From positions 20,449 to 84,448 of the forward strand of contig NZ_QQXK01000015.1 in assembly GCF_003575975.1 (NCBI RefSeq): a stretch of DNA of 64,000 bases, given 5' to 3'. The DNA is from Galactobacter valiniphilus (GTDB lineage: Bacteria > Actinomycetota > Actinomycetes > Actinomycetales > Micrococcaceae). Positions 1-64,000 of this stretch are shown here, piece by piece (the first letter of the stretch is position 1; each line of letters begins with the position of its first letter). Below the pieces are notes generated by a model. The model worked only from the letters and a program-made list of their open reading frames with translations, was not told where the DNA came from and made no database searches. A program made the position numbers and the translations under genes.

Positions 1-1
1 C

Positions 2-214
2 GTCGACGTGGCCCGCGAGGTCCCGGAGATCTGCGAGGCCGAGGCGGAAATGTTTGCCCGCCTTCTCGACGTTGACGTGAGAAGACTCGCCACGCTGGCC
101 GCGGGCGGCCACGTGTGCACCACCCATATTCCCCTCGGGCGCGACGCTGAAAGCGTCGTTCCCGAGAAGCGAACCAGAATCACGATTTCCAAGAAGCAGG
201 AGAGGACGCGATGA
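2..214 (+). CDS. sufR: SufR-like transcriptional regulator, C-terminal fragment
   Basis: This reading frame is open from the window edge and ends in a TGA that overlaps the sufB start as ATGA. The 70 visible residues contain ICEAEAEMF and VCTTHIPL, which resemble the cysteine-bearing C-terminal part of actinobacterial SufR-type (ArsR/DeoR-like) repressors that sense an iron-sulfur cluster and control suf operons. The DNA-binding domain lies outside the window, so the call rests on the two cysteine segments and on its position directly before sufB. Another helix-turn-helix regulator of the suf operon is possible but less likely. Confidence 0.6.
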
Positions 215-1671
215 CGGAGCAGATGGCGCCAAGCGCCGCGGATCCCGGCGTGATCGCCGAGATCCTCGAGAACAATCCCGAGCTCGAAGGCATCGGCAAC
301 TACCAGTACGGCTGGGCCGATGAGGATGCCGCCGGTGCTGCGGCCAAGCGCGGCGTCGACGCCGATGTCGTGGCCGACATCTCGGCGAAGAAGTCCGAGC
401 CCGAGTGGATGCTCGCCCGCCGCCAGAAGGCGCTGAAGTACTTCGATCGCAAGCCCATGCCGACGTGGGGTCCCGACCTCTCCGGCATCGACTTCGACAA
501 CATCAAGTACTTCGTGCGCTCCACGGAGAAGCTGGCCGAGTCGTGGGAGGAGCTCCCGGCGGAGATCCGCGACACCTACGAGAAGCTGGGCATCCCCGAG
601 GCCGAGCGCAACCGCCTCGTGGCCGGCGTGGCCGCGCAGTACGAGTCCGAGGTCGTCTACCACCAGATCCGTGAGGACCTGGAGGCGCAGGGCGTCATCT
701 TCCTCGACACCGACACCGCGCTCAAGGAGCACCCGGAGATCTTCGAGGAGTACTTCGGCTCCGTGATCCCGGCCGGCGACAACAAGTTCGCCGCGCTCAA
801 CACCGCCGTGTGGTCCGGCGGCTCGTTCGTCTACGTCCCCAAGGGCGTGCACGTCGAGATCCCGCTGCAGGCCTACTTCCGTATCAACACGGAGAACATG
901 GGCCAGTTCGAGCGCACGCTCATCATCGCCGACGAGGACTCTTACGTTCACTACATCGAGGGCTGCACGGCTCCGATCTACAAGTCGGATTCCCTGCACT
1001 CCGCCGTGGTCGAGATCATCGTGAAGAAGAACGCCCGCGTTCGCTACACGACTATTCAGAACTGGTCCACGAACGTGTACAACCTCGTCACCAAGCGCGC
1101 CGTCTGCGAAGAGGGCGCCACCATGGAGTGGGTCGATGGCAACATCGGCTCCAAGGTGACCATGAAGTACCCCGCCGTCTACCTCACGGGCGAGCACGCC
1201 CGCGGTGAGACGCTGTCCATCGCCTTCGCCGGCGCCGGCCAGCACCAGGACACGGGTTCCAAGATGGTCCACATCGCCCCGAACACCTCCTCCTCGATCG
1301 TCGCCAAGTCGATCGCGCGCAACGGCGGCCGCTCCGGCTACCGCGGCCTGGTCCAGGTACGCGAGGGCGCCAAGGGCGTCAAGAACAACGTGGTCTGCGA
1401 CGCCCTCCTGGTGGACCAGATCTCGCGTTCGGACACGTACCCCTACATCGACGTCCGCGAGGACGACGTGACGATGGGGCACGAGGCGACCGTCTCCAAG
1501 GTCTCCGAGGAGCAGCTCTTCTACCTCATGGCCCGCGGTCTCGCGGAGCAGGAGGCCATGGCCCTCATCGTGCGTGGCTTCGTGGAGCCGATCGCCCGCG
1601 AGCTGCCCATGGAGTACGCGCTCGAGCTGAACCGCCTCATTGAAATCCAGATGGAAGGGTCCGTGGGCTGA
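211..1671 (+). CDS. sufB: Fe-S cluster scaffold protein SufB
   Basis: SufB is the cytoplasmic scaffold on which the SUF system builds iron-sulfur clusters, working as a SufBC2D complex. The 486-residue product has the usual length and the conserved beta-helical core, including [18 protein letters not shown] and the segment [20 protein letters not shown]. The cysteine at about residue 396 corresponds to the cluster-building cysteine of the family. The ATG start overlaps the stop of the sufR-like gene by 4 bases, and sufD follows after 2 bases, so these genes are translated from one operon mRNA. Length and motifs leave little doubt. Confidence 0.97.
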
Positions 1672-1673
1672 TC

Positions 1674-2963
1674 ATGGCCGATTCGATCATCACCGAGCGC
1701 GCCAAGGGCGCGCCGCTCATCGCCGGCTTCACGGAGGAGGGCGAGGATCTCTCGCCGCTGAACCTGGCCGCGACGAACCTGTCCACCCTGGGCGGCGACG
1801 CCGCCAAGGAGCACTCGCACGGCGGCGGCGTCGGCGTGGAGGATTCCTCCCGCGCCGGCCGTCCGGCCTCGTTCGACCCGAACGACTTCCCGGCCCTGAC
1901 GGGCCGCGAGGAGGATTGGCGCTTCACCCCGCTCAAGCGCCTCAAGGGCCTGCACACGGAGGCGCTGGACGCCGCCGCTGCGCCGGCCATCGAGGTCAAG
2001 GTCACCGAGGGCAACCTCGAGCTGGCCGTGGGCGTGGAGCAGGTCGCCAAGAGCGATGCCCGCGTGGGCTTCCTGGCCCCCGAGGATCGCGTGGCGGCCA
2101 ACGCCTACGCCGCCGTGGAGACCGCCACGGTCATCACGGTTCCGGCCGCGGCCGAGGGTGACGTCATCGTCGCCTCGATCAAGGGCGAGAACGCCACCCC
2201 GTCCGCCCAGCACATCGTGATCGTCGGCGAGCCCGGCGCCCGCGCCACCGTGGTCCTGGACCACAGCGGCCTGGCCGTGCTCTCGCAGAACGTCGAGATC
2301 GACCTCAAGGAGGGTGCCGACCTCAACGTCGTTACCCTGCAGCGCTGGGACGACGCCTCCGTGCACGCCTCCGATCAGCAGGCCCGTATCGGGCGGGAGG
2401 CCCATCTGAAGCACACCGCGGTGTCCTTCGGCGGCGACGTGGTCCGCGTGACCCCGTCGGCGCGCCTGTCCGCGCAGGGCGGCGAGGCCGAGATGTTCGG
2501 CCTGTACTTCGCCGACGCCGGCCAGCACCTGGAGCACCGCCTCTTCGTGGACCACGCCGCCCCCAAGTGCACCTCGAACGTGCTCTACAAGGGCGCGCTC
2601 CAAGGTGAGGACGCCCACGCCGTGTGGATCGGCGATGTGCTGATCCGCAAGGAGGCCACGGGCACCGACTCCTACGAGGCCAACAAGAACCTCGTGCTCA
2701 CGGACGGCGCCCGCGCCGATTCCGTCCCCAACCTGGAGATCGAGACGGGTGCCATCGACGGCGCCGGTCACTCCTCCACGACGGGTCGTTTCGACGACGA
2801 GCACCTCTTCTACCTGATGGCCCGCGGCATCGATGAGAAGACCGCCCGCCGCCTGGTGGTGCGCGGCTTCCTCAACGAGATCATCCAGAAGATCGGGGTC
2901 GCCTCGATCGAAGAGCAGCTCAGCGAGGCCATCGAGGCCGAGCTGGCGCAGACCGAGAACTGA
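1674..2963 (+). CDS. sufD: Fe-S cluster assembly protein SufD
   Basis: SufD is the SufB paralogue of the SufBC2D complex and is needed for iron acquisition and cluster assembly. The 429-residue product shares the C-terminal core with SufB, seen as [18 protein letters not shown]. The histidine at about residue 377 matches the position implicated at the SufB-SufD interface. The N-terminal 75 residues are variable and rich in Ala and Gly, as is common in SufD. It starts with ATG 2 bases after sufB. A 54-base gap containing a GAGGAG ribosome-binding site precedes sufC. Confidence 0.95.
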   Translation: MADSIITERAKGAPLIAGFTEEGEDLSPLNLAATNLSTLGGDAAKEHSHGGGVGVEDSSRAGRPASFDPNDFPALTGREEDWRFTPLKRLKGLHTEALDAAAAPAIEVKVTEGNLELAVGVEQVAKSDARVGFLAPEDRVAANAYAAVETATVITVPAAAEGDVIVASIKGENATPSAQHIVIVGEPGARATVVLDHSGLAVLSQNVEIDLKEGADLNVVTLQRWDDASVHASDQQARIGREAHLKHTAVSFGGDVVRVTPSARLSAQGGEAEMFGLYFADAGQHLEHRLFVDHAAPKCTSNVLYKGALQGEDAHAVWIGDVLIRKEATGTDSYEANKNLVLTDGARADSVPNLEIETGAIDGAGHSSTTGRFDDEHLFYLMARGIDEKTARRLVVRGFLNEIIQKIGVASIEEQLSEAIEAELAQTEN

Positions 2964-3017
2964 CCCACCTCAATCACGTTCCGCCGCGCCTGCCGCGCGG
3001 CGACGAGGAGAAAACTT

Positions 3018-3773
3018 ATGTCTACCCTGGAAATCAAGGACCTGAAGGTCGGTATCGAGACCGAGCAGGGCCACAAGGAGATCCTGAAGGGCGTCAACCT
3101 CACCATCAACACGGGTGAGACGCACGCCATCATGGGCCCCAACGGCTCCGGCAAGTCCACGCTCGCCTCCACCATCGCCGGCCACCCGCGCTACATCGTC
3201 ACGGGCGGCGAGATCCTGCTCGACGGCGAGAACGTCCTGGAGATGTCCGTCGACGAGCGCGCCAAGGCCGGCCTGTTCCTGGCCATGCAGTACCCCGTGG
3301 AGATCCCGGGCGTCACCATGACGAACTTCCTGCGCACCGCCAAGACGGCCATCGACGGCGAGGCCCCGAGCCTGCGCACGTGGACCAAGGACGTCAAGGG
3401 CGCCATGGAGAAGCTGCGCATCGACCCCGACTTCGCGGCCCGCAACGTCAACGAGGGCTTCTCGGGCGGCGAGAAGAAGCGCGTCGAGATCCTGCAGCTC
3501 GAGCTCTTCAAGCCCAAGTTCGCCGTGCTGGACGAGACCGACTCCGGCCTCGACGTCGACGCCCTGAAGATCGTTTCCGAGGGCGTCAACCGCGCCCAGG
3601 AGGAGAACGACATGGGCACGCTGCTCATCACGCACTACACGCGCATCCTGCGCTACATCAAGCCCGACTTCGTGCACGTCTTCGTCGACGGTCACGTGGC
3701 CGAGCAGGGTGGCCCGGAGCTCGCGGATCGCCTCGAGGAAGAGGGCTACGACCGCTACCTGGCCAAGGCCTGA
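3018..3773 (+). CDS. sufC: Fe-S cluster assembly ATPase SufC
   Basis: SufC is the ABC-type ATPase of the SufBC2D complex and drives the conformational change for cluster assembly. The 251-residue product has Walker A GPNGSGKST near residue 40, the SufC-type signature FSGGEKKRVEILQ near residue 150, and Walker B FAVLDETDSGLDVDALK. The DETDSGLD form of Walker B is typical of SufC. It starts at ATG 3018 behind GAGGAG. The next gene begins 5 bases after its stop. The usual partners sufS and sufU do not follow it here. Confidence 0.97.
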   Translation: MSTLEIKDLKVGIETEQGHKEILKGVNLTINTGETHAIMGPNGSGKSTLASTIAGHPRYIVTGGEILLDGENVLEMSVDERAKAGLFLAMQYPVEIPGVTMTNFLRTAKTAIDGEAPSLRTWTKDVKGAMEKLRIDPDFAARNVNEGFSGGEKKRVEILQLELFKPKFAVLDETDSGLDVDALKIVSEGVNRAQEENDMGTLLITHYTRILRYIKPDFVHVFVDGHVAEQGGPELADRLEEEGYDRYLAKA

Positions 3774-3778
3774 GCGGC

Positions 3779-4105
3779 ATGACCGAGGGCAACAAGCAGA
3801 CGTCCCTGGAGGACGTCACCGAGGCGCTCCACGATGTGATCGACCCCGAGCTGGGCGTGAACATCGTGGATCTCGGCCTGCTCTACGGCATGGCCTACAA
3901 CGATGAGGGCACGCTGCTCATCGACATGACCCTGACGACGGCGGCCTGCCCGCTCACCGACGTCCTCGAGGACCAGGTCCAGAAGGCCCTGGATTCCATG
4001 GTGGACGATTGGCGCGTCAACTGGGTTTGGATGCCGCCGTGGGGTCCCGAGCGGATCACCGAGGACGGCCGCGACCAGATGCGGGCCCTGGGCTTCAACA
4101 TCTGA
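3779..4105 (+). CDS. sufT: SufT-type MIP18/DUF59 Fe-S maturation factor
   Basis: The 108-residue product belongs to the MIP18 (DUF59) family, whose bacterial members such as SufT act as auxiliary factors in iron-sulfur protein maturation. It shows the hallmark segments VIDPELGVNIVDLGLLY, TTAACPLTDVLEDQV with the conserved cysteine, and WMPPWGPERITEDGR near the C-terminus. The ATG lies 5 bases after sufC, so it is the last gene of the suf operon and is followed at once by a strong hairpin. Family membership is clear; the exact client proteins are unknown. Confidence 0.88.
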   Translation: MTEGNKQTSLEDVTEALHDVIDPELGVNIVDLGLLYGMAYNDEGTLLIDMTLTTAACPLTDVLEDQVQKALDSMVDDWRVNWVWMPPWGPERITEDGRDQMRALGFNI

Positions 4106-4126
4106 TCCGTTCCGGATCCCCGCTGT

Positions 4127-4175
4127 ACGACGGCGGCCCGTCACCTTTGATTCAAAGGTGACGGGCCGCCGTCGT
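4127..4175. terminator. Bidirectional terminator between sufT and the zinc peptidase gene
   Basis: Two perfectly complementary 24-base arms (4127-4150 and 4152-4175) meet around a single base. The palindrome lies 21 bases after the sufT stop and 17 bases from the stop of the convergent peptidase gene. There is no long T tract, as usual in high-GC actinobacteria. The arms start with ACGACGGCGGC, a seed shared with other terminators here. Confidence 0.85.
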
Positions 4176-4192
4176 GCTGTGTCTGGCGCGGC

Positions 4193-5104
4193 TCAGGGGT
4201 GGTCGAGGTCCTGAGCGGAGAAGGTGTCGCACACGCCCGGGTCGCCCGAGCGGTAGCCCGTCGTGAACCAGGCCTGGCGCTGCGACGAGGAGCCGTGGGT
4301 CCAGCCCTCGGGGTTGACGTAGCCCGTGGACTTCTTCTGGATGTGGTCATCGCCCACGGCCGCGGCGGCGGAGAGGGCGCTCTTGATGTCGGCGTCGGAC
4401 AGCGGCTGCATGAAGCGCTTGCCGTCCTTGTCCGTCGTGGAGGAGGCATGGTTGGCCCACACTCCCGCGTAGCAATCGGCCTGCAGCTCCACGCGGACGG
4501 AGCCACCCTGGGAACCGGAGCCGACCTGCGAGTTCTGGATGGCGCCCGTCAGGTTCTGGATGTGGTGGCCGTACTCGTGGGCCACGACGTACTCCTGGGC
4601 GAGGGCGCCCGTGTCCGCGCCGTAGTTGCGCACGAGCTCGTTGAAGAAGGTCGGATCGATGTAGATCTTCGAGTCGCCGGGGCAGTAGAACGGGCCCATG
4701 GCGCTGCTGGCCTGGCCGCAGGCCGTGTTGGTGCCGTTGGCAAAGATGCGGGCGCCCGGCGCCTTGAAGCCCTCGATGCGCAGGTCCGTGGCCCCATTGA
4801 CCCAGTAGGAATCGAGGCTGTTCAGCGTGCCGACGATGCGGCAATCGTCGCGCTGGTTCGCGGCCGAGCCGCTCGTGCAGCTGTCGATCGCGGCGCCGTC
4901 GGTGCTCTGGACCTGCGTCACCTCCTGCTCCGCTGGGGTGTTCACCATGCCGGAGACGGCCTGGGGTCCAAAGATGATGGCGAGGATGAGGGCGATGATG
5001 CCGCCGCCACCGCCGATGGCCATGCCTGCGCGCGATCCTCCGCCGCCGCTGCGCGTGTCTTCGACGCGGGAGGGGTCCAGGCGGGATCCGTCATTGAAGC
5101 TCAT
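4193..5104 (-). CDS. Membrane-anchored neutral zinc metallopeptidase (YpfJ/PF04228 family)
   Basis: The 303-residue product belongs to the putative neutral zinc metallopeptidase family (YpfJ-like). A cytoplasmic N-terminus rich in Gly, Arg and Ser is followed by one membrane segment (GGGIIALILAIIFGPQAV, about residues 33-50). The catalytic motif HEYGHH begins at about residue 176, with glutamate-rich downstream residues. Conserved segments such as GPFYCPGDSKIYID and ELQADCYAGVWA are typical of the family. The start is the ATG beginning MSFNDGSRLDP. It stands alone, converging on the suf operon, and its substrate is unknown. Confidence 0.88.
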   Translation of the reverse strand: MSFNDGSRLDPSRVEDTRSGGGGSRAGMAIGGGGGIIALILAIIFGPQAVSGMVNTPAEQEVTQVQSTDGAAIDSCTSGSAANQRDDCRIVGTLNSLDSYWVNGATDLRIEGFKAPGARIFANGTNTACGQASSAMGPFYCPGDSKIYIDPTFFNELVRNYGADTGALAQEYVVAHEYGHHIQNLTGAIQNSQVGSGSQGGSVRVELQADCYAGVWANHASSTTDKDGKRFMQPLSDADIKSALSAAAAVGDDHIQKKSTGYVNPEGWTHGSSSQRQAWFTTGYRSGDPGVCDTFSAQDLDHP

Positions 5105-5196
5105 GCGCGCCAGCGTACATAAGGCGGGGGCCCAAAGCTCCCCTTCGCGCTGGCGCGGCGCGCGGATGACGCGGGCGCCGCGCCGCGCCGGGCGCT

Positions 5197-5844
5197 CTAG
5201 CGCGTGGCCCGGGGTTCGCTCGGGTGTTCGGCCGGTTCGGCGAGCAGCCCGCGGGCAGCCATCGCGTCGCCGGCGTCGCGCGCCCTGGCGACGGCCATGA
5301 CGCCGAGCGAGGTCGCGGTGCGCAGCGGAGCCCGCTTGAGCCCGCGCGCCGCCGCGGCCTCGCGGGACCGCCCCCAGCTCGCCGACAGCTCCGGCAGCGT
5401 GCGCAGGAAGAGCGCGAGCACGAGGGCCGTGCGCTCCGGGGGGATGCGCACGGCGGCGGCCGCGGCGGAGAGGCCGTCGAGCAGCTCGGACGTCGGCGTG
5501 GTGAGCAGGAGGAGGCGCGCGCACTGGACGAGCGCGAACATGCAAGCCACGAGCCCCACGGCCGCGGGCGGCGAGACGAAGAACCACTGATACGTGCCGA
5601 GGAGGAGCAGGATCCACCACCAGAAGCGCAGGGGCGTGGCCCAGGTGCGCAGGACGGCACGGCCGGCCAGGGCGTACAGCGCCACGGAGAGCAGCAGGAG
5701 GCCGAGGCCCACGGGGGCCGTCCGCCACACGGTCCCGAGCAGGCCGAGCGCCACGAGCACCAGGTACTTGAGCCAGAGCGGGGCGCGATGGACGGGGGAG
5801 GCGCCGGGGATCCAGGCGAGCAGCGCGCCGGGACCCGGGTTCAT
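5197..5844 (-). CDS. bioN: Energy-coupling factor transporter transmembrane protein EcfT (BioN)
   Basis: The 215-residue membrane protein is the EcfT scaffold that couples the ATPase to the biotin-binding subunit BioY. It has several hydrophobic helices in the N-terminal half, then the cytoplasmic coupling region with ARSREAAAARGLKR, the Ala-Arg-Gly motif type by which EcfT grips the ATPase. Its ATG overlaps the bioM stop as ATGA, fixing the start. It is the third gene of bioY-bioM-bioN and therefore probably under the same biotin control. The symbol follows from that context. Confidence 0.87.
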   Translation of the reverse strand: MNPGPGALLAWIPGASPVHRAPLWLKYLVLVALGLLGTVWRTAPVGLGLLLLSVALYALAGRAVLRTWATPLRFWWWILLLLGTYQWFFVSPPAAVGLVACMFALVQCARLLLLTTPTSELLDGLSAAAAAVRIPPERTALVLALFLRTLPELSASWGRSREAAAARGLKRAPLRTATSLGVMAVARARDAGDAMAARGLLAEPAEHPSEPRATR

Positions 5845-6590
5845 GCCTCCGCCCCCGTCTCCGCGCCGGGCCACGGCGCCAGGCCGCGGGCGCTCGCGCG
5901 ATAGGCGGCGATGAGCTCGTCCGGGGGGCCGTCGGCCACCACCCGCCCGCCGTGGATCCATACGGCGCGCTCGCACTCGGCGGCCAGCTCCAGGTCGTGG
6001 GTGGCCACGATGAGCGAGGCCTCGGAGCCCAGGAGGGCGGCCGCGACGCTGTCGCGGTGCACGAGGTCAAGCGCCGCGGTGGGCTCGTCGGCGAGGAGCA
6101 GGCGCGGGGCGGCCGCGCGCAGGCCGGCGAGGGCCACGAGCTGGCGCTCGCCCCCCGAGAGCTCGTAGACGCTGCGCTCGGCGAGCCGTTCGATGCCCAG
6201 TGCGCGCAGCTGCGCGAGGGCCTCGGCGCGGCGCTCATGGCGCGGCAGCCGACGGGGGCGCAGGGAGAGCTCCACGTCCTCCTGGACCACGGGCATGATC
6301 AGCTGCGCCGCCGTGTCGGCAAAGAGCATGCCGACCGCGCCGCGCAGGGCCTTGGCGTCGCGGGCCCACTGGAGCCCCGCGACGCTCACGCTGCCGGAGG
6401 ACGGGGCCACGAGCCCGGCAAGCAGGCGCAGGAGGGTCGTCTTGCCCTGGCCGTTTGCGCCGATGAGCGCGATGCGCCGATCGTTCAGGTGCAGCGTGGT
6501 GGGGGAGAGCAGCTCGCGCGCGGCGACGCCGCCGACCGCTGGTGCGGTGACGGCGGCGCGCTCGAGGACGACGGGGACGGGGGAGCTCAC
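5841..6590 (-). CDS. bioM: Energy-coupling factor ABC transporter ATP-binding protein (BioM)
   Basis: This 249-residue ABC ATPase powers biotin uptake together with EcfT and BioY. It shows Walker A GANGQGKTTLLRLLAG near residue 40, signature LSGGERQLVALAGL, and Walker B LLLADEPTAALD. The GTG start overlaps the bioY stop as GTGA, and its own stop overlaps the EcfT start. Only one ATPase is encoded, so the complex would use a homodimer, as described for BioMNY systems. Confidence 0.9.
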   Translation of the reverse strand: MSSPVPVVLERAAVTAPAVGGVAARELLSPTTLHLNDRRIALIGANGQGKTTLLRLLAGLVAPSSGSVSVAGLQWARDAKALRGAVGMLFADTAAQLIMPVVQEDVELSLRPRRLPRHERRAEALAQLRALGIERLAERSVYELSGGERQLVALAGLRAAAPRLLLADEPTAALDLVHRDSVAAALLGSEASLIVATHDLELAAECERAVWIHGGRVVADGPPDELIAAYRASARGLAPWPGAETGAEA

Positions 6591-7189
6591 AGGCCGGACG
6601 GGTTGCGGGCGGCGAGGGCCGGGAAGGCCTTGAGGATGCCGACCGCGAGGGCTGCGGCCAGCGCCGACTTCACGAGGTCGCCCGGCCAATAGGCCAGGTC
6701 GGCGAGGAAGGCGGCCTGGAGGGAGAGGTGCCCGTTGATCATCATGCCGAGGATGCCGGCCGGATGGGTCACGAGGAAGGAACCGGCCAGCGCGCAGCCG
6801 AAGAGCCACAGGCCCTTGGCCCGCAGGGAGCGGCGCAGGACCAGGGTGGCGAGCGCGCCGGTGACGAGGGCCGCCACGGGGAAGGCAAGCAGGTAGCCGG
6901 CGCTCGGGGCGGCCAGCGCGCCGAGGCCGCCGGAGAAGCGGGCGAAGATCGGCAGGCCGGCGAGGCCGAGCACCACGTAGAGCAGCACGGCGAGGCCGCC
7001 GCGCTTCGCGCCGAGCACGAGCGCCGTGAGCGCGACCCCGAGCGTCTGCAGCGTGATGGGCACGCCGAGCGGGCCAACGGGGATCGCCGGCGCCATGGTC
7101 AGAGCAGCGATGAGCGCTGCAAAGACGACGACGAGCGAGAGCGTGCGGGGGAGGGTCGCTCCCGCGGCGGTGGGGGTTGAAGCGGTCAT
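6587..7189 (-). CDS. bioY: Biotin transporter substrate-binding subunit BioY
   Basis: BioY is the membrane S-component that binds biotin. The 200-residue product has about six hydrophobic helices and the family signature VPITLQTLGVALTALVLGAKRGGLAVLLY, with GLPIFARFSGGLGALAAPSAGYLLAFP after it. The ATG beginning MTASTPTAAG was chosen because it sits just after a promoter-operator region; an upstream in-frame ATG would place the operator inside the gene. It is the first gene of the bioYMN operon, and a BioQ-like palindrome lies 16 bases upstream. Confidence 0.93.
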   Translation of the reverse strand: MTASTPTAAGATLPRTLSLVVVFAALIAALTMAPAIPVGPLGVPITLQTLGVALTALVLGAKRGGLAVLLYVVLGLAGLPIFARFSGGLGALAAPSAGYLLAFPVAALVTGALATLVLRRSLRAKGLWLFGCALAGSFLVTHPAGILGMMINGHLSLQAAFLADLAYWPGDLVKSALAAALAVGILKAFPALAARNPSGL

Positions 7190-7204
7190 GGTCCGGGAGC
7201 CTAC

Positions 7205-7219
7205 TTGAACACCGTTCAA
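7205..7219 (-). promoter_or_regulatory. BioQ-type operator in the bioY promoter
   Basis: The 15-base palindrome TTGAACACCGTTCAA contains TGAAC-N3-GTTCA, which matches the BioQ operator known from corynebacteria and mycobacteria. Read toward bioY, it lies between a possible -35 (TTGGTC) and a possible -10 (TAGGCT) about 18 bases apart. A repressor bound there would block the promoter. The bioQ gene itself is not in the window. Confidence 0.75.
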
Positions 7220-7321
7220 TTGACCAACGCGGCGCGTCGGAACCGCGTAGACTAGAGAGGTTGTCCGCGCCCCGGACACCCGAAAACTTGTCCCACGCCT
7301 CGCCCCAAGGAGCCCCCAACC

Positions 7322-8923
7322 GTGATCTCCGTCTCAGACCTCGAACTGCGCGCCGGCGCGCGCCTGCTCATGGATGAGGTGAACTTCCGCATCGATGCCG
7401 GCGACAAGGTCGGCCTGGTGGGGCGCAATGGCGCGGGCAAGACCACGATGACGAAGGTCCTGGCCGGGCAGACCCTGCCGGCCGGCGGCACCGTGACGCG
7501 CACGGGCACCCTCGGCTACCTGCCGCAGGACACCCACCTGCCCGACATGGAGCAGCTGGCGCGCGCCCGCATCCTCTCGGCACGCGGCCTGGATGTTGTA
7601 AGCGCCAAGCTGCGCAAGTGCCAGGAGGACATGGCGAGCGAGGACCCGGCGGTGAGCGCCAAGGCGATGCGTCAGTACGACCGCCTCGAGGCAGAATTCA
7701 TCGCCGGCGGCGGCTACGCTGCCGAGTCCGAGGCGGCGGCGATCTGCAACAACCTCGCCCTGCCCGAGCGCATCCTGAACCAGCCGATCGGCACGCTCTC
7801 CGGCGGCCAACGCCGCCGCGTGGAGCTCGCGCGCATCCTCTACTCGAACGCCGACACGCTCCTCCTGGACGAGCCGACGAACCACCTCGACGCCGACTCC
7901 ATCACCTGGCTGCGCGACTTCCTCATCGCCTACGAGGGCGGCTTCCTGATCATCTCGCACAACACCGAGCTGCTGGACGCCGTGGTCAACAAGGTCTACC
8001 ACCTGGACGCCAACCGGGCGACGATCGATCAGTACAACCTCTCCTGGAAGAAGTACCTGACCCAGCGCGAGACCGACGAGCGGGCCCGCCGCCGCGAGCG
8101 CGCCAACGTGGAGAAGAAGGCAGGCGTCCTCCTGGCGCAGGCCGACAAGATGCGCGCCAAGGCCACGAAGGCCGTGGCGGCCCAGAACATGATCAAGCGC
8201 GCCGAGCGCATGATGCGCGGGCTCGAGGAGGAGCGCCAGAGCGATCGCGTCGCGGCGCTGCGCTTCCCCGATCCGGCCCCGTGCGGCAAGACGCCGCTCA
8301 CGGCCGACGGGCTCTCCAAGTCCTACGGCTCGCTCGAGATCTTCACGGGCCTGGACCTCGCGATCGACCGCGGCTCCAAGGTGGTCATCCTGGGCCTCAA
8401 CGGCGCTGGCAAGACCACCCTGTTGCGCATGCTTGCTGGCGTCGACAAGCCCGATTCCGGCCAGGTCGTGCCCGGGCACGGCCTGAAGATCGGCTACTTC
8501 GCGCAGGAGCACGACACGATCGACATCCAGCGCAGCGTGCTTGAAAACATGCGCTCCTCCGCGCCGACCCACCTCGGCGACGCCGATGTGCGCAACATCC
8601 TCGGCTCGTTCATGTTCTCCGGCGATGACGTCAACAAGCCCGCCGGCGTGCTCTCCGGCGGCGAGAAGACCCGCCTGGCCCTGGCCATGATCGTGGCGAG
8701 CCACGCCAACGTCCTGCTGCTCGATGAGCCGACCAACAACCTGGACCCCGCCTCGCGCGAGCAGATCCTCAACGCCCTCGCGTCCTTCGCCGGCGCCGTG
8801 GTGCTCGTCTCCCACGACGAGGGCGCCGTGGAGTCGCTCAACCCCGAGCGCGTCCTCCTCCTGCCGGACGGCACGGAGGACCTCTGGAACGACGAGTACC
8901 TGGAGCTCGTCACCCTGGCGTGA
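7322..8923 (+). CDS. ABC-F family ATP-binding protein
   Basis: The 533-residue cytoplasmic protein has two ABC cassettes and no membrane domain, the ABC-F arrangement of ribosome-associated factors. Cassette 1 has GRNGAGKTT, LSGGQRRRVELAR and LLLDEPTNHLD. Cassette 2 has GLNGAGKTTLLRMLAG, LSGGEKTRLALAM and LLLDEPTNNLD. Between them, at about residues 235-310, is a charged helical linker that includes a run of RARRRERANVEKKAG, where the P-site tRNA interaction motif usually lies. The start is GTG at MISVSDLEL. Which ABC-F subtype it is cannot be decided from the sequence. Confidence 0.9.
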   Translation: MISVSDLELRAGARLLMDEVNFRIDAGDKVGLVGRNGAGKTTMTKVLAGQTLPAGGTVTRTGTLGYLPQDTHLPDMEQLARARILSARGLDVVSAKLRKCQEDMASEDPAVSAKAMRQYDRLEAEFIAGGGYAAESEAAAICNNLALPERILNQPIGTLSGGQRRRVELARILYSNADTLLLDEPTNHLDADSITWLRDFLIAYEGGFLIISHNTELLDAVVNKVYHLDANRATIDQYNLSWKKYLTQRETDERARRRERANVEKKAGVLLAQADKMRAKATKAVAAQNMIKRAERMMRGLEEERQSDRVAALRFPDPAPCGKTPLTADGLSKSYGSLEIFTGLDLAIDRGSKVVILGLNGAGKTTLLRMLAGVDKPDSGQVVPGHGLKIGYFAQEHDTIDIQRSVLENMRSSAPTHLGDADVRNILGSFMFSGDDVNKPAGVLSGGEKTRLALAMIVASHANVLLLDEPTNNLDPASREQILNALASFAGAVVLVSHDEGAVESLNPERVLLLPDGTEDLWNDEYLELVTLA

Positions 8924-8953
8924 TCCCGCGCGGGCGCGGCTAGAGCAGCCGGA

Positions 8954-9007
8954 CACAGCGCGACGGCGGCCGGTCACCTCAGGGTGACCGGCCGCCGTCG
9001 CGCTGTG
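8954..9007. terminator. Bidirectional terminator between ABC-F and SURF1 genes
   Basis: Perfect 25-base arms (8954-8978 and 8983-9007) flank a TCAG loop. It lies between convergent genes and shares the CGACGGCGGCC core with the terminator at 4127. Confidence 0.88.
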
Positions 9008-9020
9008 ACAAGGTCAAGCC

Positions 9021-9959
9021 CTAGTGGGGCTTCTGGACGCCCGTCACGAGCGAGGAGTTGGTGACGTCGTTGCCGCGGCTCTCCTCGGCGTCGATGAGCG
9101 CGTCCTCGGCCTCCTCGTCGTGGAGCGCGCCGTCGCGGCGCGGCTTGATCACCTTGGCCCGCTGGCGCCGCCGCGCGCTGTGCTGCAGCACGCCGCCGTT
9201 GGCCGCGGCCTCGGCCGCCGCCTCGCGGTCCTCACGGTTGATGCGCGCCTGCTGGCGGGCCGCGTAGCCGAAGCCAACAAAGAAGAGCACGCCGAAGGCG
9301 GCCCACTGCAGGGCGTAGGACCAGTGCATGCCCTCGTCCGCCTCGGGCTTGGGGCGCGGCGCTGGCTTGGTGGCGGGCGCCGGATCCTCGGAGGCCAGCA
9401 GGCCGTAGGCCGAACCCGCGACGTCGAGCCCCGTGCGCTGGGAGACGCCGGCCAGGTCGATCGAGGCGATCTGCCCCTCCGGGGCGTCGCGCCCGATGTC
9501 GGGCTCGCCGGCCTTGAGCCGGGCGGTGAGGGTGACGGTGCCGCTCGGGGGAGCCGGCACGTTTTCCGGCGCCTGCACGGGGCCGTCGCCGTTCTTCATC
9601 CAGCCGCGGTCGATGAGCACGATCGTGCCCTCCTGCGTGCGGAAGGGAACGAGGACTTCCATGCCCAAGGCCGAGCTGAGCGTGCGCTGGCGCACGAAGA
9701 GCGTGGAGTCGCTGAGGTACTCGCCCGTCAGCTTGACCGGGAGGAACTCCTGCTCCGCTGGCAGCTGCTCGAAGAGCGCGACGGCGTCGTGGCCCGTGAG
9801 CGGGGTGGCGTCCCAGTTCGCCGCCACCTGCTTGTTTTCGGTGGAGACCTCGGCGCGCCGATCCCACTGCCACCAGGACAGCGCGGCGCAGACGATCGCG
9901 AACACGATCACCATCATGAGCCAGCCGACCCAGCGTGTGCTGGCGAGGAAGCGGTACAT
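9021..9959 (-). CDS. SURF1-family cytochrome oxidase assembly protein
   Basis: SURF1 proteins help assemble cytochrome c oxidase in the membrane. The 312-residue product has the family layout: an N-terminal membrane helix (WVGWLMMVIVFAIVCAALSWWQWDRR, about residues 9-34) ending in the WQW..R motif, an extracytoplasmic domain containing VLIDRGWM, and a second helix (WSYALQWAAFGVLFFVGFGYAARQQ, about residues 210-235). The C-terminal 70 residues are charged and probably cytoplasmic. Its ATG overlaps the preceding gene's stop as ATGA, so the two are co-translated. Confidence 0.9.
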   Translation of the reverse strand: MYRFLASTRWVGWLMMVIVFAIVCAALSWWQWDRRAEVSTENKQVAANWDATPLTGHDAVALFEQLPAEQEFLPVKLTGEYLSDSTLFVRQRTLSSALGMEVLVPFRTQEGTIVLIDRGWMKNGDGPVQAPENVPAPPSGTVTLTARLKAGEPDIGRDAPEGQIASIDLAGVSQRTGLDVAGSAYGLLASEDPAPATKPAPRPKPEADEGMHWSYALQWAAFGVLFFVGFGYAARQQARINREDREAAAEAAANGGVLQHSARRRQRAKVIKPRRDGALHDEEAEDALIDAEESRGNDVTNSSLVTGVQKPH

Positions 9960-10246
9960 CAGCCCTCCTGGGGCGGGAAGCGGAAGGGGGTCACCTCGCG
10001 CAGGAAGCCCCGCGTCGAGAGGTAGTCGGCGAGCCACACCCGGTGCTCTTCGCACGCGAGCCAGGTCTTGCGCCGCTCGGGGGTGTGCAGGCGCGGGTTG
10101 TTCCAGAGCAGGGCCCAGGCCGCCGGCGTGCGGCAACCCTTGCGCGAGCACGGCGGGTGCTCGCCGGGGCCCGCTGTCGCGGCGGTGTGGCCGGGGGCCG
10201 GTGTGCCGCCGGCCTGCAGGGCGGAGAGCAGATCGAACTCAGCCAC
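9959..10246 (-). CDS. Small conserved cysteine-containing protein upstream of SURF1
   Basis: This gene encodes 95 residues from a GTG start (MAEFDLLSALQ). A disordered N-terminal 40 residues precedes a compact domain: CSRKGCRTPAAWALLWNNPRLHTPERRKTWLACEEHRVWLADYL. The CxxxxC and CxxH spacing suggests a small zinc-binding fold, but no ligand set can be proven. Proteins of this shape recur in Micrococcaceae, sometimes mislabelled as acetone carboxylase. It overlaps the DUF3099 gene by 8 bases and SURF1 by 4, so it is part of one operon. The function is unknown. Confidence 0.7.
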   Translation of the reverse strand: MAEFDLLSALQAGGTPAPGHTAATAGPGEHPPCSRKGCRTPAAWALLWNNPRLHTPERRKTWLACEEHRVWLADYLSTRGFLREVTPFRFPPQEG

Positions 10247-10715
10247 GGCCCGGGGCCTCCGGTGCGTCGCCGTTGGCCGGCGGATCCGCCGGCGGTTCCG
10301 GCTCGAAACTGCCCTCGATGACGTCGGAGCCAGCGTCGTCGTCGGCGTAGACGGAACCGTCTGCGCCGTCCGCGCCGTCCGGGCCGGGAGCGGCGTCGTC
10401 GGGCGCCCCGGTGAGCGCGTCGGCCGGGGGCGCCTCCAGGAAGGTGGCGGAATCGTCACCGCCCGGATCCGTGATGAGGTTCGCGTCGACGACCGCGATC
10501 CACGGCAGGATCGCGGAGGCGGCCAGCAGGGCGACGCCGACCCAGATGTTCCAGGTGGCGGCGATGATCGCGCCCGAGACAAACAGCACGGCGCGCAGCG
10601 CCATCTTGATGCCGTACGAGCGCATGCGTTTGCTCGCCTCGATCGAGGCCGCCTCGCGGGCGTCCGTGATCGCGTGGACGCGCGGATGCTCGGGGCTCGG
10701 CTCGTTCTTGCTCAT
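10239..10715 (-). CDS. DUF3099 family membrane protein
   Basis: The 158-residue product has the DUF3099 core HAITDAREAASIEASKRMRSYGIKMALRAVLF, followed by two membrane helices (about residues 35-75), then a long acidic, Pro/Gly/Asp-rich tail that is likely disordered. The start is the ATG at MSKNEPSPEH; a GACAAT -10-like element lies just 9 bases before it, suggesting a very short or absent leader. It is the first gene of a three-gene operon ending in SURF1. The function of the family is not known. Confidence 0.8.
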   Translation of the reverse strand: MSKNEPSPEHPRVHAITDAREAASIEASKRMRSYGIKMALRAVLFVSGAIIAATWNIWVGVALLAASAILPWIAVVDANLITDPGGDDSATFLEAPPADALTGAPDDAAPGPDGADGADGSVYADDDAGSDVIEGSFEPEPPADPPANGDAPEAPGRG

Positions 10716-10883
10716 GGTTCTGTCATTGTCCCACCGCGGCGCGGTTGGCGACCAATCGGTCCGGGGCACGGGGCTACTCGCCGGTCACCTCCGCGCGACG
10801 GCCCGGCGGCGGGCGCGCGGGGTGCCGCCTGGATAGGATGAAGGCCACGTGTGCGAAGCACGGTCCACTAGCGAAGAGGTTTC

Positions 10884-11609
10884 ATGAGCTCTCAGCCCGC
10901 CCAGCAGCCCCGCACCGTTCTGGTGACGGGTGGCAATCGCGGCATCGGTCTGGCGATCGCCCGCGCCTTCGCGGCGCAGGGTGACAACGTCGCCATCACG
11001 TCCCGCTCCGGGGAAGGCCCCGAGGGTCTCTTCACGGTCAAGGCTGACGTCACCGACACCGCGAGCGTCGATGCCGCGATCTCCGAGGTTGAGGCCCACT
11101 TCGGCCCGGTCGAGGTGCTGGTCGCCAACGCCGGCATCACCAAGGACACGCTGATGCTGCGCATGAGCGAGGACGACTTCACCTCGGTGCTCGACACCAA
11201 CCTCACCGGCTCCTTCCGCGTGGTCAAGCGCAGCCTCAAGGGCATGATCAAGGCCCGCCGCGGCCGCGTGGTCTTCATCTCCTCCGTGGTGGGCCTGCTC
11301 GGCGGTGCCGGCCAGGTGAACTACTCGAGCTCCAAGGCGGCCCTCGTGGGCTTCGCTCGCTCGCTCACGCGCGAGCTGGGCGGCCGCGGCATCACGGCCA
11401 ACGTCGTGGCGCCCGGCTTCATCGAGACCGAGATGACCGCCGTCCTGGAGGACGAGCTCAAGAAGAGCTACCAGGCGCAGATCCCGGCCGGGCGCTTCGC
11501 GCAGCCCGAGGAGGTCGCCAAGGTCGTCACGTGGCTCGCCTCCGACGACGCCGCGTACATCTCCGGGGCCGTGATCCCCGTGGATGGCGGCCTCGGCATG
11601 GGTCACTGA
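10884..11609 (+). CDS. fabG: 3-oxoacyl-[acyl-carrier-protein] reductase FabG
   Basis: The enzyme reduces 3-oxoacyl-ACP with NADPH in fatty acid synthesis. The 241-residue SDR has TGGNRGIG (about residues 13-20), NAGITKD, catalytic Ser in ISSVVGLLGGAGQ, and the catalytic YSSSK motif. The C-terminal VAPGFIETEMTA and PVDGGLGMGH are typical of FabG1/MabA proteins of actinobacteria. A TAGGAT -10 candidate lies upstream. A second SDR gene follows 58 bases later, in the place where mycobacteria carry inhA, but that protein is not an InhA. Confidence 0.92.
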   Translation: MSSQPAQQPRTVLVTGGNRGIGLAIARAFAAQGDNVAITSRSGEGPEGLFTVKADVTDTASVDAAISEVEAHFGPVEVLVANAGITKDTLMLRMSEDDFTSVLDTNLTGSFRVVKRSLKGMIKARRGRVVFISSVVGLLGGAGQVNYSSSKAALVGFARSLTRELGGRGITANVVAPGFIETEMTAVLEDELKKSYQAQIPAGRFAQPEEVAKVVTWLASDDAAYISGAVIPVDGGLGMGH

Positions 11610-11667
11610 CCCCTTCGCTTTCGACTTCACCCATCCCGCCGCGTCAGCGGCGCAAGAGAGGAACACC

Positions 11668-12411
11668 ATGGGATCCCTGACCGGGAAGACCGCCATCGTC
11701 ACGGGCAGCTCGCGCGGCATCGGCGCCGACACGGCTCAGCTGCTCGCCGCCGAGGGCGCCAATGTCGTCATCAACTACCGCTCCAAGGCGCCCCGCGCCA
11801 ACAAGGTCGTCAAGGCGATCGAGGAGGCGGGCGGCCGCGCCATCGCCGTTCAGGGCGATCTGACCTCGGCCGAGGACCGCGAGGCGCTCGTTGCCGCGGC
11901 CATCGAGGCCTTCGGCACGCTCGACGTGCTCGTGCTCAACGCCTCCGGCGGCATGGAGACCGACCGCGGCGCGGACTACGCGCTGACGCTGAACCGCGAC
12001 GCCCAGGTCGGCATGCTGGAGGCGGCCGCCCCGCACCTTCCGCGCGGCGGCCGCGTGGTGTTTGTGACGAGCCACCAGGCCCACTTCATCGACACCGTGC
12101 CCACCCTCGACGCCTACGAGCCCGTGGCCCGCTCCAAGCGCGCGGGCGAGCTGGCCCTGCGCGAGCAGATCCCGGCCCTGGCCGAGCTCGGCATCACCTT
12201 CGTCGTCGTCTCCGGCGACATGATCGAGGGCACCATCACCGCCACGCTGCTGGACCGGGTGGAGCCGGGCGCCATCGAGGCCCGCCGCGCCGAGGCCGGC
12301 AAGCTTTACTCGGTGGCCGAGTTCGCCGCCGAGGTGGCCGCCATGGTGACCGCCGACGTCGAGACGGGCCACACGGAGCTCGTGGGCGGCGGCAAGGGCT
12401 TCGTGGCCTGA
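11668..12411 (+). CDS. SDR family protein with atypical active site
   Basis: The 247-residue protein has the Rossmann motif TGSSRGIG (about residues 12-19) and the fold of a short-chain dehydrogenase. The expected YxxxK is replaced: the lysine is present in VARSKRAGE, but valine stands where the catalytic tyrosine should be, and the nearest tyrosine is three residues earlier (DAYEPVARSK). The catalytic-Ser region reads VVFVTSHQAHF. The start is ATG behind GAGAGGAAC. It follows fabG and may be co-transcribed. The reaction is unknown; it may use a shifted tyrosine or lack classical activity. Confidence 0.85.
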   Translation: MGSLTGKTAIVTGSSRGIGADTAQLLAAEGANVVINYRSKAPRANKVVKAIEEAGGRAIAVQGDLTSAEDREALVAAAIEAFGTLDVLVLNASGGMETDRGADYALTLNRDAQVGMLEAAAPHLPRGGRVVFVTSHQAHFIDTVPTLDAYEPVARSKRAGELALREQIPALAELGITFVVVSGDMIEGTITATLLDRVEPGAIEARRAEAGKLYSVAEFAAEVAAMVTADVETGHTELVGGGKGFVA

Positions 12412-12452
12412 TTCCGCGCCACGCGCTCAACGCGAAAGGAGGCCCTCCCCGA

Positions 12453-12481
12453 GGCGGTTTCTGGGGGTCCTCGCAACACCT
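12453..12481 (+). repeat. Left terminal inverted repeat of the IS30 element
   Basis: It begins GGCGGTTTCT and ends CGCAACACCT; it matches the inverted right end at about 25 of 29 positions. Confidence 0.8.
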
Positions 12482-12487
12482 GGTGGT

Positions 12488-13858
12488 TTAGGTGGCTTTG
12501 ATGAGATCACGCATGCGCTCGGCTGGGGTTTCCCAGCCGAGCGTTTTGCGTGGGCGGCGGTTGAGTTTGTTGGCGAGGAGTTCGAGGTCTTCTGGCCCGT
12601 AGACGGACAGGTCGGTTCCTTTGGGGAAGTACTGGCGCAGCAGTCCGTTGGTGTTTTCGTTGGTGCCGCGCTGCCAGGGTGAGTGCGGGTCGCAGAAGTA
12701 CACGTCCACGCCGGTGGCGATGCTGAATTGCTGGTGGGCGGCCATTTCGCAGCCTTGATCCCAGGTGAGGGACCCGCGCAGTTGTTCTGGTAGTGAGCCG
12801 ATCAGAGGGATGAGCGCGTCGCGGACTTCTTCGGCGGTGTGCCCGCCGGGCAGGTGGCCGAGCAGGACCATGCGGGTGGTGCGTTCCACCAGGGTGATGA
12901 TCGCTGATTGGGAGTTGGTGCCGACGATCAGGTCGCCTTCCCAGTGGCCTGGGACGGCGCGGTCTTCGACTTCGGGGGGACGTTCGGAGATCATGATCAT
13001 CTCGTCCACGAAGCGTTGGGTGCGCTCTTCGGGGTTGCGGTGGGGCTTGCGGCGGGTGCGCTCGGTGCGCAGGGTGTGTTCGACTTCGCGTTTGAGGCCG
13101 CCTCGGGCCTGGACGTAGATGGCTTGGTAGATCGTTTCGTGGCTCACGCGCATGCCCTCGTCGTCGGGGAAGTTCTTGAGCAGAGCATGACTGATTTGTT
13201 CCGGAGACCACTCATCTTGCAGGCCAGCGGCAACGAAGTCGCGCAGCGGCCCGGGCATGGCGAGTTTGGATTCTTTGGGCCGGGCACGGCTACCGGCCCA
13301 AGCGCGTTGAGCGGCATGCGGACGGTACGAACCGTGGCTCCTGTGCATGTCGAGTTCGCGTTTGATGGTTGAGGCCGGGCGGCCCAGCTCGGCACCGATC
13401 TTCCGCAGAGAAGTGCCAGCCCGGTGCGGGTCGGCGATCGTTTCGCGTTCTTCGAGGGTGAGGAAGCGTGGATGCAGCTCCGCGTCGATGGCCGCCAGGG
13501 GTATGCGTTGCTGGGTGGTCATCCCTGTTTTGTAGTCGACGATCCGGCCATCGGGGTAGTACCGGCGGTCCCTGGCTTTGCGGATGCCTTTGTCCCAGTC
13601 CTGAGCCGTGCGCAGGTGGACGCCCACGATTGCCGCGGCTTGCCGGCGGGACGTTCCCACCGCACGTAGTTGCTCGTATTCGGCTCGGCGCGGGTGGGGG
13701 CCGGTGCCGGGGCGACCGCGACCTTTCAGGCCAGCATCGCGTGCCCAGCCAGCCGCCGTGTTCTTGTTCGCACCGACCGCCTGGGCCGCGGCAGTGACGT
13801 TCCCGTCAAGGCGGTCGTAGGCCTCGAAGAACGCCCGCTTCAGCTCCGTAGAAAGCAC
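12488..13858 (-). CDS. IS30-family DDE transposase
   Basis: The 456-residue transposase has an N-terminal helix-turn-helix half (KIGAELGRPASTIKREL at about residues 157-173 is the typical IS30 HTH) and a C-terminal DDE integrase core. The likely triad is D309 (GHWEGDLIVG), D367 (LTWDQGCEM) and E401 (RGTNENTNGLLRQYFPKG). The D-57-D-33-E spacing fits IS30. It starts with GTG, and no frameshift or internal stop is present. A hairpin sits just upstream of the start, within the right end of the element. Confidence 0.95.
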   Translation of the reverse strand: MLSTELKRAFFEAYDRLDGNVTAAAQAVGANKNTAAGWARDAGLKGRGRPGTGPHPRRAEYEQLRAVGTSRRQAAAIVGVHLRTAQDWDKGIRKARDRRYYPDGRIVDYKTGMTTQQRIPLAAIDAELHPRFLTLEERETIADPHRAGTSLRKIGAELGRPASTIKRELDMHRSHGSYRPHAAQRAWAGSRARPKESKLAMPGPLRDFVAAGLQDEWSPEQISHALLKNFPDDEGMRVSHETIYQAIYVQARGGLKREVEHTLRTERTRRKPHRNPEERTQRFVDEMIMISERPPEVEDRAVPGHWEGDLIVGTNSQSAIITLVERTTRMVLLGHLPGGHTAEEVRDALIPLIGSLPEQLRGSLTWDQGCEMAAHQQFSIATGVDVYFCDPHSPWQRGTNENTNGLLRQYFPKGTDLSVYGPEDLELLANKLNRRPRKTLGWETPAERMRDLIKAT

Positions 13859-13861
13859 AAT

Positions 13862-13896
13862 CCCCGCAACTCCTTCAAATCGAAGGTGTTGCGGGG
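13862..13896 (-). terminator. Hairpin upstream of the transposase start inside the IS right end
   Basis: A 15-base stem with one mismatch (13862-13876 with 13882-13896) and a 5-base loop lies 3 bases upstream of the transposase GTG and overlaps the right inverted repeat. It would also form in mRNA entering from outside the element. Such structures in other ISs limit transposase expression by impinging transcription; that role is inferred here. Confidence 0.55.
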
Positions 13897-13912
13897 ACCG
13901 CTAGAACCCGCC
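13884..13912 (-). repeat. Right terminal inverted repeat of the IS30 element
   Basis: Read from the outer end inward on the minus strand, it matches the left repeat at about 25 of 29 positions, ending in CGCAACACCT. Confidence 0.8.
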
Positions 13913-13958
13913 CGAGCGGGGAGGGCCTCCTTTCGCGTTCAACGGCGGCGGTCGCCGG

Positions 13959-15974
13959 TCACTTGTCGCAGACGATCCGGTTCCACGGGGAGTACGTCCA
14001 GACGAAGGACTCCTTGGGGAGCGGCTTCTCGGCCGACGTGCGGCTGCGCGTGACAGTCACCGTGAAGCCAGACTTGCCGCCGGACTCCGGCTGGCACTTG
14101 GCCGCGGAGGAGTGCACCGTGGTGGGCGAAGTGATGTTGTAGTGATCCGACGTGGTCGTCTTCACGTCCCAGGTCTTCACGCCCCAGAGCACGGTCTTGA
14201 CCTGGGAGTCGGTGACCCACATCTGCACCACGACGGGGGCCTTGGTGTTGTTCTTCCAGCGCATGTTGACCTGGCCCTCCCAGTAGGTCGACTCGCGGCC
14301 TGCCGGGTAGCGATCGAACCAGCGGGAGTGGGGCTTGTGCTCCAGGATGTCCATGCCGCCCAGGAAGCCGGCGTTGTAGGACATCGTCGAGATCTGCGAG
14401 ATGCCGCCGCCGAGGGCGGTGGTGGCGTTGCCGTTCTCGACCACGCCGGAGGCGACGTAGCCGTTGGCGGTGGTGATCGGCCCGAACTGGTCGGCCAGAT
14501 TGAATTCCTTGCCCGGATCCACCACGGTGCCGTTCACGCGCGAGGCGCCGAGGCGCAGGTTCTTGGTGCGTTGCGTGTCGTAGGTGGGATACGGGGTCGC
14601 GAACTCCGCGACCTTGACCATGTTCCACGACTCGGCGGTCTTGGTGGAGATGGTGGGCTGCGTGACCTGAAGCTCCACGGTCGCCTTGCGGGCCGACTCG
14701 GTGGAGGCCTTCTGCACGGCGGCGGCGAGCTTCGCGGCGTCGATGCCCTTGCCCTCCTGGGCCGGGACCACGGAGAGCGCGGCGGACGCGCCCGAGCCGG
14801 TCATCTTGACGGTGGCGTTGCGGCCCTCCGAGGCCATCTTGGGGTTCACCTCCACGACGGCCGCGACGAGCTTCTCGCCATCCAGGGTCAGGGCGGGCTT
14901 GCCGTCCTTGACCTCGACGGTGGCGGCGGCGCCCACCGTGGCTGCGGGGAGCTGGGCCTCAGCGGTGCCGTTGTTGACCGTGATGGGGCCGTCCAGGAGC
15001 GGCTGCACGCTCGCGTCGAGGAAGCCCTTCCAGTCAGCCGCGGAGACGGCGGGGGCCTGCGTGGAGGAGGTGGCGGCGATGGAGCCGTCGGCGTGCAGCC
15101 ATTGCTCCTTGAGCGAGGTGGCTGTCGCGGCGGCGTCGATGGCCACGCCGTCGCGCGGCTCGTTGTAGTCGGCCTTGCCCTGCGCCACCACGATGGAGCC
15201 CTCGACGGGGGCGGTGGAGAGCGACTTCGCCGCCTTGGCCACGGCGCCCGTGAGCGCCTGGTCATCCACCGTCGTGACGGCCTGGGCGTCCTGCGAGCCC
15301 ATGATCCGCGAGAGGATGACGCTCGGGTCCCACGACAAGCCGGTGAAGCGGTCAACCGTGGCGTCGACGTCAACGCCCAGGCCGACGTCGGCGGGCTTGA
15401 GTGCCACGGACTGCTCGCCGGCCGTGAGCTTGAGGGCCTTCTGGGCCCGGGGGAGCAGCTGCTCCGAGAGCGTCGACTTGGCCTGCTCCGCGCTTTGGCC
15501 CGAGAGGTCGATGCCGTCGACGCTCAAGTGAGCGGGAAGCTTGTCCTGCGTCAGGAAGGCGGCACCGGCGTAGGCACCGCCGGCCACCACCACGGCACCG
15601 AACACGGTCCACGCCGCGACCTTGGCGCCGCGACGCTTCTTCTTGGGTGCCACGTCCGGCTCCTCCTGCTCCTCGGGTGCGGCCTGCGGGGCCGCGGCGG
15701 CCGGGGCGGCAGAGAGCACGGGATCGAGGTCGAGCCGCGTGGCGTCGTCGGCGACGGGCGGCTGGATCGCCGGAGCGGCCTCGGCGGGCTGCGCTGCGAC
15801 CGGGAGCGACTCAGCGGGCGCGGCGATGGGCGGGTGCTCGACGCGCTGCGCCTGCTCTCCGGCCTGTTCGCTGGCTCGCTCGCCCGGCGTGGGCTCGATC
15901 GTCTCGTCCGTCTCGCCCGCCGGCGGCTCGGGCGCGTTCTCCTCGACCGGTCCCGAGGTCGGGTTCTCGCTCAC
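13959..15974 (-). CDS. VanW family membrane-anchored cell-envelope protein
   Basis: The 671-residue protein has an acidic Pro/Ala/Glu-rich cytoplasmic N-terminus (about residues 1-110), one membrane helix (KVAAWTVFGAVVVAGGAYAGAAF, about 117-140), repeated peptidoglycan-binding-type domains (PF12229 style), and a C-terminal VanW domain. The VanW signature includes RTKNLRLGASRVNGTVVDPGKEFNLADQFGPIT and ENGNATTALGGGISQISTMSYNAGFLGGM. It starts at GTG. Proteins of this build are common in actinobacteria and are thought to act at the cell wall; no resistance role should be assumed. It ends next to the IS30 element. Confidence 0.88.
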   Translation of the reverse strand: MSENPTSGPVEENAPEPPAGETDETIEPTPGERASEQAGEQAQRVEHPPIAAPAESLPVAAQPAEAAPAIQPPVADDATRLDLDPVLSAAPAAAAPQAAPEEQEEPDVAPKKKRRGAKVAAWTVFGAVVVAGGAYAGAAFLTQDKLPAHLSVDGIDLSGQSAEQAKSTLSEQLLPRAQKALKLTAGEQSVALKPADVGLGVDVDATVDRFTGLSWDPSVILSRIMGSQDAQAVTTVDDQALTGAVAKAAKSLSTAPVEGSIVVAQGKADYNEPRDGVAIDAAATATSLKEQWLHADGSIAATSSTQAPAVSAADWKGFLDASVQPLLDGPITVNNGTAEAQLPAATVGAAATVEVKDGKPALTLDGEKLVAAVVEVNPKMASEGRNATVKMTGSGASAALSVVPAQEGKGIDAAKLAAAVQKASTESARKATVELQVTQPTISTKTAESWNMVKVAEFATPYPTYDTQRTKNLRLGASRVNGTVVDPGKEFNLADQFGPITTANGYVASGVVENGNATTALGGGISQISTMSYNAGFLGGMDILEHKPHSRWFDRYPAGRESTYWEGQVNMRWKNNTKAPVVVQMWVTDSQVKTVLWGVKTWDVKTTTSDHYNITSPTTVHSSAAKCQPESGGKSGFTVTVTRSRTSAEKPLPKESFVWTYSPWNRIVCDK

Positions 15975-16108
15975 GTGTTCTCCTTCAACGGTTCCGCCAC
16001 TTGGCGCATGAACTGCGCAAGGGCCTGGATCATCCTAGGACGGACCACGGCGCGCGCCCATCGCGAACCGGGCGGCGGCAGGTCACGTTTGGATATTGAT
16101 TGGGGGGC

Positions 16109-16996
16109 TTAGGCATCCCAGCCCAGCGCGGCGGCCACGGTGTCGAGGCGTCGCAGCCCCAACACGCCGTCCGCCACCGAGCGCAGGGCGGGCTTGGGTT
16201 CGACGCCCACGCCGAGGCCCGCGACGGTGAGCAGGTCGATGTCGTTGGCCCCGTCGCCGAGGCCGATCGTGCGCTGGGCCTCGATGTCATCGGCCGCACA
16301 CCAGCGGCGCAGCGCCGCCGCCTTGGCTGCCCGGTCGACGACGGGGCCCTCCACGGTGCCCGTGAGCACGCCGTCGCGCACGCCGAGGACGTTCGCGTGG
16401 GCGTGGTCCAGGCCCAGGGCCTCGGCCAAGGGCTCGAGCACCTGGATGAAGCCGCCGGAGACGGCGCCCACCTTGTGCCCGCCCGCGTGCGCGGCCGCGA
16501 TCAGCTCGCGGGCGCCGGCCGTCGGCACGACGTCGGCGGCGACCTCCTCGATGAGGCTCACCGGCAGGCCGGCCAGGGCCTGCACGCGGTGGTGCAGGGA
16601 CTGGGCGAAGTCGAGTTCTCCGCGCATGGCCCGCTCGGTCACGGCGGCCACTTCGGCCTCGCGCCCTGCATGTGCCGCGAGCATCTCGATGACCTCCTGC
16701 TCGATCAGCGTCGAGTCGACGTCCGTGACGATCAGGCTGCGGCGGGAACCGCGCAGCGCCGGCGGCACGAGGAGGCTGGCCTGGCCCGCCGCGGTGTCCT
16801 CGCGCAACAGGGCGCGCAGGGAGTTCAGCTGGGCCTCCTCGAGGTCCAGCTCCCAGGCGGCGCCGCTGAGGCCCGCTGGCACGGCCAGCTCGGCGGGGGA
16901 GGCCTGCGCCCCGATCGTCTCGATCCACGACGGCGCGGGATGCGGCGTCGTGACGGCGTCGGAGCTGAAGGAGACGAGGCGGTACTGCTGGTTCAT
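16109..16996 (-). CDS. serB: Phosphoserine phosphatase SerB
   Basis: SerB removes phosphate from phosphoserine in the last step of serine synthesis. The 295-residue HAD-family enzyme has motif I DVDSTLIEQEVIEMLA, the SerB cap segment ERAMRGELDFAQSLHHRV, motif II AVSGGFIQVLEPLA, and motif III GLGDGANDIDLL. About 90 residues precede motif I, a variable domain as in other actinobacterial SerB proteins. The start is ATG at MNQQYRL. It is divergent from the ABC ATPase gene at 17090. Confidence 0.93.
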   Translation of the reverse strand: MNQQYRLVSFSSDAVTTPHPAPSWIETIGAQASPAELAVPAGLSGAAWELDLEEAQLNSLRALLREDTAAGQASLLVPPALRGSRRSLIVTDVDSTLIEQEVIEMLAAHAGREAEVAAVTERAMRGELDFAQSLHHRVQALAGLPVSLIEEVAADVVPTAGARELIAAAHAGGHKVGAVSGGFIQVLEPLAEALGLDHAHANVLGVRDGVLTGTVEGPVVDRAAKAAALRRWCAADDIEAQRTIGLGDGANDIDLLTVAGLGVGVEPKPALRSVADGVLGLRRLDTVAAALGWDA

Positions 16997-17089
16997 GTCA
17001 CCAGTGTGAGCGCTCTGCCCGACCCATCGGGCATCCGTGACACGCGCCCGGCGCGGGCGTGGGGCACTCGTGTGTCTTAGGGTGGGGGC

Positions 17090-17872
17090 ATGACTGCCGT
17101 CCTCGCCTTTGACGATGTTTCCGTGATCCGTGGCGCCCGCCACCTGCTCAAGAACGTGAGCTGGAGCGTGGGCGAGGACGAGCGCTGGATCGTCATGGGT
17201 GCCAACGGCGCCGGCAAGTCGACCCTCCTGCGCATCGCCTCGACCCGGCTGTTCCCCACGCGCGGCGCCGTGGACGTGCTCGGTGAGCGCATGGGCAAGG
17301 TGGACCTCTCCGAGCTGCGCCCGGCCATCGGCGTCAGCTCGGCCCTGCTCGGCCGGGAGATGCGCGAGGAGGAGACGGCCCTCAACGCCGTCGTCTCCGC
17401 GTCGTACGGCATGACGGGACGCTGGCGCGAGCACTACGACGCCGACGACGAGCGCCGCGCCCTCCAGCTGCTAAACCAGTGGGGTGCCAGCACGCTGCTC
17501 TCGCGCCGCTACTCCACGCTCTCCGAGGGCGAGCGCGCCCGCGTGCTCATCGCCCGTTCGCTCATGTCCGATCCCGAGCTCCTGCTGCTGGACGAGCCGG
17601 CCGCCGGGCTCGACCTGGCCGGCCGCGAGGATCTGGTCCGCCGCCTCGGCGCGTTTGCCGCGAGCCCGCTCGCGCCCGCCATGGTGCTCGTGACCCACCA
17701 CCTCGAGGAGATCCCCGAGAACTTCACGCATGCGCTGCTACTGCGCGACGGCGAGGTCGTGGCCCAGGGCCCGCTCGAGGAGACGGTCACGCAGGGCAAC
17801 CTCGAGGCGACCTTCGGCCTGCAGCTGACCCTGAACCGCCAGGGTTCGCGCTTCAGCGCCTTCGCGCGCTGA
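17090..17872 (+). CDS. ABC transporter-type ATP-binding protein
   Basis: This 260-residue stand-alone ABC ATPase has Walker A GANGAGKSTLLRIAS (about residues 38-52), signature LSEGERARVLIARSL and Walker B LLLLDEPAAGLD, followed by VLVTHHLEEIPENFTHALLL. The THHLEEIP segment is typical of YlmA-like ATPases found alone near serB in Micrococcales. No permease gene is adjacent, so the partner and substrate are unknown. A TauE/SafE gene follows 21 bases later, probably in the same transcript. Confidence 0.85.
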   Translation: MTAVLAFDDVSVIRGARHLLKNVSWSVGEDERWIVMGANGAGKSTLLRIASTRLFPTRGAVDVLGERMGKVDLSELRPAIGVSSALLGREMREEETALNAVVSASYGMTGRWREHYDADDERRALQLLNQWGASTLLSRRYSTLSEGERARVLIARSLMSDPELLLLDEPAAGLDLAGREDLVRRLGAFAASPLAPAMVLVTHHLEEIPENFTHALLLRDGEVVAQGPLEETVTQGNLEATFGLQLTLNRQGSRFSAFAR

Positions 17873-17893
17873 TCCGAAGGGGCACCGTTCGAC

Positions 17894-18682
17894 GTGGAGC
17901 TCTGGCAGTCGCTGCTGATCCTCTTGGCCGGGGTCTGGGCCGGGACCATCAACACGATCGTGGGTTCCGGCTCGCTCGTGACCTTCCCGGTCCTCGTGGC
18001 GATGGGCCTGAACCCCGTCAACGCCGTCGTGTCCAACGCCATCGGCCTCGTGGCCGGCGGCGTGTCGGGGGCCTGGGGTTATCGCGAGGAGCTGCGCACG
18101 GTCCCGCGCACGCTCAAGCGGTTGCTGCCGGCCTCGATCGTCGGAGCGCTCCTCGGCGCGTGGCTGCTGCTCCACCTGCCGGAGAGCGTCTTCGGGATCG
18201 TCTCCCCGATCCTTGTGGCCCTCGCCGTGCTGCTCGTGATCCTGCAGCCGCGGCTCGCCGCGTGGGCCAAGGCCCGCTCCGGCGGCGTGGACGAGGGACC
18301 TGACGCGCAGCCGTTCTCCTCGGCGCTCGTCCTCCTCGTCTTCCTGACCGGCATCTACGGCGGCTACTTCACGGCCGCCCAGGGCGTCATTCTCATGGGC
18401 ATCTTCGGCGTCATGCTGCACGGCAGCCTGCAGCAGGCCAACGCCGTGAAGGTGGTCCTCTCGCTGGCGGTCAACCTCGTCGCCGCGGTGGCTTATCTCC
18501 TCTTCGCCTTCGAGCGCATCGATTGGCTCGTGGCCGGCCTCATCGCCGCGGGCTCGCTCTTCGGCGGCTGGCTGGGCGCCAAGGTGGGCCGCCGGCTCTC
18601 GCCCTTCGTGCTGCGTGCGTGCATCGTGGTGCTCGGCGTCGTGGCCTTTATTCACCTGATCTGGCAGTTGGTGTCCGCATGA
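17894..18682 (+). CDS. TauE/SafE family sulfite/sulfonate exporter-like permease
   Basis: The 262-residue membrane protein has about eight hydrophobic helices in two repeats, each led by the family motif: GTINTIVGSGSLVTFPVLVAMGLNPVNAVVSNAIGL in the first half and GIYGGYFTAAQGVILMGIFGVM in the second. Members export sulfite, sulfoacetate or related anions, or are of unknown substrate. The start is GTG at MELWQSL. Its stop overlaps the methyltransferase start as ATGA. No sulfur-metabolism gene lies beside it, so the substrate stays open. Confidence 0.87.
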   Translation: MELWQSLLILLAGVWAGTINTIVGSGSLVTFPVLVAMGLNPVNAVVSNAIGLVAGGVSGAWGYREELRTVPRTLKRLLPASIVGALLGAWLLLHLPESVFGIVSPILVALAVLLVILQPRLAAWAKARSGGVDEGPDAQPFSSALVLLVFLTGIYGGYFTAAQGVILMGIFGVMLHGSLQQANAVKVVLSLAVNLVAAVAYLLFAFERIDWLVAGLIAAGSLFGGWLGAKVGRRLSPFVLRACIVVLGVVAFIHLIWQLVSA

Positions 18683-19473
18683 GCATGATCCGCATCGAGT
18701 CGCTGGATGATCCCCGCCTGGGGGACTACCGGGGCCTGACGGACGCTGCCCTGGCCAAGACCCGGTCCCGCTTCATCGCCGAATCGACAGTGGTGGTTCG
18801 CCGCGCGCTCGCCTCGGGTGCCGTCCCGCGCTCCTTCCTCGTGGACGAGCGCCACGGCTCCGTGGTGGCGGAACTCGCCGCGGCGCACCCCGAGGCCCCC
18901 GTCTTCGTGGGGGAGGGCCCCGTGCTCGAGGCGCTCACGGGCTTCCACCTGCACCGCGGTGCCCTGGGATCCTTCGAGCGCCCGGCGCCCGCGGACCTCG
19001 ACGCCCTGCTGGAAGGCGCCCGCCGCGTCGTCGTGCTGGAGGACGTCGCCGAGCACACCAACGTGGGAGCGATCTTCCGCAGCGCCGCCGGCCTGGGCAT
19101 CGATGCGGTGTTGCTGAGCCCGCGCAGCGCCGATCCGCTGTACCGCCGGGCCATCCGCGTCTCCATGGGCACGGTGTTCTCGCAGCCCTGGGCCCGCCTC
19201 GACACGTGGCCGGAGGGCATCGCAGCCCTCAAGCGGCACGGCTTCGAGGTGCACGCCCTGGAGCTGACGGACGACGCGCTCAGCATCGAGGAGCTGGCGG
19301 CGCGCGGGCCGGAGCGGCTGGCCCTCGTTCTCGGCACGGAGGGTGCAGGCATCCGCCCCGAAACCCTCGAGGCCGTGGACGGCGCCGTGCTCATTCCCAT
19401 GCGCGAGGGGGTCTCCTCGCTCAACGTGGGCGCCGCGGCCGCCGTGGCGATGTGGGAGCTCCGGGCGCGCTGA
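18679..19473 (+). CDS. TrmH/SpoU family RNA 2'-O-methyltransferase
   Basis: The 264-residue enzyme is a SPOUT methyltransferase that transfers methyl from AdoMet to a ribose 2'-OH of rRNA or tRNA. The N-terminal substrate-binding domain (about residues 1-95) is followed by the SpoU core with [29 protein letters not shown] (motif 1), [18 protein letters not shown] (motif 2) and [22 protein letters not shown] (motif 3). The ATG overlaps the TauE stop. The precise nucleotide it modifies cannot be told. Confidence 0.9.
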
Positions 19474-19546
19474 CCGCGCGTCAGCCCCCGCCCAAATTCC
19501 GTGTAGAATGGAGCGTCGTCGCATGTGCGGCGCCTCCACTTTCATT

Positions 19547-19568
19547 GCCCCTGGCCAAATCCAGGGGC
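19547..19568 (+). other. Leader hairpin just before the bL31B gene
   Basis: An 8-bp stem (19547-19554 with 19561-19568) and a 6-base loop sits about 20 bases before the rpmE2 start codon, between a TAGAAT -10 candidate (19504-19509) and the coding sequence. It could be an autoregulatory leader or a stabilising 5' structure. Confidence 0.4.
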
Positions 19569-19588
19569 CCAAGAGAAATGGTGATCCC

Positions 19589-19843
19589 ATGAAGGCTGGC
19601 ATCCACCCGAACTACGGTCCCGTCGTGTTCCGTGACCTCGCTTCCGGCGAGAAGTACCTGACCCACTCCACCGCCTCCAGCGGCAAGACCATCGAGTGGG
19701 AGGACGGCAACACCTACCCCGTCATCGACGTGGAAATCTCCGCCGCCTCGCACCCGTTCTACACGGGCAAGCAGCGCATCATGGACTCCGCCGGCCGCGT
19801 GGAGCGCTTCAACCAGCGCTTCAAGGGCTTCGGCGGCAAGTGA
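19589..19843 (+). CDS. rpmE2: 50S ribosomal protein L31 type B (bL31B)
   Basis: The 84-residue protein is the zinc-free (type B) form of bL31: [42 protein letters not shown] and [14 protein letters not shown]. It lacks the CxxC pair of the zinc-binding type A protein. In many actinobacteria type B genes are induced by Zur under zinc shortage, but no Zur-like palindrome is visible upstream here, and the gene has its own TAGAAT promoter candidate. A terminator follows 6 bases after the stop, so it is transcribed alone. Confidence 0.95.
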
Positions 19844-19849
19844 GCCGTC

Positions 19850-19872
19850 GCGCGCGGTGCTGAACCGCGCGC
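19850..19872 (+). terminator. Terminator after rpmE2
   Basis: A 9-bp perfect GC-rich stem (19850-19858 with 19864-19872) and a 5-base loop, followed by CTCTT. Confidence 0.6.
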
Positions 19873-19992
19873 CTCTTGAACGATCGGGCCTCGTGTCATC
19901 CCGCAAGGGAGGGCGCGGGGCCCGGTCCGTTTCCGGCCCACGCCAAGCGCGCCGCGCACGCTGAAGGGGCCGGCGCCCCTGAACGGGCGCAC

Positions 19993-19998
19993 TATGCT
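19993..19998 (+). promoter_or_regulatory. -10 element of the lipoate ligase gene (leaderless)
   Basis: TATGCT ends 8 bases before the GTG start codon at 20007, so transcription would begin at or next to the start codon. No ribosome-binding site is needed in that case. Confidence 0.5.
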
Positions 19999-20006
19999 GG
20001 GGAAGC

Positions 20007-21083
20007 GTGAGCACAGAGCCAGCGCAGAGCATTCATCACGGCGAGTACAAGGTCCCGGGCGGCAAGCTCGTGGTCGCGGATCTGACGGTGGCTGACGGGA
20101 TCATCGCCTCCGCGAGCATCAACGGCGACTTCTTCCTGGAGCCGGACGAGGCCCTTGAGGACATCGACGCAGCGCTCGTCGGCCTCGCCGTGGGCACGAG
20201 CCACGAGGACCTCGCCGCCGCCGTGACGGCCAAGCTGCGCTCGGACGCCGTGATGTTCGGCTTCGACGCCCGCGCCGTCGCGACCGCCGTGCGCCGCGCC
20301 CTGGGCCTGGCCACGGGATGGACGGACCACGCCTGGCAGGTGCTCGGCCCCACGCCGTACCCCATCGCCGTTAACGCGGCCCTCGACGAGGTCCTAGCGC
20401 GCCAGGTGGGCGCCGGGTTGCGCCCGCCGACCATGCGCCTGTGGGAGTGGAACGAGCCGGCCGTGGTGATCGGTTCCTTCCAGTCCCTCAAGAATGAGGT
20501 GGATGCCGAGCAGGCCGAGCGCTACGGCGTGAAGGTCGTCCGCCGCATCTCGGGCGGCGGCGCCATGTTCATGGAGGCCGGCAATTGCATCACGTACTCG
20601 CTCTACCTGCCCACCTCGCTCGTGGACGGGATGTCCTTCGCGGATTCCTACCCCTTCCTCGACGCGTGGGTCATGGAGTCGCTTGCCCGGGTCGGTGTTG
20701 AGGCGCATTACGTCCCGCTCAACGACATCGCGACGGAGGCCGGCAAGATCGGCGGCGCCGCGCAGAAGCGCCTCGCCGGTGGCGGCATGCTCCACCACGT
20801 GACCATGAGCTACGACATCGACGCGGACAAGATGACCCAGGTGCTGCGCATCGGCCGCGAGAAGATCTCGGACAAGGGCATCACGAGCGCCAAGAAGCGC
20901 GTGGATCCGCTCAAGCGCCAGACGGGTCGCAGCCGCGAGCAGATCCTGGAGACGCTCACGGAGGTGTTCACGCAGCGCTACGGCGCCACCCCCGCCACGC
21001 TCGACGCCGCGACGCTCGCGGAGGCCGAGGCGCTCGCGGAGAGCAAGTTCGACACGCCGGAGTGGACGGCCCGCGTGCCGTAG
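20007..21083 (+). CDS. Lipoate-protein ligase with accessory domain at the N-terminus
   Basis: The 358-residue protein combines two domains in an unusual order. Residues 1-95 (VPGGKLVVADLTVADGIIASASINGDFFLEPDEAL) resemble the small accessory domain that sits at the C-terminus of E. coli LplA. Residues 110-340 are the catalytic LplA/BPL fold with RRISGGGAMFMEAGNCITYSLYLP and DIATEAGKIGGAAQKRLAGGGMLHH, including the lipoyl-AMP lysine candidate in GKIGGAAQKR. It should attach lipoate, or possibly octanoate, to carrier domains. The GTG start follows a -10 element at leaderless distance. The gene is monocistronic. Confidence 0.85.
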   Translation: MSTEPAQSIHHGEYKVPGGKLVVADLTVADGIIASASINGDFFLEPDEALEDIDAALVGLAVGTSHEDLAAAVTAKLRSDAVMFGFDARAVATAVRRALGLATGWTDHAWQVLGPTPYPIAVNAALDEVLARQVGAGLRPPTMRLWEWNEPAVVIGSFQSLKNEVDAEQAERYGVKVVRRISGGGAMFMEAGNCITYSLYLPTSLVDGMSFADSYPFLDAWVMESLARVGVEAHYVPLNDIATEAGKIGGAAQKRLAGGGMLHHVTMSYDIDADKMTQVLRIGREKISDKGITSAKKRVDPLKRQTGRSREQILETLTEVFTQRYGATPATLDAATLAEAEALAESKFDTPEWTARVP

Positions 21084-21103
21084 GCGCGGCCTTTACGAAA
21101 GCA

Positions 21104-21143
21104 CGACGGCGCCGCTCCCCTTGACGGGGGAGCGGCGCCGTCG
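21104..21143. terminator. Bidirectional terminator between lipoate ligase gene and pepN
   Basis: Perfect 17-base arms (21104-21120 and 21127-21143) around TTGACG separate two convergent genes; the arms begin CGACGGC like the other terminators of the window. Confidence 0.85.
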
Positions 21144-21173
21144 GCGTCGGTGGGCCCGGGCGGGCCGCCCGGC

Positions 21174-23804
21174 TCAGCCGCGCTGGGAGGCGGCCTGCGC
21201 GCCCAGGCGGCGCCGGACGTCGTCGAGCCGTTCGATGACGAGGCGGCGCAAGGCGGCCGGGGCCTCGGCGTGCGCCGCGAGCCAGGACTCGGCGGCGAGC
21301 ACCGTGGGATGCGTCGCGCCGTCGCCGTCGTCGAGCTCCGCACCGGCGGGGAAGAGGCCCTCCACGACGCGCGTGGCCTGTCCCTGGGTCTGCTGCGCCC
21401 ATACGTCGGCGATGCGCTCGAAGTACTCGTCCTCGTGCCCGACGCCGACGCCAGAGGGGTCGATGCCCAGGCCGTCGATCGTGGCCTGCAGGTGATCGTT
21501 GGAGAGCGTCGCGCCGCTCGCGTCGGCACCGGAGTACGCGGCGGCTCGGGCAGCGTCCTTGGCGGCGGCGAGCGGGCGGGCGGCCAGGGCGCGGGTGAGA
21601 CCCGTCGCGGAGATGGCCGTGGGGGCGGCGGCGTCGGCGGCCCGCAGCTCCTCCTCGGAGCGGCGGCCGTGGGCGGCCAGGGCCACGAGCGCGGCCCAGG
21701 CGAGCTCCTCGCCGAGCGCGAACTCGTCGTCGGCGAGCCAGGCCTCGGTCACCTCGAGGCTCTGGGCGTCGGGCGTCTGCTGCTCGGCGAGCGAGGCGAA
21801 GAGAGCACGCAGGCGCACCGTGCGCTCGTCGGAGGGCTCGGGGGCCTCCACGATCGACTCCAGCAGGTAGGTGACCCAGCGGGCCAGGAGCTCCTGGCGG
21901 TCGCCCGCGAGCGTGTAGGACTCGAGGCCGGAACCGGCCTGCGCGAAGGACTGGGCCAGCACGCCCGAGTCCTCGATCAGCCCGGCGTTGGAGACCACGC
22001 CGTCCACGAAGCGCTCCACGGGGAGCGTAGCGTCGCGCACGAGGTTCCAGGCGCCGGCCAGCGCCGTGGCGCGGGCCAGTTCGTCGTCGAGCCCCTCGCC
22101 GAGGGCGATGCGCAGCGTGGACTCGTCCATGCCGATCTTGGCGTAGCTGAGGTCCTCGTCGTTGACGAGCCAGGCGGAGCCGAGCGGCGTGCCGACGAGC
22201 TCGGGGACGGGCGTCCTGGCGCCCTCGACGAGGACCGCCACCTGCGCCGTGCGCGCGGCCGGCGCGTCGGCCGCTGGGGAGTACACGCCCACCTTGGCCA
22301 CGTGCGGGCGCAGGACCGTCTCGCCCGAGCGCGGGTCGATGCCGTCCTGGACGAGCGTGGCGGAGGCGATCTTGCCCTCGGCCTCGGTGAGCTCGAGGCT
22401 CAGGCGGTTGACGCCGGCCGTCTGCAGCCAGGCCTCGGCCCAGGCGCCCATGTCGCGCCCGGAGGCCTCCTCGAGGGCCGAGAGGAAGTCGCTCAGGCGG
22501 GTGTTTCCCCAGGCGTGGCGCGTGAAGTAGGCGCGCGCGGCGGCGAGGAAGGCGTCCTGGCCCACGAAGGCCGAGAGCTGCTTGAGCACCGACGCGCCCT
22601 TGGCGTAGGTGATGCCGTCGAAGTTCTGGTCGGCCGCCTCGAGGTCGGTGATGTCGGCGACGATGGGGTGCGTCGTGGGGTATTGGTCCTGGCGGTAGGC
22701 CCAGGCCTTGCGGCGCGAGGCGAAGGTGGTCCAGGCCGTCGTGAAGTCGGTGGCCTCGTCCACGACGAGCGTGCCCACGTAGTCGGCGAAGGACTCCTTG
22801 AGCCACAGATCGTCCCACCAGGCCATGGTGACGAGGTCGCCGAACCACATGTGGCACATCTCGTGCATGATCGTGTTGGCGCGCTGCTCGTGCTGGGCCT
22901 CGGTGGCCGGGGACGTGAAGACGTAGCGCTCGGTGAAGGTCACGAGGCCCGGATTCTCCATGGCGCCCAGGTTGTACTCGGGCACGAAGGCCTGGTCGTA
23001 CTTGCCCCAGGGGTAGGCGATGTCGAAGTGCGTGTGGAACCAATCGAGGCCGCGCTTGGTCAAGTCGAAGACCTCGTGTGCGTCCATCGAGGCGGCGAGC
23101 GAGGCGCGCGTCGCGATGCCGAGCGGCACCGTGACGGCCTCGCCCGAGGCGGTGACGCCCTCATAGTGGTCGTTCCAGAGGGCGTAGGGGCCGGCCAGGA
23201 ACGTGGTGATGTACGTGGACATCGGCTCGGTCGTGGCGAACTCGCGGGTGCTGTTGGCGCCCCCGGCCTCGCGCAGGCCCACGAGCGCGCCGTTCGAGGC
23301 GGCGTGCCACTGATCGGGGGCCGTGATGGAGATCGAGAAGCGGGCCTTCAGGTCGGGCTGCTCGAAGTTGGGGAAGATGCGACGCGCGTCGGCCGGCTCG
23401 TTCTGGGAGTACAGGTACGTGTTGCCGTCAGCCGGGTCGACGAAGCGGTGCACGCCCTCGCCCGAGCGCGAGTACGCCGAGGCGCTGACGATCTCGACGA
23501 CGTTGCTGGCGGCCAGGCCACTCAGGCGCAGGCGCGCGCCGTCCACGACGTCCTCGGGGTTCAACGCCGTGCCGTTGAGCGTGATCGACTCGAGGGAGTA
23601 GCCCAGGTAGTCGAGGAAGGTGGCGGAGCCCTCGGTGGCGTCGAAGGCGATGCGGGTCGTGACGGGGTAGCTCGGGACGGCCGGATCCTCGGCCTGCGAG
23701 AAGTCAACGTGGATCGCGTAGTCGTGGGTGGTGACCAGCCCGGAACGCTCCGCCGCCTCGTCGCGGCGCAGGTTCTCGTTGGAGGGGCGTGCTTCAAGTC
23801 TCAT
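21174..23804 (-). CDS. pepN: Aminopeptidase N (M1 family)
   Basis: PepN is a cytosolic zinc aminopeptidase that trims N-terminal residues from peptides. The 876-residue product has the exopeptidase motif GAMEN (in YNLGAMENPGLVTF), the zinc motif HEMCH at about residues 314-318 and the second glutamate in WLKESFADY about 19 residues later. The large C-terminal ERAP1-like helical domain is complete. The start at MRLEARPSNE was chosen because GAGAAG lies 9 bases upstream; an ATG three codons earlier would leave no room for a ribosome-binding site. Confidence 0.95.
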   Translation of the reverse strand: MRLEARPSNENLRRDEAAERSGLVTTHDYAIHVDFSQAEDPAVPSYPVTTRIAFDATEGSATFLDYLGYSLESITLNGTALNPEDVVDGARLRLSGLAASNVVEIVSASAYSRSGEGVHRFVDPADGNTYLYSQNEPADARRIFPNFEQPDLKARFSISITAPDQWHAASNGALVGLREAGGANSTREFATTEPMSTYITTFLAGPYALWNDHYEGVTASGEAVTVPLGIATRASLAASMDAHEVFDLTKRGLDWFHTHFDIAYPWGKYDQAFVPEYNLGAMENPGLVTFTERYVFTSPATEAQHEQRANTIMHEMCHMWFGDLVTMAWWDDLWLKESFADYVGTLVVDEATDFTTAWTTFASRRKAWAYRQDQYPTTHPIVADITDLEAADQNFDGITYAKGASVLKQLSAFVGQDAFLAAARAYFTRHAWGNTRLSDFLSALEEASGRDMGAWAEAWLQTAGVNRLSLELTEAEGKIASATLVQDGIDPRSGETVLRPHVAKVGVYSPAADAPAARTAQVAVLVEGARTPVPELVGTPLGSAWLVNDEDLSYAKIGMDESTLRIALGEGLDDELARATALAGAWNLVRDATLPVERFVDGVVSNAGLIEDSGVLAQSFAQAGSGLESYTLAGDRQELLARWVTYLLESIVEAPEPSDERTVRLRALFASLAEQQTPDAQSLEVTEAWLADDEFALGEELAWAALVALAAHGRRSEEELRAADAAAPTAISATGLTRALAARPLAAAKDAARAAAYSGADASGATLSNDHLQATIDGLGIDPSGVGVGHEDEYFERIADVWAQQTQGQATRVVEGLFPAGAELDDGDGATHPTVLAAESWLAAHAEAPAALRRLVIERLDDVRRRLGAQAASQRG

Positions 23805-23907
23805 GTCGTCCATCTTCTCACCGCTGCCCGCGCCGTCTCCCACCGGGCAGGGGCGTGGCGCGGGGACCCCGCCCGCCAGCCCTCGCCCCGCCCCCTACGC
23901 CCGCCCA

Positions 23908-23968
23908 CTCCCGCCGTTGTCGTCGGGTCCCGCACGAATCGTGCGGGACTCGACGACAAAGGCGGGAG
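23908..23968. repeat. Long near-perfect palindrome upstream of pepN
   Basis: Two arms of about 30 bases (23908-23937 and 23939-23968) pair except for a 2-base internal loop and one G-U type mismatch, around a single base. It lies about 100 bases before the pepN start and before a second palindrome at 23991. It may be an extra terminator, a REP-like element, or an operator; the sequence alone cannot separate these. Confidence 0.6.
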
Positions 23969-23990
23969 AGGAGGTGAGAACCAGCGTAAG

Positions 23991-24034
23991 GCAAGGGCCC
24001 GACGGCGGGTGCTCACCCGCCGTCGGGCCCTTGC
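23991..24034. terminator. Terminator downstream of the acyl-CoA oxidase gene
   Basis: A perfect 20-bp stem (23991-24010 with 24015-24034) with a GCTC loop lies 33 bases past the stop of the acyl-CoA oxidase gene (minus strand). It insulates pepN from that gene. Confidence 0.8.
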
Positions 24035-24067
24035 CGTGGGTGGCGCCAGGTGGGGGCGCCCGGGCGC

Positions 24068-26137
24068 CTAGCGCCGGCCGGCCTTGGCGGCCGCCTTCGC
24101 CTCGGCGCGGCGGCGCTTGAGCAACACCTTCTCGTCCACGGGGGAGTTGGGATCGGCGCGCAGGTGGCGGTAGTACTCAGCCGCCTCGTCCTGGCGGGCC
24201 TGCTCGGCTCCCGAGGAGATGGGGGCGCGCAGGTGCGCCTGCGTGTAGCCGAAGGCATCCACGAGGTCCTGGGCGTGCGGGCGCAGGCGGGCGATCAAGC
24301 GGTCAACATACTCGATGAGCGTGCGGGCGCGCTGGGCGGAGAGGCGGCCATGCATGAGGTACCAGCCGAGCTCCTCCTCGATGCATCCCAGGCCGAAGAG
24401 ATCGCGCAGCCACGTGAGAATGGTGCGGGTGTCCTCGTCCTCGACGGCCTCCAGGCCGCGCGTGAACGCCTCCCACTGCAGGAGCCGACCATGGGCGGCG
24501 GCCGCCTTGATGAGGGCGTCCTGGTTCTCGTTGAAGACGCGGGCCTTCTCGGCCGAGGAGGCCTTCGCCACGTCGTTGAGCGCGCGGCCGATCTGGGACA
24601 CCGTGACGTTGATGCGCTCCGTCAGCAGCGCGCGCTGGACCTCGGGATCCTTGAGCACGGTGGCGCTGCGCTTCTCGCTGCCCGTGTCGCGGGCCTCCTG
24701 GCCCAGGGCGCGCAGGCCGGTGCGGGCCAGGACGGCATCGGAAACGGTGCGCAGCGCGAAGCGGGCCATGCCGGCGGCGTCCATGCCCTTGAAGGACTTG
24801 GCGTAGTCGGTCAGCAGGCGCTTGCCCACGAGCTGGAGCAGGATGTTGTTATCGCCCTCGAAGGTCGCGTAGATGTCGAGGTCGGAATGCAGCCCGGTGA
24901 AGCGGTTCTCGGCCAGGAAGCCGGCACCGCCGCACGCCTCTCGGCACTCCTGCAGCGTGCCGAGCGCGTCCCACGTCGTGGTGGGCTTGAGCGCGGCGGC
25001 GAGGGTCTCGAGATCCTCGCGGTCGGCGTCCGAGGCGCGTTCGCCGGAGAAGACGCCGTCGAAGGCCTCGAGCAGCTCCTCGTGCGAGAACGAGCCGGCG
25101 TAGGTGCGGGCGATGAGCGGGATGAGGCGGCGCTGATGGCGCTGGTAGTCGAGGATGACCTCCTCCTGGACATCGCTACTCGCGTTGAACTGGCGGCGCT
25201 GGTTCGCGTAGGTGACGGCGATCTGGAGGGCCACCTTGGAGGCGGCCGTCGCGGCGCCGTCGAGCGAGACGCGCCCCTGGACCAGGGTGCCGATCATCGT
25301 GAAGAAGCGGCGGCCGGGGGACTCGATGGGGGAGGAGTAGCTGCCGTCCTCGGCCACATCGCCGTAGCGGTTAAGCAGGTTGGTGCGCGGGACGCGGACG
25401 TCGCTGAAGTGCAGGCGGCCGTTGTCGATGCCGTTGAGCCCGCCCTTGACGCCGTCGTCCTCGCCGCCGATGCCGGGCAGGAAGGTGCCCGCCTCGTCGC
25501 GGATCGGCACATAGAAGCAGTGCACGCCGTGGTTCACGCCGTTGGTGATGAGCTGGGCGAAGACCGTGGCGGCCTTGCCGTGCAGGGCCGCGTTGCCGAG
25601 GTAGTCCTTCCAGCCCGCGCGGAACGGGGTGTTGATGACGAATTCCTGGGCCTGCGGATCGTAGGTGGCCGTCGTGGCGATGGAGGCGACGTCGGAGCCG
25701 TGGCCCGTCTCCGTCATGGCGAAGGCGCCGGGGATCTCCATGCTCATGATGCCGGGGAGCCACTTGTCGTGGTGCTCGCGCGTGCCGAGGTGCAGGACGG
25801 CGGCGCCGAAGAGGCCCCACTGCACGCCGGCCTTGATCTGCAGCGAGGGGTCGGCCGTGACGAGCTCCTCGAAGCCCGCGATGTTGCCGCCGTGGTCGTC
25901 CCCGCCGCCCAGGTGGCTCGGGAAGGCGCGGTGCACGGCCTTGGCCTCGACGAGGGTGTAGAGATTCTGCAGCGTGCGCTCGCGATGCTCGGGCATGGGT
26001 TGCCCCTCGATCTTGGCCAGCTCGGGGCGCGCGGAGAGGGCGCGGGCCTCGCGGCGCACCTCGGCCCAGCGGCCCAGGAGCTGCTCGCCGAGCGCTGCGA
26101 CGTCGAGGCGGGGGGTGGTGCTCTCGGTGGTGCTCAT
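24068..26137 (-). CDS. Acyl-CoA oxidase / acyl-CoA dehydrogenase family flavoprotein
   Basis: The 689-residue protein has the length and layout of peroxisomal-type acyl-CoA oxidases: FAMTETGHGSDVASIATTATYD in the FAD/substrate region, GVNHGVHCFYVPIRD, GRVSLDGAATAASKVALQIAVTYANQRRQF, and the catalytic-region segment REACGGAGFLAENRFTGLHSDLDIYATFEGDNNILLQLVGK. It oxidises acyl-CoA at C2-C3, passing electrons to oxygen or an electron carrier. The ATG (MSTTEST) lies 7 bases after AAAGGA. It is downstream of the TetR gene on the same strand, 22 bases away, so it is probably under that repressor. Confidence 0.88.
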   Translation of the reverse strand: MSTTESTTPRLDVAALGEQLLGRWAEVRREARALSARPELAKIEGQPMPEHRERTLQNLYTLVEAKAVHRAFPSHLGGGDDHGGNIAGFEELVTADPSLQIKAGVQWGLFGAAVLHLGTREHHDKWLPGIMSMEIPGAFAMTETGHGSDVASIATTATYDPQAQEFVINTPFRAGWKDYLGNAALHGKAATVFAQLITNGVNHGVHCFYVPIRDEAGTFLPGIGGEDDGVKGGLNGIDNGRLHFSDVRVPRTNLLNRYGDVAEDGSYSSPIESPGRRFFTMIGTLVQGRVSLDGAATAASKVALQIAVTYANQRRQFNASSDVQEEVILDYQRHQRRLIPLIARTYAGSFSHEELLEAFDGVFSGERASDADREDLETLAAALKPTTTWDALGTLQECREACGGAGFLAENRFTGLHSDLDIYATFEGDNNILLQLVGKRLLTDYAKSFKGMDAAGMARFALRTVSDAVLARTGLRALGQEARDTGSEKRSATVLKDPEVQRALLTERINVTVSQIGRALNDVAKASSAEKARVFNENQDALIKAAAAHGRLLQWEAFTRGLEAVEDEDTRTILTWLRDLFGLGCIEEELGWYLMHGRLSAQRARTLIEYVDRLIARLRPHAQDLVDAFGYTQAHLRAPISSGAEQARQDEAAEYYRHLRADPNSPVDEKVLLKRRRAEAKAAAKAGRR

Positions 26138-26159
26138 CAACGAATCCTTTCGATTCTGG

Positions 26160-26879
26160 CTACTGCTGTGCCGCGGGGGCGGAAGGAAGGGAGACCGCGC
26201 GGACCGCGTCCGCGGGGGTGGACGTGGGGCCGGAAATCAGCCAGGCGGTGAGGTAAGAGGTCAGCTCGGCCGCGCCCTCGCGCTCGCCAGCGTCGCGCTC
26301 GAGCCAGGCCTCGCCGGCGGCGCGGATGAAGCCGAGGGCGGCGTGCGGCCAGAGGCTCAGTTGCGCGAGCAACGAGGGGCCAGGGTTGAGCTCCTGCAGG
26401 CGCTCGCGAAAGAGCTCGGCGAGGTGGTCGCTCACGTGCTTGAGCGCATCGGCCTGGCCGGCGTCGCCCGGGGCCATGACGAAGGCGTAGGTGTTGGGCG
26501 AGGCCTCGGCCTGCGCCAGGTAGGTGCCGATCATGGCAGACAGGGCGGCGAGCGGGTCGGGGGCGTTGCGCCCCGCCGCCTGGACCGCCGAGCTGAGCTT
26601 GCTCACGACGTCGTCGCCGATGGCGCGACGCAGGCCGTCCTTGTCGCCGAAGTAGCGGTAGTAGACGGACTTGCTCGTGGCCGCCTCGGCCGCGATGTCG
26701 CCCATGGCGACCCCTGGTCCGCCGCGGTGGATGGCGCGTCGCGCGGCCAGGATGAGCTCGTCGCGGCGCTGGTTGCGGTGCTCGTCCCAGCGGGTCGCGC
26801 GGCCGTCGCTGTGGCGCGGCGGAAGGAGCTCTTGGCGCGGCACATGACGCGGCTCACTGACAGGGGTGATCTGTTTCAC
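26160..26879 (-). CDS. TetR family transcriptional regulator of the fatty-acid locus
   Basis: The product (239 residues from the GTG at 26879) is a TetR repressor. The helix-turn-helix is GVAMGDIAAEAATSKSVYYRYFGDKDGLRRAIG, preceded by RRDELILAARRAIHRGG. The C-terminal ligand domain is of unknown specificity. Its promoter region is a 33-base palindrome whose last base touches the GTG, so a GTG at 26843 (227 residues) is an alternative start. It is divergent from thiolase-fabG4-maoC and upstream of acyl-CoA oxidase. This suggests control of that set by an acyl-CoA, which is inference. Confidence 0.88.
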   Translation of the reverse strand: MKQITPVSEPRHVPRQELLPPRHSDGRATRWDEHRNQRRDELILAARRAIHRGGPGVAMGDIAAEAATSKSVYYRYFGDKDGLRRAIGDDVVSKLSSAVQAAGRNAPDPLAALSAMIGTYLAQAEASPNTYAFVMAPGDAGQADALKHVSDHLAELFRERLQELNPGPSLLAQLSLWPHAALGFIRAAGEAWLERDAGEREGAAELTSYLTAWLISGPTSTPADAVRAVSLPSAPAAQQ

Positions 26880-26911
26880 GATACCGAGCGTATCAGGTAC
26901 GCTCGGTATCG
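26879..26911. promoter_or_regulatory. TetR operator between the divergent fatty-acid genes
   Basis: Perfect 14-base arms (26879-26892 and 26898-26911) surround a 5-base centre. The arms contain TACCGAGCGTA and its complement, the size and symmetry of a TetR-family operator. It lies in the 112-base gap between the TetR start and the thiolase ATG, so a single site could repress both directions. Confidence 0.75.
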
Positions 26912-26991
26912 GACAGAACGCCCCCCGCTTGGTCGGCTCAGCGCCGGCCACCCCTTCAGCGACGTCACCCGTCAAGGAACACGAGGACACC

Positions 26992-28287
26992 ATGGCTTCG
27001 AGCCCTTCCCCGCGCCGAGCAGTGATCATCGGCGGCAACCGCATTCCCTTCGCCCGCGCCAACGGCGCCTATGTCGGCGCCTCCAATCAGGACATGATGA
27101 CCGCCGCGCTCGACGGCCTGGTGGCCCGCTTCGGGCTGCAGGGTGAACGCCTGGGTGCCGTCGCTGCCGGCGCCGTCCTGAAGCACTCGCGTGACTTCAA
27201 CCTGACGCGCGAGAGCGTGCTCGGCACGGCCTTGGATCCGGCCACCCCCGCCTACGACGTCCAGATGGCCTGCGCCACGGGCCTCGAGGCCATCGGCTCG
27301 CTCGCGGACAAGATCAAGCTCGGCCAGATCGACTCGGCCATCGGCGGCGGCGTCGACACCATCTCCGACGCCCCCATCGCCCTGTCCGACGGCGCGCGCG
27401 CCGGCATGCTGGCCCTGGGGCGCGCCCGCACCCTGAAGGATCGGCTCGGCGCTGTGGCGTCCCTGCGCCCGCGAGACCTCGCCCCCGCAGCGCCCGGCAC
27501 CAACGAGCCGCGCACCGGCCTGTCCATGGGCGAACACCAGGCCCTCACCACCCAGCGCTGGGGGATCACGCGCGAGGCGCAGGACGAGCTCGCGGCCGCG
27601 AGCCACCAGCACCTCGCCGCCGCCTACGAGCGCGGCTTCTTCGACGATCTCGTGACCCCGTACCGCGGCCTCACGCGCGACAACAACCTCCGCGCCGACT
27701 CCACGGTGGAGAAGCTCGCCAAGCTCAAGCCCGCCTTCGGCAAGAACCTGGGCGAGCAGGCCACCATGACGGCCGGCAACTCGACCCCGCTGACCGACGG
27801 CGCCTCGGCCGTGCTGCTCGGCTCCGAGGAGTTCGCCGCCCAGCACTCGCTGCCCGTGCTGGCCGACTTTGTCGACTACGAGCTCGCGGCCGTCGACTTC
27901 GTCTCCGGCGAGGAGGGCCTGCTCATGGCCCCCGCCTACGCCGTGCCGCGGCTGCTGGCCCGCAACGGCCTGAGCCTGCAGGACTTCGACTTCTACGAGA
28001 TCCACGAGGCCTTTGCCGGCACCGTGCTCTCCACGCTGAAGGCCTGGGAGGATCCGGAGTTCTGCTCCGAACGCCTCGGCCTTGACGCGCCGCTCGGCTC
28101 GATCGACCGCAGCAAGCTCAACGTGGCCGGTTCCTCCCTCGCCGCCGGACACCCCTTCGCCGCGACGGGCGGGCGCATCGTCGCCACGCTCGCCAAACTG
28201 CTGCACGAGAAGGGCTCGGGCCGCGGCCTGATCTCCGTGTGCGCGGCCGGCGGCCAGGGCATCGTCGCGATCCTGGAGGCGCGCTGA
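26992..28287 (+). CDS. Acetyl-CoA C-acyltransferase (thiolase, FadA2-like)
   Basis: The 431-residue thiolase has the nucleophilic cysteine in QMACATGLEAIGSLADKI (about residue 94), NVAGSSLAAGHPFAATGGRI with the active-site His, and SVCAAGGQGIVAILEA with the proton-transfer Cys. It splits 3-ketoacyl-CoA or condenses acetyl-CoA. The ATG is fixed by GAGGACACC upstream and by MASSPSPRRAVIIGGNRIPF, where the conserved fold begins. The following fabG4-like gene starts after 1 base. The arrangement resembles M. tuberculosis fadA2-fabG4-htdX. Confidence 0.92.
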   Translation: MASSPSPRRAVIIGGNRIPFARANGAYVGASNQDMMTAALDGLVARFGLQGERLGAVAAGAVLKHSRDFNLTRESVLGTALDPATPAYDVQMACATGLEAIGSLADKIKLGQIDSAIGGGVDTISDAPIALSDGARAGMLALGRARTLKDRLGAVASLRPRDLAPAAPGTNEPRTGLSMGEHQALTTQRWGITREAQDELAAASHQHLAAAYERGFFDDLVTPYRGLTRDNNLRADSTVEKLAKLKPAFGKNLGEQATMTAGNSTPLTDGASAVLLGSEEFAAQHSLPVLADFVDYELAAVDFVSGEEGLLMAPAYAVPRLLARNGLSLQDFDFYEIHEAFAGTVLSTLKAWEDPEFCSERLGLDAPLGSIDRSKLNVAGSSLAAGHPFAATGGRIVATLAKLLHEKGSGRGLISVCAAGGQGIVAILEAR

Positions 28288-28288
28288 C

Positions 28289-29626
28289 ATGGCCGATCAG
28301 TACCTGAACTTCGCCACGAGCGGCCTGGGCCGCTCGCTCGTCAAGCAGCTCGGGTTGCCGGCGCCAGTCACCCTGCGCCGCTACCGTGAGGGCGCCCCGC
28401 TCGTCCCCGGCGCGATCCTCGTGGTGGGCTCGAGCCCCCTGGCCGCCGAGCTGGGCGAGCTGCTCCTGGGCTGGGGTCAGGAGGTCCGCACGCACGACGC
28501 CGGCGACGCCGCCTTGGGCGCCATCGTCGCCGTGCTCGATGACCTCGAGTCGCCCTCCGGGCTCTCCGCGCCCGCGCTGACCATCTCGCCCGCGCTGCGC
28601 AAGCTGGCCCCCGGCGGCCGCGTCATCACGATCGCCCGCCCTGCCTCGAACGACGACGCGCCGGCCGTGGCGGCCGCGCGCCAGGGTGTCACGGGCCTGC
28701 TGCGCTCGCTCGCCCACGAGCTGCGCGATGGCGCCACGGGTAACGGGATCGAGCTGGCGGAAGGCATCGGCCTCGACGCGCCGAGCGCACAGGGCGCCCT
28801 GCGCTTCCTCCTCTCGGGCCGCTCCGCGTATGTGGACGGTCAGTTCATCCGCGTGGAGGGGACCGGCGGCGCGCTGCCGAGCAACCCGGACCGCCCGCTC
28901 GCCGGCAAGGTCGCCGTCGTGACGGGGGCCGCCCGCGGCATCGGCGCCGCGATAGCCAAGGTGCTGCACCGCGACGGGGCCACCGTGGTGGCCGTCGACG
29001 TCCCGGCGGCCGGCGACGCCCTCGCCAAGGTCGCCAACGAGGTGGGCGGCACCACGCTGCAGCTGGACGTGACGGCGCCCGATGCGGGCTCCAAGATCAT
29101 CGAGCACGCCCAGAGGCGCCACGGCCGCCTCGACATCGTGATCCATAACGCCGGCATCACGCGAGACAAGCTGCTGGTGAACATGGACGCTGCGAAATGG
29201 GACTCGGTCATGGCCGTGAACCTCGAGTCGCAGCTGCGCATGAATCAGGCCTTCCTCGACGCGGGCCTGCCCGGGCTGCGGCTCGTGAGCCTGGCCTCCA
29301 CCTCCGGCATCGCCGGCAACCGCGGCCAGACCAACTACGGAGCCTCCAAGGCCGGCGTCATCGGCATGGTGGGCGCCTCGGCGCGGGCCTTCGGCGCGCT
29401 GGGCGGCGGCATCAACGCCGTGGCTCCGGGCTTCATCGAGACCGAGATGACGGCCAAGATTCCCTTCGGCACGCGCGCCGCCGGGCGACTCATCCTGCCC
29501 TCGCTGCAGCAGGGCGGCCTGCCGCTCGACGTCGCCGAGGCGATCTCCTTCCTGGCCTCCGACGCGGCCGGCGGCATCAACGGGCGCACGCTGCGCGTGT
29601 GCGGCCAGAGCCTGATCGGGGCCTGA
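28289..29626 (+). CDS. High-molecular-weight 3-oxoacyl reductase (FabG4-like)
   Basis: The 445-residue protein has two Rossmann domains, as in mycobacterial FabG4. The N-terminal one (about residues 1-205) is flavodoxin-like and degenerate. The C-terminal one is a complete ketoreductase with TGAARGIG near residue 212, NAGITRDK, the catalytic Ser in SLASTSGIAGNRGQ and the NYGASKAG motif with Tyr near residue 350 and Lys 354. It should reduce 3-ketoacyl-CoA or -ACP. It begins 1 base after the thiolase stop, and the MaoC gene follows after 3 bases, so all three form one operon. Confidence 0.9.
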   Translation: MADQYLNFATSGLGRSLVKQLGLPAPVTLRRYREGAPLVPGAILVVGSSPLAAELGELLLGWGQEVRTHDAGDAALGAIVAVLDDLESPSGLSAPALTISPALRKLAPGGRVITIARPASNDDAPAVAAARQGVTGLLRSLAHELRDGATGNGIELAEGIGLDAPSAQGALRFLLSGRSAYVDGQFIRVEGTGGALPSNPDRPLAGKVAVVTGAARGIGAAIAKVLHRDGATVVAVDVPAAGDALAKVANEVGGTTLQLDVTAPDAGSKIIEHAQRRHGRLDIVIHNAGITRDKLLVNMDAAKWDSVMAVNLESQLRMNQAFLDAGLPGLRLVSLASTSGIAGNRGQTNYGASKAGVIGMVGASARAFGALGGGINAVAPGFIETEMTAKIPFGTRAAGRLILPSLQQGGLPLDVAEAISFLASDAAGGINGRTLRVCGQSLIGA

Positions 29627-29629
29627 GCC

Positions 29630-30496
29630 GTGCGAGAGACGCTGCCCGAGGTCCCGACGCTCGGCACTCTGTACGCCTCCGCCGCGCCGCGCGTGCTGCG
29701 CAAGGTCACGTCGGTGGCGCCGGACGCCCTGCCCGACACCGAGGCGTACGTTGAGGCGGTGCGCTGCTCCCGCGAGCAGCTCACCGCCTACCAGCGGCTC
29801 GTGGGCGACACGGTGCGCGAGGAACTCCCGAGCGTGCTGCTGCACGGCCTCGGTTTCCCCGTGGCGCTGTGGCTCATGTCCCGCAAGGACTTCCCGCTCC
29901 CGCTGCTGGGACTCGTCCACCTGCGCAACGAGGTGCGCCAGCCGCGCGTCGTTCGGCCGGACGAGACGTTGGCCGTGAGTGCGAGGGCAGTTGGCCTCAC
30001 GGCCCACCACGCCGGCACGGCCGTCACGATCGAGACCCGGCTGTTCTCGGAGGGGGAGCTCGTCTGGGAGGGGCGCAGCCTCTACCTGGCCAAGGGCGTG
30101 CGCCTGGAGGGCGTCGAGGCGCCCCCGGCGCCCGAACGCGCGGCCTTCGTTCCACCGAGCACGACGGCGCGCTGGCGCCTGGATGGCTCCACGGGCCGCC
30201 GCTTCGCGGCGGTGCTCGGCGACTACAACCCCATCCACCTCAGCGCGCTCAGCGCCAAGGTCCTGGGTCTCAAGGCGCCGATCGCCCACGGCATGTACCT
30301 GGCCGGCCGGGCCCTGGCGCAGTGTGCGCCTCACGGCACGGGCTACGCCTGGAGCGTCGATTTCGCGACGCCCGTGTTCCTGCCAGGCACGGTGGAGGTC
30401 AACCGCACGAGCCAGCCGGGCGGCGTCGTGCGCTTCTCGGGCTGGAACGCCAAGGCCTCCAAGCCGCACTTCGCCGGTGAGGTCACGCCCCTGTAA
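29630..30496 (+). CDS. MaoC-family (R)-3-hydroxyacyl dehydratase/hydratase (HtdX-like)
   Basis: The 288-residue protein has a double hot-dog fold. The C-terminal half carries the hydratase-2 motif: GDYNPIHLSALSAKVLGLKAPIAHGMYLAGRA, with the catalytic Asp and His. The N-terminal half includes VLLHGLGFPVALWLMSRKDFPLPLLGLVHLRNEV. It would hydrate or dehydrate the 2-enoyl/(R)-3-hydroxyacyl pair, completing the cycle with the reductase and thiolase upstream. It starts at GTG 3 bases after the previous stop. It converges on mshA with only 6 bases between the stops and no terminator. Confidence 0.9.
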   Translation: MRETLPEVPTLGTLYASAAPRVLRKVTSVAPDALPDTEAYVEAVRCSREQLTAYQRLVGDTVREELPSVLLHGLGFPVALWLMSRKDFPLPLLGLVHLRNEVRQPRVVRPDETLAVSARAVGLTAHHAGTAVTIETRLFSEGELVWEGRSLYLAKGVRLEGVEAPPAPERAAFVPPSTTARWRLDGSTGRRFAAVLGDYNPIHLSALSAKVLGLKAPIAHGMYLAGRALAQCAPHGTGYAWSVDFATPVFLPGTVEVNRTSQPGGVVRFSGWNAKASKPHFAGEVTPL

Positions 30497-30502
30497 GGGG
30501 GT

Positions 30503-31690
30503 TCAGGCGGCGCGGGGCTGCTCCAGGCGGGCGTAGAGCGCCTGGAGCAGCCGCGCCGTGGCGTCCCAGCCGCGGTGCGCTCCGGTCTCCGCGGCGGCGC
30601 TGCGCCAGGCCAAGGGGGCGCCGTGCTGCAGCCGCGCGAGCGCCTCCGCCCAGTGCACCGGATCCAGATCCGGCAGCAGCCGCCCGTCCACGCCGTCGTT
30701 GACGAGCGTGCGCAGGCCGCCCACAGCGTGCGCGAACACGGGAGTGCCGCAGGCCAGGGCTTCGGCCGCCACGAGCCCATACGTTTCGTGCCGCGAGGGC
30801 ATGAGCACGGCGTCGGCCGAGCGGTACCAGGCCGCCAGTTCGGTGTGCGGGACCGGGGGCAGCGAGAGGACGCGCGCACCCACCCCGGCCGCCGCGGCCA
30901 GCGCCGCCGGATCCTGCGCCCCCGCACCCGAGCGATCGCCCAGGAGCACCAGCGTCCCGCCGATCCCGTGCCTGGCAAGGAGGCCCAGCGCGGAGATGGC
31001 GACCTGCGGTCCCTTGTACGGCTGAATCCGGCCGGCAAACAGTAGGCGGGGGCCCTGACAGCTGAGCGGCCACGCGGCCCGCTCGCCTTCCGGCGTGAAC
31101 ACCGCGGTGTCGATGCCGGGGGAGACCACGCTGACCCGGTGCGGCGGCAACCCGAAGTCGGAGAGCAGTTCCTCGCGGTCCGACGGCGTGTTGGCCGTGA
31201 GTGCGTTGGCCGTGGCGGCGATGGACGCCTCAGCGCTCGCGCGCGGCTGCTCCAGGGGAACGCCGGGGGAATGCCGGTGCTTTCGGGCCGCCGTGGTGTG
31301 CATCGTGTGGACCCACGGCCCCGGATGCCTACGGCGCACGAGCGCCGCAGCGGCGCCGGAGAGCCAATAGTGCGAGTGCAGCGGCGCGCGCGCGTCGAAG
31401 TCGGCGTGCGAGAGCAGGGCGGCGGCAAAGTCGGGGACGGCCTCAGCGAGCTGTTCCTTGCTCAGGTGCCGGTCACCGCCGGCCGGCACGCCGTAGACGT
31501 AGACGCCGGGGGCGGGGGAGCGGGTCCAGGCGGCTCGCGAACGCGTGAAGATGTTGACCCGCGAGCCCGTGGCGGCGAGCGCCAGTGCGCTTTGAAGAAC
31601 AAAGACGTTCATGCCGCCAGCATCGCCGGCCCCGGGCTGGGCCAGGGGCGAGGTATGCAGGGAGAGAACGTTGACGATGGGGGTGCTCAC
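30503..31690 (-). CDS. mshA: D-inositol-3-phosphate glycosyltransferase MshA (mycothiol synthesis)
   Basis: MshA joins GlcNAc from UDP-GlcNAc to inositol-3-phosphate, the first step of mycothiol. The 395-residue GT-B enzyme begins with LSLHTSPLAQPGAGDAGGMNVFV, the MshA N-terminal signature. It also has LHSHYWLSGAA, LFAGRIQPYKGPQVAI and the GT4 donor-site motif MPSRHETYGLVAAEALACGTPV. The GTG start follows AGGAG by 7 bases. It is slightly shorter than many MshA proteins (about 420-480 residues). The partner gene mshC lies 5 kb away in this window. Confidence 0.82.
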   Translation of the reverse strand: MSTPIVNVLSLHTSPLAQPGAGDAGGMNVFVLQSALALAATGSRVNIFTRSRAAWTRSPAPGVYVYGVPAGGDRHLSKEQLAEAVPDFAAALLSHADFDARAPLHSHYWLSGAAAALVRRRHPGPWVHTMHTTAARKHRHSPGVPLEQPRASAEASIAATANALTANTPSDREELLSDFGLPPHRVSVVSPGIDTAVFTPEGERAAWPLSCQGPRLLFAGRIQPYKGPQVAISALGLLARHGIGGTLVLLGDRSGAGAQDPAALAAAAGVGARVLSLPPVPHTELAAWYRSADAVLMPSRHETYGLVAAEALACGTPVFAHAVGGLRTLVNDGVDGRLLPDLDPVHWAEALARLQHGAPLAWRSAAAETGAHRGWDATARLLQALYARLEQPRAA

Positions 31691-31783
31691 GCCGGGCTCC
31701 TGAAGAAAAACGATGCACGGTTGCGCTGGCGAAACCTTCGGCGGTGAGAGTTCCACCTTCAAGGGTCTCATGGAGTAAACAAA

Positions 31784-31815
31784 AGAGGCCCTCGGGATCA
31801 CTCCCGAGGGCCTCT
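31784..31815 (-). terminator. Rho-independent terminator of the tRNA-Leu gene
   Basis: A perfect 13-bp stem (31784-31796 with 31803-31815) lies 6 bases past the tRNA 3' end and is followed, on the minus strand, by TTTTGTTTA. It is the only hairpin here with a good T tract. Confidence 0.8.
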
Positions 31816-31821
31816 ACTCTG

Positions 31822-31905
31822 TGCGCGAAGGGGGACTTGAACCCCCACCCCGTTTCCAGGACTAGCACCTCAAGCTAGCGCGTCTACCTATTCCGCCACC
31901 CGCGC
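31822..31905 (-). tRNA. tRNA-Leu (anticodon GAG)
   Basis: The 84-nt gene folds as a class II tRNA with a long variable arm. The 5' acceptor GCGCGGG pairs with TTCGCGC, with two G-U pairs. The anticodon stem CTAGC/GCTAG encloses TTGAGGT, giving anticodon GAG for CUC and CUU codons. The T loop is GGTTCAAGTCC. The 3' CCA is not encoded. It is transcribed toward its own terminator. Confidence 0.95.
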
Positions 31906-32114
31906 AGGTGGTGTCTCCGGCTTCCTTTCGGCCGCCGTGGCAACGAGTAAGAGCTTACACGAGTGGCGGCCAAGGAACAAATCGAGGCCTCCTCAACGCA
32001 ACTGTCCGGGTGCGCTAACACGTGATCGCACTAGGGTGAGGCGCGGAACGCCCCGCAGGTCCGGGGTGCCTCTGAACGCCTAGCAGCCCCCAGCCCAGGA
32101 GAAGAGGAAGCATC

Positions 32115-33428
32115 GTGGAGTCAGCCCGCCCCAGTGCCCAGGACGAGGTCGTTGAGATCACCCGCTCGCTCATCAGGATCGACACCTCCAACGACGGCTC
32201 CGGCGCGGCCTCCGCCAACGAGGCGCCGGCCGCGGCGTATGTGGCGCAGCTGCTCGCGGAGGTCGGGGTCGAGTCCCGCATCTACGAGTCGGCTCCCGGC
32301 CGCGCGAATCTGGTGGCCCGCATCCCGGGGCGCGATCGCACCCTGCCCGCCCTGATCCTGCACGGCCACCTCGACGTGGTGCCAGCCGCCGCCGAGGACT
32401 GGAGCGTTGATCCGTTCGCCGCCGAGCTGATCGACGGGATGATCTGGGGCCGCGGCGCCGTGGACATGAAGAACATGGACGCCATGATCCTGACGGCCGT
32501 GCGCGAGCTCGTGCGCTCGGGGGAGCAGCCCCCGCGCGATCTCATCGTGGCGATGTTTGCCGACGAGGAGGCCGGCGGCCTGTTCGGGGCCCAGTGGATG
32601 GTCGACAACCACCCGGAGGAGTTCGAGGGCGCCGGGTGGGCGATCTCGGAGGTGGGCGGCTTCTCGACCACGGTGGCCGGGACCCGCGCCTATCTGGTGC
32701 AGACCGCCGAGAAGGGGATGGCCTGGTTGGGCCTGACGGCCCAGGGCACCGCGGGTCACGGCTCGCAGACCAACTCGGACAACGCGGTGCTGCACCTGGC
32801 CCAGGCCCTCGCCCGCATCGGCGAGCACGATTGGGGTCGCAGCTACCACCCCTCCACGCTCGAACTGCTGGAGGGCGTGGCCCGGCTGAACGGCACCACC
32901 TTCGACCCGGAGGACCCGGCCCCCACGCTTGCCGCCCTCGGGGACGCTGCCAAGTTCGTCACGGGCACGCTGGCCACCACGGTCAACCCGACCGTGCTGC
33001 GCGCCGGCTACAAGGACAACGTCATCCCGTCCACGGCGAGCGCCCGCATCGATGTCCGCACCCTGCCCGGGCAGCATTACGAGACCATCGTCAAGCTGCA
33101 GGAGCTCGCGGGGGAGAAGGTCTCCCTGGAGCGAGGGATTGAGTTCGAGTCGATGCACGCGCCGGCCGACGCCCCGCTCGTCGCGCTCATGGGCGAGCTT
33201 CTGCGGGAGGCAGATCCCGGGGCGGAGGTCTTCCCCTACATGCTTCCGGCGGGCACCGATAACAAGGCGCTCGCCCGCCTGGGCGTGTCCGGCTACGGCT
33301 TTGCGCCCCTGCGGCTCCCGGAAGAATTGGACTTCACTGGCATGTTCCACGGCGTGGACGAGCGGGTGCCCGTCTCCGCCCTGCACTTTGGACTCGACGT
33401 CCTCGGCGCCCTCATCCGGCGCTTCTGA
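32115..33428 (+). CDS. M20 family metallopeptidase
   Basis: The 437-residue protein has the two-domain fold of M20/ArgE/DapE peptidases. Metal-binding segments are LILHGHLDVVPA (about residue 78), WGRGAVDMKNMDAM (catalytic Asp and bridging Asp) and FADEEAGGLFGAQW (catalytic Glu). The dimerisation domain, about residues 210-330, includes GTAGHGSQTNSDNAV. M20 members hydrolyse dipeptides, acylated amino acids or DapE substrates. The HG(H)LDVVP and EAGG pattern fits the general dipeptidase group. The start is GTG at MESARPSAQ. It is monocistronic as far as can be seen. Confidence 0.9.
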   Translation: MESARPSAQDEVVEITRSLIRIDTSNDGSGAASANEAPAAAYVAQLLAEVGVESRIYESAPGRANLVARIPGRDRTLPALILHGHLDVVPAAAEDWSVDPFAAELIDGMIWGRGAVDMKNMDAMILTAVRELVRSGEQPPRDLIVAMFADEEAGGLFGAQWMVDNHPEEFEGAGWAISEVGGFSTTVAGTRAYLVQTAEKGMAWLGLTAQGTAGHGSQTNSDNAVLHLAQALARIGEHDWGRSYHPSTLELLEGVARLNGTTFDPEDPAPTLAALGDAAKFVTGTLATTVNPTVLRAGYKDNVIPSTASARIDVRTLPGQHYETIVKLQELAGEKVSLERGIEFESMHAPADAPLVALMGELLREADPGAEVFPYMLPAGTDNKALARLGVSGYGFAPLRLPEELDFTGMFHGVDERVPVSALHFGLDVLGALIRRF

Positions 33429-33506
33429 GCGCGCCGCGCCCACCGCACCGCCAGCCCACCCCTCCCCACCCGTCCGAACCGCGTCCCGTCACCAAGGAGT
33501 CCTGCC

Positions 33507-34664
33507 GTGCCTGCCCCCGTTTCCGAGATCCTCACCCCGGCCCTGCTGCGCGGCTTGCGCGAGCGGGCCGCCGGCCACGACCGCGAGAATTCCTTTGCCC
33601 ACGAGGACCTCGCCGCCCTGCGCGAGGCCGGATACCTCACCGCCATGCTCCCAGTGGAGCTCGGCGGGCGGGACTGGGGCTTCGCCGAGGCGGTGGCCGG
33701 CCAGCGGCTCGTCGCGGCGCACGCGCCGGGCACGGCGCTGGCCGTGAACATGCACCTCGTGTGGCTCGGCGTGGATCGTTTGCTGCGAGCGCGCGGAGAT
33801 GAGCGGCTCGCCCGCATGCGCGGTTGGGCCGCGGAGGGGGAGGTGCTGGCCTTCGGCGTTTCCGAGCCGGGGAACGACGCCGTGCTCTTTGACTCCTTCA
33901 CCGAGGCCCGCCGCCGGGAGGACGGAGACTACGAGCTCACCGGCGCCAAGATCTTCACCTCCCTCTCGGCCGCCTGGACGCGCCTCGGCGTGTTCGGCAA
34001 GGAGGGAGAGGGGGAAGACGCGCGGCTCGTGCACGGCTTTGTCCAGCGCCAGCCAGGCGTCGAGGTGCTGCCGAACTGGGACGCCTTGGGCATGCGCGCC
34101 TCGGCCTCCAACGGCACCAAGCTGGACAAGGCGCTGCTGCGCGCCGAGGACGTGCACAGCGTCCTGGGGGTGGGGGAGGCGAGCGATCCGCTCATCTTCG
34201 GGATCTTTGCCTCCTTCCTGACGCTGACCGGCTCCGTCTACGCGGGCGTGGCCGATCGTGCGGTGCAGCTGGCGGCAGGCAACCTCACGCTGCGCCGCTC
34301 CCGCGCCACGCGGGAAAGCCTGGCGCAGGACCCGGCCCTGCGCTGGCGGGTCTCGGAGGCCGGCATGTCCCAGCTGGCCCTCGACGCGCAGGCGCGGCAA
34401 CTGGCCTCAGACCTCGACGCCGGCGCCGACCACGGCGCGTCCTGGTTCCCCCGGCTCGTGACCTTCCGCACGCAGGCGGGCGACACCGCCCGCGAGCTGA
34501 TCATGGAGGCGCTCAAGGTGTCGGGTGGCTCCGAGTTCTCGCGCGGCACCGAGCTCGAGCGGCTCTATCGCGACGTGCTCGCGAGCCTCTACCACCCCTC
34601 CGACGCCGAGTCGGCGCACCGGACGGTGGCCGACTGGCTCCTGGGACCGCTGGCTCAGGCCTGA
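33507..34664 (+). CDS. Acyl-CoA dehydrogenase family protein
   Basis: The 385-residue flavoprotein has the acyl-CoA dehydrogenase fold. FAD and substrate segments are FGVSEPGNDAVLFDSF, TGAKIFTSLSAAWTRLGVF, GMRASASNGTKLDKALL and the C-terminal KVSGGSEFSRGTELERLYRDVLASLYHP. It resembles the short-chain or DszC/monooxygenase-like branch more than classical fatty-acid enzymes, so the substrate is uncertain. The GTG start follows AAGGAG by 7 bases. It may not be co-transcribed with the M20 gene, 78 bases upstream. It converges on a DUF5703 gene. Confidence 0.85.
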   Translation: MPAPVSEILTPALLRGLRERAAGHDRENSFAHEDLAALREAGYLTAMLPVELGGRDWGFAEAVAGQRLVAAHAPGTALAVNMHLVWLGVDRLLRARGDERLARMRGWAAEGEVLAFGVSEPGNDAVLFDSFTEARRREDGDYELTGAKIFTSLSAAWTRLGVFGKEGEGEDARLVHGFVQRQPGVEVLPNWDALGMRASASNGTKLDKALLRAEDVHSVLGVGEASDPLIFGIFASFLTLTGSVYAGVADRAVQLAAGNLTLRRSRATRESLAQDPALRWRVSEAGMSQLALDAQARQLASDLDAGADHGASWFPRLVTFRTQAGDTARELIMEALKVSGGSEFSRGTELERLYRDVLASLYHPSDAESAHRTVADWLLGPLAQA

Positions 34665-34679
34665 ACAGCACGACGACGC

Positions 34680-34709
34680 GGCGGGGCGGCGCGGGAACGC
34701 CGGCCCGCC
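34680..34709. terminator. Imperfect GC-rich hairpin between convergent genes
   Basis: A 12-base stem with one mismatch (34680-34691 with 34698-34709) and a 6-base loop sits between the acyl-CoA dehydrogenase and DUF5703 stops. Confidence 0.45.
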
Positions 34710-34722
34710 CGAGCGGCTCGGA

Positions 34723-34965
34723 CTAGCGCGCGGGGCCGAGCGAGGATTCCACGCGCATGACGCGCCGGCGCATCCAGTAGCGGCGGGCACCACCTTGGTA
34801 GATGAGGGTGCGCGCGAGCTCCCAGCGGCCCAGTTCGGAGTGCTCCCGCAGGGCGCTGCGGGCGTCGCTGAGCGACTCGCCCGGGCTCAGCGAGATCACG
34901 AGGTACTCATAGGAGCTCTCTCCGTGGGCGCGGGCGGGATCGGCTCCCTCAAGGCGTTGCAACAT
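34723..34965 (-). CDS. DUF5703 family small protein
   Basis: The 80-residue protein matches the DUF5703 pattern: YEYLVISLSPGESLSDARSALREHSELGRWELARTLIYQGGARRYWMRRRVMR. This family is widespread and short in actinobacteria, and of unknown function. The ATG (MLQRLEG) is preferred; a CACAAT -10-like element about 10 bases upstream suggests a very short leader. It is divergent from the acidic protein gene at 35078. Confidence 0.78.
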   Translation of the reverse strand: MLQRLEGADPARAHGESSYEYLVISLSPGESLSDARSALREHSELGRWELARTLIYQGGARRYWMRRRVMRVESSLGPAR

Positions 34966-35077
34966 GGTGGCGCCATTGTGCCAAAGTCCGGGCGCCGCGG
35001 CGCGGTCAGCGCGCTGGTTCCCGAACGCTGGAACCGGGGACTGCCGCGTGCGGGCGCGGCGGGGTAGCGTTTGGCCC

Positions 35078-35338
35078 ATGAGCTCCGATCCGCGCCTCGC
35101 CCTCGAATCCCTCACCTCGGCCCTCGCCGAGCACCTCAACGCCGTGGCGGCCCGCCGCTCGGACGACGACCCGCGGGTCGATGAGGCCTACGACCGCATT
35201 GCTGAGACGTTCGGTAACTACGAGGACGCGCTGTGGGATGCCTACCAGGAGTCCACCCCGCTCGACCTCTTCGACGAGGATCCCGACGACAGCGATGACG
35301 ACGACGAGGACGCGGACGAGGACACGCTGGAGTCCTGA
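35078..35338 (+). CDS. Small acidic conserved protein
   Basis: The 86-residue product starts MSSDPRLALESLTSALAEHL, and has a helical middle (VDEAYDRIAETFGNYEDALWDAY) and a very acidic C-terminus with about 20 Asp/Glu in the last 30 residues. TAGCGT (35066-35071) lies 7 bases before the ATG, so the mRNA is probably leaderless. Similar proteins occur beside uppP in Micrococcales and are sometimes called primosomal proteins without evidence. The function is unknown. Confidence 0.7.
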   Translation: MSSDPRLALESLTSALAEHLNAVAARRSDDDPRVDEAYDRIAETFGNYEDALWDAYQESTPLDLFDEDPDDSDDDDEDADEDTLES

Positions 35339-35345
35339 GTTCCCG

Positions 35346-35369
35346 GCGCGCGGCCCTGAGGCCGCGCGC
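35346..35369 (+). terminator. Terminator after the small acidic protein gene
   Basis: A perfect 10-bp stem (35346-35355 with 35360-35369) and a 4-base loop, between the acidic gene and the uppP promoter. Confidence 0.6.
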
Positions 35370-35389
35370 GTGAAGTAGGGTTCACTTCC

Positions 35390-36223
35390 GTGAACTGGTT
35401 GTACGCCGCCTTGCTCGGACTGGTCCAAGGCCTCACCGAATTCCTGCCGATCTCCTCCTCGGCGCATCTGCGCATCGTGGGCGGATTCATGCCGGGCGGT
35501 GACCCGGGCGCCGCCTTCACCGCGATCACGCAGCTCGGCACCGAGCTGGCAGTGATCGTGTTCTTCTGGCGGGACATCGTCAAGATCATCAAGCACTGGT
35601 TCCTCTCGCTCGTCGGGAAGCTGCCGCGGAACGATCCGGACGCGCGCCTGGGCTGGTGGATCATCCTCGGCTCCCTGCCGATCGGTGTGCTCGGCCTGCT
35701 CTTCCAGGACCAGATCGACACGACCTTCCGCAGCCTGTGGATCGTGGCCACGATGCTCATCGTGTTCGGCATCCTGCTGGCCCTCGCGGATTCGCTCGGC
35801 AAGCAGCGCAAGCAGTTGCGCGACATGACGGCGGGGCAGGGCCTGCTCTACGGCCTGTTCCAGGCCCTTGCCCTGATTCCCGGCGTCTCGCGCTCGGGCG
35901 GCACCATCACGGGCGGCCTGGCGATGGGCTTCACGCGCGAAGCCGCCGCCCGCTACTCCTTCCTGCTCGCCATTCCCGCCGTGGTGCTCTCCGGCGGCTA
36001 CAAGCTCGTGAAGTCCCTCGACGAGGGCTTCACCGGCCCGTACGGCCTGGGTGAGACGGCCGTAGCCACCCTCGTCGCCTTCGTCGTGGGCTTCGTCATC
36101 ATCGGCTGGCTCATGAAGTACATCTCGACGCACTCGTTCCGTGCGTTCGTCTGGTACCGCATCGCCCTCGGTTTCCTGCTCTACCTGCTGCTCGGGCTGG
36201 GCCTCATCAACGCCACCGCGTGA
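35390..36223 (+). CDS. uppP: Undecaprenyl-diphosphatase UppP
   Basis: UppP (BacA) dephosphorylates undecaprenyl diphosphate to recycle the lipid carrier for peptidoglycan. The 277-residue membrane protein has about eight helices and the two family motifs: [20 protein letters not shown] near the N-terminus and [34 protein letters not shown] in the second half. The GTG at MNWLYAA starts 8 bases after a TAGGGT -10 element, so the leader is very short. mshC follows after 77 bases. Confidence 0.95.
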
Positions 36224-36300
36224 TGACCCCGAGCGCGCGCCCCGGCGCCCTCGCGCAACGCACCCGCGCCACCCGCCTTACCCCCTAGGAGTCCTTCCTC

Positions 36301-37557
36301 GTGCATGCCTGGTCAGCACCCGTCGTCCCAGCGGTCCCCGGGACCCCGCCCCAGCTGCGGCTGCACGATACGGCGGCCGGCGCCGTCGTTCCCGTGACGG
36401 CACAAGGCACCGCGTCCCTCTACGTCTGCGGCATTACGCCCTACGACGCCACGCACCTGGGACATGCGAACACCTACGTGGCGTTCGACCTGCTGCAGCG
36501 CCAGTGGCGCGACGCCGGCCTCGCCGTCGAGTACGTGCAGAACGTGACCGATGTGGACGACCCGCTGCTCGAGCGCGCCTCGGCCACCGGTGTGGACTGG
36601 CGCGAACTGGCGGAGAGCCAGGTGCAGCTCTTCCGCACGGACATGGAGGCGCTGCGCGTGCTTCCCCCCGAGCACTACGTGGGCGCCGTCGAGTCCATCC
36701 CGTGGATCGTGGACGCCGTCGAGGAGCTCGTCCGCCGCGACCTCGCGTACCGCGTGCCCGGCACGCACGGCGAGCCGGACGGCGACGTGTACTTCGATAC
36801 CCGCGCCGCCGAAGGCGCCGTGTGGAGCCTGGGCGACGAATCGCACTACTCGCTCCCCACGATGCTCGAGCTGGCGGCCCAGCGCGGTGGCGATCCCGAG
36901 CGCCCGGGCAAGCGAGACCAGCTGGATCCGCTGTTGTGGCGCGTGGAGCGCGCGGGCGAGCCGGCGTGGGAGGGACGCACGCTCGGCGCCGGCCGCCCGG
37001 GCTGGCACATCGAGTGCTCGCTCATCGCCGCTCACTGCGTCCCGGGGACCCTCACGGTCCAGGGCGGCGGTTCCGACCTCATCTTCCCGCACCACGAGTT
37101 CTCGGCCGGTCACACCGCGGCGCTGCTCGAGCGCCCGCTGGCCGAGCACTTCGTGCACACGGGCATGGTGGGCCTCGACGGCGAAAAGATGAGCAAGTCG
37201 CTCGGCAACCTCGTGCTCGTCTCGAAGCTGCGCGCGCAGGGCGTGGAGCCCGCGGTGATCCGCGCCGTGCTGCTCTCCCAGCACTATCGCTCCGATTGGT
37301 TCTACGAGGACTCCATGCTGGGGCGCGCCGCCGGGCGCTTGGCGGCCTGGTCCGCGGCGGCCGGGGCCACGAGCCCCGAGCGCGCGCAGGCCCTCGTGGC
37401 GGGGCTGCGCGCCGCGCTGGCCGAGGACCTCGACGCACCGGCCGCCCTCGCGGCGCTCGACGCGTGGGCCGCGGCCGAGCCCTCGGCGCCCGACGCCGCC
37501 GCCACCGCCTTGGTGCGCGACGCCGCCGACGCCCTCCTGGGCCTGACGCTCGCCTGA
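36301..37557 (+). CDS. mshC: Mycothiol ligase MshC (cysteine:GlcN-Ins ligase)
   Basis: MshC couples cysteine to GlcN-Ins, using ATP, in mycothiol synthesis. The 418-residue protein is a cysteinyl-tRNA synthetase homologue lacking the anticodon domain. It has [21 protein letters not shown] with the HxGH site and a zinc-binding cysteine, [28 protein letters not shown] and KMSKSLGN. The [13 protein letters not shown] form is characteristic of MshC rather than CysS. It starts with GTG behind AGGAGTCC. A palindromic terminator follows. Confidence 0.95.
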
Positions 37558-37579
37558 GCGCCACTCACCTCAACCACCA

Positions 37580-37621
37580 CGACGGCGGCGGGCCGGGCAC
37601 CAGCCCGGCCCGCCGCCGTCG
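37580..37621. terminator. Bidirectional terminator between mshC and the PAC2-like gene
   Basis: A perfect 19-bp stem (37580-37598 with 37603-37621) and an ACCA loop between convergent genes; the arms begin CGACGGCGGC. Confidence 0.85.
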
Positions 37622-37637
37622 GGCGTTGGGTCGTGAG

Positions 37638-38207
37638 CTATGCCCGGTCGAGCAGGCGCGTGAGGCCGTCGGCGATCTCGTCGCCGCCCGGCAGCTCACC
37701 CTCGAGCCGGTGCTCCCATTCGCGCACGAGCCCCGCGACGCGCGGGTCCCGCGTGGCCAGCTCGTCCGCCCCGCGGCGCCACGCCTCGGCGTCCTCGTGG
37801 AGGGCACGATCCGCACCAGGCCCGCCCAGGAGCCTGGCCGCGGCCTCGATGAGGCGGATGGCGGCGGCCGGCTGTGGGGCGTGGGACGCGTACGCCGGGA
37901 CCGTCACGAGCAAGACCGCGCCGCCGCCTGAACCGGGCAGCGGATCGACGCGTAGGGGAAGATCCATGCGGTGGCTGGCCCGGCCGGCCTGGGCCAGGAG
38001 GAGAAGCACCGGAGTTCCCTCGGCCGCCAGCCGCCCCGCGAGGGCCGCCTCGGCCCCGGCAGCGGCATCGGCGGCCGGGGCGGGGGAGGGCCCGAGCGCC
38101 CATGCGTGCCGCAGTCGCGCGGCGGCGAGGCTCGCTGCCCCGCCCGCGTCGGAGGCGCCCCTGCCGATCACGAGCGTGGGGCGCGCCGCCCCGGGAATCT
38201 GCGTCAT
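37638..38207 (-). CDS. Short PAC2-like protein
   Basis: The 189-residue product is Ala-rich. Its C-terminal half resembles actinobacterial PAC2 (proteasome assembly chaperone-like) proteins: TVPAYASHAPQPAAAIRLIEAAARLLG, and RDPRVAGLVREWEHRLEGELPGGDEIADGLTRLLDRA. A full PAC2 protein is about 300 residues, so the N-terminal half looks shortened. TACCGT lies 6 bases before the ATG (MTQIPGAARP), suggesting a leaderless mRNA. It sits beside mshC, where PAC2 genes are often found. The assignment is by resemblance only, and a distinct unknown family is possible. Confidence 0.5.
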   Translation of the reverse strand: MTQIPGAARPTLVIGRGASDAGGAASLAAARLRHAWALGPSPAPAADAAAGAEAALAGRLAAEGTPVLLLLAQAGRASHRMDLPLRVDPLPGSGGGAVLLVTVPAYASHAPQPAAAIRLIEAAARLLGGPGADRALHEDAEAWRRGADELATRDPRVAGLVREWEHRLEGELPGGDEIADGLTRLLDRA

Positions 38208-38273
38208 GGAACCACGGTAGGCCACGCCGGCCCACGGGCGGGCGCGGCCCCCGCACGCCGTAGACTGGATCGC

Positions 38274-39428
38274 ATGCCCTCCACCGGAACCGCGCGCCCC
38301 TGGTACGACCGGCCCTTGCGCCTCGGCGCCGTGGCCGGGGTGCCCGTCGCCGTCTCCACCTCGTGGATTCTCGTGACCGTGGGCATGGTCGCCATCTTTG
38401 CTCCGCAGATCCGCCGCACCCTCCCCGAGCTGGGGTGGATCGCCGCCGGTGCGGTGGCCCTCGTGTACACGCTCATCCTGGCCGTCTCCGTGCTCCTGCA
38501 CGAGGTGGCGCACGCGCTGGCGGCCCGCTCCGTAGGCTGGCGTGACTCCAGCATCGAGATCACCCTGTGGGGCGGGCACACGAGCTTCGAGGCGCACGAG
38601 GAGAGCCCCGGGCGCTCGCTCTTCGTCTCCATCGTGGGGCCGCTCGTCAATCTGGTGCTGGGCGGCCTGGGGCTCGTGCTGCAGCAGCCCTGGGCACCCC
38701 AAGGCGTCAGCGAGCTTCTGCTCTACATGGCGGTGTGGTCAAACTTTGCCGTGGGTGTCTTCAACCTGCTGCCCGGGCTGCCCCTGGACGGCGGGCGCGT
38801 GGTCGAAGCCATCGCCTGGAAAATCACTGGCTCGCAGGCCAAGGGCACCATCGCGGCCGGATGGGCCGGGCGCGTGGTCGTGATCGGTGTGGTGAGCGCC
38901 GTGGTCTTCGCCCTCGTGCGCGGGGGCTTCACGCCAGGGCCTCTCACCTTCGCCGCCCTGGCCCTGGTGCTGGTGCCGCTCTGGACCGGGGCCGGCCGGT
39001 CACTGCAGCACGGACGCCTGCGCCTGAACCTCGAGGGCATGCAGGCCTCCACCCTGCTGCGTCCGGTGCAGCTGCTCCCCGCCGGGGCGAGCGTCGCCGG
39101 GGCCGAGGCCGCCGGCGTGCTCTACGGCACTGTGGTGCTGGCGACCGCCCCGGGCGGCGGCCTGCTGCGCGTGCTTCCCGAGGCGGTCCTCGCCGTTCCC
39201 GAGTCCCTGCGCGGGGGCACGCCCGCCACCCAGGCCGGCGTGCCGGCCGACGACGGCGCCGTGGTGAGCCCGGACGCCGACGGCGACCGGCTGGCCCGCG
39301 CCGCCCTTGAATCCATCAGCGGCACCGTCCTCGTCGTCGACGAGTCCGGGCGCTGCGTCGGCGCCGTGCGCCGAGAAGACGTCGTGGCGGCCATCCAGGC
39401 GCGCCCCAGGAAGGAACCCCAGCAGTGA
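38274..39428 (+). CDS. Site-2 protease family (M50) membrane metalloprotease
   Basis: The 384-residue membrane protein has the S2P motif HEVAHALAA (His at about residue 76) in a helix and the second metal motif LPGLPLDGGRVVEA near residue 170. Six hydrophobic segments lie in the first 240 residues. The C-terminal 120 residues are soluble and CBS-like, ending VVDESGRCVGAVRREDVVAAI. It would cut within membranes, perhaps anti-sigma factors, but no partner is adjacent. A TAGACT -10 element ends 7 bases before the ATG (leaderless). Its stop overlaps trmI as GTGA. Confidence 0.88.
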   Translation: MPSTGTARPWYDRPLRLGAVAGVPVAVSTSWILVTVGMVAIFAPQIRRTLPELGWIAAGAVALVYTLILAVSVLLHEVAHALAARSVGWRDSSIEITLWGGHTSFEAHEESPGRSLFVSIVGPLVNLVLGGLGLVLQQPWAPQGVSELLLYMAVWSNFAVGVFNLLPGLPLDGGRVVEAIAWKITGSQAKGTIAAGWAGRVVVIGVVSAVVFALVRGGFTPGPLTFAALALVLVPLWTGAGRSLQHGRLRLNLEGMQASTLLRPVQLLPAGASVAGAEAAGVLYGTVVLATAPGGGLLRVLPEAVLAVPESLRGGTPATQAGVPADDGAVVSPDADGDRLARAALESISGTVLVVDESGRCVGAVRREDVVAAIQARPRKEPQQ

Positions 39429-40531
39429 ACAACGAGCTTTCCGCCTCGCCGACCGGTGCCGACCACCGGCGCGGACCCCTGCGCGCCGGCGAACGCGTGC
39501 AGATCACGGACGAGAAGCGCCGCATCAACACCATCACCCTCAGCATCGGTGGGGAGTTCCACTCGCACGTTGGCGTGCTCAAGCACGACGCGATGATCGG
39601 CGAGCCGGAGGGCAGCGTCGTCGAGAACAACGAGGGCGTGCGGTACCAGGTGCTGCGCCCCCTCCTGAAGGACTTTGTCCTCTCCATGCCGCGCGGCGCG
39701 GCCGTGGTGTACCCCAAGGACGCCGGCCAGATCGTCACGATGGGCGACATCTACCCGGGTGCCAACGTCGTGGAGGCCGGCGTCGGCTCCGGCGCGCTCA
39801 CCATCTCGCTGCTGCGCGCCGTGGGCGACGGGGGCACGGTGCACTCCTTCGAGCGCCGCGAGGAGTTCGCGGACGTGGCCCGCGGCAACGTCGCCACGAT
39901 GTTCGGCGCCATGCCCCCGGCCTGGTCGCTGTCCATCGGTGACTTCCAGGAGGAGGTCCTGAAGGCCAAGGCCCCCGGCAGCGTCGACCGCGTGGTCCTC
40001 GACATGCTCGCCCCGTGGGAGTGCCTCGACGCCGTCGCCACGGTGCTCGCGCCCGGCGGCGTGTGGGTCAATTACGTCGCCACCGTCACGCAGCTCTCCC
40101 GCGTGGTCGAGGCGATCCGCGCCGATGGCCGCTTCACCGAGCCCGATTCCTTCGAGTCGATGGTCCGCGGCTGGCACGTGGACGGCCTCGCCGTGCGCCC
40201 CGATCACCGCATGGTGGCCCACACTGGCTTCCTCATGACCACCCGTCGCCTGGCCGACGGCGCCGTGGGCATCCCGCACGCCAAGCGCGTCAAGGAGGCC
40301 AGCTACTCGGCCGAGGACCTCTCCGCGTGGACGCAGGATCACGCCGAGGAGGCCTGGGTTCCCGAGGCGCTCGGCGAGCGCGGCGTGAGCGTGAAGAAGC
40401 TGCGCAAGTCGGGCCGCGAGGCCCTGCGCACCGCCGCCGCTGGCGGCGCAGACGTGAGCGCCGAGCTCGCCGAGGCGCTCGAGCGCACCGTCCCGCAGCC
40501 GGGCACCCCCGAGCCGGACGCGCAGGACTGA
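39425..40531 (+). CDS. trmI: tRNA (adenine(58)-N(1))-methyltransferase TrmI
   Basis: TrmI methylates A58 in the T loop of tRNAs. The 368-residue protein has the N-terminal barrel (LSIGGEFHSHVGVLKHDAMIGEPEGS) and the Rossmann AdoMet motif VVEAGVGSGALTISLLRAVGDGG, then VDRVVLDMLAPWECLDAV and the CT-region GGVWVNYVATVTQLSR. The C-terminal extension of about 70 residues is Ala/Glu-rich. The GTG start overlaps the site-2 protease stop. In actinobacteria this gene precedes the proteasome ATPase gene arc/mpa, as here. Confidence 0.92.
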   Translation: MNNELSASPTGADHRRGPLRAGERVQITDEKRRINTITLSIGGEFHSHVGVLKHDAMIGEPEGSVVENNEGVRYQVLRPLLKDFVLSMPRGAAVVYPKDAGQIVTMGDIYPGANVVEAGVGSGALTISLLRAVGDGGTVHSFERREEFADVARGNVATMFGAMPPAWSLSIGDFQEEVLKAKAPGSVDRVVLDMLAPWECLDAVATVLAPGGVWVNYVATVTQLSRVVEAIRADGRFTEPDSFESMVRGWHVDGLAVRPDHRMVAHTGFLMTTRRLADGAVGIPHAKRVKEASYSAEDLSAWTQDHAEEAWVPEALGERGVSVKKLRKSGREALRTAAAGGADVSAELAEALERTVPQPGTPEPDAQD

Positions 40532-40535
40532 GCTT

Positions 40536-40554
40536 CGGCGGCGCACTGCCGCCG
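40536..40554 (+). terminator. Terminator after trmI
   Basis: A 7-bp perfect stem (40536-40542 with 40548-40554) directly follows the trmI stop; a longer inverted repeat (40560-40568 with 40602-40610) lies before a CAAAAT -10 candidate at 40613, so arc may have its own promoter. Confidence 0.45.
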
Positions 40555-40652
40555 CACACGCGAGGGCGTTTCGCCTGGTGGACTCGATGTCGCCGGCGGG
40601 GCGCCCTCGCGGCAAAATGAGGCACGAACCACAAGCTTCAGGAGGAGCACCC

Positions 40653-42281
40653 ATGAGCACCCCGGCGGCCCAAGACGGCCTGCGCACCGAGTTGAGCGAC
40701 GCCCGCAAGCGCGCCCTCGAGCTTTCCGGCAAGCTCCAGGAGGTCAGCACCCAGAACTCCCGGCTCGTGGACGCCCTGCAGCGCGCCCGCGAAAAGATGG
40801 AGGGCATGCGCCAGGCGCTCGAGCACGACGGCGATCTGCCGTTCGGGCACGGCGTGGTGGTGCGTGTGCATCGCGGAGGCACGGCGGCCCCCGGCACCTC
40901 CATCAAGTCGGCCGATGTGCGCAGCGTCGACATCGCCCACGGCGGGCGCCGCGTGCGCACGAGCGTCTCGCCGCTCGTCGATTTTGCCGGGCTGCGCCCC
41001 GGCACCGAGGTGCTCCTCAACGAGGCCCTCGTGGTGGTCGCCCTCCTGCCGCAGCAGGGCACGGGCGAACTCATGACCGTCAAGGAGGTGCTCCCCGGCG
41101 AGCGGCTCCTGGTGAGCGGCCCCGCCGACGATCAGCGCGTCGTCGTGCTGGGCGGGGAGCTCACGGCCACGCCGCCGCGCCCGGGGGAGCTGGTCCTCGT
41201 GGAGCAACGCTCCATGGTCGCCACCCAGGTGGTCCGCCCGCAGGGCTACTCCGCCCTGGAACTGGAACACGTCCCCGACACGCGTTACACGGACATCGGC
41301 GGGCTCGGCCCGCAGATCGAGGCGATCCGCGACGCAGTGGAGCTGCCCTTCCTCCATTCCGAGCTCTTTGCCGAGCACCAGCTGCGCGCCCCGCGCGGCG
41401 TGCTGCTGTACGGACCTCCCGGTTGCGGCAAGACGCTCATCGCTCAGGCCGTCGCCCACTCGCTCTCGGAGGAGGCCGGAACGCGCGGCTACTTCCTGAA
41501 CATCAAGGGCCCGGAGCTGCTGGATAAGTACGTCGGCGAGACCGAGCGGCAGATCCGACTGATCTTCGACCGCGCCCGCGACAAAGCGGCGGCCGGCCAC
41601 CCCGTCGTCATCTTCTTCGACGAGATGGACGCCCTCTTCCGCACGCGCGGCACGGGCGTGTCCTCCGATGTGGAGACCACGATCGTCCCGCAGCTGCTCG
41701 CCGAGATCGATGGCGTGGAGAAGCTGGAGAACGTGCTCGTCATCGGCGCGACCAACCGCGAGGATATGCTGGATCCGGCCCTGCTGCGACCCGGCCGCCT
41801 CGACGTCAAGGTCCGCATCCGTCGCCCCGACCGCGAGGGTTCCTCGCAGGTCCTCTCGCTCTATCTCAACGAGAGCGTGCCGCTCGCTGCTGCCGAGCTG
41901 GAGCACTACGGCTCGGCGGCGGGCGCCGCGACCGGACTGTGCGAGGTGGCGGTGGAGGAGATCTTCCACCGCGACTCCATGACGGCGATGCTGGAGCTGA
42001 CCGACGAGGACGGCACGGTCACCGTGCTGCACCGCGGCGACCTGGTCTCCGGCGCCTCCCTGCGCAACATCGTCGACCGCGCCAAGCGGGCGGCGATCAA
42101 GCGCGTCCTGGCCGGCGGCGAGCGCGGCCTCGACGCCGAGCTGGTGCGCCACGCGGTGCAGGACGAGTTCGCCGAGCTGGGCCAGATGCCGGCCAGTGGC
42201 GATCCGGAGGAGTGGGCCCGCGTGTCCGGGCGCCGCGGCGCCCGGCTCGTGAAGGTGCGCTCGCTGGCGGCCGGCGCGTGA
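40653..42281 (+). CDS. arc: Pupylation-linked AAA ATPase ARC (Mpa)
   Basis: ARC/Mpa is the hexameric ATPase that unfolds pupylated proteins. The 542-residue product has an N-terminal coiled coil (about residues 10-55), tandem OB domains (about 60-200) and one AAA module with Walker A GPPGCGKTLI (near 254), Walker B VVIFFDEMDALF and arginine-finger region ALLRPGRLDVKVRI. The C-terminus is VRSLAAGA; it lacks the GQYL-type end with penultimate tyrosine that docks on the 20S proteasome. The ATG follows AGGAGG. Its stop overlaps dop as GTGA. Confidence 0.95.
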   Translation: MSTPAAQDGLRTELSDARKRALELSGKLQEVSTQNSRLVDALQRAREKMEGMRQALEHDGDLPFGHGVVVRVHRGGTAAPGTSIKSADVRSVDIAHGGRRVRTSVSPLVDFAGLRPGTEVLLNEALVVVALLPQQGTGELMTVKEVLPGERLLVSGPADDQRVVVLGGELTATPPRPGELVLVEQRSMVATQVVRPQGYSALELEHVPDTRYTDIGGLGPQIEAIRDAVELPFLHSELFAEHQLRAPRGVLLYGPPGCGKTLIAQAVAHSLSEEAGTRGYFLNIKGPELLDKYVGETERQIRLIFDRARDKAAAGHPVVIFFDEMDALFRTRGTGVSSDVETTIVPQLLAEIDGVEKLENVLVIGATNREDMLDPALLRPGRLDVKVRIRRPDREGSSQVLSLYLNESVPLAAAELEHYGSAAGAATGLCEVAVEEIFHRDSMTAMLELTDEDGTVTVLHRGDLVSGASLRNIVDRAKRAAIKRVLAGGERGLDAELVRHAVQDEFAELGQMPASGDPEEWARVSGRRGARLVKVRSLAAGA

Positions 42282-43903
42282 GCGCGCCCCGGCCGACCGC
42301 CGTCGGGCTCGGTGCGCCACAGGGCCTGCGGCCCGGCTCGCGCATCATGGGCACGGAGACGGAGTTCGGCGTGCTGGCGCCCGGAGCGCCCGGGCTCAGC
42401 CCCACGCAGCTCAGCGCCGCCGTCACGACCGCGATGGTCGACGTGGCCCGGGAGCTCGGTTCCCGGGGCGCCGGCGCACCCTGGGACTACGTGCACGAGC
42501 GCCCGCTGGACGACGCGCGCGGCTTCAGCATGGAGCGCGGAGCGGCCCACGAGAGCCAGCTGACCGACGAGGGTGACGTGCTCGACGCCCGTCAGATCGC
42601 GCTCGAAGACGGCGACGCCTGGGCGCAGCTCAAGGAGGATTCCTCGATCCTCATGAACCTCGTGCTCGGCAACGGCGCGCGCTTCTACGTGGACCACGCC
42701 CACCCCGAGTACAGCTCGCCGGAGACCACCAACTCCTGGGACGCCATGGAATGGGACCTCGCCGGTGATCGCCTCGCCGCGCGGGCAGCCGAGCTGGCGG
42801 GGGAGCGGCTCGGCGCAGAGGTGCTCCTGCACAAGAACAACACCGACGGCAAGGGCCAGAGCTACGGCACGCACGAGAACTACCTCGTGCCCCGCTCCGT
42901 CCCGTTCCAGGAGCTCGTCTCCGGCCTCCTCCCGTTCTTCGTGAGCCGGCAGGTAACGTGCGGCGCCGGCCGGGTGGGCCTGGGCCGGCGCGGCGAGCGT
43001 CCCGGCTTCCAGATCTCCCAGCGCGCCGACTTCTTCGAGAACACGGTGGGCCTCGAGACCACCATCCGGCGCCCCATCGTCAACACCCGCGACGAGCCGC
43101 ATGCCGACGACGCCCGCTGGCGCCGCCTGCACGTCATCCCGGGTGACGCCAACCTCGTGCCGACCTCCGCGCTGATCCGGCTCGGCTCCACCTCGCTGGC
43201 CCTGCGGCTCATCGAGGACGGGCTGGCCCCGCAGATCACGCTTGCTGATCCCGTGGAGGACCTGGCCCGCGTCTCGCAGGACCCCTCGCTGGGAGCGGTG
43301 CTCGTGGCCGACGGCGGGCGGCGGCTGAGCGCCCTCGACATCCAGGAGGCCTACCTCGAGGCGGCCGAGCGGCACTACGGCACGCAGAACCACGCCGAGG
43401 CGGCCGCCCTGACGTGGTGGCGCCGCGCCGTCGACGCCCTGCGCGCTGGGGACGACTCGGCGCAGCGTTTCGTGGAGTGGCAGGCCAAACAGGCGCTCCT
43501 GGAGGGGTACCGCGAGCGCGGGGGGCTTGACTGGGATAGCCCCAAGCTCGCCCTCATCGACCTGCAGTGGGCCGATCTGCGCACCGGGAAGGGGCTCGCC
43601 GCCGCGCTCATGGCGCGCGGCACCGTCGACGCGCTGGCCTCCCCCGAGGCGGTCGAACGCGCCATGGTCACGCCGCCGCAGGACACCCGCGCCTGGACCC
43701 GCGGCAAGAGCATCACACGCTTCCCCGAGGCGGTCGTCGCCGCCAATTGGGACTCGCTCTCGCTTGCTCTGGAGTGTCTGCCGCAGGTGCAGCGCGTCGG
43801 CCTCCCCGATCCGTGGGCGGCCACGGCCTCCCAGACCGATGGACTGTTCGACGACGGGGCGAGGGTTCAGGAGCTCATCAAGTCGCTGCGGGGCCTGGCC
43901 TAG
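42278..43903 (+). CDS. dop: Deamidase/depupylase Dop
   Basis: Dop converts the C-terminal glutamine of Pup to glutamate and removes Pup from targets. The 541-residue protein is a PafA/glutamine-synthetase-fold enzyme with MGTETEFGVL at the catalytic start, FYVDHAHPEYSSPETTNSWDAMEWD, HKNNTDGKGQSYGTHENYLVPR, RPIVNTRDEPHADDARWRRLHVIPGDANL and KSITRFPEAV. It starts with GTG overlapping the arc stop. The extra 35 residues before MGTETE are low-complexity, so a start nearer the motif is possible. Confidence 0.95.
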   Translation: MSAPRPTAVGLGAPQGLRPGSRIMGTETEFGVLAPGAPGLSPTQLSAAVTTAMVDVARELGSRGAGAPWDYVHERPLDDARGFSMERGAAHESQLTDEGDVLDARQIALEDGDAWAQLKEDSSILMNLVLGNGARFYVDHAHPEYSSPETTNSWDAMEWDLAGDRLAARAAELAGERLGAEVLLHKNNTDGKGQSYGTHENYLVPRSVPFQELVSGLLPFFVSRQVTCGAGRVGLGRRGERPGFQISQRADFFENTVGLETTIRRPIVNTRDEPHADDARWRRLHVIPGDANLVPTSALIRLGSTSLALRLIEDGLAPQITLADPVEDLARVSQDPSLGAVLVADGGRRLSALDIQEAYLEAAERHYGTQNHAEAAALTWWRRAVDALRAGDDSAQRFVEWQAKQALLEGYRERGGLDWDSPKLALIDLQWADLRTGKGLAAALMARGTVDALASPEAVERAMVTPPQDTRAWTRGKSITRFPEAVVAANWDSLSLALECLPQVQRVGLPDPWAATASQTDGLFDDGARVQELIKSLRGLA

Positions 43904-43929
43904 CGCCGCCGCGTGGCAGGATGGGTTTC

Positions 43930-44121
43930 ATGGCACAGGAGCGAATGCAGGGCAAGCCCAGCGCGTGGGAGCAGGCACAGGTCAACGAGACGGAGGCCCT
44001 CGGCGCCGTCAAGGGCAGCCGCGACGCCGGGGTCGACGATCTGCTCGATGAGATCGACGGCCTGCTGGAGACCAACGCGGAGCAGTTCGTGAAGGGCTAC
44101 GTGCAAAAGGGCGGCCAGTGA
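43930..44121 (+). CDS. pup: Prokaryotic ubiquitin-like protein Pup
   Basis: Pup is the small disordered tag joined to lysines of target proteins. The 63-residue product starts MAQERMQGKPSAWEQ and ends DLLDEIDGLLETNAEQFVKGYVQKGGQ. The helical C-terminal half is the ARC/PafA/Dop binding region. The final GGQ means Dop must deamidate it before ligation. A CAGGAT -10-like element (43917-43922) at leaderless distance suggests its own promoter. The stop overlaps the pafA start as GTGA, so no prcB or prcA separates them. Confidence 0.97.
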   Translation: MAQERMQGKPSAWEQAQVNETEALGAVKGSRDAGVDDLLDEIDGLLETNAEQFVKGYVQKGGQ

Positions 44122-45485
44122 TCACTCGCGTCATCGGGCTCGAGACCGAGTACGGTCTGGCCTACGACGCCGGTTCCACGCGCCCGCAGACCACCGAGGA
44201 GGTGGCCCGCCGACTCTTCGCGCCCGTCGTCGAGTGGGGTCGTTCCACCAACGTCTTCCTGCTCAACGGCTCGCGGCTCTACCTGGACGTCGGCTCGCAC
44301 CCAGAGGTCGCCACGGCCGAATGCGTCGACCCGCTCGAACTCCTGGAACAGGACCGGGCCGGCGTGCTCACGCTCGCGCGGCTCGTGTCCACGGCTGAGG
44401 ATTCCCTGCGCTCCGAGGGGCTCGAGGGCAAGATCCACCTGTTCCGCAACAACGTGGACTCCGCCGGCAACTCCTTCGGCTGCCACGAGAACTACCTCAT
44501 CCCGCGCCGACTCGAGTACCGTCGCCTCACCGAGCAGCTGCTGCCGTTCCTCGTGACGCGACAGCTTCTCTCGGGCGCCGGCCACGTCGCCAAGACCGAG
44601 GACGGCCCGCGGCTCGTGCTCTCGCAGCGCGCCGAGCACATGTGGGAGGGCGTCTCTGCCTCCTCGACCCGCTCGCGCCCCATGATCAACACGCGCGACG
44701 AGCCGCACGCCGACGCCGAACGCTTCCGCCGTCTCCACGTCATCGTGGGCGACACGAACATGGCCGAGGGATCGACCCTGCTCAAGACGGTCTCCACCTC
44801 GCTCGTGCTCTCGCTCCTGGAGACGGCCCGGGTCATGCCCTCGTGGGCCATCGCCAACCCGGTCAAGGCGCTGCGGGACATCTCCCGCGACGCCACCGGC
44901 TCCACCCTCGTCACGCTGGCGGACGGCCGAACGGTCACGGCGCTCCAGATCCAGGAGTACTTCCTGGAGGCGGCATCGGCTCATGCCGCGGCCGAGGGCA
45001 TCGCCGAGGGGCTCGTGGCCGAGGTGCTTGGGCTGTGGCGCCTCACCCTCGACGCCTGGGCCGGGGGAGACCTCGACGCCGTCAAGGGCACGCTCGACTT
45101 CGCCGCCAAGCGGGAGCTCCTGACGCGCTACGCGGAGCGTCAGGACCTGGCGCTCGACGACCCGCGCGTCGCCCGGCTGGAACTGGCCTATCACGACGTC
45201 GCGCCGGGGGCGGGGCTGCGCGAGTCCCTCGAGGCGCGCGGGCTGCTGCGGCGGTTCACGGATCCGGCCCGCGTCGAGGCGGCCCAAGACACGCCGCCCA
45301 GCGGCACCCGTGCCCAGCTGCGCTCCCGCTTCCTCGCGGCGGCGCGCGGCGCCGGCGTGGAGCACCAGGTGGATTGGCTTCACCTCAAGCTCACGCAGGA
45401 CCCGGGCCGCACCGTCCTGTTGCCCGACCCGTTCGCGACAAGCGACGCGGCGGCCGAGTCACTCATTGATGAGCTCCTAGGCTGA
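44118..45485 (+). CDS. pafA: Pup ligase PafA
   Basis: PafA uses ATP to link deamidated Pup to lysines of target proteins. The 455-residue enzyme has GLETEYGLAYD at the start with the catalytic Glu, NGSRLYLDVGSHPEVATAE, FRNNVDSAGNSFGCHENYLIPR, RSRPMINTRDEPHADAERFRRLHVIVGDTNMAEGSTLLK and WAIANPVKALRDIS. It is the expected length. The GTG start overlaps the pup stop by 4 bases, giving translational coupling. The next gene, an FKBP lipoprotein, is 86 bases downstream. Confidence 0.96.
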   Translation: MITRVIGLETEYGLAYDAGSTRPQTTEEVARRLFAPVVEWGRSTNVFLLNGSRLYLDVGSHPEVATAECVDPLELLEQDRAGVLTLARLVSTAEDSLRSEGLEGKIHLFRNNVDSAGNSFGCHENYLIPRRLEYRRLTEQLLPFLVTRQLLSGAGHVAKTEDGPRLVLSQRAEHMWEGVSASSTRSRPMINTRDEPHADAERFRRLHVIVGDTNMAEGSTLLKTVSTSLVLSLLETARVMPSWAIANPVKALRDISRDATGSTLVTLADGRTVTALQIQEYFLEAASAHAAAEGIAEGLVAEVLGLWRLTLDAWAGGDLDAVKGTLDFAAKRELLTRYAERQDLALDDPRVARLELAYHDVAPGAGLRESLEARGLLRRFTDPARVEAAQDTPPSGTRAQLRSRFLAAARGAGVEHQVDWLHLKLTQDPGRTVLLPDPFATSDAAAESLIDELLG

Positions 45486-45571
45486 TTCACAGCGCCTCCT
45501 TGTAGGCTTCAACTCAGCTGGGTTCCATGCGACCCCTTCTTTTCTTTCCTCAACGAAAGCGATTATTTGCC

Positions 45572-46555
45572 GTGCGTAAGCTCTCCGCTGCCGTCCTGGC
45601 CGGCGTCCTCCTCCTGTCCGTGAGCGCCTGCGGCCAGTCCTCCAGCCCGAGCACGAGCTCCAGCGCCTCGACGTCCGCGAGCGCCAGCGCCTCGTCTGCC
45701 GCGCCCGGCAACGGCAAGCTCTCCGACGTCAAGGTGGAGATCCAGGACGGCGGCAAGAGCGCCCCCAAGGTCACCGTCCCCGAGTCCCTCGCTGACGGCA
45801 CGGTGTCCACCGCCGTGCTGGTCGAGGACGGCGATGGCGCCGCCCTCAAGGCCGGGCAGAAGCTGCAGCTCAACCTCGCCTACTACTCCTCGGCCGATGG
45901 CGCCGCCCAGGATGAGACGACCTACGCCACGGGGCAGTCCGTGGCGCTGACGGAGAGCAACTTCAACAACCTGGGCGACGCGTACAAGCTCCTCGGCCAG
46001 GCCAAGGTGGGCGCGACCGTCCTGGTGTACGCCCCGGCCACCGTCACGGGCAGCAGCGGCATGCTGATGGTCCTGCACGTGTCCGAGGCGAAGGACCCGG
46101 CGATCGCCTGGAAGAAGTCCACCGGGGCCTCCCCGAGCGCGCTCGAGGTCAAGGAGAGCGGCGACGGCTACGCCATCACCATCCCCAAGGGCGATGCGCC
46201 GAGCAAGCTCGAGGTGAAGGTCCTCAAGGAGGGCACCGAGGGCGAGGCCGCGACGGCCACCTCGCAGGTCACCGCCTTCTACTCCGGCGCCCAATGGGAG
46301 AACGCCACCGAGTTCGACGGCAACTTCGAGGGCACCGAGGCCACCTTCGGCCTGGACCAGGTCATCGAGGGGTGGACCAAGGGCCTGACGGGCCTCAAGG
46401 CCGGCACCGTCGTGGCGCTGACGATCCCCGCCGAGCAGGCCTACGGCACGGATGCGAGCACGGGCAAGCCCACGGGCCCGCTCGTCTTCATCGTGAAGCT
46501 CACCAAGGTGGCGCCCGCCGCCGCAGCGTCCTCCGCTGCCCCCTCCTCCAACTGA
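45572..46555 (+). CDS. FKBP-type peptidyl-prolyl isomerase lipoprotein
   Basis: The 327-residue protein has a lipoprotein signal (MRKLSAAVLAGVLLLSVSACGQ, lipobox Cys at residue 20), a Ser/Ala-rich spacer, and two FKBP-like halves. The C-terminal half is the better one: EFDGNFEGTEATFGLDQVIEGWTKGLTGLKAGTVVALTIPAEQAYGT and VFIVKLTKV. It should help fold proteins outside the membrane. The GTG start gives a normal signal peptide; an ATG at 45527 would add 15 residues to the N-region. A second FKBP gene follows after 31 bases, as in other actinobacteria. Confidence 0.9.
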   Translation: MRKLSAAVLAGVLLLSVSACGQSSSPSTSSSASTSASASASSAAPGNGKLSDVKVEIQDGGKSAPKVTVPESLADGTVSTAVLVEDGDGAALKAGQKLQLNLAYYSSADGAAQDETTYATGQSVALTESNFNNLGDAYKLLGQAKVGATVLVYAPATVTGSSGMLMVLHVSEAKDPAIAWKKSTGASPSALEVKESGDGYAITIPKGDAPSKLEVKVLKEGTEGEAATATSQVTAFYSGAQWENATEFDGNFEGTEATFGLDQVIEGWTKGLTGLKAGTVVALTIPAEQAYGTDASTGKPTGPLVFIVKLTKVAPAAAASSAAPSSN

Positions 46556-46586
46556 CCCGTTCACTCATCCCGTTTAGGAGCAAGCC

Positions 46587-46988
46587 ATGTCGTTTGGACA
46601 GCGCAACTTTGACCTCGACCGAGGCAAGCCGGAGATCGATTTCCCGGGCGTCGACGCCCCCGCCGATCTGGTCATCACCGACCTGATCGAGGGCACCGGC
46701 ACCGAGGTGAAGGCCGGCAATACGGTCTCGACCCACTACGTGGGCGTCGCCTGGAGCACCGGCGAGGAGTTCGACGCCTCGTGGAACCGCGGCGCGCCGC
46801 TGGACTTCACGGCCGGCATCGGCCAGGTCATCGCCGGTTGGGACCAGGGTCTCATCGGGATGAAGGTCGGCGGCCGCCGCCGCCTCGACATCCCGGCGCA
46901 CCTGGCCTACGGCCACCGCGGCGCCCCGCCGGCCATCGGCCCCGACGAGGCCCTGATCTTCGTGGTCGACCTCGTGGCTGTCCGCTGA
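46587..46988 (+). CDS. Cytoplasmic FKBP-type peptidyl-prolyl isomerase
   Basis: The 133-residue protein is a single FKBP domain: GNTVSTHYVGVAWSTGEEFDASWNRGAPLDFTAGIGQVIAGWDQGLIGMKVGGRRRLDIPAHLAYG. Residues FDASW, F, GQVIAGW and Y of the active-site pocket are present. No signal peptide is seen, so it acts in the cytoplasm. The ATG follows AGGAGCAAGCC. It is probably co-transcribed with the FKBP lipoprotein, and a hairpin follows. Confidence 0.93.
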   Translation: MSFGQRNFDLDRGKPEIDFPGVDAPADLVITDLIEGTGTEVKAGNTVSTHYVGVAWSTGEEFDASWNRGAPLDFTAGIGQVIAGWDQGLIGMKVGGRRRLDIPAHLAYGHRGAPPAIGPDEALIFVVDLVAVR

Positions 46989-47006
46989 GCGCGAACCACC
47001 CCTGAA

Positions 47007-47051
47007 AACTCCCCGGTCACCCACCGCCATGCGCGTGGGGGCCGGGGAGTT
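47007..47051 (+). terminator. Terminator after the FKBP genes
   Basis: A 10-bp perfect stem (47007-47016 with 47042-47051) with a structured 25-base top separates the FKBP genes from pafBC. Confidence 0.6.
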
Positions 47052-47066
47052 CTCGTATAGCCTGAA

Positions 47067-49115
47067 GTGGTGTCCAGCACCGAGAGTAAGCCCGATCGCA
47101 CGGAGAAACTGGTCAGCCTCACGTATGCGCTGACCACCACCCGCATCGGCTACACGCGCGCCCAATTGCGCGGCATGGTCGATGACTACGCGGGCCTGAG
47201 CGACGAGGCGTTCGAGCGCAAGTTCGAGCGCGACAAGGAGACCCTGCGCAACTTGGGCGTGGTGATTGTCGACGGCAAGGGCCGCAGCGAGAGCTCGTGG
47301 GACGCGGGGGATCCCGAGCGCCGCTACCGCGTGCTGCCGAGCGACTATCCGCTGCCCGCGCTCGAGCTCGAGGCCACCGAGGCCGCCGTGCTCGGCCTGG
47401 CCGCGCGCGTCGTGGCCGGCGGCGGCCTGGGGCGCCAGGCGGCGCGCGCCGCCGAACGCCTCGGCCTGAGCACCGATCTCAGCGAGCCGGCCTTCAGCGC
47501 CGTCATCGACACCGAGGCCGAGCACCTCGAACCCCTCATCCGGCACGCCGCGCTCGGCAATCCGGTGAAATTCACCTACCGCACGGCCGACGGACGCACC
47601 GAGCCGCGCGCCGTCATGCCGTGGGGCCTCGGCCACCGCCACGGGCACTGGTACCTCGCGGCGGGCGACACCCGCCGCGACGGCGAGCGGCTCTTCCGGC
47701 TCGACCGGATCCAGGGCTCGGTCGCCCAGCTGTCCCCGAAGGCCGAGGACTTCGTCCCGCAGGCCTACGGCCGCCCGGATCGCTTCAGTATGGCCGCGGC
47801 GCTCGACCGGCTCGCGCTGGCCACCCCCTCGGAAACCGCCAGGTTGCTGGTTCCCGAGGGCGGCGGAGGCACGTTGGCCGCCCGAGCCCACGTGCGCACG
47901 CACGGCGCCGACGGCGTGCACCTCGAGGTCAGCTATCGCGACGCGCGTTCGCTCGCCGCCGAGGTGGCGGCCGAGGGCGCCCGCGTCCTGGAACCGGCCA
48001 GCCTCGCCGCCGAGGTCGTGCGCGTCCTCGCGGCGGCCGAGGCGCCGCATCGCGGCGAGGCCCCCGCCTCGCGCCTGAGCGCCCGTCGGGGCGGCAGGGT
48101 CGCCGCCGAGACCACGGTCTCGCGCGCCCTCGACCTCGTGGCCTTTGTGGTGCAGCGCGGCGCCCCCACGCCGGACGAGGTCATGGAGCGCTTCGGCCTC
48201 TCGCGGGACGAGCTCGATTCGGAGCTCACGCGGCTGCGCAATTGCGGCGTGCCCAACGGCCTGCATGACGAGCTCCTGGACGTCGAGTGGGACGAAGGCT
48301 CCGTCACGATCTCCAACGCCCAGGCGCTGGCTGAGCCCATCAATCTGAACCTGGCCGAGGCGGCCGCCCTGCTTATCGGGCTCGACGCCATGAGTTCGGC
48401 CCCCGAGGGCAGCTACACCGCCGAAGCGCTGGGAGCCATCTCCACCGTCGCCGCCCGCCTGCGCGCGCTGCGCCCCGAGCTGGCCGACTTTGAGCAGCTC
48501 CTGGCCGTGCGCGCGTCCTCCCGCGAGCGCGCCGGCCTCGCCGCCGCCCTGGCCCGTGCCGGCGAGGAGCGCTTCCTCGTGGAGCTCGACTATGCGGGAT
48601 CCAGCACGCCGGGCGGGCGGGTCATCGAGCCCATCCGCGTCCTCGATGTGGGGGAGCGCAGCTACGTGCAGGCCTGGTGCCGCACGCGGCAGGCCCCGCG
48701 CACCTTCCGCCTTGACCGCGTGGTCGGGGCGACCGTGCTCGAGGAACACTTCGCACCCGATGCCCAACGTGCCGCCGCCGTCCGCGGGGCAGTGTTCACA
48801 CCCTCGGAGACCGACGTCGAGGCGACCCTCGCGTGGGGACCTGCCTGGGCCGATCGGGCCCTGGCACACGCGCCACTGCGCACGGGCAAGGCGGGGGAAC
48901 TCCTCGCCACGCAGATCCGTGTGCGCGATTCGGCCTACCTCGTGCGCCTGGCCGCCTCGGCCGCCGGCGACGTCGTCGTGCTGGAGCCCGCCGTCCTGCG
49001 TGAGGCGACGCACCGAGCGCTCCGTTCGCGCCTCGACCAGGCGCTTACCGACGCGGCCGCGGCCGGCGTCGTGCCGGACGAGCTGGCGGCCGTGGCCGAG
49101 GGGAGGGCCCGCTGA
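47067..49115 (+). CDS. pafBC: PafB-PafC fused WYL-domain regulator (DNA damage response)
   Basis: The 682-residue protein carries two HTH-WYL-WCX units in a row, equal to PafB and PafC of mycobacteria fused. Unit 1 has the HTH near residues 20-60 and WYL region GHWYLAAGDTRRDGERLFRLDRIQG; unit 2 has ALDLVAFVVQRGAPTPDEVMERFGLSRDEL and RSYVQAWCRTRQAPRTFRLDRV. Such natural fusions are known in Arthrobacter. PafBC activates DNA-damage genes with RNA polymerase, responding to ssDNA. A TATAGC -10 lies at leaderless distance from the tandem GTG start (47067/47070). Confidence 0.93.
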   Translation: MVSSTESKPDRTEKLVSLTYALTTTRIGYTRAQLRGMVDDYAGLSDEAFERKFERDKETLRNLGVVIVDGKGRSESSWDAGDPERRYRVLPSDYPLPALELEATEAAVLGLAARVVAGGGLGRQAARAAERLGLSTDLSEPAFSAVIDTEAEHLEPLIRHAALGNPVKFTYRTADGRTEPRAVMPWGLGHRHGHWYLAAGDTRRDGERLFRLDRIQGSVAQLSPKAEDFVPQAYGRPDRFSMAAALDRLALATPSETARLLVPEGGGGTLAARAHVRTHGADGVHLEVSYRDARSLAAEVAAEGARVLEPASLAAEVVRVLAAAEAPHRGEAPASRLSARRGGRVAAETTVSRALDLVAFVVQRGAPTPDEVMERFGLSRDELDSELTRLRNCGVPNGLHDELLDVEWDEGSVTISNAQALAEPINLNLAEAAALLIGLDAMSSAPEGSYTAEALGAISTVAARLRALRPELADFEQLLAVRASSRERAGLAAALARAGEERFLVELDYAGSSTPGGRVIEPIRVLDVGERSYVQAWCRTRQAPRTFRLDRVVGATVLEEHFAPDAQRAAAVRGAVFTPSETDVEATLAWGPAWADRALAHAPLRTGKAGELLATQIRVRDSAYLVRLAASAAGDVVVLEPAVLREATHRALRSRLDQALTDAAAAGVVPDELAAVAEGRAR

Positions 49116-49486
49116 TGCCGTGGTGGTTCTGGCTCCTCCTGTGGATCGTGCTCGCTCTCGTGCTGCTGCTCGTCCTGGTGCTCGGCACCGTGTACCTGTG
49201 GCGCAAGGCCAAGGGGCTGCTCGGGGAGGTCTCGGACGCCCAGGAGCTTCTCTCGCAGGCCAACAACCCCGACGCGGTGCCGCTCACCGCCCCGCAAGAC
49301 GCACGCAGCGCGCTTCCCTCCGGCTGGGATGCCGCCTTCGCGGATCCCGCAACCGTGCGACAGCTGCGGTCCCAGGAGAAGGACGCCCGCGTCGAGGCGC
49401 GGCGAGAACGCCGCATCGCCTCGCTGTACGCCCACGGCCGCCCCCGCCGCTGGGGCGACCTGGACGAGAACAGTCCCGGGCAATAG
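49115..49486 (+). CDS. Small single-pass membrane protein between pafBC and tatA
   Basis: The 123-residue product has one strong N-terminal membrane helix (WWFWLLLWIVLALVLLLVLVLGTVYLW, residues 3-29), then a charged cytoplasmic region with QEKDARVEARRERR and the end HGRPRRWGDLDENSPGQ. It starts with ATG overlapping the pafBC stop as TGATG, so it is co-translated with it. Homologues of this shape are found at the same place in other Micrococcales. The function is unknown; its position suggests a link to the Tat or PafBC genes only weakly. Confidence 0.72.
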   Translation: MPWWFWLLLWIVLALVLLLVLVLGTVYLWRKAKGLLGEVSDAQELLSQANNPDAVPLTAPQDARSALPSGWDAAFADPATVRQLRSQEKDARVEARRERRIASLYAHGRPRRWGDLDENSPGQ

Positions 49487-49509
49487 CCCCCCGGAGGTCC
49501 CACGTCCTC

Positions 49510-49515
49510 TAGACT
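49510..49515 (+). promoter_or_regulatory. -10 element of the tatA promoter
   Basis: TAGACT lies 37 bases before the tatA ATG, between the membrane-protein gene and a CAGGAG ribosome-binding site. No clear -35 is seen. Confidence 0.4.
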
Positions 49516-49552
49516 TTGAATCAGACCCCCTTCCACCTCAGGAGTCCCTCTC

Positions 49553-49798
49553 ATGCATATGCCTTCGGCAACCGCCTGGATCATCATCATCGTCCTGGTT
49601 CTGCTGCTCTTCGCTGCGCCGAAGCTGCCCAAGCTTGCACGCAGCCTCGGCCAGTCCATGCGCATCTTCAAGTCGGAGATGAAGCAGATGAAGGACGACG
49701 ACAAGCCGGCGTCGACCTCCACCCCGCAGGGAGAGACCGCCGACTCGCCCGTCGAGGGGCGCATCATCGACGAGGGTCAGCAGGGACCGCGCGCCTGA
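49553..49798 (+). CDS. tatA: Twin-arginine translocase subunit TatA
   Basis: TatA forms the pore-like component of the Tat protein export system. The 81-residue protein has one N-terminal membrane helix (TAWIIIIVLVLLLF), the hinge APKLPKLARSLGQSMRIFKSEMKQMKDDD with the amphipathic helix, and a polar tail. The ATG is preceded by CAGGAG at good spacing. tatC follows after 41 bases. No tatB is visible nearby; many actinobacteria carry it elsewhere. Confidence 0.95.
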   Translation: MHMPSATAWIIIIVLVLLLFAAPKLPKLARSLGQSMRIFKSEMKQMKDDDKPASTSTPQGETADSPVEGRIIDEGQQGPRA

Positions 49799-49839
49799 GG
49801 TTCGCTCGCGCGAGCTGACACGCACCGCACCGCATCGCT

Positions 49840-50643
49840 GTGATCAAAAAACGCACCAAGGACGCCGAGGGGCGCATGCCCCTCAAGGAGCACCTGCGCG
49901 AGGCGCGAAATCGCCTCTTCATCGCGCTGGCCGCCCTGGTGCTGACCACCATCGCCGGCGCCTTCCTCTCGGGGTGGGTGTTGGAGTACCTCGTCAGCAC
50001 CGCCAAGCACGCCGGCGCGTCGGTGAACTACTCGTCCGCCGTTTCTCCCCTCGACATCCGCATCAAGGTTTCGTTGTGGATCGGCGTGGTCTTGGCTTCA
50101 CCGGTCATCCTCTACCAGATCTGGGCGTACATCGTTCCGGGGCTGAAGAAGAAGGAAAAGCGGATCTCGCTCGCCTTCATCGCAGTGAGTATCCCGCTCT
50201 TTGTGGGTGGAGTGGCGCTCGGCGTGCTGGTCATCCCGCACGCGCTGCGCTTCTTCTTTGGGCTGACCGTCACCGATTCGGTCTTCATGCTGCAGATGCA
50301 GGAGTTCCTCTCCTTCGTCATCCGCCTCACCTTGGCGTTCGGCGTGGCCATGATCATTCCCGTCATGATGGTGGGCCTGAATCTCATCGGAATCTTGCCG
50401 GCCCGCCTCATCCTGAAGCACTGGCGCATCACGGTCTTCATCATCGCCGTTTTCGCCGCAGTGGCCGCCCCAGGCGGCGACGCCATGTCCATGGTGATCC
50501 TGGCCGGACCCATGCTCATCCTCTTCGCACTGGCGACCGGTCTGTGTTTCCTCTTCGACAAGCGCAAGGCAAAACGCCTCGCCCAGAACGAAGAGGACCT
50601 CGCCGCCAACGCCGACACGGCACAACCCCTCCAGGAGCTCTGA
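49840..50643 (+). CDS. tatC: Twin-arginine translocase subunit TatC
   Basis: TatC recognises the twin-arginine signal peptide. The 267-residue protein has six membrane helices and the family segments MPLKEHLREARNRLFIALAALVL at the N-terminus, SPVILYQIWAYIVPGLKKKEKR and LRFFFGLTVTDSVFMLQMQEFLSF. The start is GTG at MIKKRTKDAEGR. The helicase gene helY begins 3 bases after its stop, so tatA-tatC-helY are probably read as one unit. Confidence 0.96.
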   Translation: MIKKRTKDAEGRMPLKEHLREARNRLFIALAALVLTTIAGAFLSGWVLEYLVSTAKHAGASVNYSSAVSPLDIRIKVSLWIGVVLASPVILYQIWAYIVPGLKKKEKRISLAFIAVSIPLFVGGVALGVLVIPHALRFFFGLTVTDSVFMLQMQEFLSFVIRLTLAFGVAMIIPVMMVGLNLIGILPARLILKHWRITVFIIAVFAAVAAPGGDAMSMVILAGPMLILFALATGLCFLFDKRKAKRLAQNEEDLAANADTAQPLQEL

Positions 50644-50646
50644 GAC

Positions 50647-53600
50647 GTGCCCAGCCGCCGTCGTACCGCCCGCCCCGTCGCCCCAGGTGACGGGGCGGGC
50701 GCGTCCCGTCCCACGTCCCACGACGTCGAGGCCCCGTCCAGCCCGGCCGAACGCTTCGCCGCGGCGAAGCGCCGCGGCGAGCAGGCCCGGACCGAACTCG
50801 GCGCCTTCACCGACGGCCTCGACTTCCCGCTGGATGACTTCCAGCAGCGCGCGTGCGAGGCCCTCGAGGCCGGCCGCGGCGTGCTCGTCGCCGCCCCGAC
50901 GGGCGCCGGCAAGACGGTCGTGGGCGAGTTCGCCGTGCACCTCGCTCTGGCCCACGGCACCAAGGCCTTCTACACGACGCCGATCAAGGCGCTCTCGAAC
51001 CAGAAGTTCGCCGAGTTTGCCGCCCGCCACGGCGCCGACCGCGTGGGCCTGCTGACGGGCGACACGGCCGTGAACTCAGAGGCGGAGATCGTCGTGATGA
51101 CGACCGAGGTGCTGCGCAATATGCTCTACGCCTCCTCGCCCACGCTGCAGGGGCTCGAGTACGTGGTCATGGACGAGGTGCACTATCTCGCCGACAAGGA
51201 CCGCGGCGCCGTGTGGGAGGAGGTCATCCTTCAGTTGCCCCAGAGCGCCAAGGTGGTCTCGCTTTCCGCGACGGTCTCCAACGCCGAGGAGTTCGGCGGC
51301 TGGCTCGAGGCGGTGCGCGGCGCCACCGACGTCATCGTGTCCGAGCACCGTCCGGTCCCGCTCTGGCAGCACGTCATGGTGGGCTCGGAGCTGCTTGACC
51401 TGTTCGCCGAGGACGTCTCCTTCGAATCCAGCGCCGACTCGGGCGCCGTGGTGAACCCCGAGCTGGTCAAGCTCGCGCGTCGTTCCCCCGCCTCGCTGAG
51501 CGGGGGCTGGGGCGAGCACACCGCCCGCGTGGACGGCCGGGGCGGCCGCGGCCGCCAGGATCGCGGACGACGACGCGGCCGGCCGGGTCCGCGGGGCGAC
51601 GCCACCGGCTCCGGCTCGCTCACGGCCAGCGGTGGCCAGCGCTCGCGCGGCGCCTCCCGCCCCGCCACCGTCGCGAGCCTCGACGACGCAGGGCTGCTGC
51701 CCGCGATCGTCTTCGTCTTCTCCCGCAAGGGCTGCGACGCCGCGGTGGCGCAGAACGTGCGAGCCGGCGTGGACCTCACCACCCGCCAGGAGCGCCGCCA
51801 GATCGAGGAAGTGCTGGAGCAAGCAGCGCGCCGGCTCCCGGCCGAGGACCTCGAGGTCGTTGGCTACTGGGCCTGGCGCGACGGCATGCTGCGCGGCATT
51901 GCTTCGCACCACGCCGGCCTGATCCCCGTCTTCAAGGAGGCGGTGGAGCAGCTCTTCGCCCGCGGCCTGTGCAAGGTCGTGTATGCGACGGAGACGCTGG
52001 CCCTCGGCGTGAACATGCCGGCCCGCTCCGTGGTGCTCGAGAAGCTCGACAAGTTCAACGGCGAGACCCACGCGCCCGTCACCCCCGGCGAGTACACGCA
52101 GCTCACGGGCCGCGCGGGCCGCCGCGGCATCGACGTGGAGGGCCACGCCGTCGTCTCGTGGCACCAGGGCATGGATCCGCTCGCGGTGGCCGGCCTCGCC
52201 TCCCGCCGCACCTACCCGCTTAACTCGAGCTTCCGCCCCACCTACAACATGAGCCTGAACCTGCTCAGCCGGCTCGGCGTGCGCCAGGCCCGCAGCGTGC
52301 TGGAGCAGTCCTTCGCGCAGTACCAGGCTGATGCCTCGGTCGTGGGCCTGGCCCGCCAGCTGGCCGGTCGCAAGGAGTCGCTGACCGGCTACGAGCAGGC
52401 CATGACCTGCCACCTCGGCGACTTTCAGGAGTACGCGCGCCTGCGTCAGCGCCTGAACAAGGCCCAGAAGTCGGCCTCGAAGTCGCGGGGCCGCGCCCGG
52501 CGCTCCTCGGCGGAGCTGGCCCTCGAGGCGGTGGGGCGGGGTGACATCGTGGAGATCCGCGGCCCGCGCAACCTGGGCCACGCCGTCGTGACCCACCTCG
52601 CGCCGTCGTTCAAGGATCCCCGGCCCACCATCCTGACCCTCGACGGGCGCCTGCGCCGCCTCTCAGCGGCCGACCTCGACGGCCCGCTCGAGGTGCTTGG
52701 CACCCTGCGCGTGCCCAAGACGTTCACGGGCCGCTCGCCGCAGGAGCGCAACGACCTGGCCTCGAGCCTGCGCAACGCCCTGCGTGATGCCCGCCCCGAT
52801 CCGCATCGGCGCACGCCCGGCTTCGCCTTCGCCGGCGACGAGGATCCGGAGGCGCTCATCGACGAACTGGAGCGCAAGCTCAAGCGCCACCCCTGCCACG
52901 GCTGCCCCGAGCGCGAACAGCATGCGCGCTGGGCCGAGCGCTACCAGAAGCTCAAGGTTGAGTCCGATCGGCTCGAGTCCCAGATCATGGGCCGCACCCA
53001 CACGATCGCGCGGACCTTCGACCGCGTCACCGCCGTGCTGCGTTCCGTGGGCTATGTGCGGGGCGAGGGCGAGGCGGCACGGATCACCGACGCGGGGCAC
53101 ACCATGCTGCGCATCTACGGCGAGCGGGATCTGCTCACGGCGCTCGTGCTTGGCGAGGGTGGCCTGCAGGGCCTGAGCCCGGCCGCCATGGCCGCCGCCG
53201 CGACCCTCTTCGTGTACCAGCCCAAGCGCGACGCCGAGGCGGGGCCGCGACACTGGCCCCAGGGCGTGCGCGATGTGTGGGACCTGGCCGTGGCCCAGTG
53301 GTCCCGGCTCGAGGACCTCGAATCGGATCACCGGGTCGAGCTCACGCCGGCGCCGGAGGCCGGCCTCGTGGACGCCATGCACCGCTGGGCCTGCGGCGAG
53401 GACCTCGCGTCGGCCCTCGCCGAGAGCCAGGTCGAGGCCGGCGACTTTGTGCGCTGGGCCAAGCAGGTCATCGACTTCCTGGGCCAGCTCGCGCAGAACC
53501 CGGCCGTGGCGCCGGAGGTCTCCGACACCGCCTCGGCCGCCTCGGACTTGATTCGGCGCGGCGTCGTGGCCGCGTCCGCTGTGGTGAGCGCCGCCGTGGG

Positions 53601-53667
53601 TGGCGAGCCCGGAGCGGGCCAGGGAACGCACGACGACGCGGCGGGGCCCGTTCGGCGGCGTCGGTGA
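50647..53667 (+). CDS. helY: DEAD/DEAH-box RNA helicase HelY (Mtr4/Ski2-like)
   Basis: The 1006-residue protein is a Ski2-like helicase with DFQQRACEAL, Walker A AAPTGAGKTVVGEFAVH (near residue 85), DEVHYLADKDRG (motif II), LSATVSN (III), and VYATETLALGVNMPARSVV and QLTGRAGRRGIDVEG (V-VI). The C-terminal half has the DSHCT-like domain and a CHGCPEREQHARWAERYQKLK region. Between the RecA domains, residues 286-340 form an Arg/Gly-rich insert. It starts with GTG, 3 bases after tatC. The role is RNA processing or decay; the amidohydrolase gene overlaps its end. Confidence 0.92.
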   Translation: MPSRRRTARPVAPGDGAGASRPTSHDVEAPSSPAERFAAAKRRGEQARTELGAFTDGLDFPLDDFQQRACEALEAGRGVLVAAPTGAGKTVVGEFAVHLALAHGTKAFYTTPIKALSNQKFAEFAARHGADRVGLLTGDTAVNSEAEIVVMTTEVLRNMLYASSPTLQGLEYVVMDEVHYLADKDRGAVWEEVILQLPQSAKVVSLSATVSNAEEFGGWLEAVRGATDVIVSEHRPVPLWQHVMVGSELLDLFAEDVSFESSADSGAVVNPELVKLARRSPASLSGGWGEHTARVDGRGGRGRQDRGRRRGRPGPRGDATGSGSLTASGGQRSRGASRPATVASLDDAGLLPAIVFVFSRKGCDAAVAQNVRAGVDLTTRQERRQIEEVLEQAARRLPAEDLEVVGYWAWRDGMLRGIASHHAGLIPVFKEAVEQLFARGLCKVVYATETLALGVNMPARSVVLEKLDKFNGETHAPVTPGEYTQLTGRAGRRGIDVEGHAVVSWHQGMDPLAVAGLASRRTYPLNSSFRPTYNMSLNLLSRLGVRQARSVLEQSFAQYQADASVVGLARQLAGRKESLTGYEQAMTCHLGDFQEYARLRQRLNKAQKSASKSRGRARRSSAELALEAVGRGDIVEIRGPRNLGHAVVTHLAPSFKDPRPTILTLDGRLRRLSAADLDGPLEVLGTLRVPKTFTGRSPQERNDLASSLRNALRDARPDPHRRTPGFAFAGDEDPEALIDELERKLKRHPCHGCPEREQHARWAERYQKLKVESDRLESQIMGRTHTIARTFDRVTAVLRSVGYVRGEGEAARITDAGHTMLRIYGERDLLTALVLGEGGLQGLSPAAMAAAATLFVYQPKRDAEAGPRHWPQGVRDVWDLAVAQWSRLEDLESDHRVELTPAPEAGLVDAMHRWACGEDLASALAESQVEAGDFVRWAKQVIDFLGQLAQNPAVAPEVSDTASAASDLIRRGVVAASAVVSAAVGGEPGAGQGTHDDAAGPVRRRR
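50667..50701 (+). other. Hairpin within the 5' end of helY
   Basis: A perfect 13-bp stem (50667-50679 with 50689-50701) and 9-base loop lies 20 bases after the GTG of helY. It resembles a terminator for tatAC but lies inside the next gene; it may attenuate read-through or slow initiation of helY. Confidence 0.45.
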
Positions 53668-55292
53668 GCGGCCGCGCTCCGGCCGGGCCGCCCGGCGCCA
53701 CCGGGTCGCCCCCGGCGGCCGCGCCCCTGCTCCTGGACGGGGTGAGGTCCTGGGTGGCCCCATGTGCGGGCGAGCCAGCCCGACGGGCCGAGGCCGTGCT
53801 CATCCGCGACGGCCGCATCGCGTGGGCCGGGCGCTCCGCCGACGCGCCCAGGGACGCCGGCACCCGCGTGATCGGGGCCGACGGTGCGGTGCTGCTCGCG
53901 GCCTTCGTGGACGGCCACGCCCACGTCACCGAGACGGGCCGCGCCCTCGCCTCGCTCGATGTCTCTGCGGTGCGCGGCGCCGGGGAACTCCTCGCGGCGG
54001 TGGCGGCGCTGGCCCGCACGGCCCCGGCCGGCGCGCTCCTCCTCGGCCACGGCTGGGACGAGTCGACGTGGGCCGACCCGCTGTTGCCGACCCCTGAGCA
54101 GCTCGAGGCGGCGGCCGGAGGCCGCGAGGTCTTTCTCTCGCGGATCGACGTGCACGCCGGGCTCGCCTCGGCCGGCCTGCTCGCGCGCGCCGGTTACGCA
54201 AGCGATGCCCTCCTCGAGGAGGCCGACCACGCGGCCGTGCGCGCGCTCGCCACCGTCACCGGCCCGGACGAGACGCGCGCCCTGCAGCGCAGGGCCCTGC
54301 GCCACTTCGCCTCCTCCGGCCACGCAGCGGTGACCGAGATGGCGGCCCCGCACGTCTCCGGCGAGGACGATCTGCGCCTGCTCCTCGCCCCCGCCGCCGA
54401 GCCGGAGCCGGTCCCGACGGTCTACGCCTATTGGGCGCGGCTCGTCGAGAGCGAGGAGCACGCGCGTGCCGAGCTGGCCGCCTGGGGCGGCGCCCTGTCC
54501 GGGCTCGGCGGCGACCTCTCCATCGATGGATCGCTCGGCGCCAGGACGGCGGCCCTGCGCGCCCCGTACACCGACGCTCCGCACACGAGGGGCGAGCTCC
54601 TGCTCGAACCCCCCGCCATCGCCGCGCACGTCATCGCGTGCACCCTGGCAGGAACGCAGGCCGCCTTCCACGCCATCGGGGACGCCGCCGTCGAGGCGGC
54701 CGTCGAGGGCTTCCGTCTGGCCTCCCTGGCCGTGGGGGAGGAGCGGCTGCGCCGCGCGCGTCACCGCGTCGAACACCTCGAGGGCGTCGACGCCCCGGAA
54801 GCGCGCAGCCTCGCCGCGTGGGGCGTCCACGCCTCCGTTCAACCGCGCTTCGACGAGCTCTGGGGCTTCCCCGGGGATCTCTACGAGCAAAGGCTCGGCC
54901 GGGAGCGCGCCGGCGCGCTCAACCCCTTCGGCTCGCTGGTCGCGGCCGGGGCCCCGCTGGCCTTCGGCTCCGACACACCCGTGACCGGGGCCGCCCCGTG
55001 GCGCAGCATCCTGGCCGCGCTGCGCCATCACCACCCGGACGAACGCCTCGGCGCGCTCGCTGCGGTGCGCGCCCACACGGCGGGCGGCTACGCGGCGGCG
55101 CGGGCCGCCGAAGGCGGCCGGGGCACCCTGGCCGTGGGCGCCCCGGCGAGCCTCGCGCTCTGGGAAGCGCCCGACGTCGGGCCGGGCGAGGCGGGCGACG
55201 ATCCGGTCCCCGCGATCCTCGGACTCGCCGAGGCCCGCGCAACGCGGTGCCTCCTGACGCTGGCCGACGGTGCGGTGTTGCACAGCGCCTGA
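53664..55292 (+). CDS. Amidohydrolase family 3 protein
   Basis: The 542-residue protein belongs to the PF07969 amidohydrolases. It has the first metal motif VDGHAHVTETG, HGWDESTWAD, the later metal histidines in QAAFHAIGDAAVEAAVEGF and RHRVEHLEGVD, and the catalytic Asp in AFGSDTPVTGAAPW. The DGSLGARTAALRAPY segment is typical of the family (YtcJ-like). The GTG overlaps the helY stop as GTGA. Several Micrococcales keep this gene between helY and ppm. The substrate is unknown, so a specific name is not justified. Confidence 0.85.
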   Translation: MSGRAPAGPPGATGSPPAAAPLLLDGVRSWVAPCAGEPARRAEAVLIRDGRIAWAGRSADAPRDAGTRVIGADGAVLLAAFVDGHAHVTETGRALASLDVSAVRGAGELLAAVAALARTAPAGALLLGHGWDESTWADPLLPTPEQLEAAAGGREVFLSRIDVHAGLASAGLLARAGYASDALLEEADHAAVRALATVTGPDETRALQRRALRHFASSGHAAVTEMAAPHVSGEDDLRLLLAPAAEPEPVPTVYAYWARLVESEEHARAELAAWGGALSGLGGDLSIDGSLGARTAALRAPYTDAPHTRGELLLEPPAIAAHVIACTLAGTQAAFHAIGDAAVEAAVEGFRLASLAVGEERLRRARHRVEHLEGVDAPEARSLAAWGVHASVQPRFDELWGFPGDLYEQRLGRERAGALNPFGSLVAAGAPLAFGSDTPVTGAAPWRSILAALRHHHPDERLGALAAVRAHTAGGYAAARAAEGGRGTLAVGAPASLALWEAPDVGPGEAGDDPVPAILGLAEARATRCLLTLADGAVLHSA

Positions 55293-55299
55293 GCACGGC

Positions 55300-55323
55300 G
55301 TGGCCCGGCTTAACCCGGGCCAC
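55300..55323 (+). terminator. Terminator after the amidohydrolase gene
   Basis: A 9-bp perfect stem (55300-55308 with 55315-55323) with a 6-base loop follows the stop by 7 bases and ends the helY transcript. Confidence 0.6.
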
Positions 55324-55347
55324 ACCTGCTGCGCGCCGCCACCGGGA

Positions 55348-55353
55348 TACAAT
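55348..55353 (+). promoter_or_regulatory. -10 element of the ppm promoter
   Basis: TACAAT, about 54 bases before the GTG of ppm and immediately after a terminator. It is the best -10 match seen in the region. Confidence 0.55.
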
Positions 55354-55406
55354 GAACGCTGGCCCGTCCCGGGCCGCAATCCAGCCACCAAAGGACCGAT
55401 CAGCGC

Positions 55407-56141
55407 GTGCGAGTGCTCACCATCATCCCGACGTACAACGAGTTGGAGTCGCTGCCCAAGACCGTGGGCCGACTGCGCGCCGCCTGCCCCGAGGTTGACG
55501 TGCTCATCGCCGATGACAACTCCCCGGACGGCACCGGCGAGCTCGCCGACCGCCTCAGCGCCGAGGATGCGAACATCCACGTGCTGCACCGCAAGGGCAA
55601 GGAGGGCCTCGGGGCCGCGTACCTGGCAGGCTTCGCCTGGGGTCTCGAGCGGGGCTACGACGTGCTCGTGGAGATGGACGCCGACGGCTCCCACCAGCCC
55701 GAGCAGCTCCCGCGCCTGCTGCAGGCCTCCGAGGCCGGCGCCGACCTCGTGATCGGCTCCCGCTGGGTCCCGGGCGGCGAGGTCGTCAACTGGCCGCTCT
55801 CCCGCAAGCTCATCTCGCGCACGGGCAGCTTCGTCTCCCGCTTCTTCCTCGGTCTCAAGCTGCGTGACATCACCGCCGGCTACCGCGCCTACAAGGCAAG
55901 CACGCTGCGCGGCCTCGACCTCGGCGCCGTCGACTCGGTGGGCTACGGCTTCCAGGTGGACATGACCTTCCGCACGGCCCGCGCTGGATTCTCCATCACG
56001 GAGGTGCCGATCACCTTTGTTGAGCGCGAGTTTGGCGAGTCCAAGATGAGCGGCTCCATCATCCAGGAGGCCGGCGTCAACGTCGTCAAGTGGGGCCTGG
56101 CCGCCCGCTGGGAGACCCTGCGTTCCAAGGTCGGCCGCTGA
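55407..56141 (+). CDS. ppm: Polyprenol monophosphomannose synthase
   Basis: The enzyme transfers mannose from GDP-mannose to polyprenyl phosphate, giving the donor for lipomannan and protein mannosylation. The 244-residue GT2 protein has [60 protein letters not shown] (the DxD site), [24 protein letters not shown] and GYRAYKAS. No acyltransferase domain is fused, unlike M. tuberculosis Ppm1. The GTG start lies 3 bases after a GATCAGCGC region. It faces rbpA across a palindrome, the usual actinobacterial neighbourhood. Confidence 0.94.
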
Positions 56142-56161
56142 CCGCGCCGCCAGCGTCACCA

Positions 56162-56209
56162 CACACAGGAGGGGCCCGCACCATGCATGGTGCGGGCCCC
56201 TCCTGTGTG
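56162..56209. terminator. Bidirectional terminator between ppm and rbpA
   Basis: A perfect 24+24 base palindrome with no spacer separates the convergent stops, 17 bases from rbpA and 21 from ppm. Confidence 0.88.
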
Positions 56210-56225
56210 CTCCGAGGCGGAAGGC

Positions 56226-56573
56226 TCAGGCGTCGATCTTCTCGCCGCGGGCTTCCTTCAGGAAGTTGAGGCGATCCTTCAGGATGACCTCGAGCTCCTC
56301 CATGGAACGACGCTCCAGCAGCATGTCCCAGTGGCTGCGCTGGGGCTTGTCCTTGTTGGGCTCCTCCTCGCCGCCGTCGACGCGGAGGGCCTTCTTGCCG
56401 GTCTTGGTGTGCCACACCGTGGGCACGTCGGCTTCCATCGCGAAGATGACCTGGACCTTCTCGCCGTCCTCGCAGACGTACTCGACGGTCTGGCGGGCCG
56501 CGGGCTCGACGCCGGCCTCGGACTCCATCGACTGCGAACCCAGGCGCATACCGCGCAGGCTGCGATCACTCAT
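56226..56573 (-). CDS. rbpA: RNA polymerase-binding protein RbpA
   Basis: RbpA binds the beta subunit of actinobacterial RNA polymerase and the primary sigma factor, and stabilises the open complex. The 115-residue protein has SLRGMRLGSQSMESE at the N-terminus (the basic/sigma-contacting arm), the beta-barrel core YVCEDGEKVQVIFAMEADVPTVWHTKTGK and the C-terminal sigma-interacting domain RSHWDMLLERRSMEELEVILKDRLNFLKE. The start is ATG at MSDRSLRGM. A SigR-like promoter lies 42 bases upstream. Confidence 0.97.
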   Translation of the reverse strand: MSDRSLRGMRLGSQSMESEAGVEPAARQTVEYVCEDGEKVQVIFAMEADVPTVWHTKTGKKALRVDGGEEEPNKDKPQRSHWDMLLERRSMEELEVILKDRLNFLKEARGEKIDA

Positions 56574-56614
56574 GCTGACTCCTCACGTGCTTCACTGCTC
56601 TCGACCACATGCAA

Positions 56615-56640
56615 AACGTGGACGGGCGGCGGTGCATTCC
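56615..56640 (-). promoter_or_regulatory. SigR/SigH-type promoter of rbpA
   Basis: On the minus strand GGAAT (56636-56640) is followed after exactly 18 bases by GTT (56615-56617), the consensus used by thiol-stress sigma factors SigR and SigH. It is 42 bases upstream of the rbpA start. In Streptomyces rbpA is a SigR target, so the match is expected biology; it has not been tested here. Confidence 0.6.
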
Positions 56641-56652
56641 CGCAACCCGGAC

Positions 56653-56698
56653 GCGGGCACGGTCGCCATCCATTGTAGGGGATGGCGACCGTGCCCGC
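56653..56698 (-). terminator. Terminator after the SPFH gene
   Basis: A perfect 19-bp stem (56653-56671 with 56680-56698) and an 8-base loop lies 17 bases past the SPFH stop. The loop carries TACAAT on the minus strand, a possible second -10 for rbpA. Confidence 0.75.
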
Positions 56699-56715
56699 TG
56701 GCGGCGCCGCGCGCC

Positions 56716-57618
56716 TTAGTTCTTGGGTGTGCCGTTCTCCGGCCCGAAGGCGCCAAACGCTCCGCCGAGCCCCTTCAGGGCGTCGGTGACGTCCGAGGGG
56801 ATGATCCACAGCTTGTTGGACGTTCCCTCGGCGATCTTCGGCAGCGCCTGCAGGTACTGGTAGGCCAGCAGCTTCGGATCGGCGTTGGCCTCGTGCACGG
56901 CCTGGAAGACGGTCTGGATGGCCTCGGCCTCGCCCTGGGCCTTGAGCACGGCGGCCTTGGCCTCGCCCTCCGCGGTGAGGATGGCCGCCTGGCGCGAACC
57001 CTCAGCCGTCAGAATCTCGGACTGCTTGGTGCCCTCTGCCGTGAGGATCGCGGCGCGGCGATCTCGCTCGGCGCGCATCTGCTTCTCCATGGAGTCCTGG
57101 ATAGACATCGGCGGGTCGATGGCCTTGAGCTCCACGCGCGAGACGCGGATGCCCCAGCGGCCCGTTGCCTCGTCGAGGACGCCGCGCAGCTGGCTGTTGA
57201 TCTGGTCGCGCGAGGTCAGTGCCTCCTCGAGCTGCAGGCCGCCGACCACGTTACGCAGCGTGGTGGTGGTGAGCTGCTCGACGGCGCGGATGTAGTTCTC
57301 GATCTCGTAGGTCGCCGCGCGCGGGTCCGTCACCTGGTAGTAGACGACCGTGTCGATGTTGACGACGAGGTTGTCCTCGGTGATGACCGGCTGCGGCGGG
57401 AACGGCTGGACCTGCTCGCGCAGGTCAATGACCGGGCCGAGGCGGTCGATGAACGGGATCACCATGGTCAGACCCGCCGTGGCGGTGCGCTGGTAGCGGC
57501 CGAGGCGCTCGACGATGCGAGCCCTCGCCTGCGGGATGATGTGGATCGAGCGGACCAGGATGATGATCACGACGATCGCCAGGACGATCGCGACGATCCA
57601 TCCGGGATTGAAGTCCAT
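56716..57618 (-). CDS. SPFH/Band 7 domain membrane protein
   Basis: The 300-residue protein has an N-terminal membrane helix (WIVAIVLAIVVIIILVRSIHIIPQ) and a stomatin/prohibitin domain: ERLGRYQRTATAGLTMVIPFIDR, LREQVQPFPPQPVITEDNLVV, RVELKAIDPPMSIQDSMEKQMRAERDRRAAIL, then an AEG-type repeat region. Such proteins form membrane scaffolds. The adjacent upstream nfeD-like gene is its usual partner, and the two are probably co-transcribed. It starts with ATG (MDFNPGW). Confidence 0.92.
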   Translation of the reverse strand: MDFNPGWIVAIVLAIVVIIILVRSIHIIPQARARIVERLGRYQRTATAGLTMVIPFIDRLGPVIDLREQVQPFPPQPVITEDNLVVNIDTVVYYQVTDPRAATYEIENYIRAVEQLTTTTLRNVVGGLQLEEALTSRDQINSQLRGVLDEATGRWGIRVSRVELKAIDPPMSIQDSMEKQMRAERDRRAAILTAEGTKQSEILTAEGSRQAAILTAEGEAKAAVLKAQGEAEAIQTVFQAVHEANADPKLLAYQYLQALPKIAEGTSNKLWIIPSDVTDALKGLGGAFGAFGPENGTPKN

Positions 57619-57694
57619 GGGAAGTCCTTCCGTACGAGTGGTGTGGGACAGGGGTGCTGGGGGCGCCGCCGGGTGAGAGCCGCGCGGGAGGGGC

Positions 57695-58192
57695 CTAGCG
57701 GCTCAGGGGTGCGGCGGGTCCGCTCGCCTCGCCGGCAGGGAAGGCCGGGGCGGCGGAGAGATACGCCGTGGCACCGGAGATCCGCACGACGACGGCATGG
57801 GTGCCGGGGGAGAGCGGGCCGTGGTCCTCGCTGCGCGCCGTCCACGTCTCACCGTGGATCTTGGCCGTGCCGGTCACGCGGGAGGTGGGCTCGAGGACAA
57901 GCGCGTCCTGCCCGATGAGGCGATCGATGTTGGAGAGCGAATCGGCCGTACTCTTGCGGATCTGCCGCAGGGCGATGGGCCGCAAGCCGAAGATGAGGAT
58001 GAGCGCCGCGAGCGCGAAGATCACGATCTGCAACCACCCAGGGCCGCCGGCGAGGGCGGTGAACATGCCGGCCAAGGCGCCGCCGGCGAGCGTGGCGAAC
58101 CACAGATCGAGGGTCAGCGCCTCGATCGCGATGAACACCAGCACCAGGGCAAGCCAGATGGCCCACGAATTCTGGACCAGCCACTCGAACAT
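57695..58192 (-). CDS. NfeD-like membrane protein
   Basis: The 165-residue protein has about three hydrophobic helices (residues 8-75) followed by an OB-fold domain with DRLIGQDALVLEPTSRVTGTAKIHGETWTARSEDHGPLSPGTHAVVVRISGATAYL. This is the short NfeD form that pairs with SPFH proteins and may anchor or regulate them. It starts with ATG (MFEWLVQNS). The SPFH gene follows after 76 bases. Confidence 0.88.
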   Translation of the reverse strand: MFEWLVQNSWAIWLALVLVFIAIEALTLDLWFATLAGGALAGMFTALAGGPGWLQIVIFALAALILIFGLRPIALRQIRKSTADSLSNIDRLIGQDALVLEPTSRVTGTAKIHGETWTARSEDHGPLSPGTHAVVVRISGATAYLSAAPAFPAGEASGPAAPLSR

Positions 58193-58295
58193 CTCGCCTC
58201 CAAAGAAACCTAGAGCGCGACCGGGGATGGCCGCCCCCTCACTCTGCCAGCTGTCGGGTGCCCGGGCGTCACTCGGGCGGATGATCTGCGCGGCG

Positions 58296-59159
58296 TCAGC
58301 GCCTGCGGTAGGCGTGCACCCGGACGCTGAGCTCGACGTCACGCGGACCGCTCGTCTCGAGTTCCGCGAGGATGTCGGCGAGTGCGCGGTGGTGGCCGGC
58401 GGGGCCCATGTGCGCCACCAACGCGGCGGCGTGGGGTTCGAGCCGCATCCACGCGTTGACGTCGACGGACTCCAGCTCCTCGAAGTCAGTCTCGAGGTGG
58501 GCAGCGAGGCGTTCCTCCTTGTCCCCATCGATGCCGAGCAGGCCGGCGTCCTCACGCAGCTGGGCGAGATGCCCGGGGAGCGGGACGACCACCAGGGCCA
58601 GGCCCCCGCGGCGCAGCACGCGGGCGAACTCCGGGGGATTGCGCGGCGCGAAGACGTCGAGCAGGACCGAGGCGCTCGCCTCGGCCAGGGGCCAGTGACG
58701 CCAGGTGTCCCAGACGAAGGAGAGCACCCGCGGATCGCGCGCCGCCCGCTGGGCGCCTGCGCGGGAAAGGTCGAGATCCACGGCGCGCGGGTCCCGGCCG
58801 GCGGCGGACAACGCGTCGAGCACGGCGCGCGTGTACCAACCGGTGCCGGAGCCGGTGTCGACGAGCAGGGGGGAGGCGTCATCATTGAGGCGGACGGCGA
58901 GTTCGCCGAGCGCCGCGGAGATGGGCGAGTAGGCACCGGACTCGAGCCATGCCTCGCGGGAGGCGATCATGGCCGGGGTGTCCTCAAGGAACTTGCTTGG
59001 CTTCCCCGTCAGCAGGTTGATGTGGCCCTGCTTCGCCGCGTCGTAGCGGTGACCGTTGGCGCAGCGCAGCCCCGCCGGGCGCCCGGTGGGGCGCAGTTCC
59101 AGGCGGGCCGGTTCGCCGCACTGCGGGCACAGCAGCGGCCATGCGGAGGCACTCTGCAC
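58296..59159 (-). CDS. RlmA-like 23S rRNA guanine N1-methyltransferase
   Basis: The 287-residue protein has an N-terminal zinc ribbon (CPQCGEPARL...LRCANGHRYDAAKQGHINLL), as in RlmA/TlrB, and an AdoMet domain with LLVDTGSGTGWYTRAVLDAL and VLLDVFAPRNPPEFARVLRRGG. It would methylate N1 of a guanine in helix 35 of 23S rRNA, either at position 745 (housekeeping) or 748 (resistance-type). Which position cannot be told from the sequence. It starts with GTG 2 bases after the def stop. Confidence 0.87.
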   Translation of the reverse strand: MQSASAWPLLCPQCGEPARLELRPTGRPAGLRCANGHRYDAAKQGHINLLTGKPSKFLEDTPAMIASREAWLESGAYSPISAALGELAVRLNDDASPLLVDTGSGTGWYTRAVLDALSAAGRDPRAVDLDLSRAGAQRAARDPRVLSFVWDTWRHWPLAEASASVLLDVFAPRNPPEFARVLRRGGLALVVVPLPGHLAQLREDAGLLGIDGDKEERLAAHLETDFEELESVDVNAWMRLEPHAAALVAHMGPAGHHRALADILAELETSGPRDVELSVRVHAYRRR

Positions 59160-59161
59160 GC

Positions 59162-59758
59162 TCAGAACCCCAGCCCCTCGCGCACGGTCTCCGGCTCCTC
59201 GTAGGACCACAGGCGAGCGAAGTTCTCGTCGGTGCAGAGGCTGCGCGGCTCGGCCTTGTCGAGGTAAAGCATGCCGTTGAGGTGATCCGTCTCGTGCTGG
59301 AAGATGCGGGCCTGCCAGCCGTGCAGCTCGCGCTCGTGGCGCACGCCCTCCAGATCGGTCCAGGAGGCGAGGATGTCGGCCGGGCGCTCCACGCTCGCGG
59401 TGTACCCGCGGACCGACAGGCACCCCTCGAAGTGGGTGGCGGTACGCGCGCCGACGGCCTCGTAGCGCGGGTCGATGGCGGCCATGAACTCGAGCGGTTC
59501 GCGCTCCTTGGCGGCCGCCGTCTCCTGATCGATGGGCCAGAGGTCCTCGAGCACGGCCAGGCGCAGGGACAGGCCGATCTGGGGGGCCGCGAGACCCACG
59601 CCGGGCGCGGCGTGCATGGTGGAGCGCATGAGCTCCACGAGTGCCTCGAGCTCGGTGCGCTCAAGCGAGTCGTCCCACTCGGGGGTGCTCGAGCGCAGGA
59701 CCGGGTCCCCGGCCTGGACGATCTTGACGGTGGGCTGCAGGCCGAAGGGGACGCTCAT
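59162..59758 (-). CDS. def: Peptide deformylase
   Basis: The enzyme removes the formyl group from new proteins. The 198-residue protein has the three conserved motifs: GVGLAAPQIG, EGCLSVRG with the metal cysteine, and QHETDHLNGMLY with the HExxH metal site. It is the long actinobacterial form. The ATG at MSVPFGLQ follows GGGGAG. It is followed by the rlmA-like gene and preceded by the lyase gene 35 bases upstream on the same strand. Confidence 0.95.
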   Translation of the reverse strand: MSVPFGLQPTVKIVQAGDPVLRSSTPEWDDSLERTELEALVELMRSTMHAAPGVGLAAPQIGLSLRLAVLEDLWPIDQETAAAKEREPLEFMAAIDPRYEAVGARTATHFEGCLSVRGYTASVERPADILASWTDLEGVRHERELHGWQARIFQHETDHLNGMLYLDKAEPRSLCTDENFARLWSYEEPETVREGLGF

Positions 59759-59793
59759 GCTCCCCATTCTTCCATTCCCGGGCGCTCAGGGGC

Positions 59794-60993
59794 TCAGGCC
59801 TGGTGGCGGCGCACGGCTTCGCCCATGCGCTCGATCATGGAGCGCAGCACGGGCCGAGGGGTGGCGAAGACGAGCCGCACGTGCGCGGCGAATCCGGCGC
59901 CACAAGCGGCGCCGTCAGACACCGCCACGCCGGCCTCGCGCAGGAAGAAGGCGGCGGGCGATTCGTTCAGGTGAAGCGAGGAGCAGTCGAGCCAGGCGAT
60001 GTAGGTGCCCTCGGGGGAGTCGTAACCGAGGCAGGCAAGGTGTTGTTCCACGAGCGCGTCGAGTTCCGTCCGCAGTGACTCGAGATAGCCCAGGAGCGAA
60101 GCGAGCCAGGCTCCACCCTCGCGGTACGCCGCGACGTTGGCTGCGGCACCGACCGTGCTTGCGAGCTTGCCTGCGCGCACGCCGTCCTGCGCCCAGCCGG
60201 CGAGGTCGTCGTCGTTGCTCAGGATGAGCTGCGCGCACTTGAGGCCCGGGAGCGCGAAGGCCTTCGAGGTGCTCGTGGCCGTGACGGCCTGGCGGGCCGC
60301 GGCGGGGGAGAGGGTGGCGTAGGAGAGGTGGCGGGCAGGGCCCAACACGACGGGTGCGTGGATCTCGTCGACGAAGACGCGCACGCCCTCGTGCTTTTCC
60401 ACCACGGTGCTGAGCTCCTCGAGTTCCGCGCGGGAGGCCACATGGCCCGTCGGATTGTGCGGATTGCAGAGGATGACCAGCCCGGCGCCGGCCTCGAGGG
60501 CAGCGTCGATGCCCACGGGATCGAGGCGCCAGCCGGCATCGTCGTGAAGCATCGGCACCTCGATGATCTCGCGACCCAGGCGGACGGGGATCTCGAGGAA
60601 GGGCATGTAGGCCGGGGTGGGCACGACGACGGGGCTGCCCGGGCGCGTGAGGTAGTTGATGGCGTGTTCCAGCCCGGCGAGCACGTCGGGGATGATCTGG
60701 ACGCGCTCGGGGGCGATCGACTGCCCGTAGCGCTCGCGGGCGAAGTCGGTGTAGGCCTCGCGTAGCTCGGCGAGCAGCCACTGGGGGAGGTATCCGTAGC
60801 CGGCGCGGTCGATGACATCGCGCATGGCGGCGTCCACGGCGGGGGCGGTGCCGAAGTCGGCCTCGGCGATGAAGGCGCCCATCGCCTCGGGGACGTCGGA
60901 CCACTTGAGGCTGTGCCGACGCCGCAGTTCAGCCTCATCGATCGCGTCCCACGCCTGGTGCAAGGGGTCGATGCGGGGTGCGACTGCGGTCAT
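59794..60993 (-). CDS. PLP-dependent MalY/PatB-type C-S lyase or aminotransferase
   Basis: The 399-residue protein is a fold-type I PLP enzyme of the MalY/PatB branch. It has SDVPEAMGAFIAEADFGTAPAV at the start, GYGYLPQWLLAELREAYTDFARERYG, VVVPTPAYMPF, LCNPHNPTGHVASRAELEEL, the PLP lysine in TSTSKAFALPGLKCAQLIL, and RLVFATPRPVL near the end. Members cleave cystathionine or aromatic C-S bonds, or transaminate. The ATG follows GGAGG, with a TAGTTA element upstream. The substrate is not proven. Confidence 0.87.
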   Translation of the reverse strand: MTAVAPRIDPLHQAWDAIDEAELRRRHSLKWSDVPEAMGAFIAEADFGTAPAVDAAMRDVIDRAGYGYLPQWLLAELREAYTDFARERYGQSIAPERVQIIPDVLAGLEHAINYLTRPGSPVVVPTPAYMPFLEIPVRLGREIIEVPMLHDDAGWRLDPVGIDAALEAGAGLVILCNPHNPTGHVASRAELEELSTVVEKHEGVRVFVDEIHAPVVLGPARHLSYATLSPAAARQAVTATSTSKAFALPGLKCAQLILSNDDDLAGWAQDGVRAGKLASTVGAAANVAAYREGGAWLASLLGYLESLRTELDALVEQHLACLGYDSPEGTYIAWLDCSSLHLNESPAAFFLREAGVAVSDGAACGAGFAAHVRLVFATPRPVLRSMIERMGEAVRRHQA

Positions 60994-61085
60994 GGCTGCC
61001 TCCGATAACTATTTTGAGCGAGCGGCTCACAATTGCGTGACTCGAGCCTACACCCTGCATCGCCGCAAGGGGAGGGGCATACGCA

Positions 61086-61124
61086 AGCGGCGCCCCTCCC
61101 GACTCACGCGGGAGGGGCGCCGCT
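61086..61124 (-). terminator. Terminator after the secreted HExxH protein gene
   Basis: A perfect 16-bp stem (61086-61101 with 61109-61124) and a 7-base loop lies 27 bases past the stop of the secreted protein gene. Confidence 0.8.
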
Positions 61125-61150
61125 GGCTCGAGGCGGGCGTTGCGCCGGGC

Positions 61151-62344
61151 CTACGGCGTACGCCCGGCCTTGATGGCCGCACCGGCACGGCCGCGGGCGC
61201 CAGAGCAGTTCGTCGTGTAGCCGGCTCCCTTGATGAGGCTCGCGCCCATCGCCTTGGCGGTGCAGGTCGCGTTCATCTCCATGCCGAGGTTGCCGCTCGT
61301 GCCGTAGATCTTGTTCAGCCGCGCCTTGAGCTGCTCCCAGGACGCGCCGCGCTTGGTCGCCACGGCATACTGGCGCAGGTGCGCGCACTCGTGCAGGGCG
61401 GCGAGCTTGCGGAAGTTGCCACTCAGCCCGCTGACGATGGCGATCTGGTCGGTGCCGATGTAGGCCAAACCGGCGTAGCCGCCCGTGCGGGAGTGGATCT
61501 GAATCACGGTGTTGGGGCAATAGGCCTTGATCTGCCGATGCAGGACACCCTTGTAGCCCGTGTACTTGCGAGGGTTCTCGGTGACGATCTTCGCGGTGCC
61601 GGAGTTGGCGGCGGAGGCCGCGGCTGTGGCGGAGACCGCCCAGCGGTAGCTGGACACGGCCCGTGCGGACGCCGGCACGGGCATCTTGACGGTGGCGATG
61701 GCTCCGCGCACCTTGGCCGAGGCCACCGTGCGCCAGGAGCCGTTGACCTTGCGCTGCAACGCGGCGGTGCGACCCTCGGCGTTCATGAACGAGGCGCTCA
61801 CACGCTTGGTCTTCACGGCCGAGACGATGGAGCCGCTGAGGTTCGCGAGCGTCGACGAGACCACCTTGGTGGTGCGCTTGGGCAGGGTGAGGCGCTGGGC
61901 GCCGCTGGTCCAGGCGCTTGTTGTGGGCGTAGCAGCCGCCTTGATGCGGAACTCGACGGTGCGCCCCGCGAGGGAGTCGGCCACGGCTGCCGGGACGCGG
62001 ACGGTGGCGTAGCGTCGTCCGTTCTGCAGCGTGACCCCCAGGGAGGCCGCCGTGACCCAGCGTGCACCGGACTTGCGCTCGAGCGTGACACGGCCGCCCG
62101 TTCCCTCGATCCACAGCTGCGTTCCCTGGCCAAGGATGGTTGCGCGGGAAGCGGTGCCGAAGGGGGTGGTCCGGGAGACCTTCGGTTGGCTCGGGGAAGC
62201 CGCGACGCGCACCTTCGATGCGGGGTCGAGCTGCGCGTCGGCCGCCAGCGCCGGCGGCGCGGCGAGGGTGGAGACGGGGAGGGCCAGGACAAGGGCCGCA
62301 CCGCGCCAGACGGCGGGGCGGAGGAAGCGCAGACGCAGAGCCAT
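61151..62344 (-). CDS. Secreted protein with an HExxH motif, putative metallopeptidase
   Basis: The 397-residue protein has a signal peptide (MALRLRFLRPAVWRGAALVLALPVSTLAAPPALAA). Residues about 50-240 form two beta-rich Thr/Val repeats like adhesion or Ig-like modules (LERKSGARWVTAASLGVTL, LQRKVNGSWRTVASAKV). The C-terminal 130 residues hold HECAHLRQY at about residue 321, an HExxH zinc motif, with EMNATC downstream and four cysteines. It could be a zincin peptidase; the third ligand is unclear. A CRP-like site lies upstream. No known family is recognised. Confidence 0.78.
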   Translation of the reverse strand: MALRLRFLRPAVWRGAALVLALPVSTLAAPPALAADAQLDPASKVRVAASPSQPKVSRTTPFGTASRATILGQGTQLWIEGTGGRVTLERKSGARWVTAASLGVTLQNGRRYATVRVPAAVADSLAGRTVEFRIKAAATPTTSAWTSGAQRLTLPKRTTKVVSSTLANLSGSIVSAVKTKRVSASFMNAEGRTAALQRKVNGSWRTVASAKVRGAIATVKMPVPASARAVSSYRWAVSATAAASAANSGTAKIVTENPRKYTGYKGVLHRQIKAYCPNTVIQIHSRTGGYAGLAYIGTDQIAIVSGLSGNFRKLAALHECAHLRQYAVATKRGASWEQLKARLNKIYGTSGNLGMEMNATCTAKAMGASLIKGAGYTTNCSGARGRAGAAIKAGRTP

Positions 62345-62479
62345 CGATGATCTTTCGTGAGAGGGAGCGGAGCCCCGCGGCCGCCCGGGGAGGGGCGACT
62401 GCTCCGTCTGGGGAGGATTCGAAATGGATTCGCTTCGCGGGCATCACATTCCGCCGCGCGGCCTGGAGAGCGTCACGAA

Positions 62480-62495
62480 TGTGGTGAACATCACT
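62480..62495 (-). promoter_or_regulatory. CRP/GlxR-like site upstream of the secreted protein gene
   Basis: TGTGG-TGAACA-TCACT matches TGTGA-N6-TCACA at 8 of 10 bases. A TAGAGT -10 candidate on the minus strand overlaps it (62493-62498), about 150 bases before the gene. Confidence 0.35.
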
Positions 62496-62744
62496 CTAGG
62501 ATCCGGGCAAGGATGCGGGGCCGGGTGGTGCCCATTGCCCACTGAATCCGTGGCTCACGCCCGGCATTGGCCCTGCGCTTGCAGGGCGCGTCTCCGGTCG
62601 ATTCCCAGCAAAGCGTGGTGCGCGCGGTCCGGTTGCGATCACAGGGAGCCCTCCAGTGAGGGGTGAATCACTGTTGACGCTCGCGCTACGACGCGGTTTG
62701 GGGCGTCTCGCGGGCGGCCAGGCACGCGGGAGCCAGCAACGCCG

Positions 62745-62774
62745 ATAATCTACATTATGTCAACTAACGTTGAG
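62745..62774. repeat. Two adjacent short inverted repeats with equal geometry
   Basis: ATAAT-CTAC-ATTAT (62745-62758) and TCAAC-TAAC-GTTGA (62761-62774) each have 5-base arms and a 4-base centre, with centres 16 bases apart. They look like paired operator half-sites in an unusually A/T-rich spot. Confidence 0.4.
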
Positions 62775-62972
62775 AGGGTGCTCCCCTCGGCTCGGCGTCG
62801 CTGCCTGATGTCATGTGATCTGTCAGTTCGTCTCACTGCGCGTGTCACTAGGAGCAGGCGTACGTGTTGACGCGTCTCCTGACACGGCGCCGCGGAGTTG
62901 GTTGCAGCGAGAGGCCACTGCGGCAAGACTGTCCCCAAGCCCCCTGGCATCGTCGTGGTGGGAAGGACCGAC

Positions 62973-63530
62973 ATGGCCGTCGAGAACTTGCTGGTCGAGT
63001 ACAGAGCGTTGTGTGTTCTGGAATCGGGCGACGAACCAGCCAATCTCAGCCTTGCCGAAATCACCAGACTTGACCTTCGGTGCTTGATGAACGGCAGTTT
63101 CGCGCCAAGCTGGCCGCAGCGCGGCGCGTATCAAGGTCGGTGGTTCTACAGCAGGTCAGGTGCCCACGCCCATTTTGAATCTTTGGCGGAACGCTCGCTT
63201 CTGACCCTGCTCGACTACGAGGGGCTGTATGTGGCTGTGGTCACAGGCTCGCTCACCATCCTTTCCCCGAGGGGTTCGTCCCCACTCCCCCGCGAGCCGT
63301 GGGCGCTGGGCAAGACCGCCTCAGGTGAGGTCGATCTGATCTTCAAGCCAGGCCGCATCACAGACGCCGAGCGCGCCTTCGCAGAGCGATCCATGCGCGC
63401 GGGACTCGGCGTACGTTTCCTGGAGAAGCCACCCGACGGGTTGAAAGCGCTAGCGGAAACTGCGGCCGCTTATCGCCAACAAAGGTGGAGCCCGGACGAC
63501 AAGGGACTGCTGCACGGATTGAGACACTGA
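62973..63530 (+). CDS. TnsA-like endonuclease-fold protein, divergent
   Basis: The 185-residue product resembles actinobacterial TnsA-like transposase endonuclease subunits: YQGRWFYSRSGAHAHFESLAERSLLTLLDYEGLYVAVV is followed later by GEVDLIFKPGRITDAERAFAERSMRAGLGVRFLEKP. The FESLAER glutamate is present, but the expected HxPDF catalytic segment is missing between them (SPRGSSPLPREPWALGK instead), so it may be inactive or a different restriction-fold protein. The ATG follows GGAAGG. Its stop coincides with the start of an IS3 element, so the C-terminus may be truncated. Confidence 0.45.
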   Translation: MAVENLLVEYRALCVLESGDEPANLSLAEITRLDLRCLMNGSFAPSWPQRGAYQGRWFYSRSGAHAHFESLAERSLLTLLDYEGLYVAVVTGSLTILSPRGSSPLPREPWALGKTASGEVDLIFKPGRITDAERAFAERSMRAGLGVRFLEKPPDGLKALAETAAAYRQQRWSPDDKGLLHGLRH

Positions 63531-63570
63531 ATCTGCGTCGATGAGTCTCGGCGCTGGAAGGATGTGCCTC

Positions 63571-63879
63571 ATGCCTAAAGCGTTTCCCAAGGAGTTCCGT
63601 CAGGACGTGATCCGGGTGTTCCGGGAGTCTGATTCGTCCCTGGCGCAGGTCGCCAAAGATTTCGGGATCTCTGCCTCGTGTTTGAAGAGGTGGATCACGA
63701 TCGATGACCGGACTTCGGCACGGCCCTCACCGGCTGGCGTGGCTGCGAACGAGTCGGTCGAGCTGCGCGAAGCGAAGAAACGGATCGTGCTCTTGGAGCA
63801 GGAGAACGAGGTTCTGCGCCGGGCCGCCGCTTATCTCTCGCAGGCGAATCTGGGCCCAAAAGGTTCTACCCGCTCGTGA
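63571..63879 (+). CDS. IS3-family transposase OrfA
   Basis: The 102-residue protein is the DNA-binding first part of an IS3 transposase: MPKAFPKEFRQDVIRVFRESDSSLAQVAKDFGISASCLKRWI carries the helix-turn-helix, and RIVLLEQENEVLRRAAAYLSQA is the leucine-zipper-like C-terminus. The ATG at MPKAFPKEF is chosen over an earlier one that adds 10 unrelated residues. Its 3' end overlaps a slippery sequence that leads into orfB. Confidence 0.9.
   Translation: MPKAFPKEFRQDVIRVFRESDSSLAQVAKDFGISASCLKRWITIDDRTSARPSPAGVAANESVELREAKKRIVLLEQENEVLRRAAAYLSQANLGPKGSTRS
63855..63861 (+). other. Probable -1 frameshift heptamer C CCA AAA
   Basis: In orfA phase the codons are CCA AAA; slipping back one base gives CCC AAA and enters the orfB frame, which then stays open. 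This is the usual X XXY YYZ pattern of IS3 elements. Confidence 0.65.
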
Positions 63880-64000
63880 GCGAGCTCGCCGCCGACGGCA
63901 TCCTCGTGGCGGTGACGTGCCGGGTCTTGAAGCTCGCCAGAGCCCCGTACTACCGGTGGCTCAACAAGACGGCGACCGCCGCGGAGTTGAAGGCCGCGTA
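63855..64000 (+). CDS. IS3-family transposase OrfB, N-terminal part
   Basis: In the -1 frame relative to orfA, the sequence KRFYPLVSELAADGILVAVTCRVLKLARAPYYRWLNKTATAAELKAA continues to the window edge. The VTCRVLKLARAPYYRWL segment is the typical N-terminal HTH_21 of OrfB. The DDE domain lies beyond the window. It is expressed as an OrfAB fusion by frameshifting; no independent start codon is assigned. Confidence 0.85.

Follow-up and report, generated by a model that had tools for sequence, protein, structure and literature searches.

A passage of PMC8223512 describes a subset of Actinobacteria that lost the proteasome subunits and kept pupylation, and Micrococcus luteus and Corynebacterium glutamicum share the key of the figure cited there for this loss. 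M. luteus is found again, together with Kocuria rhizophila, in a figure key of the Cpa paper, a passage of which states that actinobacteria without prc are also without Cpa (PMC6017811). From these figure keys we infer that M. luteus and K. rhizophila, which belong to the same family as Galactobacter and constitute separate genera, are devoid of prcBA.

The locus of Galactobacter valiniphilus analyzed here resembles that of C. glutamicum, as outlined in part of PMC3511204, in having the same four genes with pup directly before pafA, no prcBA, an ARC without GQYL and an encoded ferritin. It differs from it in belonging to the family Micrococcaceae and in the overlap of arc and dop as GTGA. With Mycobacterium tuberculosis it shares homologous ARC/Mpa, Dop, Pup and PafA proteins as well as a nearby PafBC. 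Unlike M. tuberculosis, Galactobacter presents no PrcA, PrcB or Bpa matches in the genomes of the genus and no GQYL, while a single protein seems to combine PafB and PafC. The arrangement of the M. tuberculosis type, with prcBA between pup and pafA, was not found in the window, i.e., the whole stretch of 64,000 nucleotides that was analyzed. The best reading of the locus is proteasome-independent pupylation of the Corynebacterium kind, with a predicted release of the tagged proteins instead of their degradation.

The pupylation locus and its missing proteasome partners

Our analysis revealed a complete and collinear arc-dop-pup-pafA set in open frames at 40653-45485 of the forward strand, with all NCBIfam profile scores above the respective cut-offs. 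The arc gene (40653..42281, 542 aa) matched TIGR03689 with 663.5 bits (cut-off 504.75) in addition to PF00004, PF17758 and PF16450, while dop, encoding the Pup deamidase/depupylase (42278..43903, 541 aa), matched TIGR03688 with 545 bits (cut-off 492.3). The pup gene (43930..44121, 63 aa) scored 68 bits against TIGR03687 (cut-off 41.45) and 67.3 bits against PF05639, and pafA, encoding the Pup ligase (44118..45485, 455 aa, GTG start), 593.5 bits against TIGR03686 (cut-off 551.3). The gene order and the full gene set proposed in the initial annotation were thus borne out. Dop aligns to the solved Dop 4b0r and 5lrt, and PafA to the solved PafA 4b0t, with YLDVGSHPE at residue 55. Pup ends in KGYVQKGGQ and, given this terminal GGQ, it should need deamidation by Dop before ligation, judging from what is known of the family; translation could alternatively begin at an ATG in the same frame at 43921.

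The TGA of pup (44119-44121) overlaps the GTG of pafA (44118-44120) as GTGA (44118..44121, forward strand), and the arc stop and dop start share a GTGA too (42278-42281). In the relatives that have a proteasome, prcB and prcA are located between pup and pafA, and the overlap therefore leaves no space for them at this site. The same 4-base overlap was present in all four genomes of the genus Galactobacter. Both the GTGA, directly visible in the DNA, and the disappearance of prcBA from its usual place had been pointed out initially and hold. Upstream of the locus lies a gene for a trmI-like tRNA methyltransferase (39425..40531, forward strand; PF14801 TrmI-like_N, PF08704), and downstream there are two genes for FKBP-type prolyl isomerases (45527..46555, PF00254 56.7 bits; 46587..46988, PF00254 100.5 bits; both on the forward strand). 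These are followed by pafB-pafC as apparently one fused frame (47067..49115, forward strand, 682 aa; PF19187 HTH_PafC, two PF13280 WYL domains, PF25583 WCX), the product of which we take to be a WYL-domain regulator and, by family, a DNA-damage regulator.

ARC is presumably a hexameric AAA+ Pup-unfoldase of the Mpa/ARC family. The C-terminal GQYL tail docks Mpa/ARC to the 20S core, and Bpa is the other GQYL-tailed activator. The ARC of G. valiniphilus keeps Walker A (GPPGCGKT), Walker B (FFDEMD) and a pore loop YVG, the pore loop of Mpa being F341-V342-G343 according to a passage of PMC8755798. Its alignment with Mpa 7px9 covers residues 58-590 of the latter, the chain of which runs on from 590 to 609, and the protein ends in VKVRSLAAGA, having neither GQYL nor the penultimate Tyr. 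The end of the gene, read in the DNA as ...SGRRGARLVKVRSLAAGA-stop (42210..42281, forward strand), lies about where the GQYL tail of Mpa would begin, and the ARC frame is without the GQYL-bearing tail in all four genomes of the genus. As a side observation, TIGR03689 matches in the G. valiniphilus genome also take in other AAA proteins.

A genome-wide search for prcA and prcB, as suggested in the initial annotation, was performed with PF00227 in the draft assembly (3,416,165 bases, 99 contigs, 100% complete, 0.42% contamination) and yielded neither matches nor first-look candidates; likewise, none of the four genomes of the genus, the one studied here included, presented a match. In a draft of this kind, such an absence is not absolute. 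Bpa (PF10759) gave no match in these four genomes either, and an activator with a GQYL tail, be it ARC/Mpa or Bpa, is absent in the genus. The detection of PF00227 in 135 of the 245 genomes of the family indicates that the search was sensitive enough. The nearest named loci are those of Galactobacter (Micrococcaceae), in agreement with the original description of the genome as Micrococcales-like.

Concerning selection, dN/dS was counted only on codons inside the aligned genes and ranged, against three congeners, from 0.03 to 0.21 for arc, 0.11 to 0.24 for dop, 0 to 0.17 for pup and 0.05 to 0.19 for pafA. All four genes are under purifying selection. The suggestion of pupylation without a proteasome in this genome also fits this finding, as well as the ARC without GQYL and the absence of Bpa.

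Proteasome state across the Micrococcaceae

PF00227 was absent from 110 of the 245 family genomes, and Pup and ARC were nearly universal across them. The Corynebacterium-like outcome initially proposed is supported, but not as something special to one genome. The kind of system is already known, being described in a passage of PMC8223512, and what is new is the family-wide scale. GQYL was missing from ARC in 107 of the 108 proteasome-less genomes read, the two left out being G067, which is 82% complete and gave no match to Pup, and G188 (weak ARC match, 91% complete, 6% contamination). The proteasome-bearing sample comprised 31 loci, in which each of the 19 PF00227-containing genera was represented; the ARC end was present in 30, the G166 contig being without it, and GQYL was found on ARC in 26 of these 30 (out of 135 proteasome-bearing genomes). 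The short stretches around prcB (L001-L010) were excluded and the G147 stretch contained ARC only, while a pup gene together with a readable ARC end was available for 63 of the 77 named loci from outside Galactobacter (L014-L090).

In the rpoB-rpoC tree, from which G166 was left out and in which G002 and G139 were included without rpoC, proteasome-less and proteasome-bearing genera are interleaved, and the loss is therefore regarded as separate from that of C. glutamicum. The tree implies 8-11 changes, and proteasome-less pupylation seems to have arisen repeatedly among related genera; within genus g26, PF00227 was present in six of seven genomes. We infer from the tree a loss of the core no later than the common ancestor of Galactobacter and g11, its sister genus, neither of which retains the docking tail. 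A sign test was applied to independent pairs of the same tree. ARC tail and core agreed in an average of 4.7 out of 7 pairs, without a single pair to the contrary (median p 0.06), and for Bpa and the core the figure was 3.5 out of 7 (median p 0.25); with few independent events and p not below 0.05, neither link is claimed as proven by this test. Bpa is stated to co-occur strictly with prcBA in a passage of PMC8223512. Such strict co-occurrence was rejected for this family, since 16 of the 135 proteasome-bearing genomes were without PF10759 and one genome had Bpa without PF00227; in a further genome, G076, the PF10759 match was a fragment below the cut-off.

Intermediate states were also encountered. 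In genus g9, the pup-pafA gap of G011 holds a deletion scar, a fusion of the PrcB propeptide (E 4e-7) with the C-terminus of PrcA (E 1.3e-11); both matches were the best among 30 relatives' sequences, and this genome still has GQYL on ARC and on Bpa. Among 36 intervals of 40 bases or more, taken from the pup stop to the conserved PafA start motif in proteasome-less genomes, only that of G011 contained a convincing prcBA scar, the next best match having an E of 0.005. A similar scar was sought in the window and none was found, pup and pafA overlapping there by 4 bases. Conversely, g2 and part of g21 carry prcBA with catalytic residues at the ancestral place, together with an ARC without GQYL and no Bpa, and their proteasomes are apparently uncoupled from both GQYL-tailed activators. 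The nesting of g2 and g21 among proteasome-less genera in the species tree prompted the idea that prcBA had been regained by transfer. This was disfavored, because they fall inside the family clade and their prcBA is in the ancestral place, and retention with several losses is preferred. In the PrcB+PrcA tree, g2 and g21 make up one clade (100) within the 30-row family clade (SH-aLRT 96), and the length of their branch is compatible with rapid evolution at the original site. Weighing against this preference, the tree is a quick one without bootstrap in which long branches may meet, the g2/g21 branch is itself long, and the outgroup does not form one side of a branch.

We give even chances to the state of the window being one final stage of a dismantling that has taken place repeatedly and in steps, and that could proceed in either order. 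In g2 and some of g21, the core would outlive the tail and Bpa and work by itself or through an as yet unknown activator, whereas in g9 it would have been cut out in a single deletion with the tails staying in place; pupylation would be the conserved part and the proteasome the dispensable one. The maintenance of pupylation genes by selection in a genus in which no proteasome gene was found argues that tagging and unfolding are useful alone. A question of the field, posed in a passage of PMC3511204, is whether Pup marks proteins for degradation or for regulation. The family supplies close pairs with and without the core (g26), a recent loss that left its scar (g9) and cores without known GQYL-tailed partners (g2, g21), and with such relatives in one family this question becomes testable by close comparison.

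Predicted fate of Pup-tagged proteins

An intact pupylation locus, no 20S gene in the assembly and a tailless ARC make it likely that tagged proteins are unfolded and released rather than degraded by a proteasome. Based on knowledge of the family, ARC would form a ring, Dop would convert PupQ to PupE and PafA would ligate PupE to lysines. ARC would then grip Pup and unfold the substrate or take it apart, in the way proposed for C. glutamicum ferritin, and Pup would be removed again by Dop. Among release, refolding and hand-over to a protease, the three fates raised in the initial annotation, release is the best-precedented outcome, the precedent being experimental and concerning ferritin in C. 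glutamicum (passages of PMC8223512 and PMC12288473).

ARC may instead pass tagged proteins to another chambered or membrane protease (ClpP, FtsH, Lon), in which case pupylation would still mean degradation. The retained translocation motifs do imply that threaded chains must go somewhere; however, the ARC frame of the genus stops before the tail, its terminal residues vary by genus in proteasome-less lineages with no replacement motif visible, and hand-over is not described in the consulted passages of pupylation reviews, so we regard it as unlikely. We attach a still smaller probability to pupylation being a self-sufficient reversible regulatory mark, with ARC having a Pup-independent job. 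Dop and PafA, both retained under purifying selection, would be enough to write and erase the mark, but arc belongs to the same string of overlapping genes, and ARC shows the strongest constraint among the three enzymes in the comparison with the nearest congener (dN/dS 0.025) and exceeds the family cut-off in 244 of the 245 genomes, the miss being the weak AAA match of G188.

It is very improbable that prcBA is present and was missed owing to an assembly gap, relocation or divergence too great for PF00227. Although the assembly consists of 99 contigs and the proteasomes of g2 and g21 have diverged strongly, as their long branch shows, these diverged copies were still matched by the same search, all four genomes of the genus gave no match, and the ancestral site is shut by the 4-base overlap in each of them. 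Finally, the docking partner has been lost and pupylation enzymes are said in part of PMC3511204 to be more variable in proteasome-less lineages, which might point to a decaying relic left after proteasome loss. Against four open frames, low dN/dS, retained sequence motifs and the retention of ARC and Pup in nearly all proteasome-less genomes of the family, such decay is hardly credible.

Returning to unfolding and release as the preferred reading, ferritin is a known non-degradative type of pupylation target. A ferritin gene was present in all four genomes of the genus, and the copy of G. valiniphilus matched PF00210 with 116.6 bits.

The pupylation locus of a probable Galactobacter and its apparently missing proteasome core

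Four pupylation genes lie in the same direction in the window, arc (40653-42281), dop (42278-43903), pup (43930-44121) and pafA (44118-45485), and each scores above the curated NCBIfam cut-off of its own family. Four-base GTGA overlaps join arc to dop and pup to pafA, the latter formed by the pup stop and the pafA start as first described, which we confirmed in the DNA. Upstream lies a TrmI-like tRNA methyltransferase gene, and downstream are two FKBP prolyl isomerase genes and a gene for a 682-residue protein (47067-49115) whose domains (the PafC-type helix-turn-helix, WYL matched twice, and WCX) suggest that PafB and PafC are fused here. FKBP and regulator genes near the pupylation locus are an arrangement already described (PMC2588565). 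Among named loci, PafA is closest to that of a Galactobacter MAG (95% identity), followed by an Arthrobacter-labelled MAG (92%) and then Galactobacter caseinivorans JZ R-183 (78%), beyond which identity falls to 54% or less. The genus is most likely Galactobacter (Micrococcaceae, Micrococcales).

The initial annotation had described the locus as complete but devoid of 20S genes, and a genome-wide search agrees with this. The proteasome-domain profile (PF00227) gave zero matches in the window's own genome, and zero candidates even at a loose first look. None of the four genomes of the genus matched, and the identical search was positive in 135 of the 245 genomes of the family. The absence from the own genome is well supported, though not absolute because the assembly, with a stated completeness of 100%, is split into 99 contigs. 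The ARC ATPase aligns with residues 58-590 of the 609-residue chain 7px9, which we take to be M. tuberculosis Mpa, and its frame stops there; the last 19 residues of Mpa, containing the GQYL docking motif, have no counterpart. According to PMC8755798, this motif binds the alpha-ring pockets. Walker A, Walker B and the pore loop YVG (F341-V342-G343 in Mpa) are kept, and ARC should for this reason still unfold substrates. The docking tail is likewise missing from the ARC of each of the four genomes in the genus, none of which has a match to Bpa (PF10759), the second GQYL-tailed activator; the tail-less ARC and the missing Bpa both point independently to loss of the proteasome branch. Proteasome-less pupylation is already known (PMC3511204; PMC8223512, where a figure key lists Micrococcus luteus), and Galactobacter is a further case.

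Distribution in the family and ARC tails

PF00227 was missing from 110 of the 245 Micrococcaceae genomes. No genome carried it in 13 of the 32 genera, and two genera were mixed, namely g21 (four of nine genomes with PF00227) and g26 (six of seven). ARC was above cut-off in 244 genomes, the exception (G188) having a weak match only, and Pup was also detected in 244, all except G067, which is 82% complete. In a class sample of 197 genomes PF00227 was found in 160 and Pup in 162, with six genomes, our own included, having Pup without PF00227 when the two lists were matched by eye. The state is therefore uncommon in the class sample and very common in the family. Regarding the Pup C-terminus, GGE was observed in nine of 107 proteasome-less genomes with Pup read versus none of 30 proteasome-bearing ones.

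ARC ends were read in 108 of the 110 proteasome-less genomes and in 30 proteasome-bearing ones. GQYL was present in 26 of the latter and in one of the former, the other 107 lacking both GQYL and the penultimate tyrosine. Outside the genus, 63 of 77 named loci had a readable ARC end and pup; GQYL was found in all 13 with prcBA in the stretch and in none of the 50 without, prcBA being searched within the stretch alone. In five of these 50, all Georgenia (L028, L029, L030, L038 and L039), ARC ends in GGYL, AGYL or PGYL and the stretch has no prcBA between pup and pafA, indicating that prcBA is either located elsewhere or recently lost. GGYL departs from GQYL at Q alone, a position said to be freely mutable (PMC6017811). 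That the motif is missing from the ATPases of proteasome-less species was stated already in a 2012 review (PMC3511204), and our survey of ARC tails extends this statement. In addition, no Bpa match was found in 16 of the 135 proteasome-bearing family genomes (genera g2, g15, g21 and g25, and some genomes of g10 and g31), contrary to the strict co-occurrence of Bpa with prcBA stated in the literature.

History and probable order of the losses

In a quick rpoB-rpoC tree of 58 family genomes, the proteasome trait required eight changes when gain and loss were equally allowed, and 11 losses under a loss-only model with midpoint root. Galactobacter and its sister genus g11 formed a single clade (SH-aLRT 100) with the proteasome missing throughout. 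Independent-pairs tests gave 4.7 of seven pairs concordant and none opposite for tail versus core (median p 0.06), and 3.5 of seven concordant and 0.1 opposite for Bpa versus core (median p 0.25), associations that are suggestive only. The family-wide pattern, the scar in G011 and the apparently uncoupled proteasomes in g2 and g21 merit a specialist's second look.

Genome G011 (g9, 99% complete) has no PF00227 match. Its pup-pafA gap of 272 bases (L124, G011:C9:76000-91000, minus strand) holds, in one frame, a PrcB propeptide (E 4e-7) fused to a PrcA C-terminus (E 1.3e-11), an in-frame remnant that marks a single deletion as its scar. Its ARC retains an NTGQYL end and its short Bpa (L174, G011:C17) a GQYL end, which suggests that the loss was recent and that the core was the first to go.

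The reverse order is suggested for g2 and g21. In G004 (g2; L148) and in G092, G109 and G154 (g21; L137, L138 and L141) prcBA is in its usual place, PrcB retains Thr1, Asp17, Arg19 and Lys33, the first, second and fourth of which are presumably catalytic, and PrcA retains a lysine that we take to be the pocket lysine. ARC of all four lacks GQYL at its end, and no Bpa match was found in them. In G166 (g21) prcBA is likewise present, on a contig without the ARC end. The g2/g21 PrcBA form one long-branched clade within those of the family. These 20S proteasomes are apparently uncoupled from both GQYL-tailed activators, the docking partners having probably been lost first. A prior description of such proteasomes was found neither in the open-licence papers searched nor in passages of PMC4255298, PMC2588565 and PMC10665810.

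Putative function of the retained pathway

In a comparison of the window with its three congeners (L011-L013; Nei-Gojobori) dN/dS was low for all four genes: arc ranged from 0.025 to 0.206, dop from 0.114 to 0.237, pup from 0 to 0.173 and pafA from 0.047 to 0.190. PafA and Dop align with solved structures across the motifs YLDVGSHPE and YVDHAHPE, respectively, which we take to contain the catalytic aspartates. The initial interpretation that pupylation is kept without a proteasome is supported, and the fate of tagged proteins we infer from the protein families. Dop would first convert the terminal GGQ of Pup to GGE, after which PafA would ligate Pup to lysines of its targets and ARC would unravel the conjugates. 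As ARC has no chamber to deliver into, it would set the chain free, which could then refold or dissociate from its complex, and Pup would be recycled by Dop. Ferritin is encoded by all four Galactobacter genomes (own copy PF00210, 116.6 bits). It is a substrate type proposed to be disassembled by ARC in C. glutamicum (PMC8223512), and would be a candidate target in Galactobacter.

Regarding individual assemblies, G109 contains a second, partial rpoB-like frame (G109:C4:336611-337447; 332 aa, 484.9 bits) and is marked as 4% contaminated. Two MAG contigs labelled Bifidobacterium breve (L017 and L026) carry pafA, L026 also pup and prcBA; these labels are likely binning errors, because no proteasome is known from bifidobacteria.
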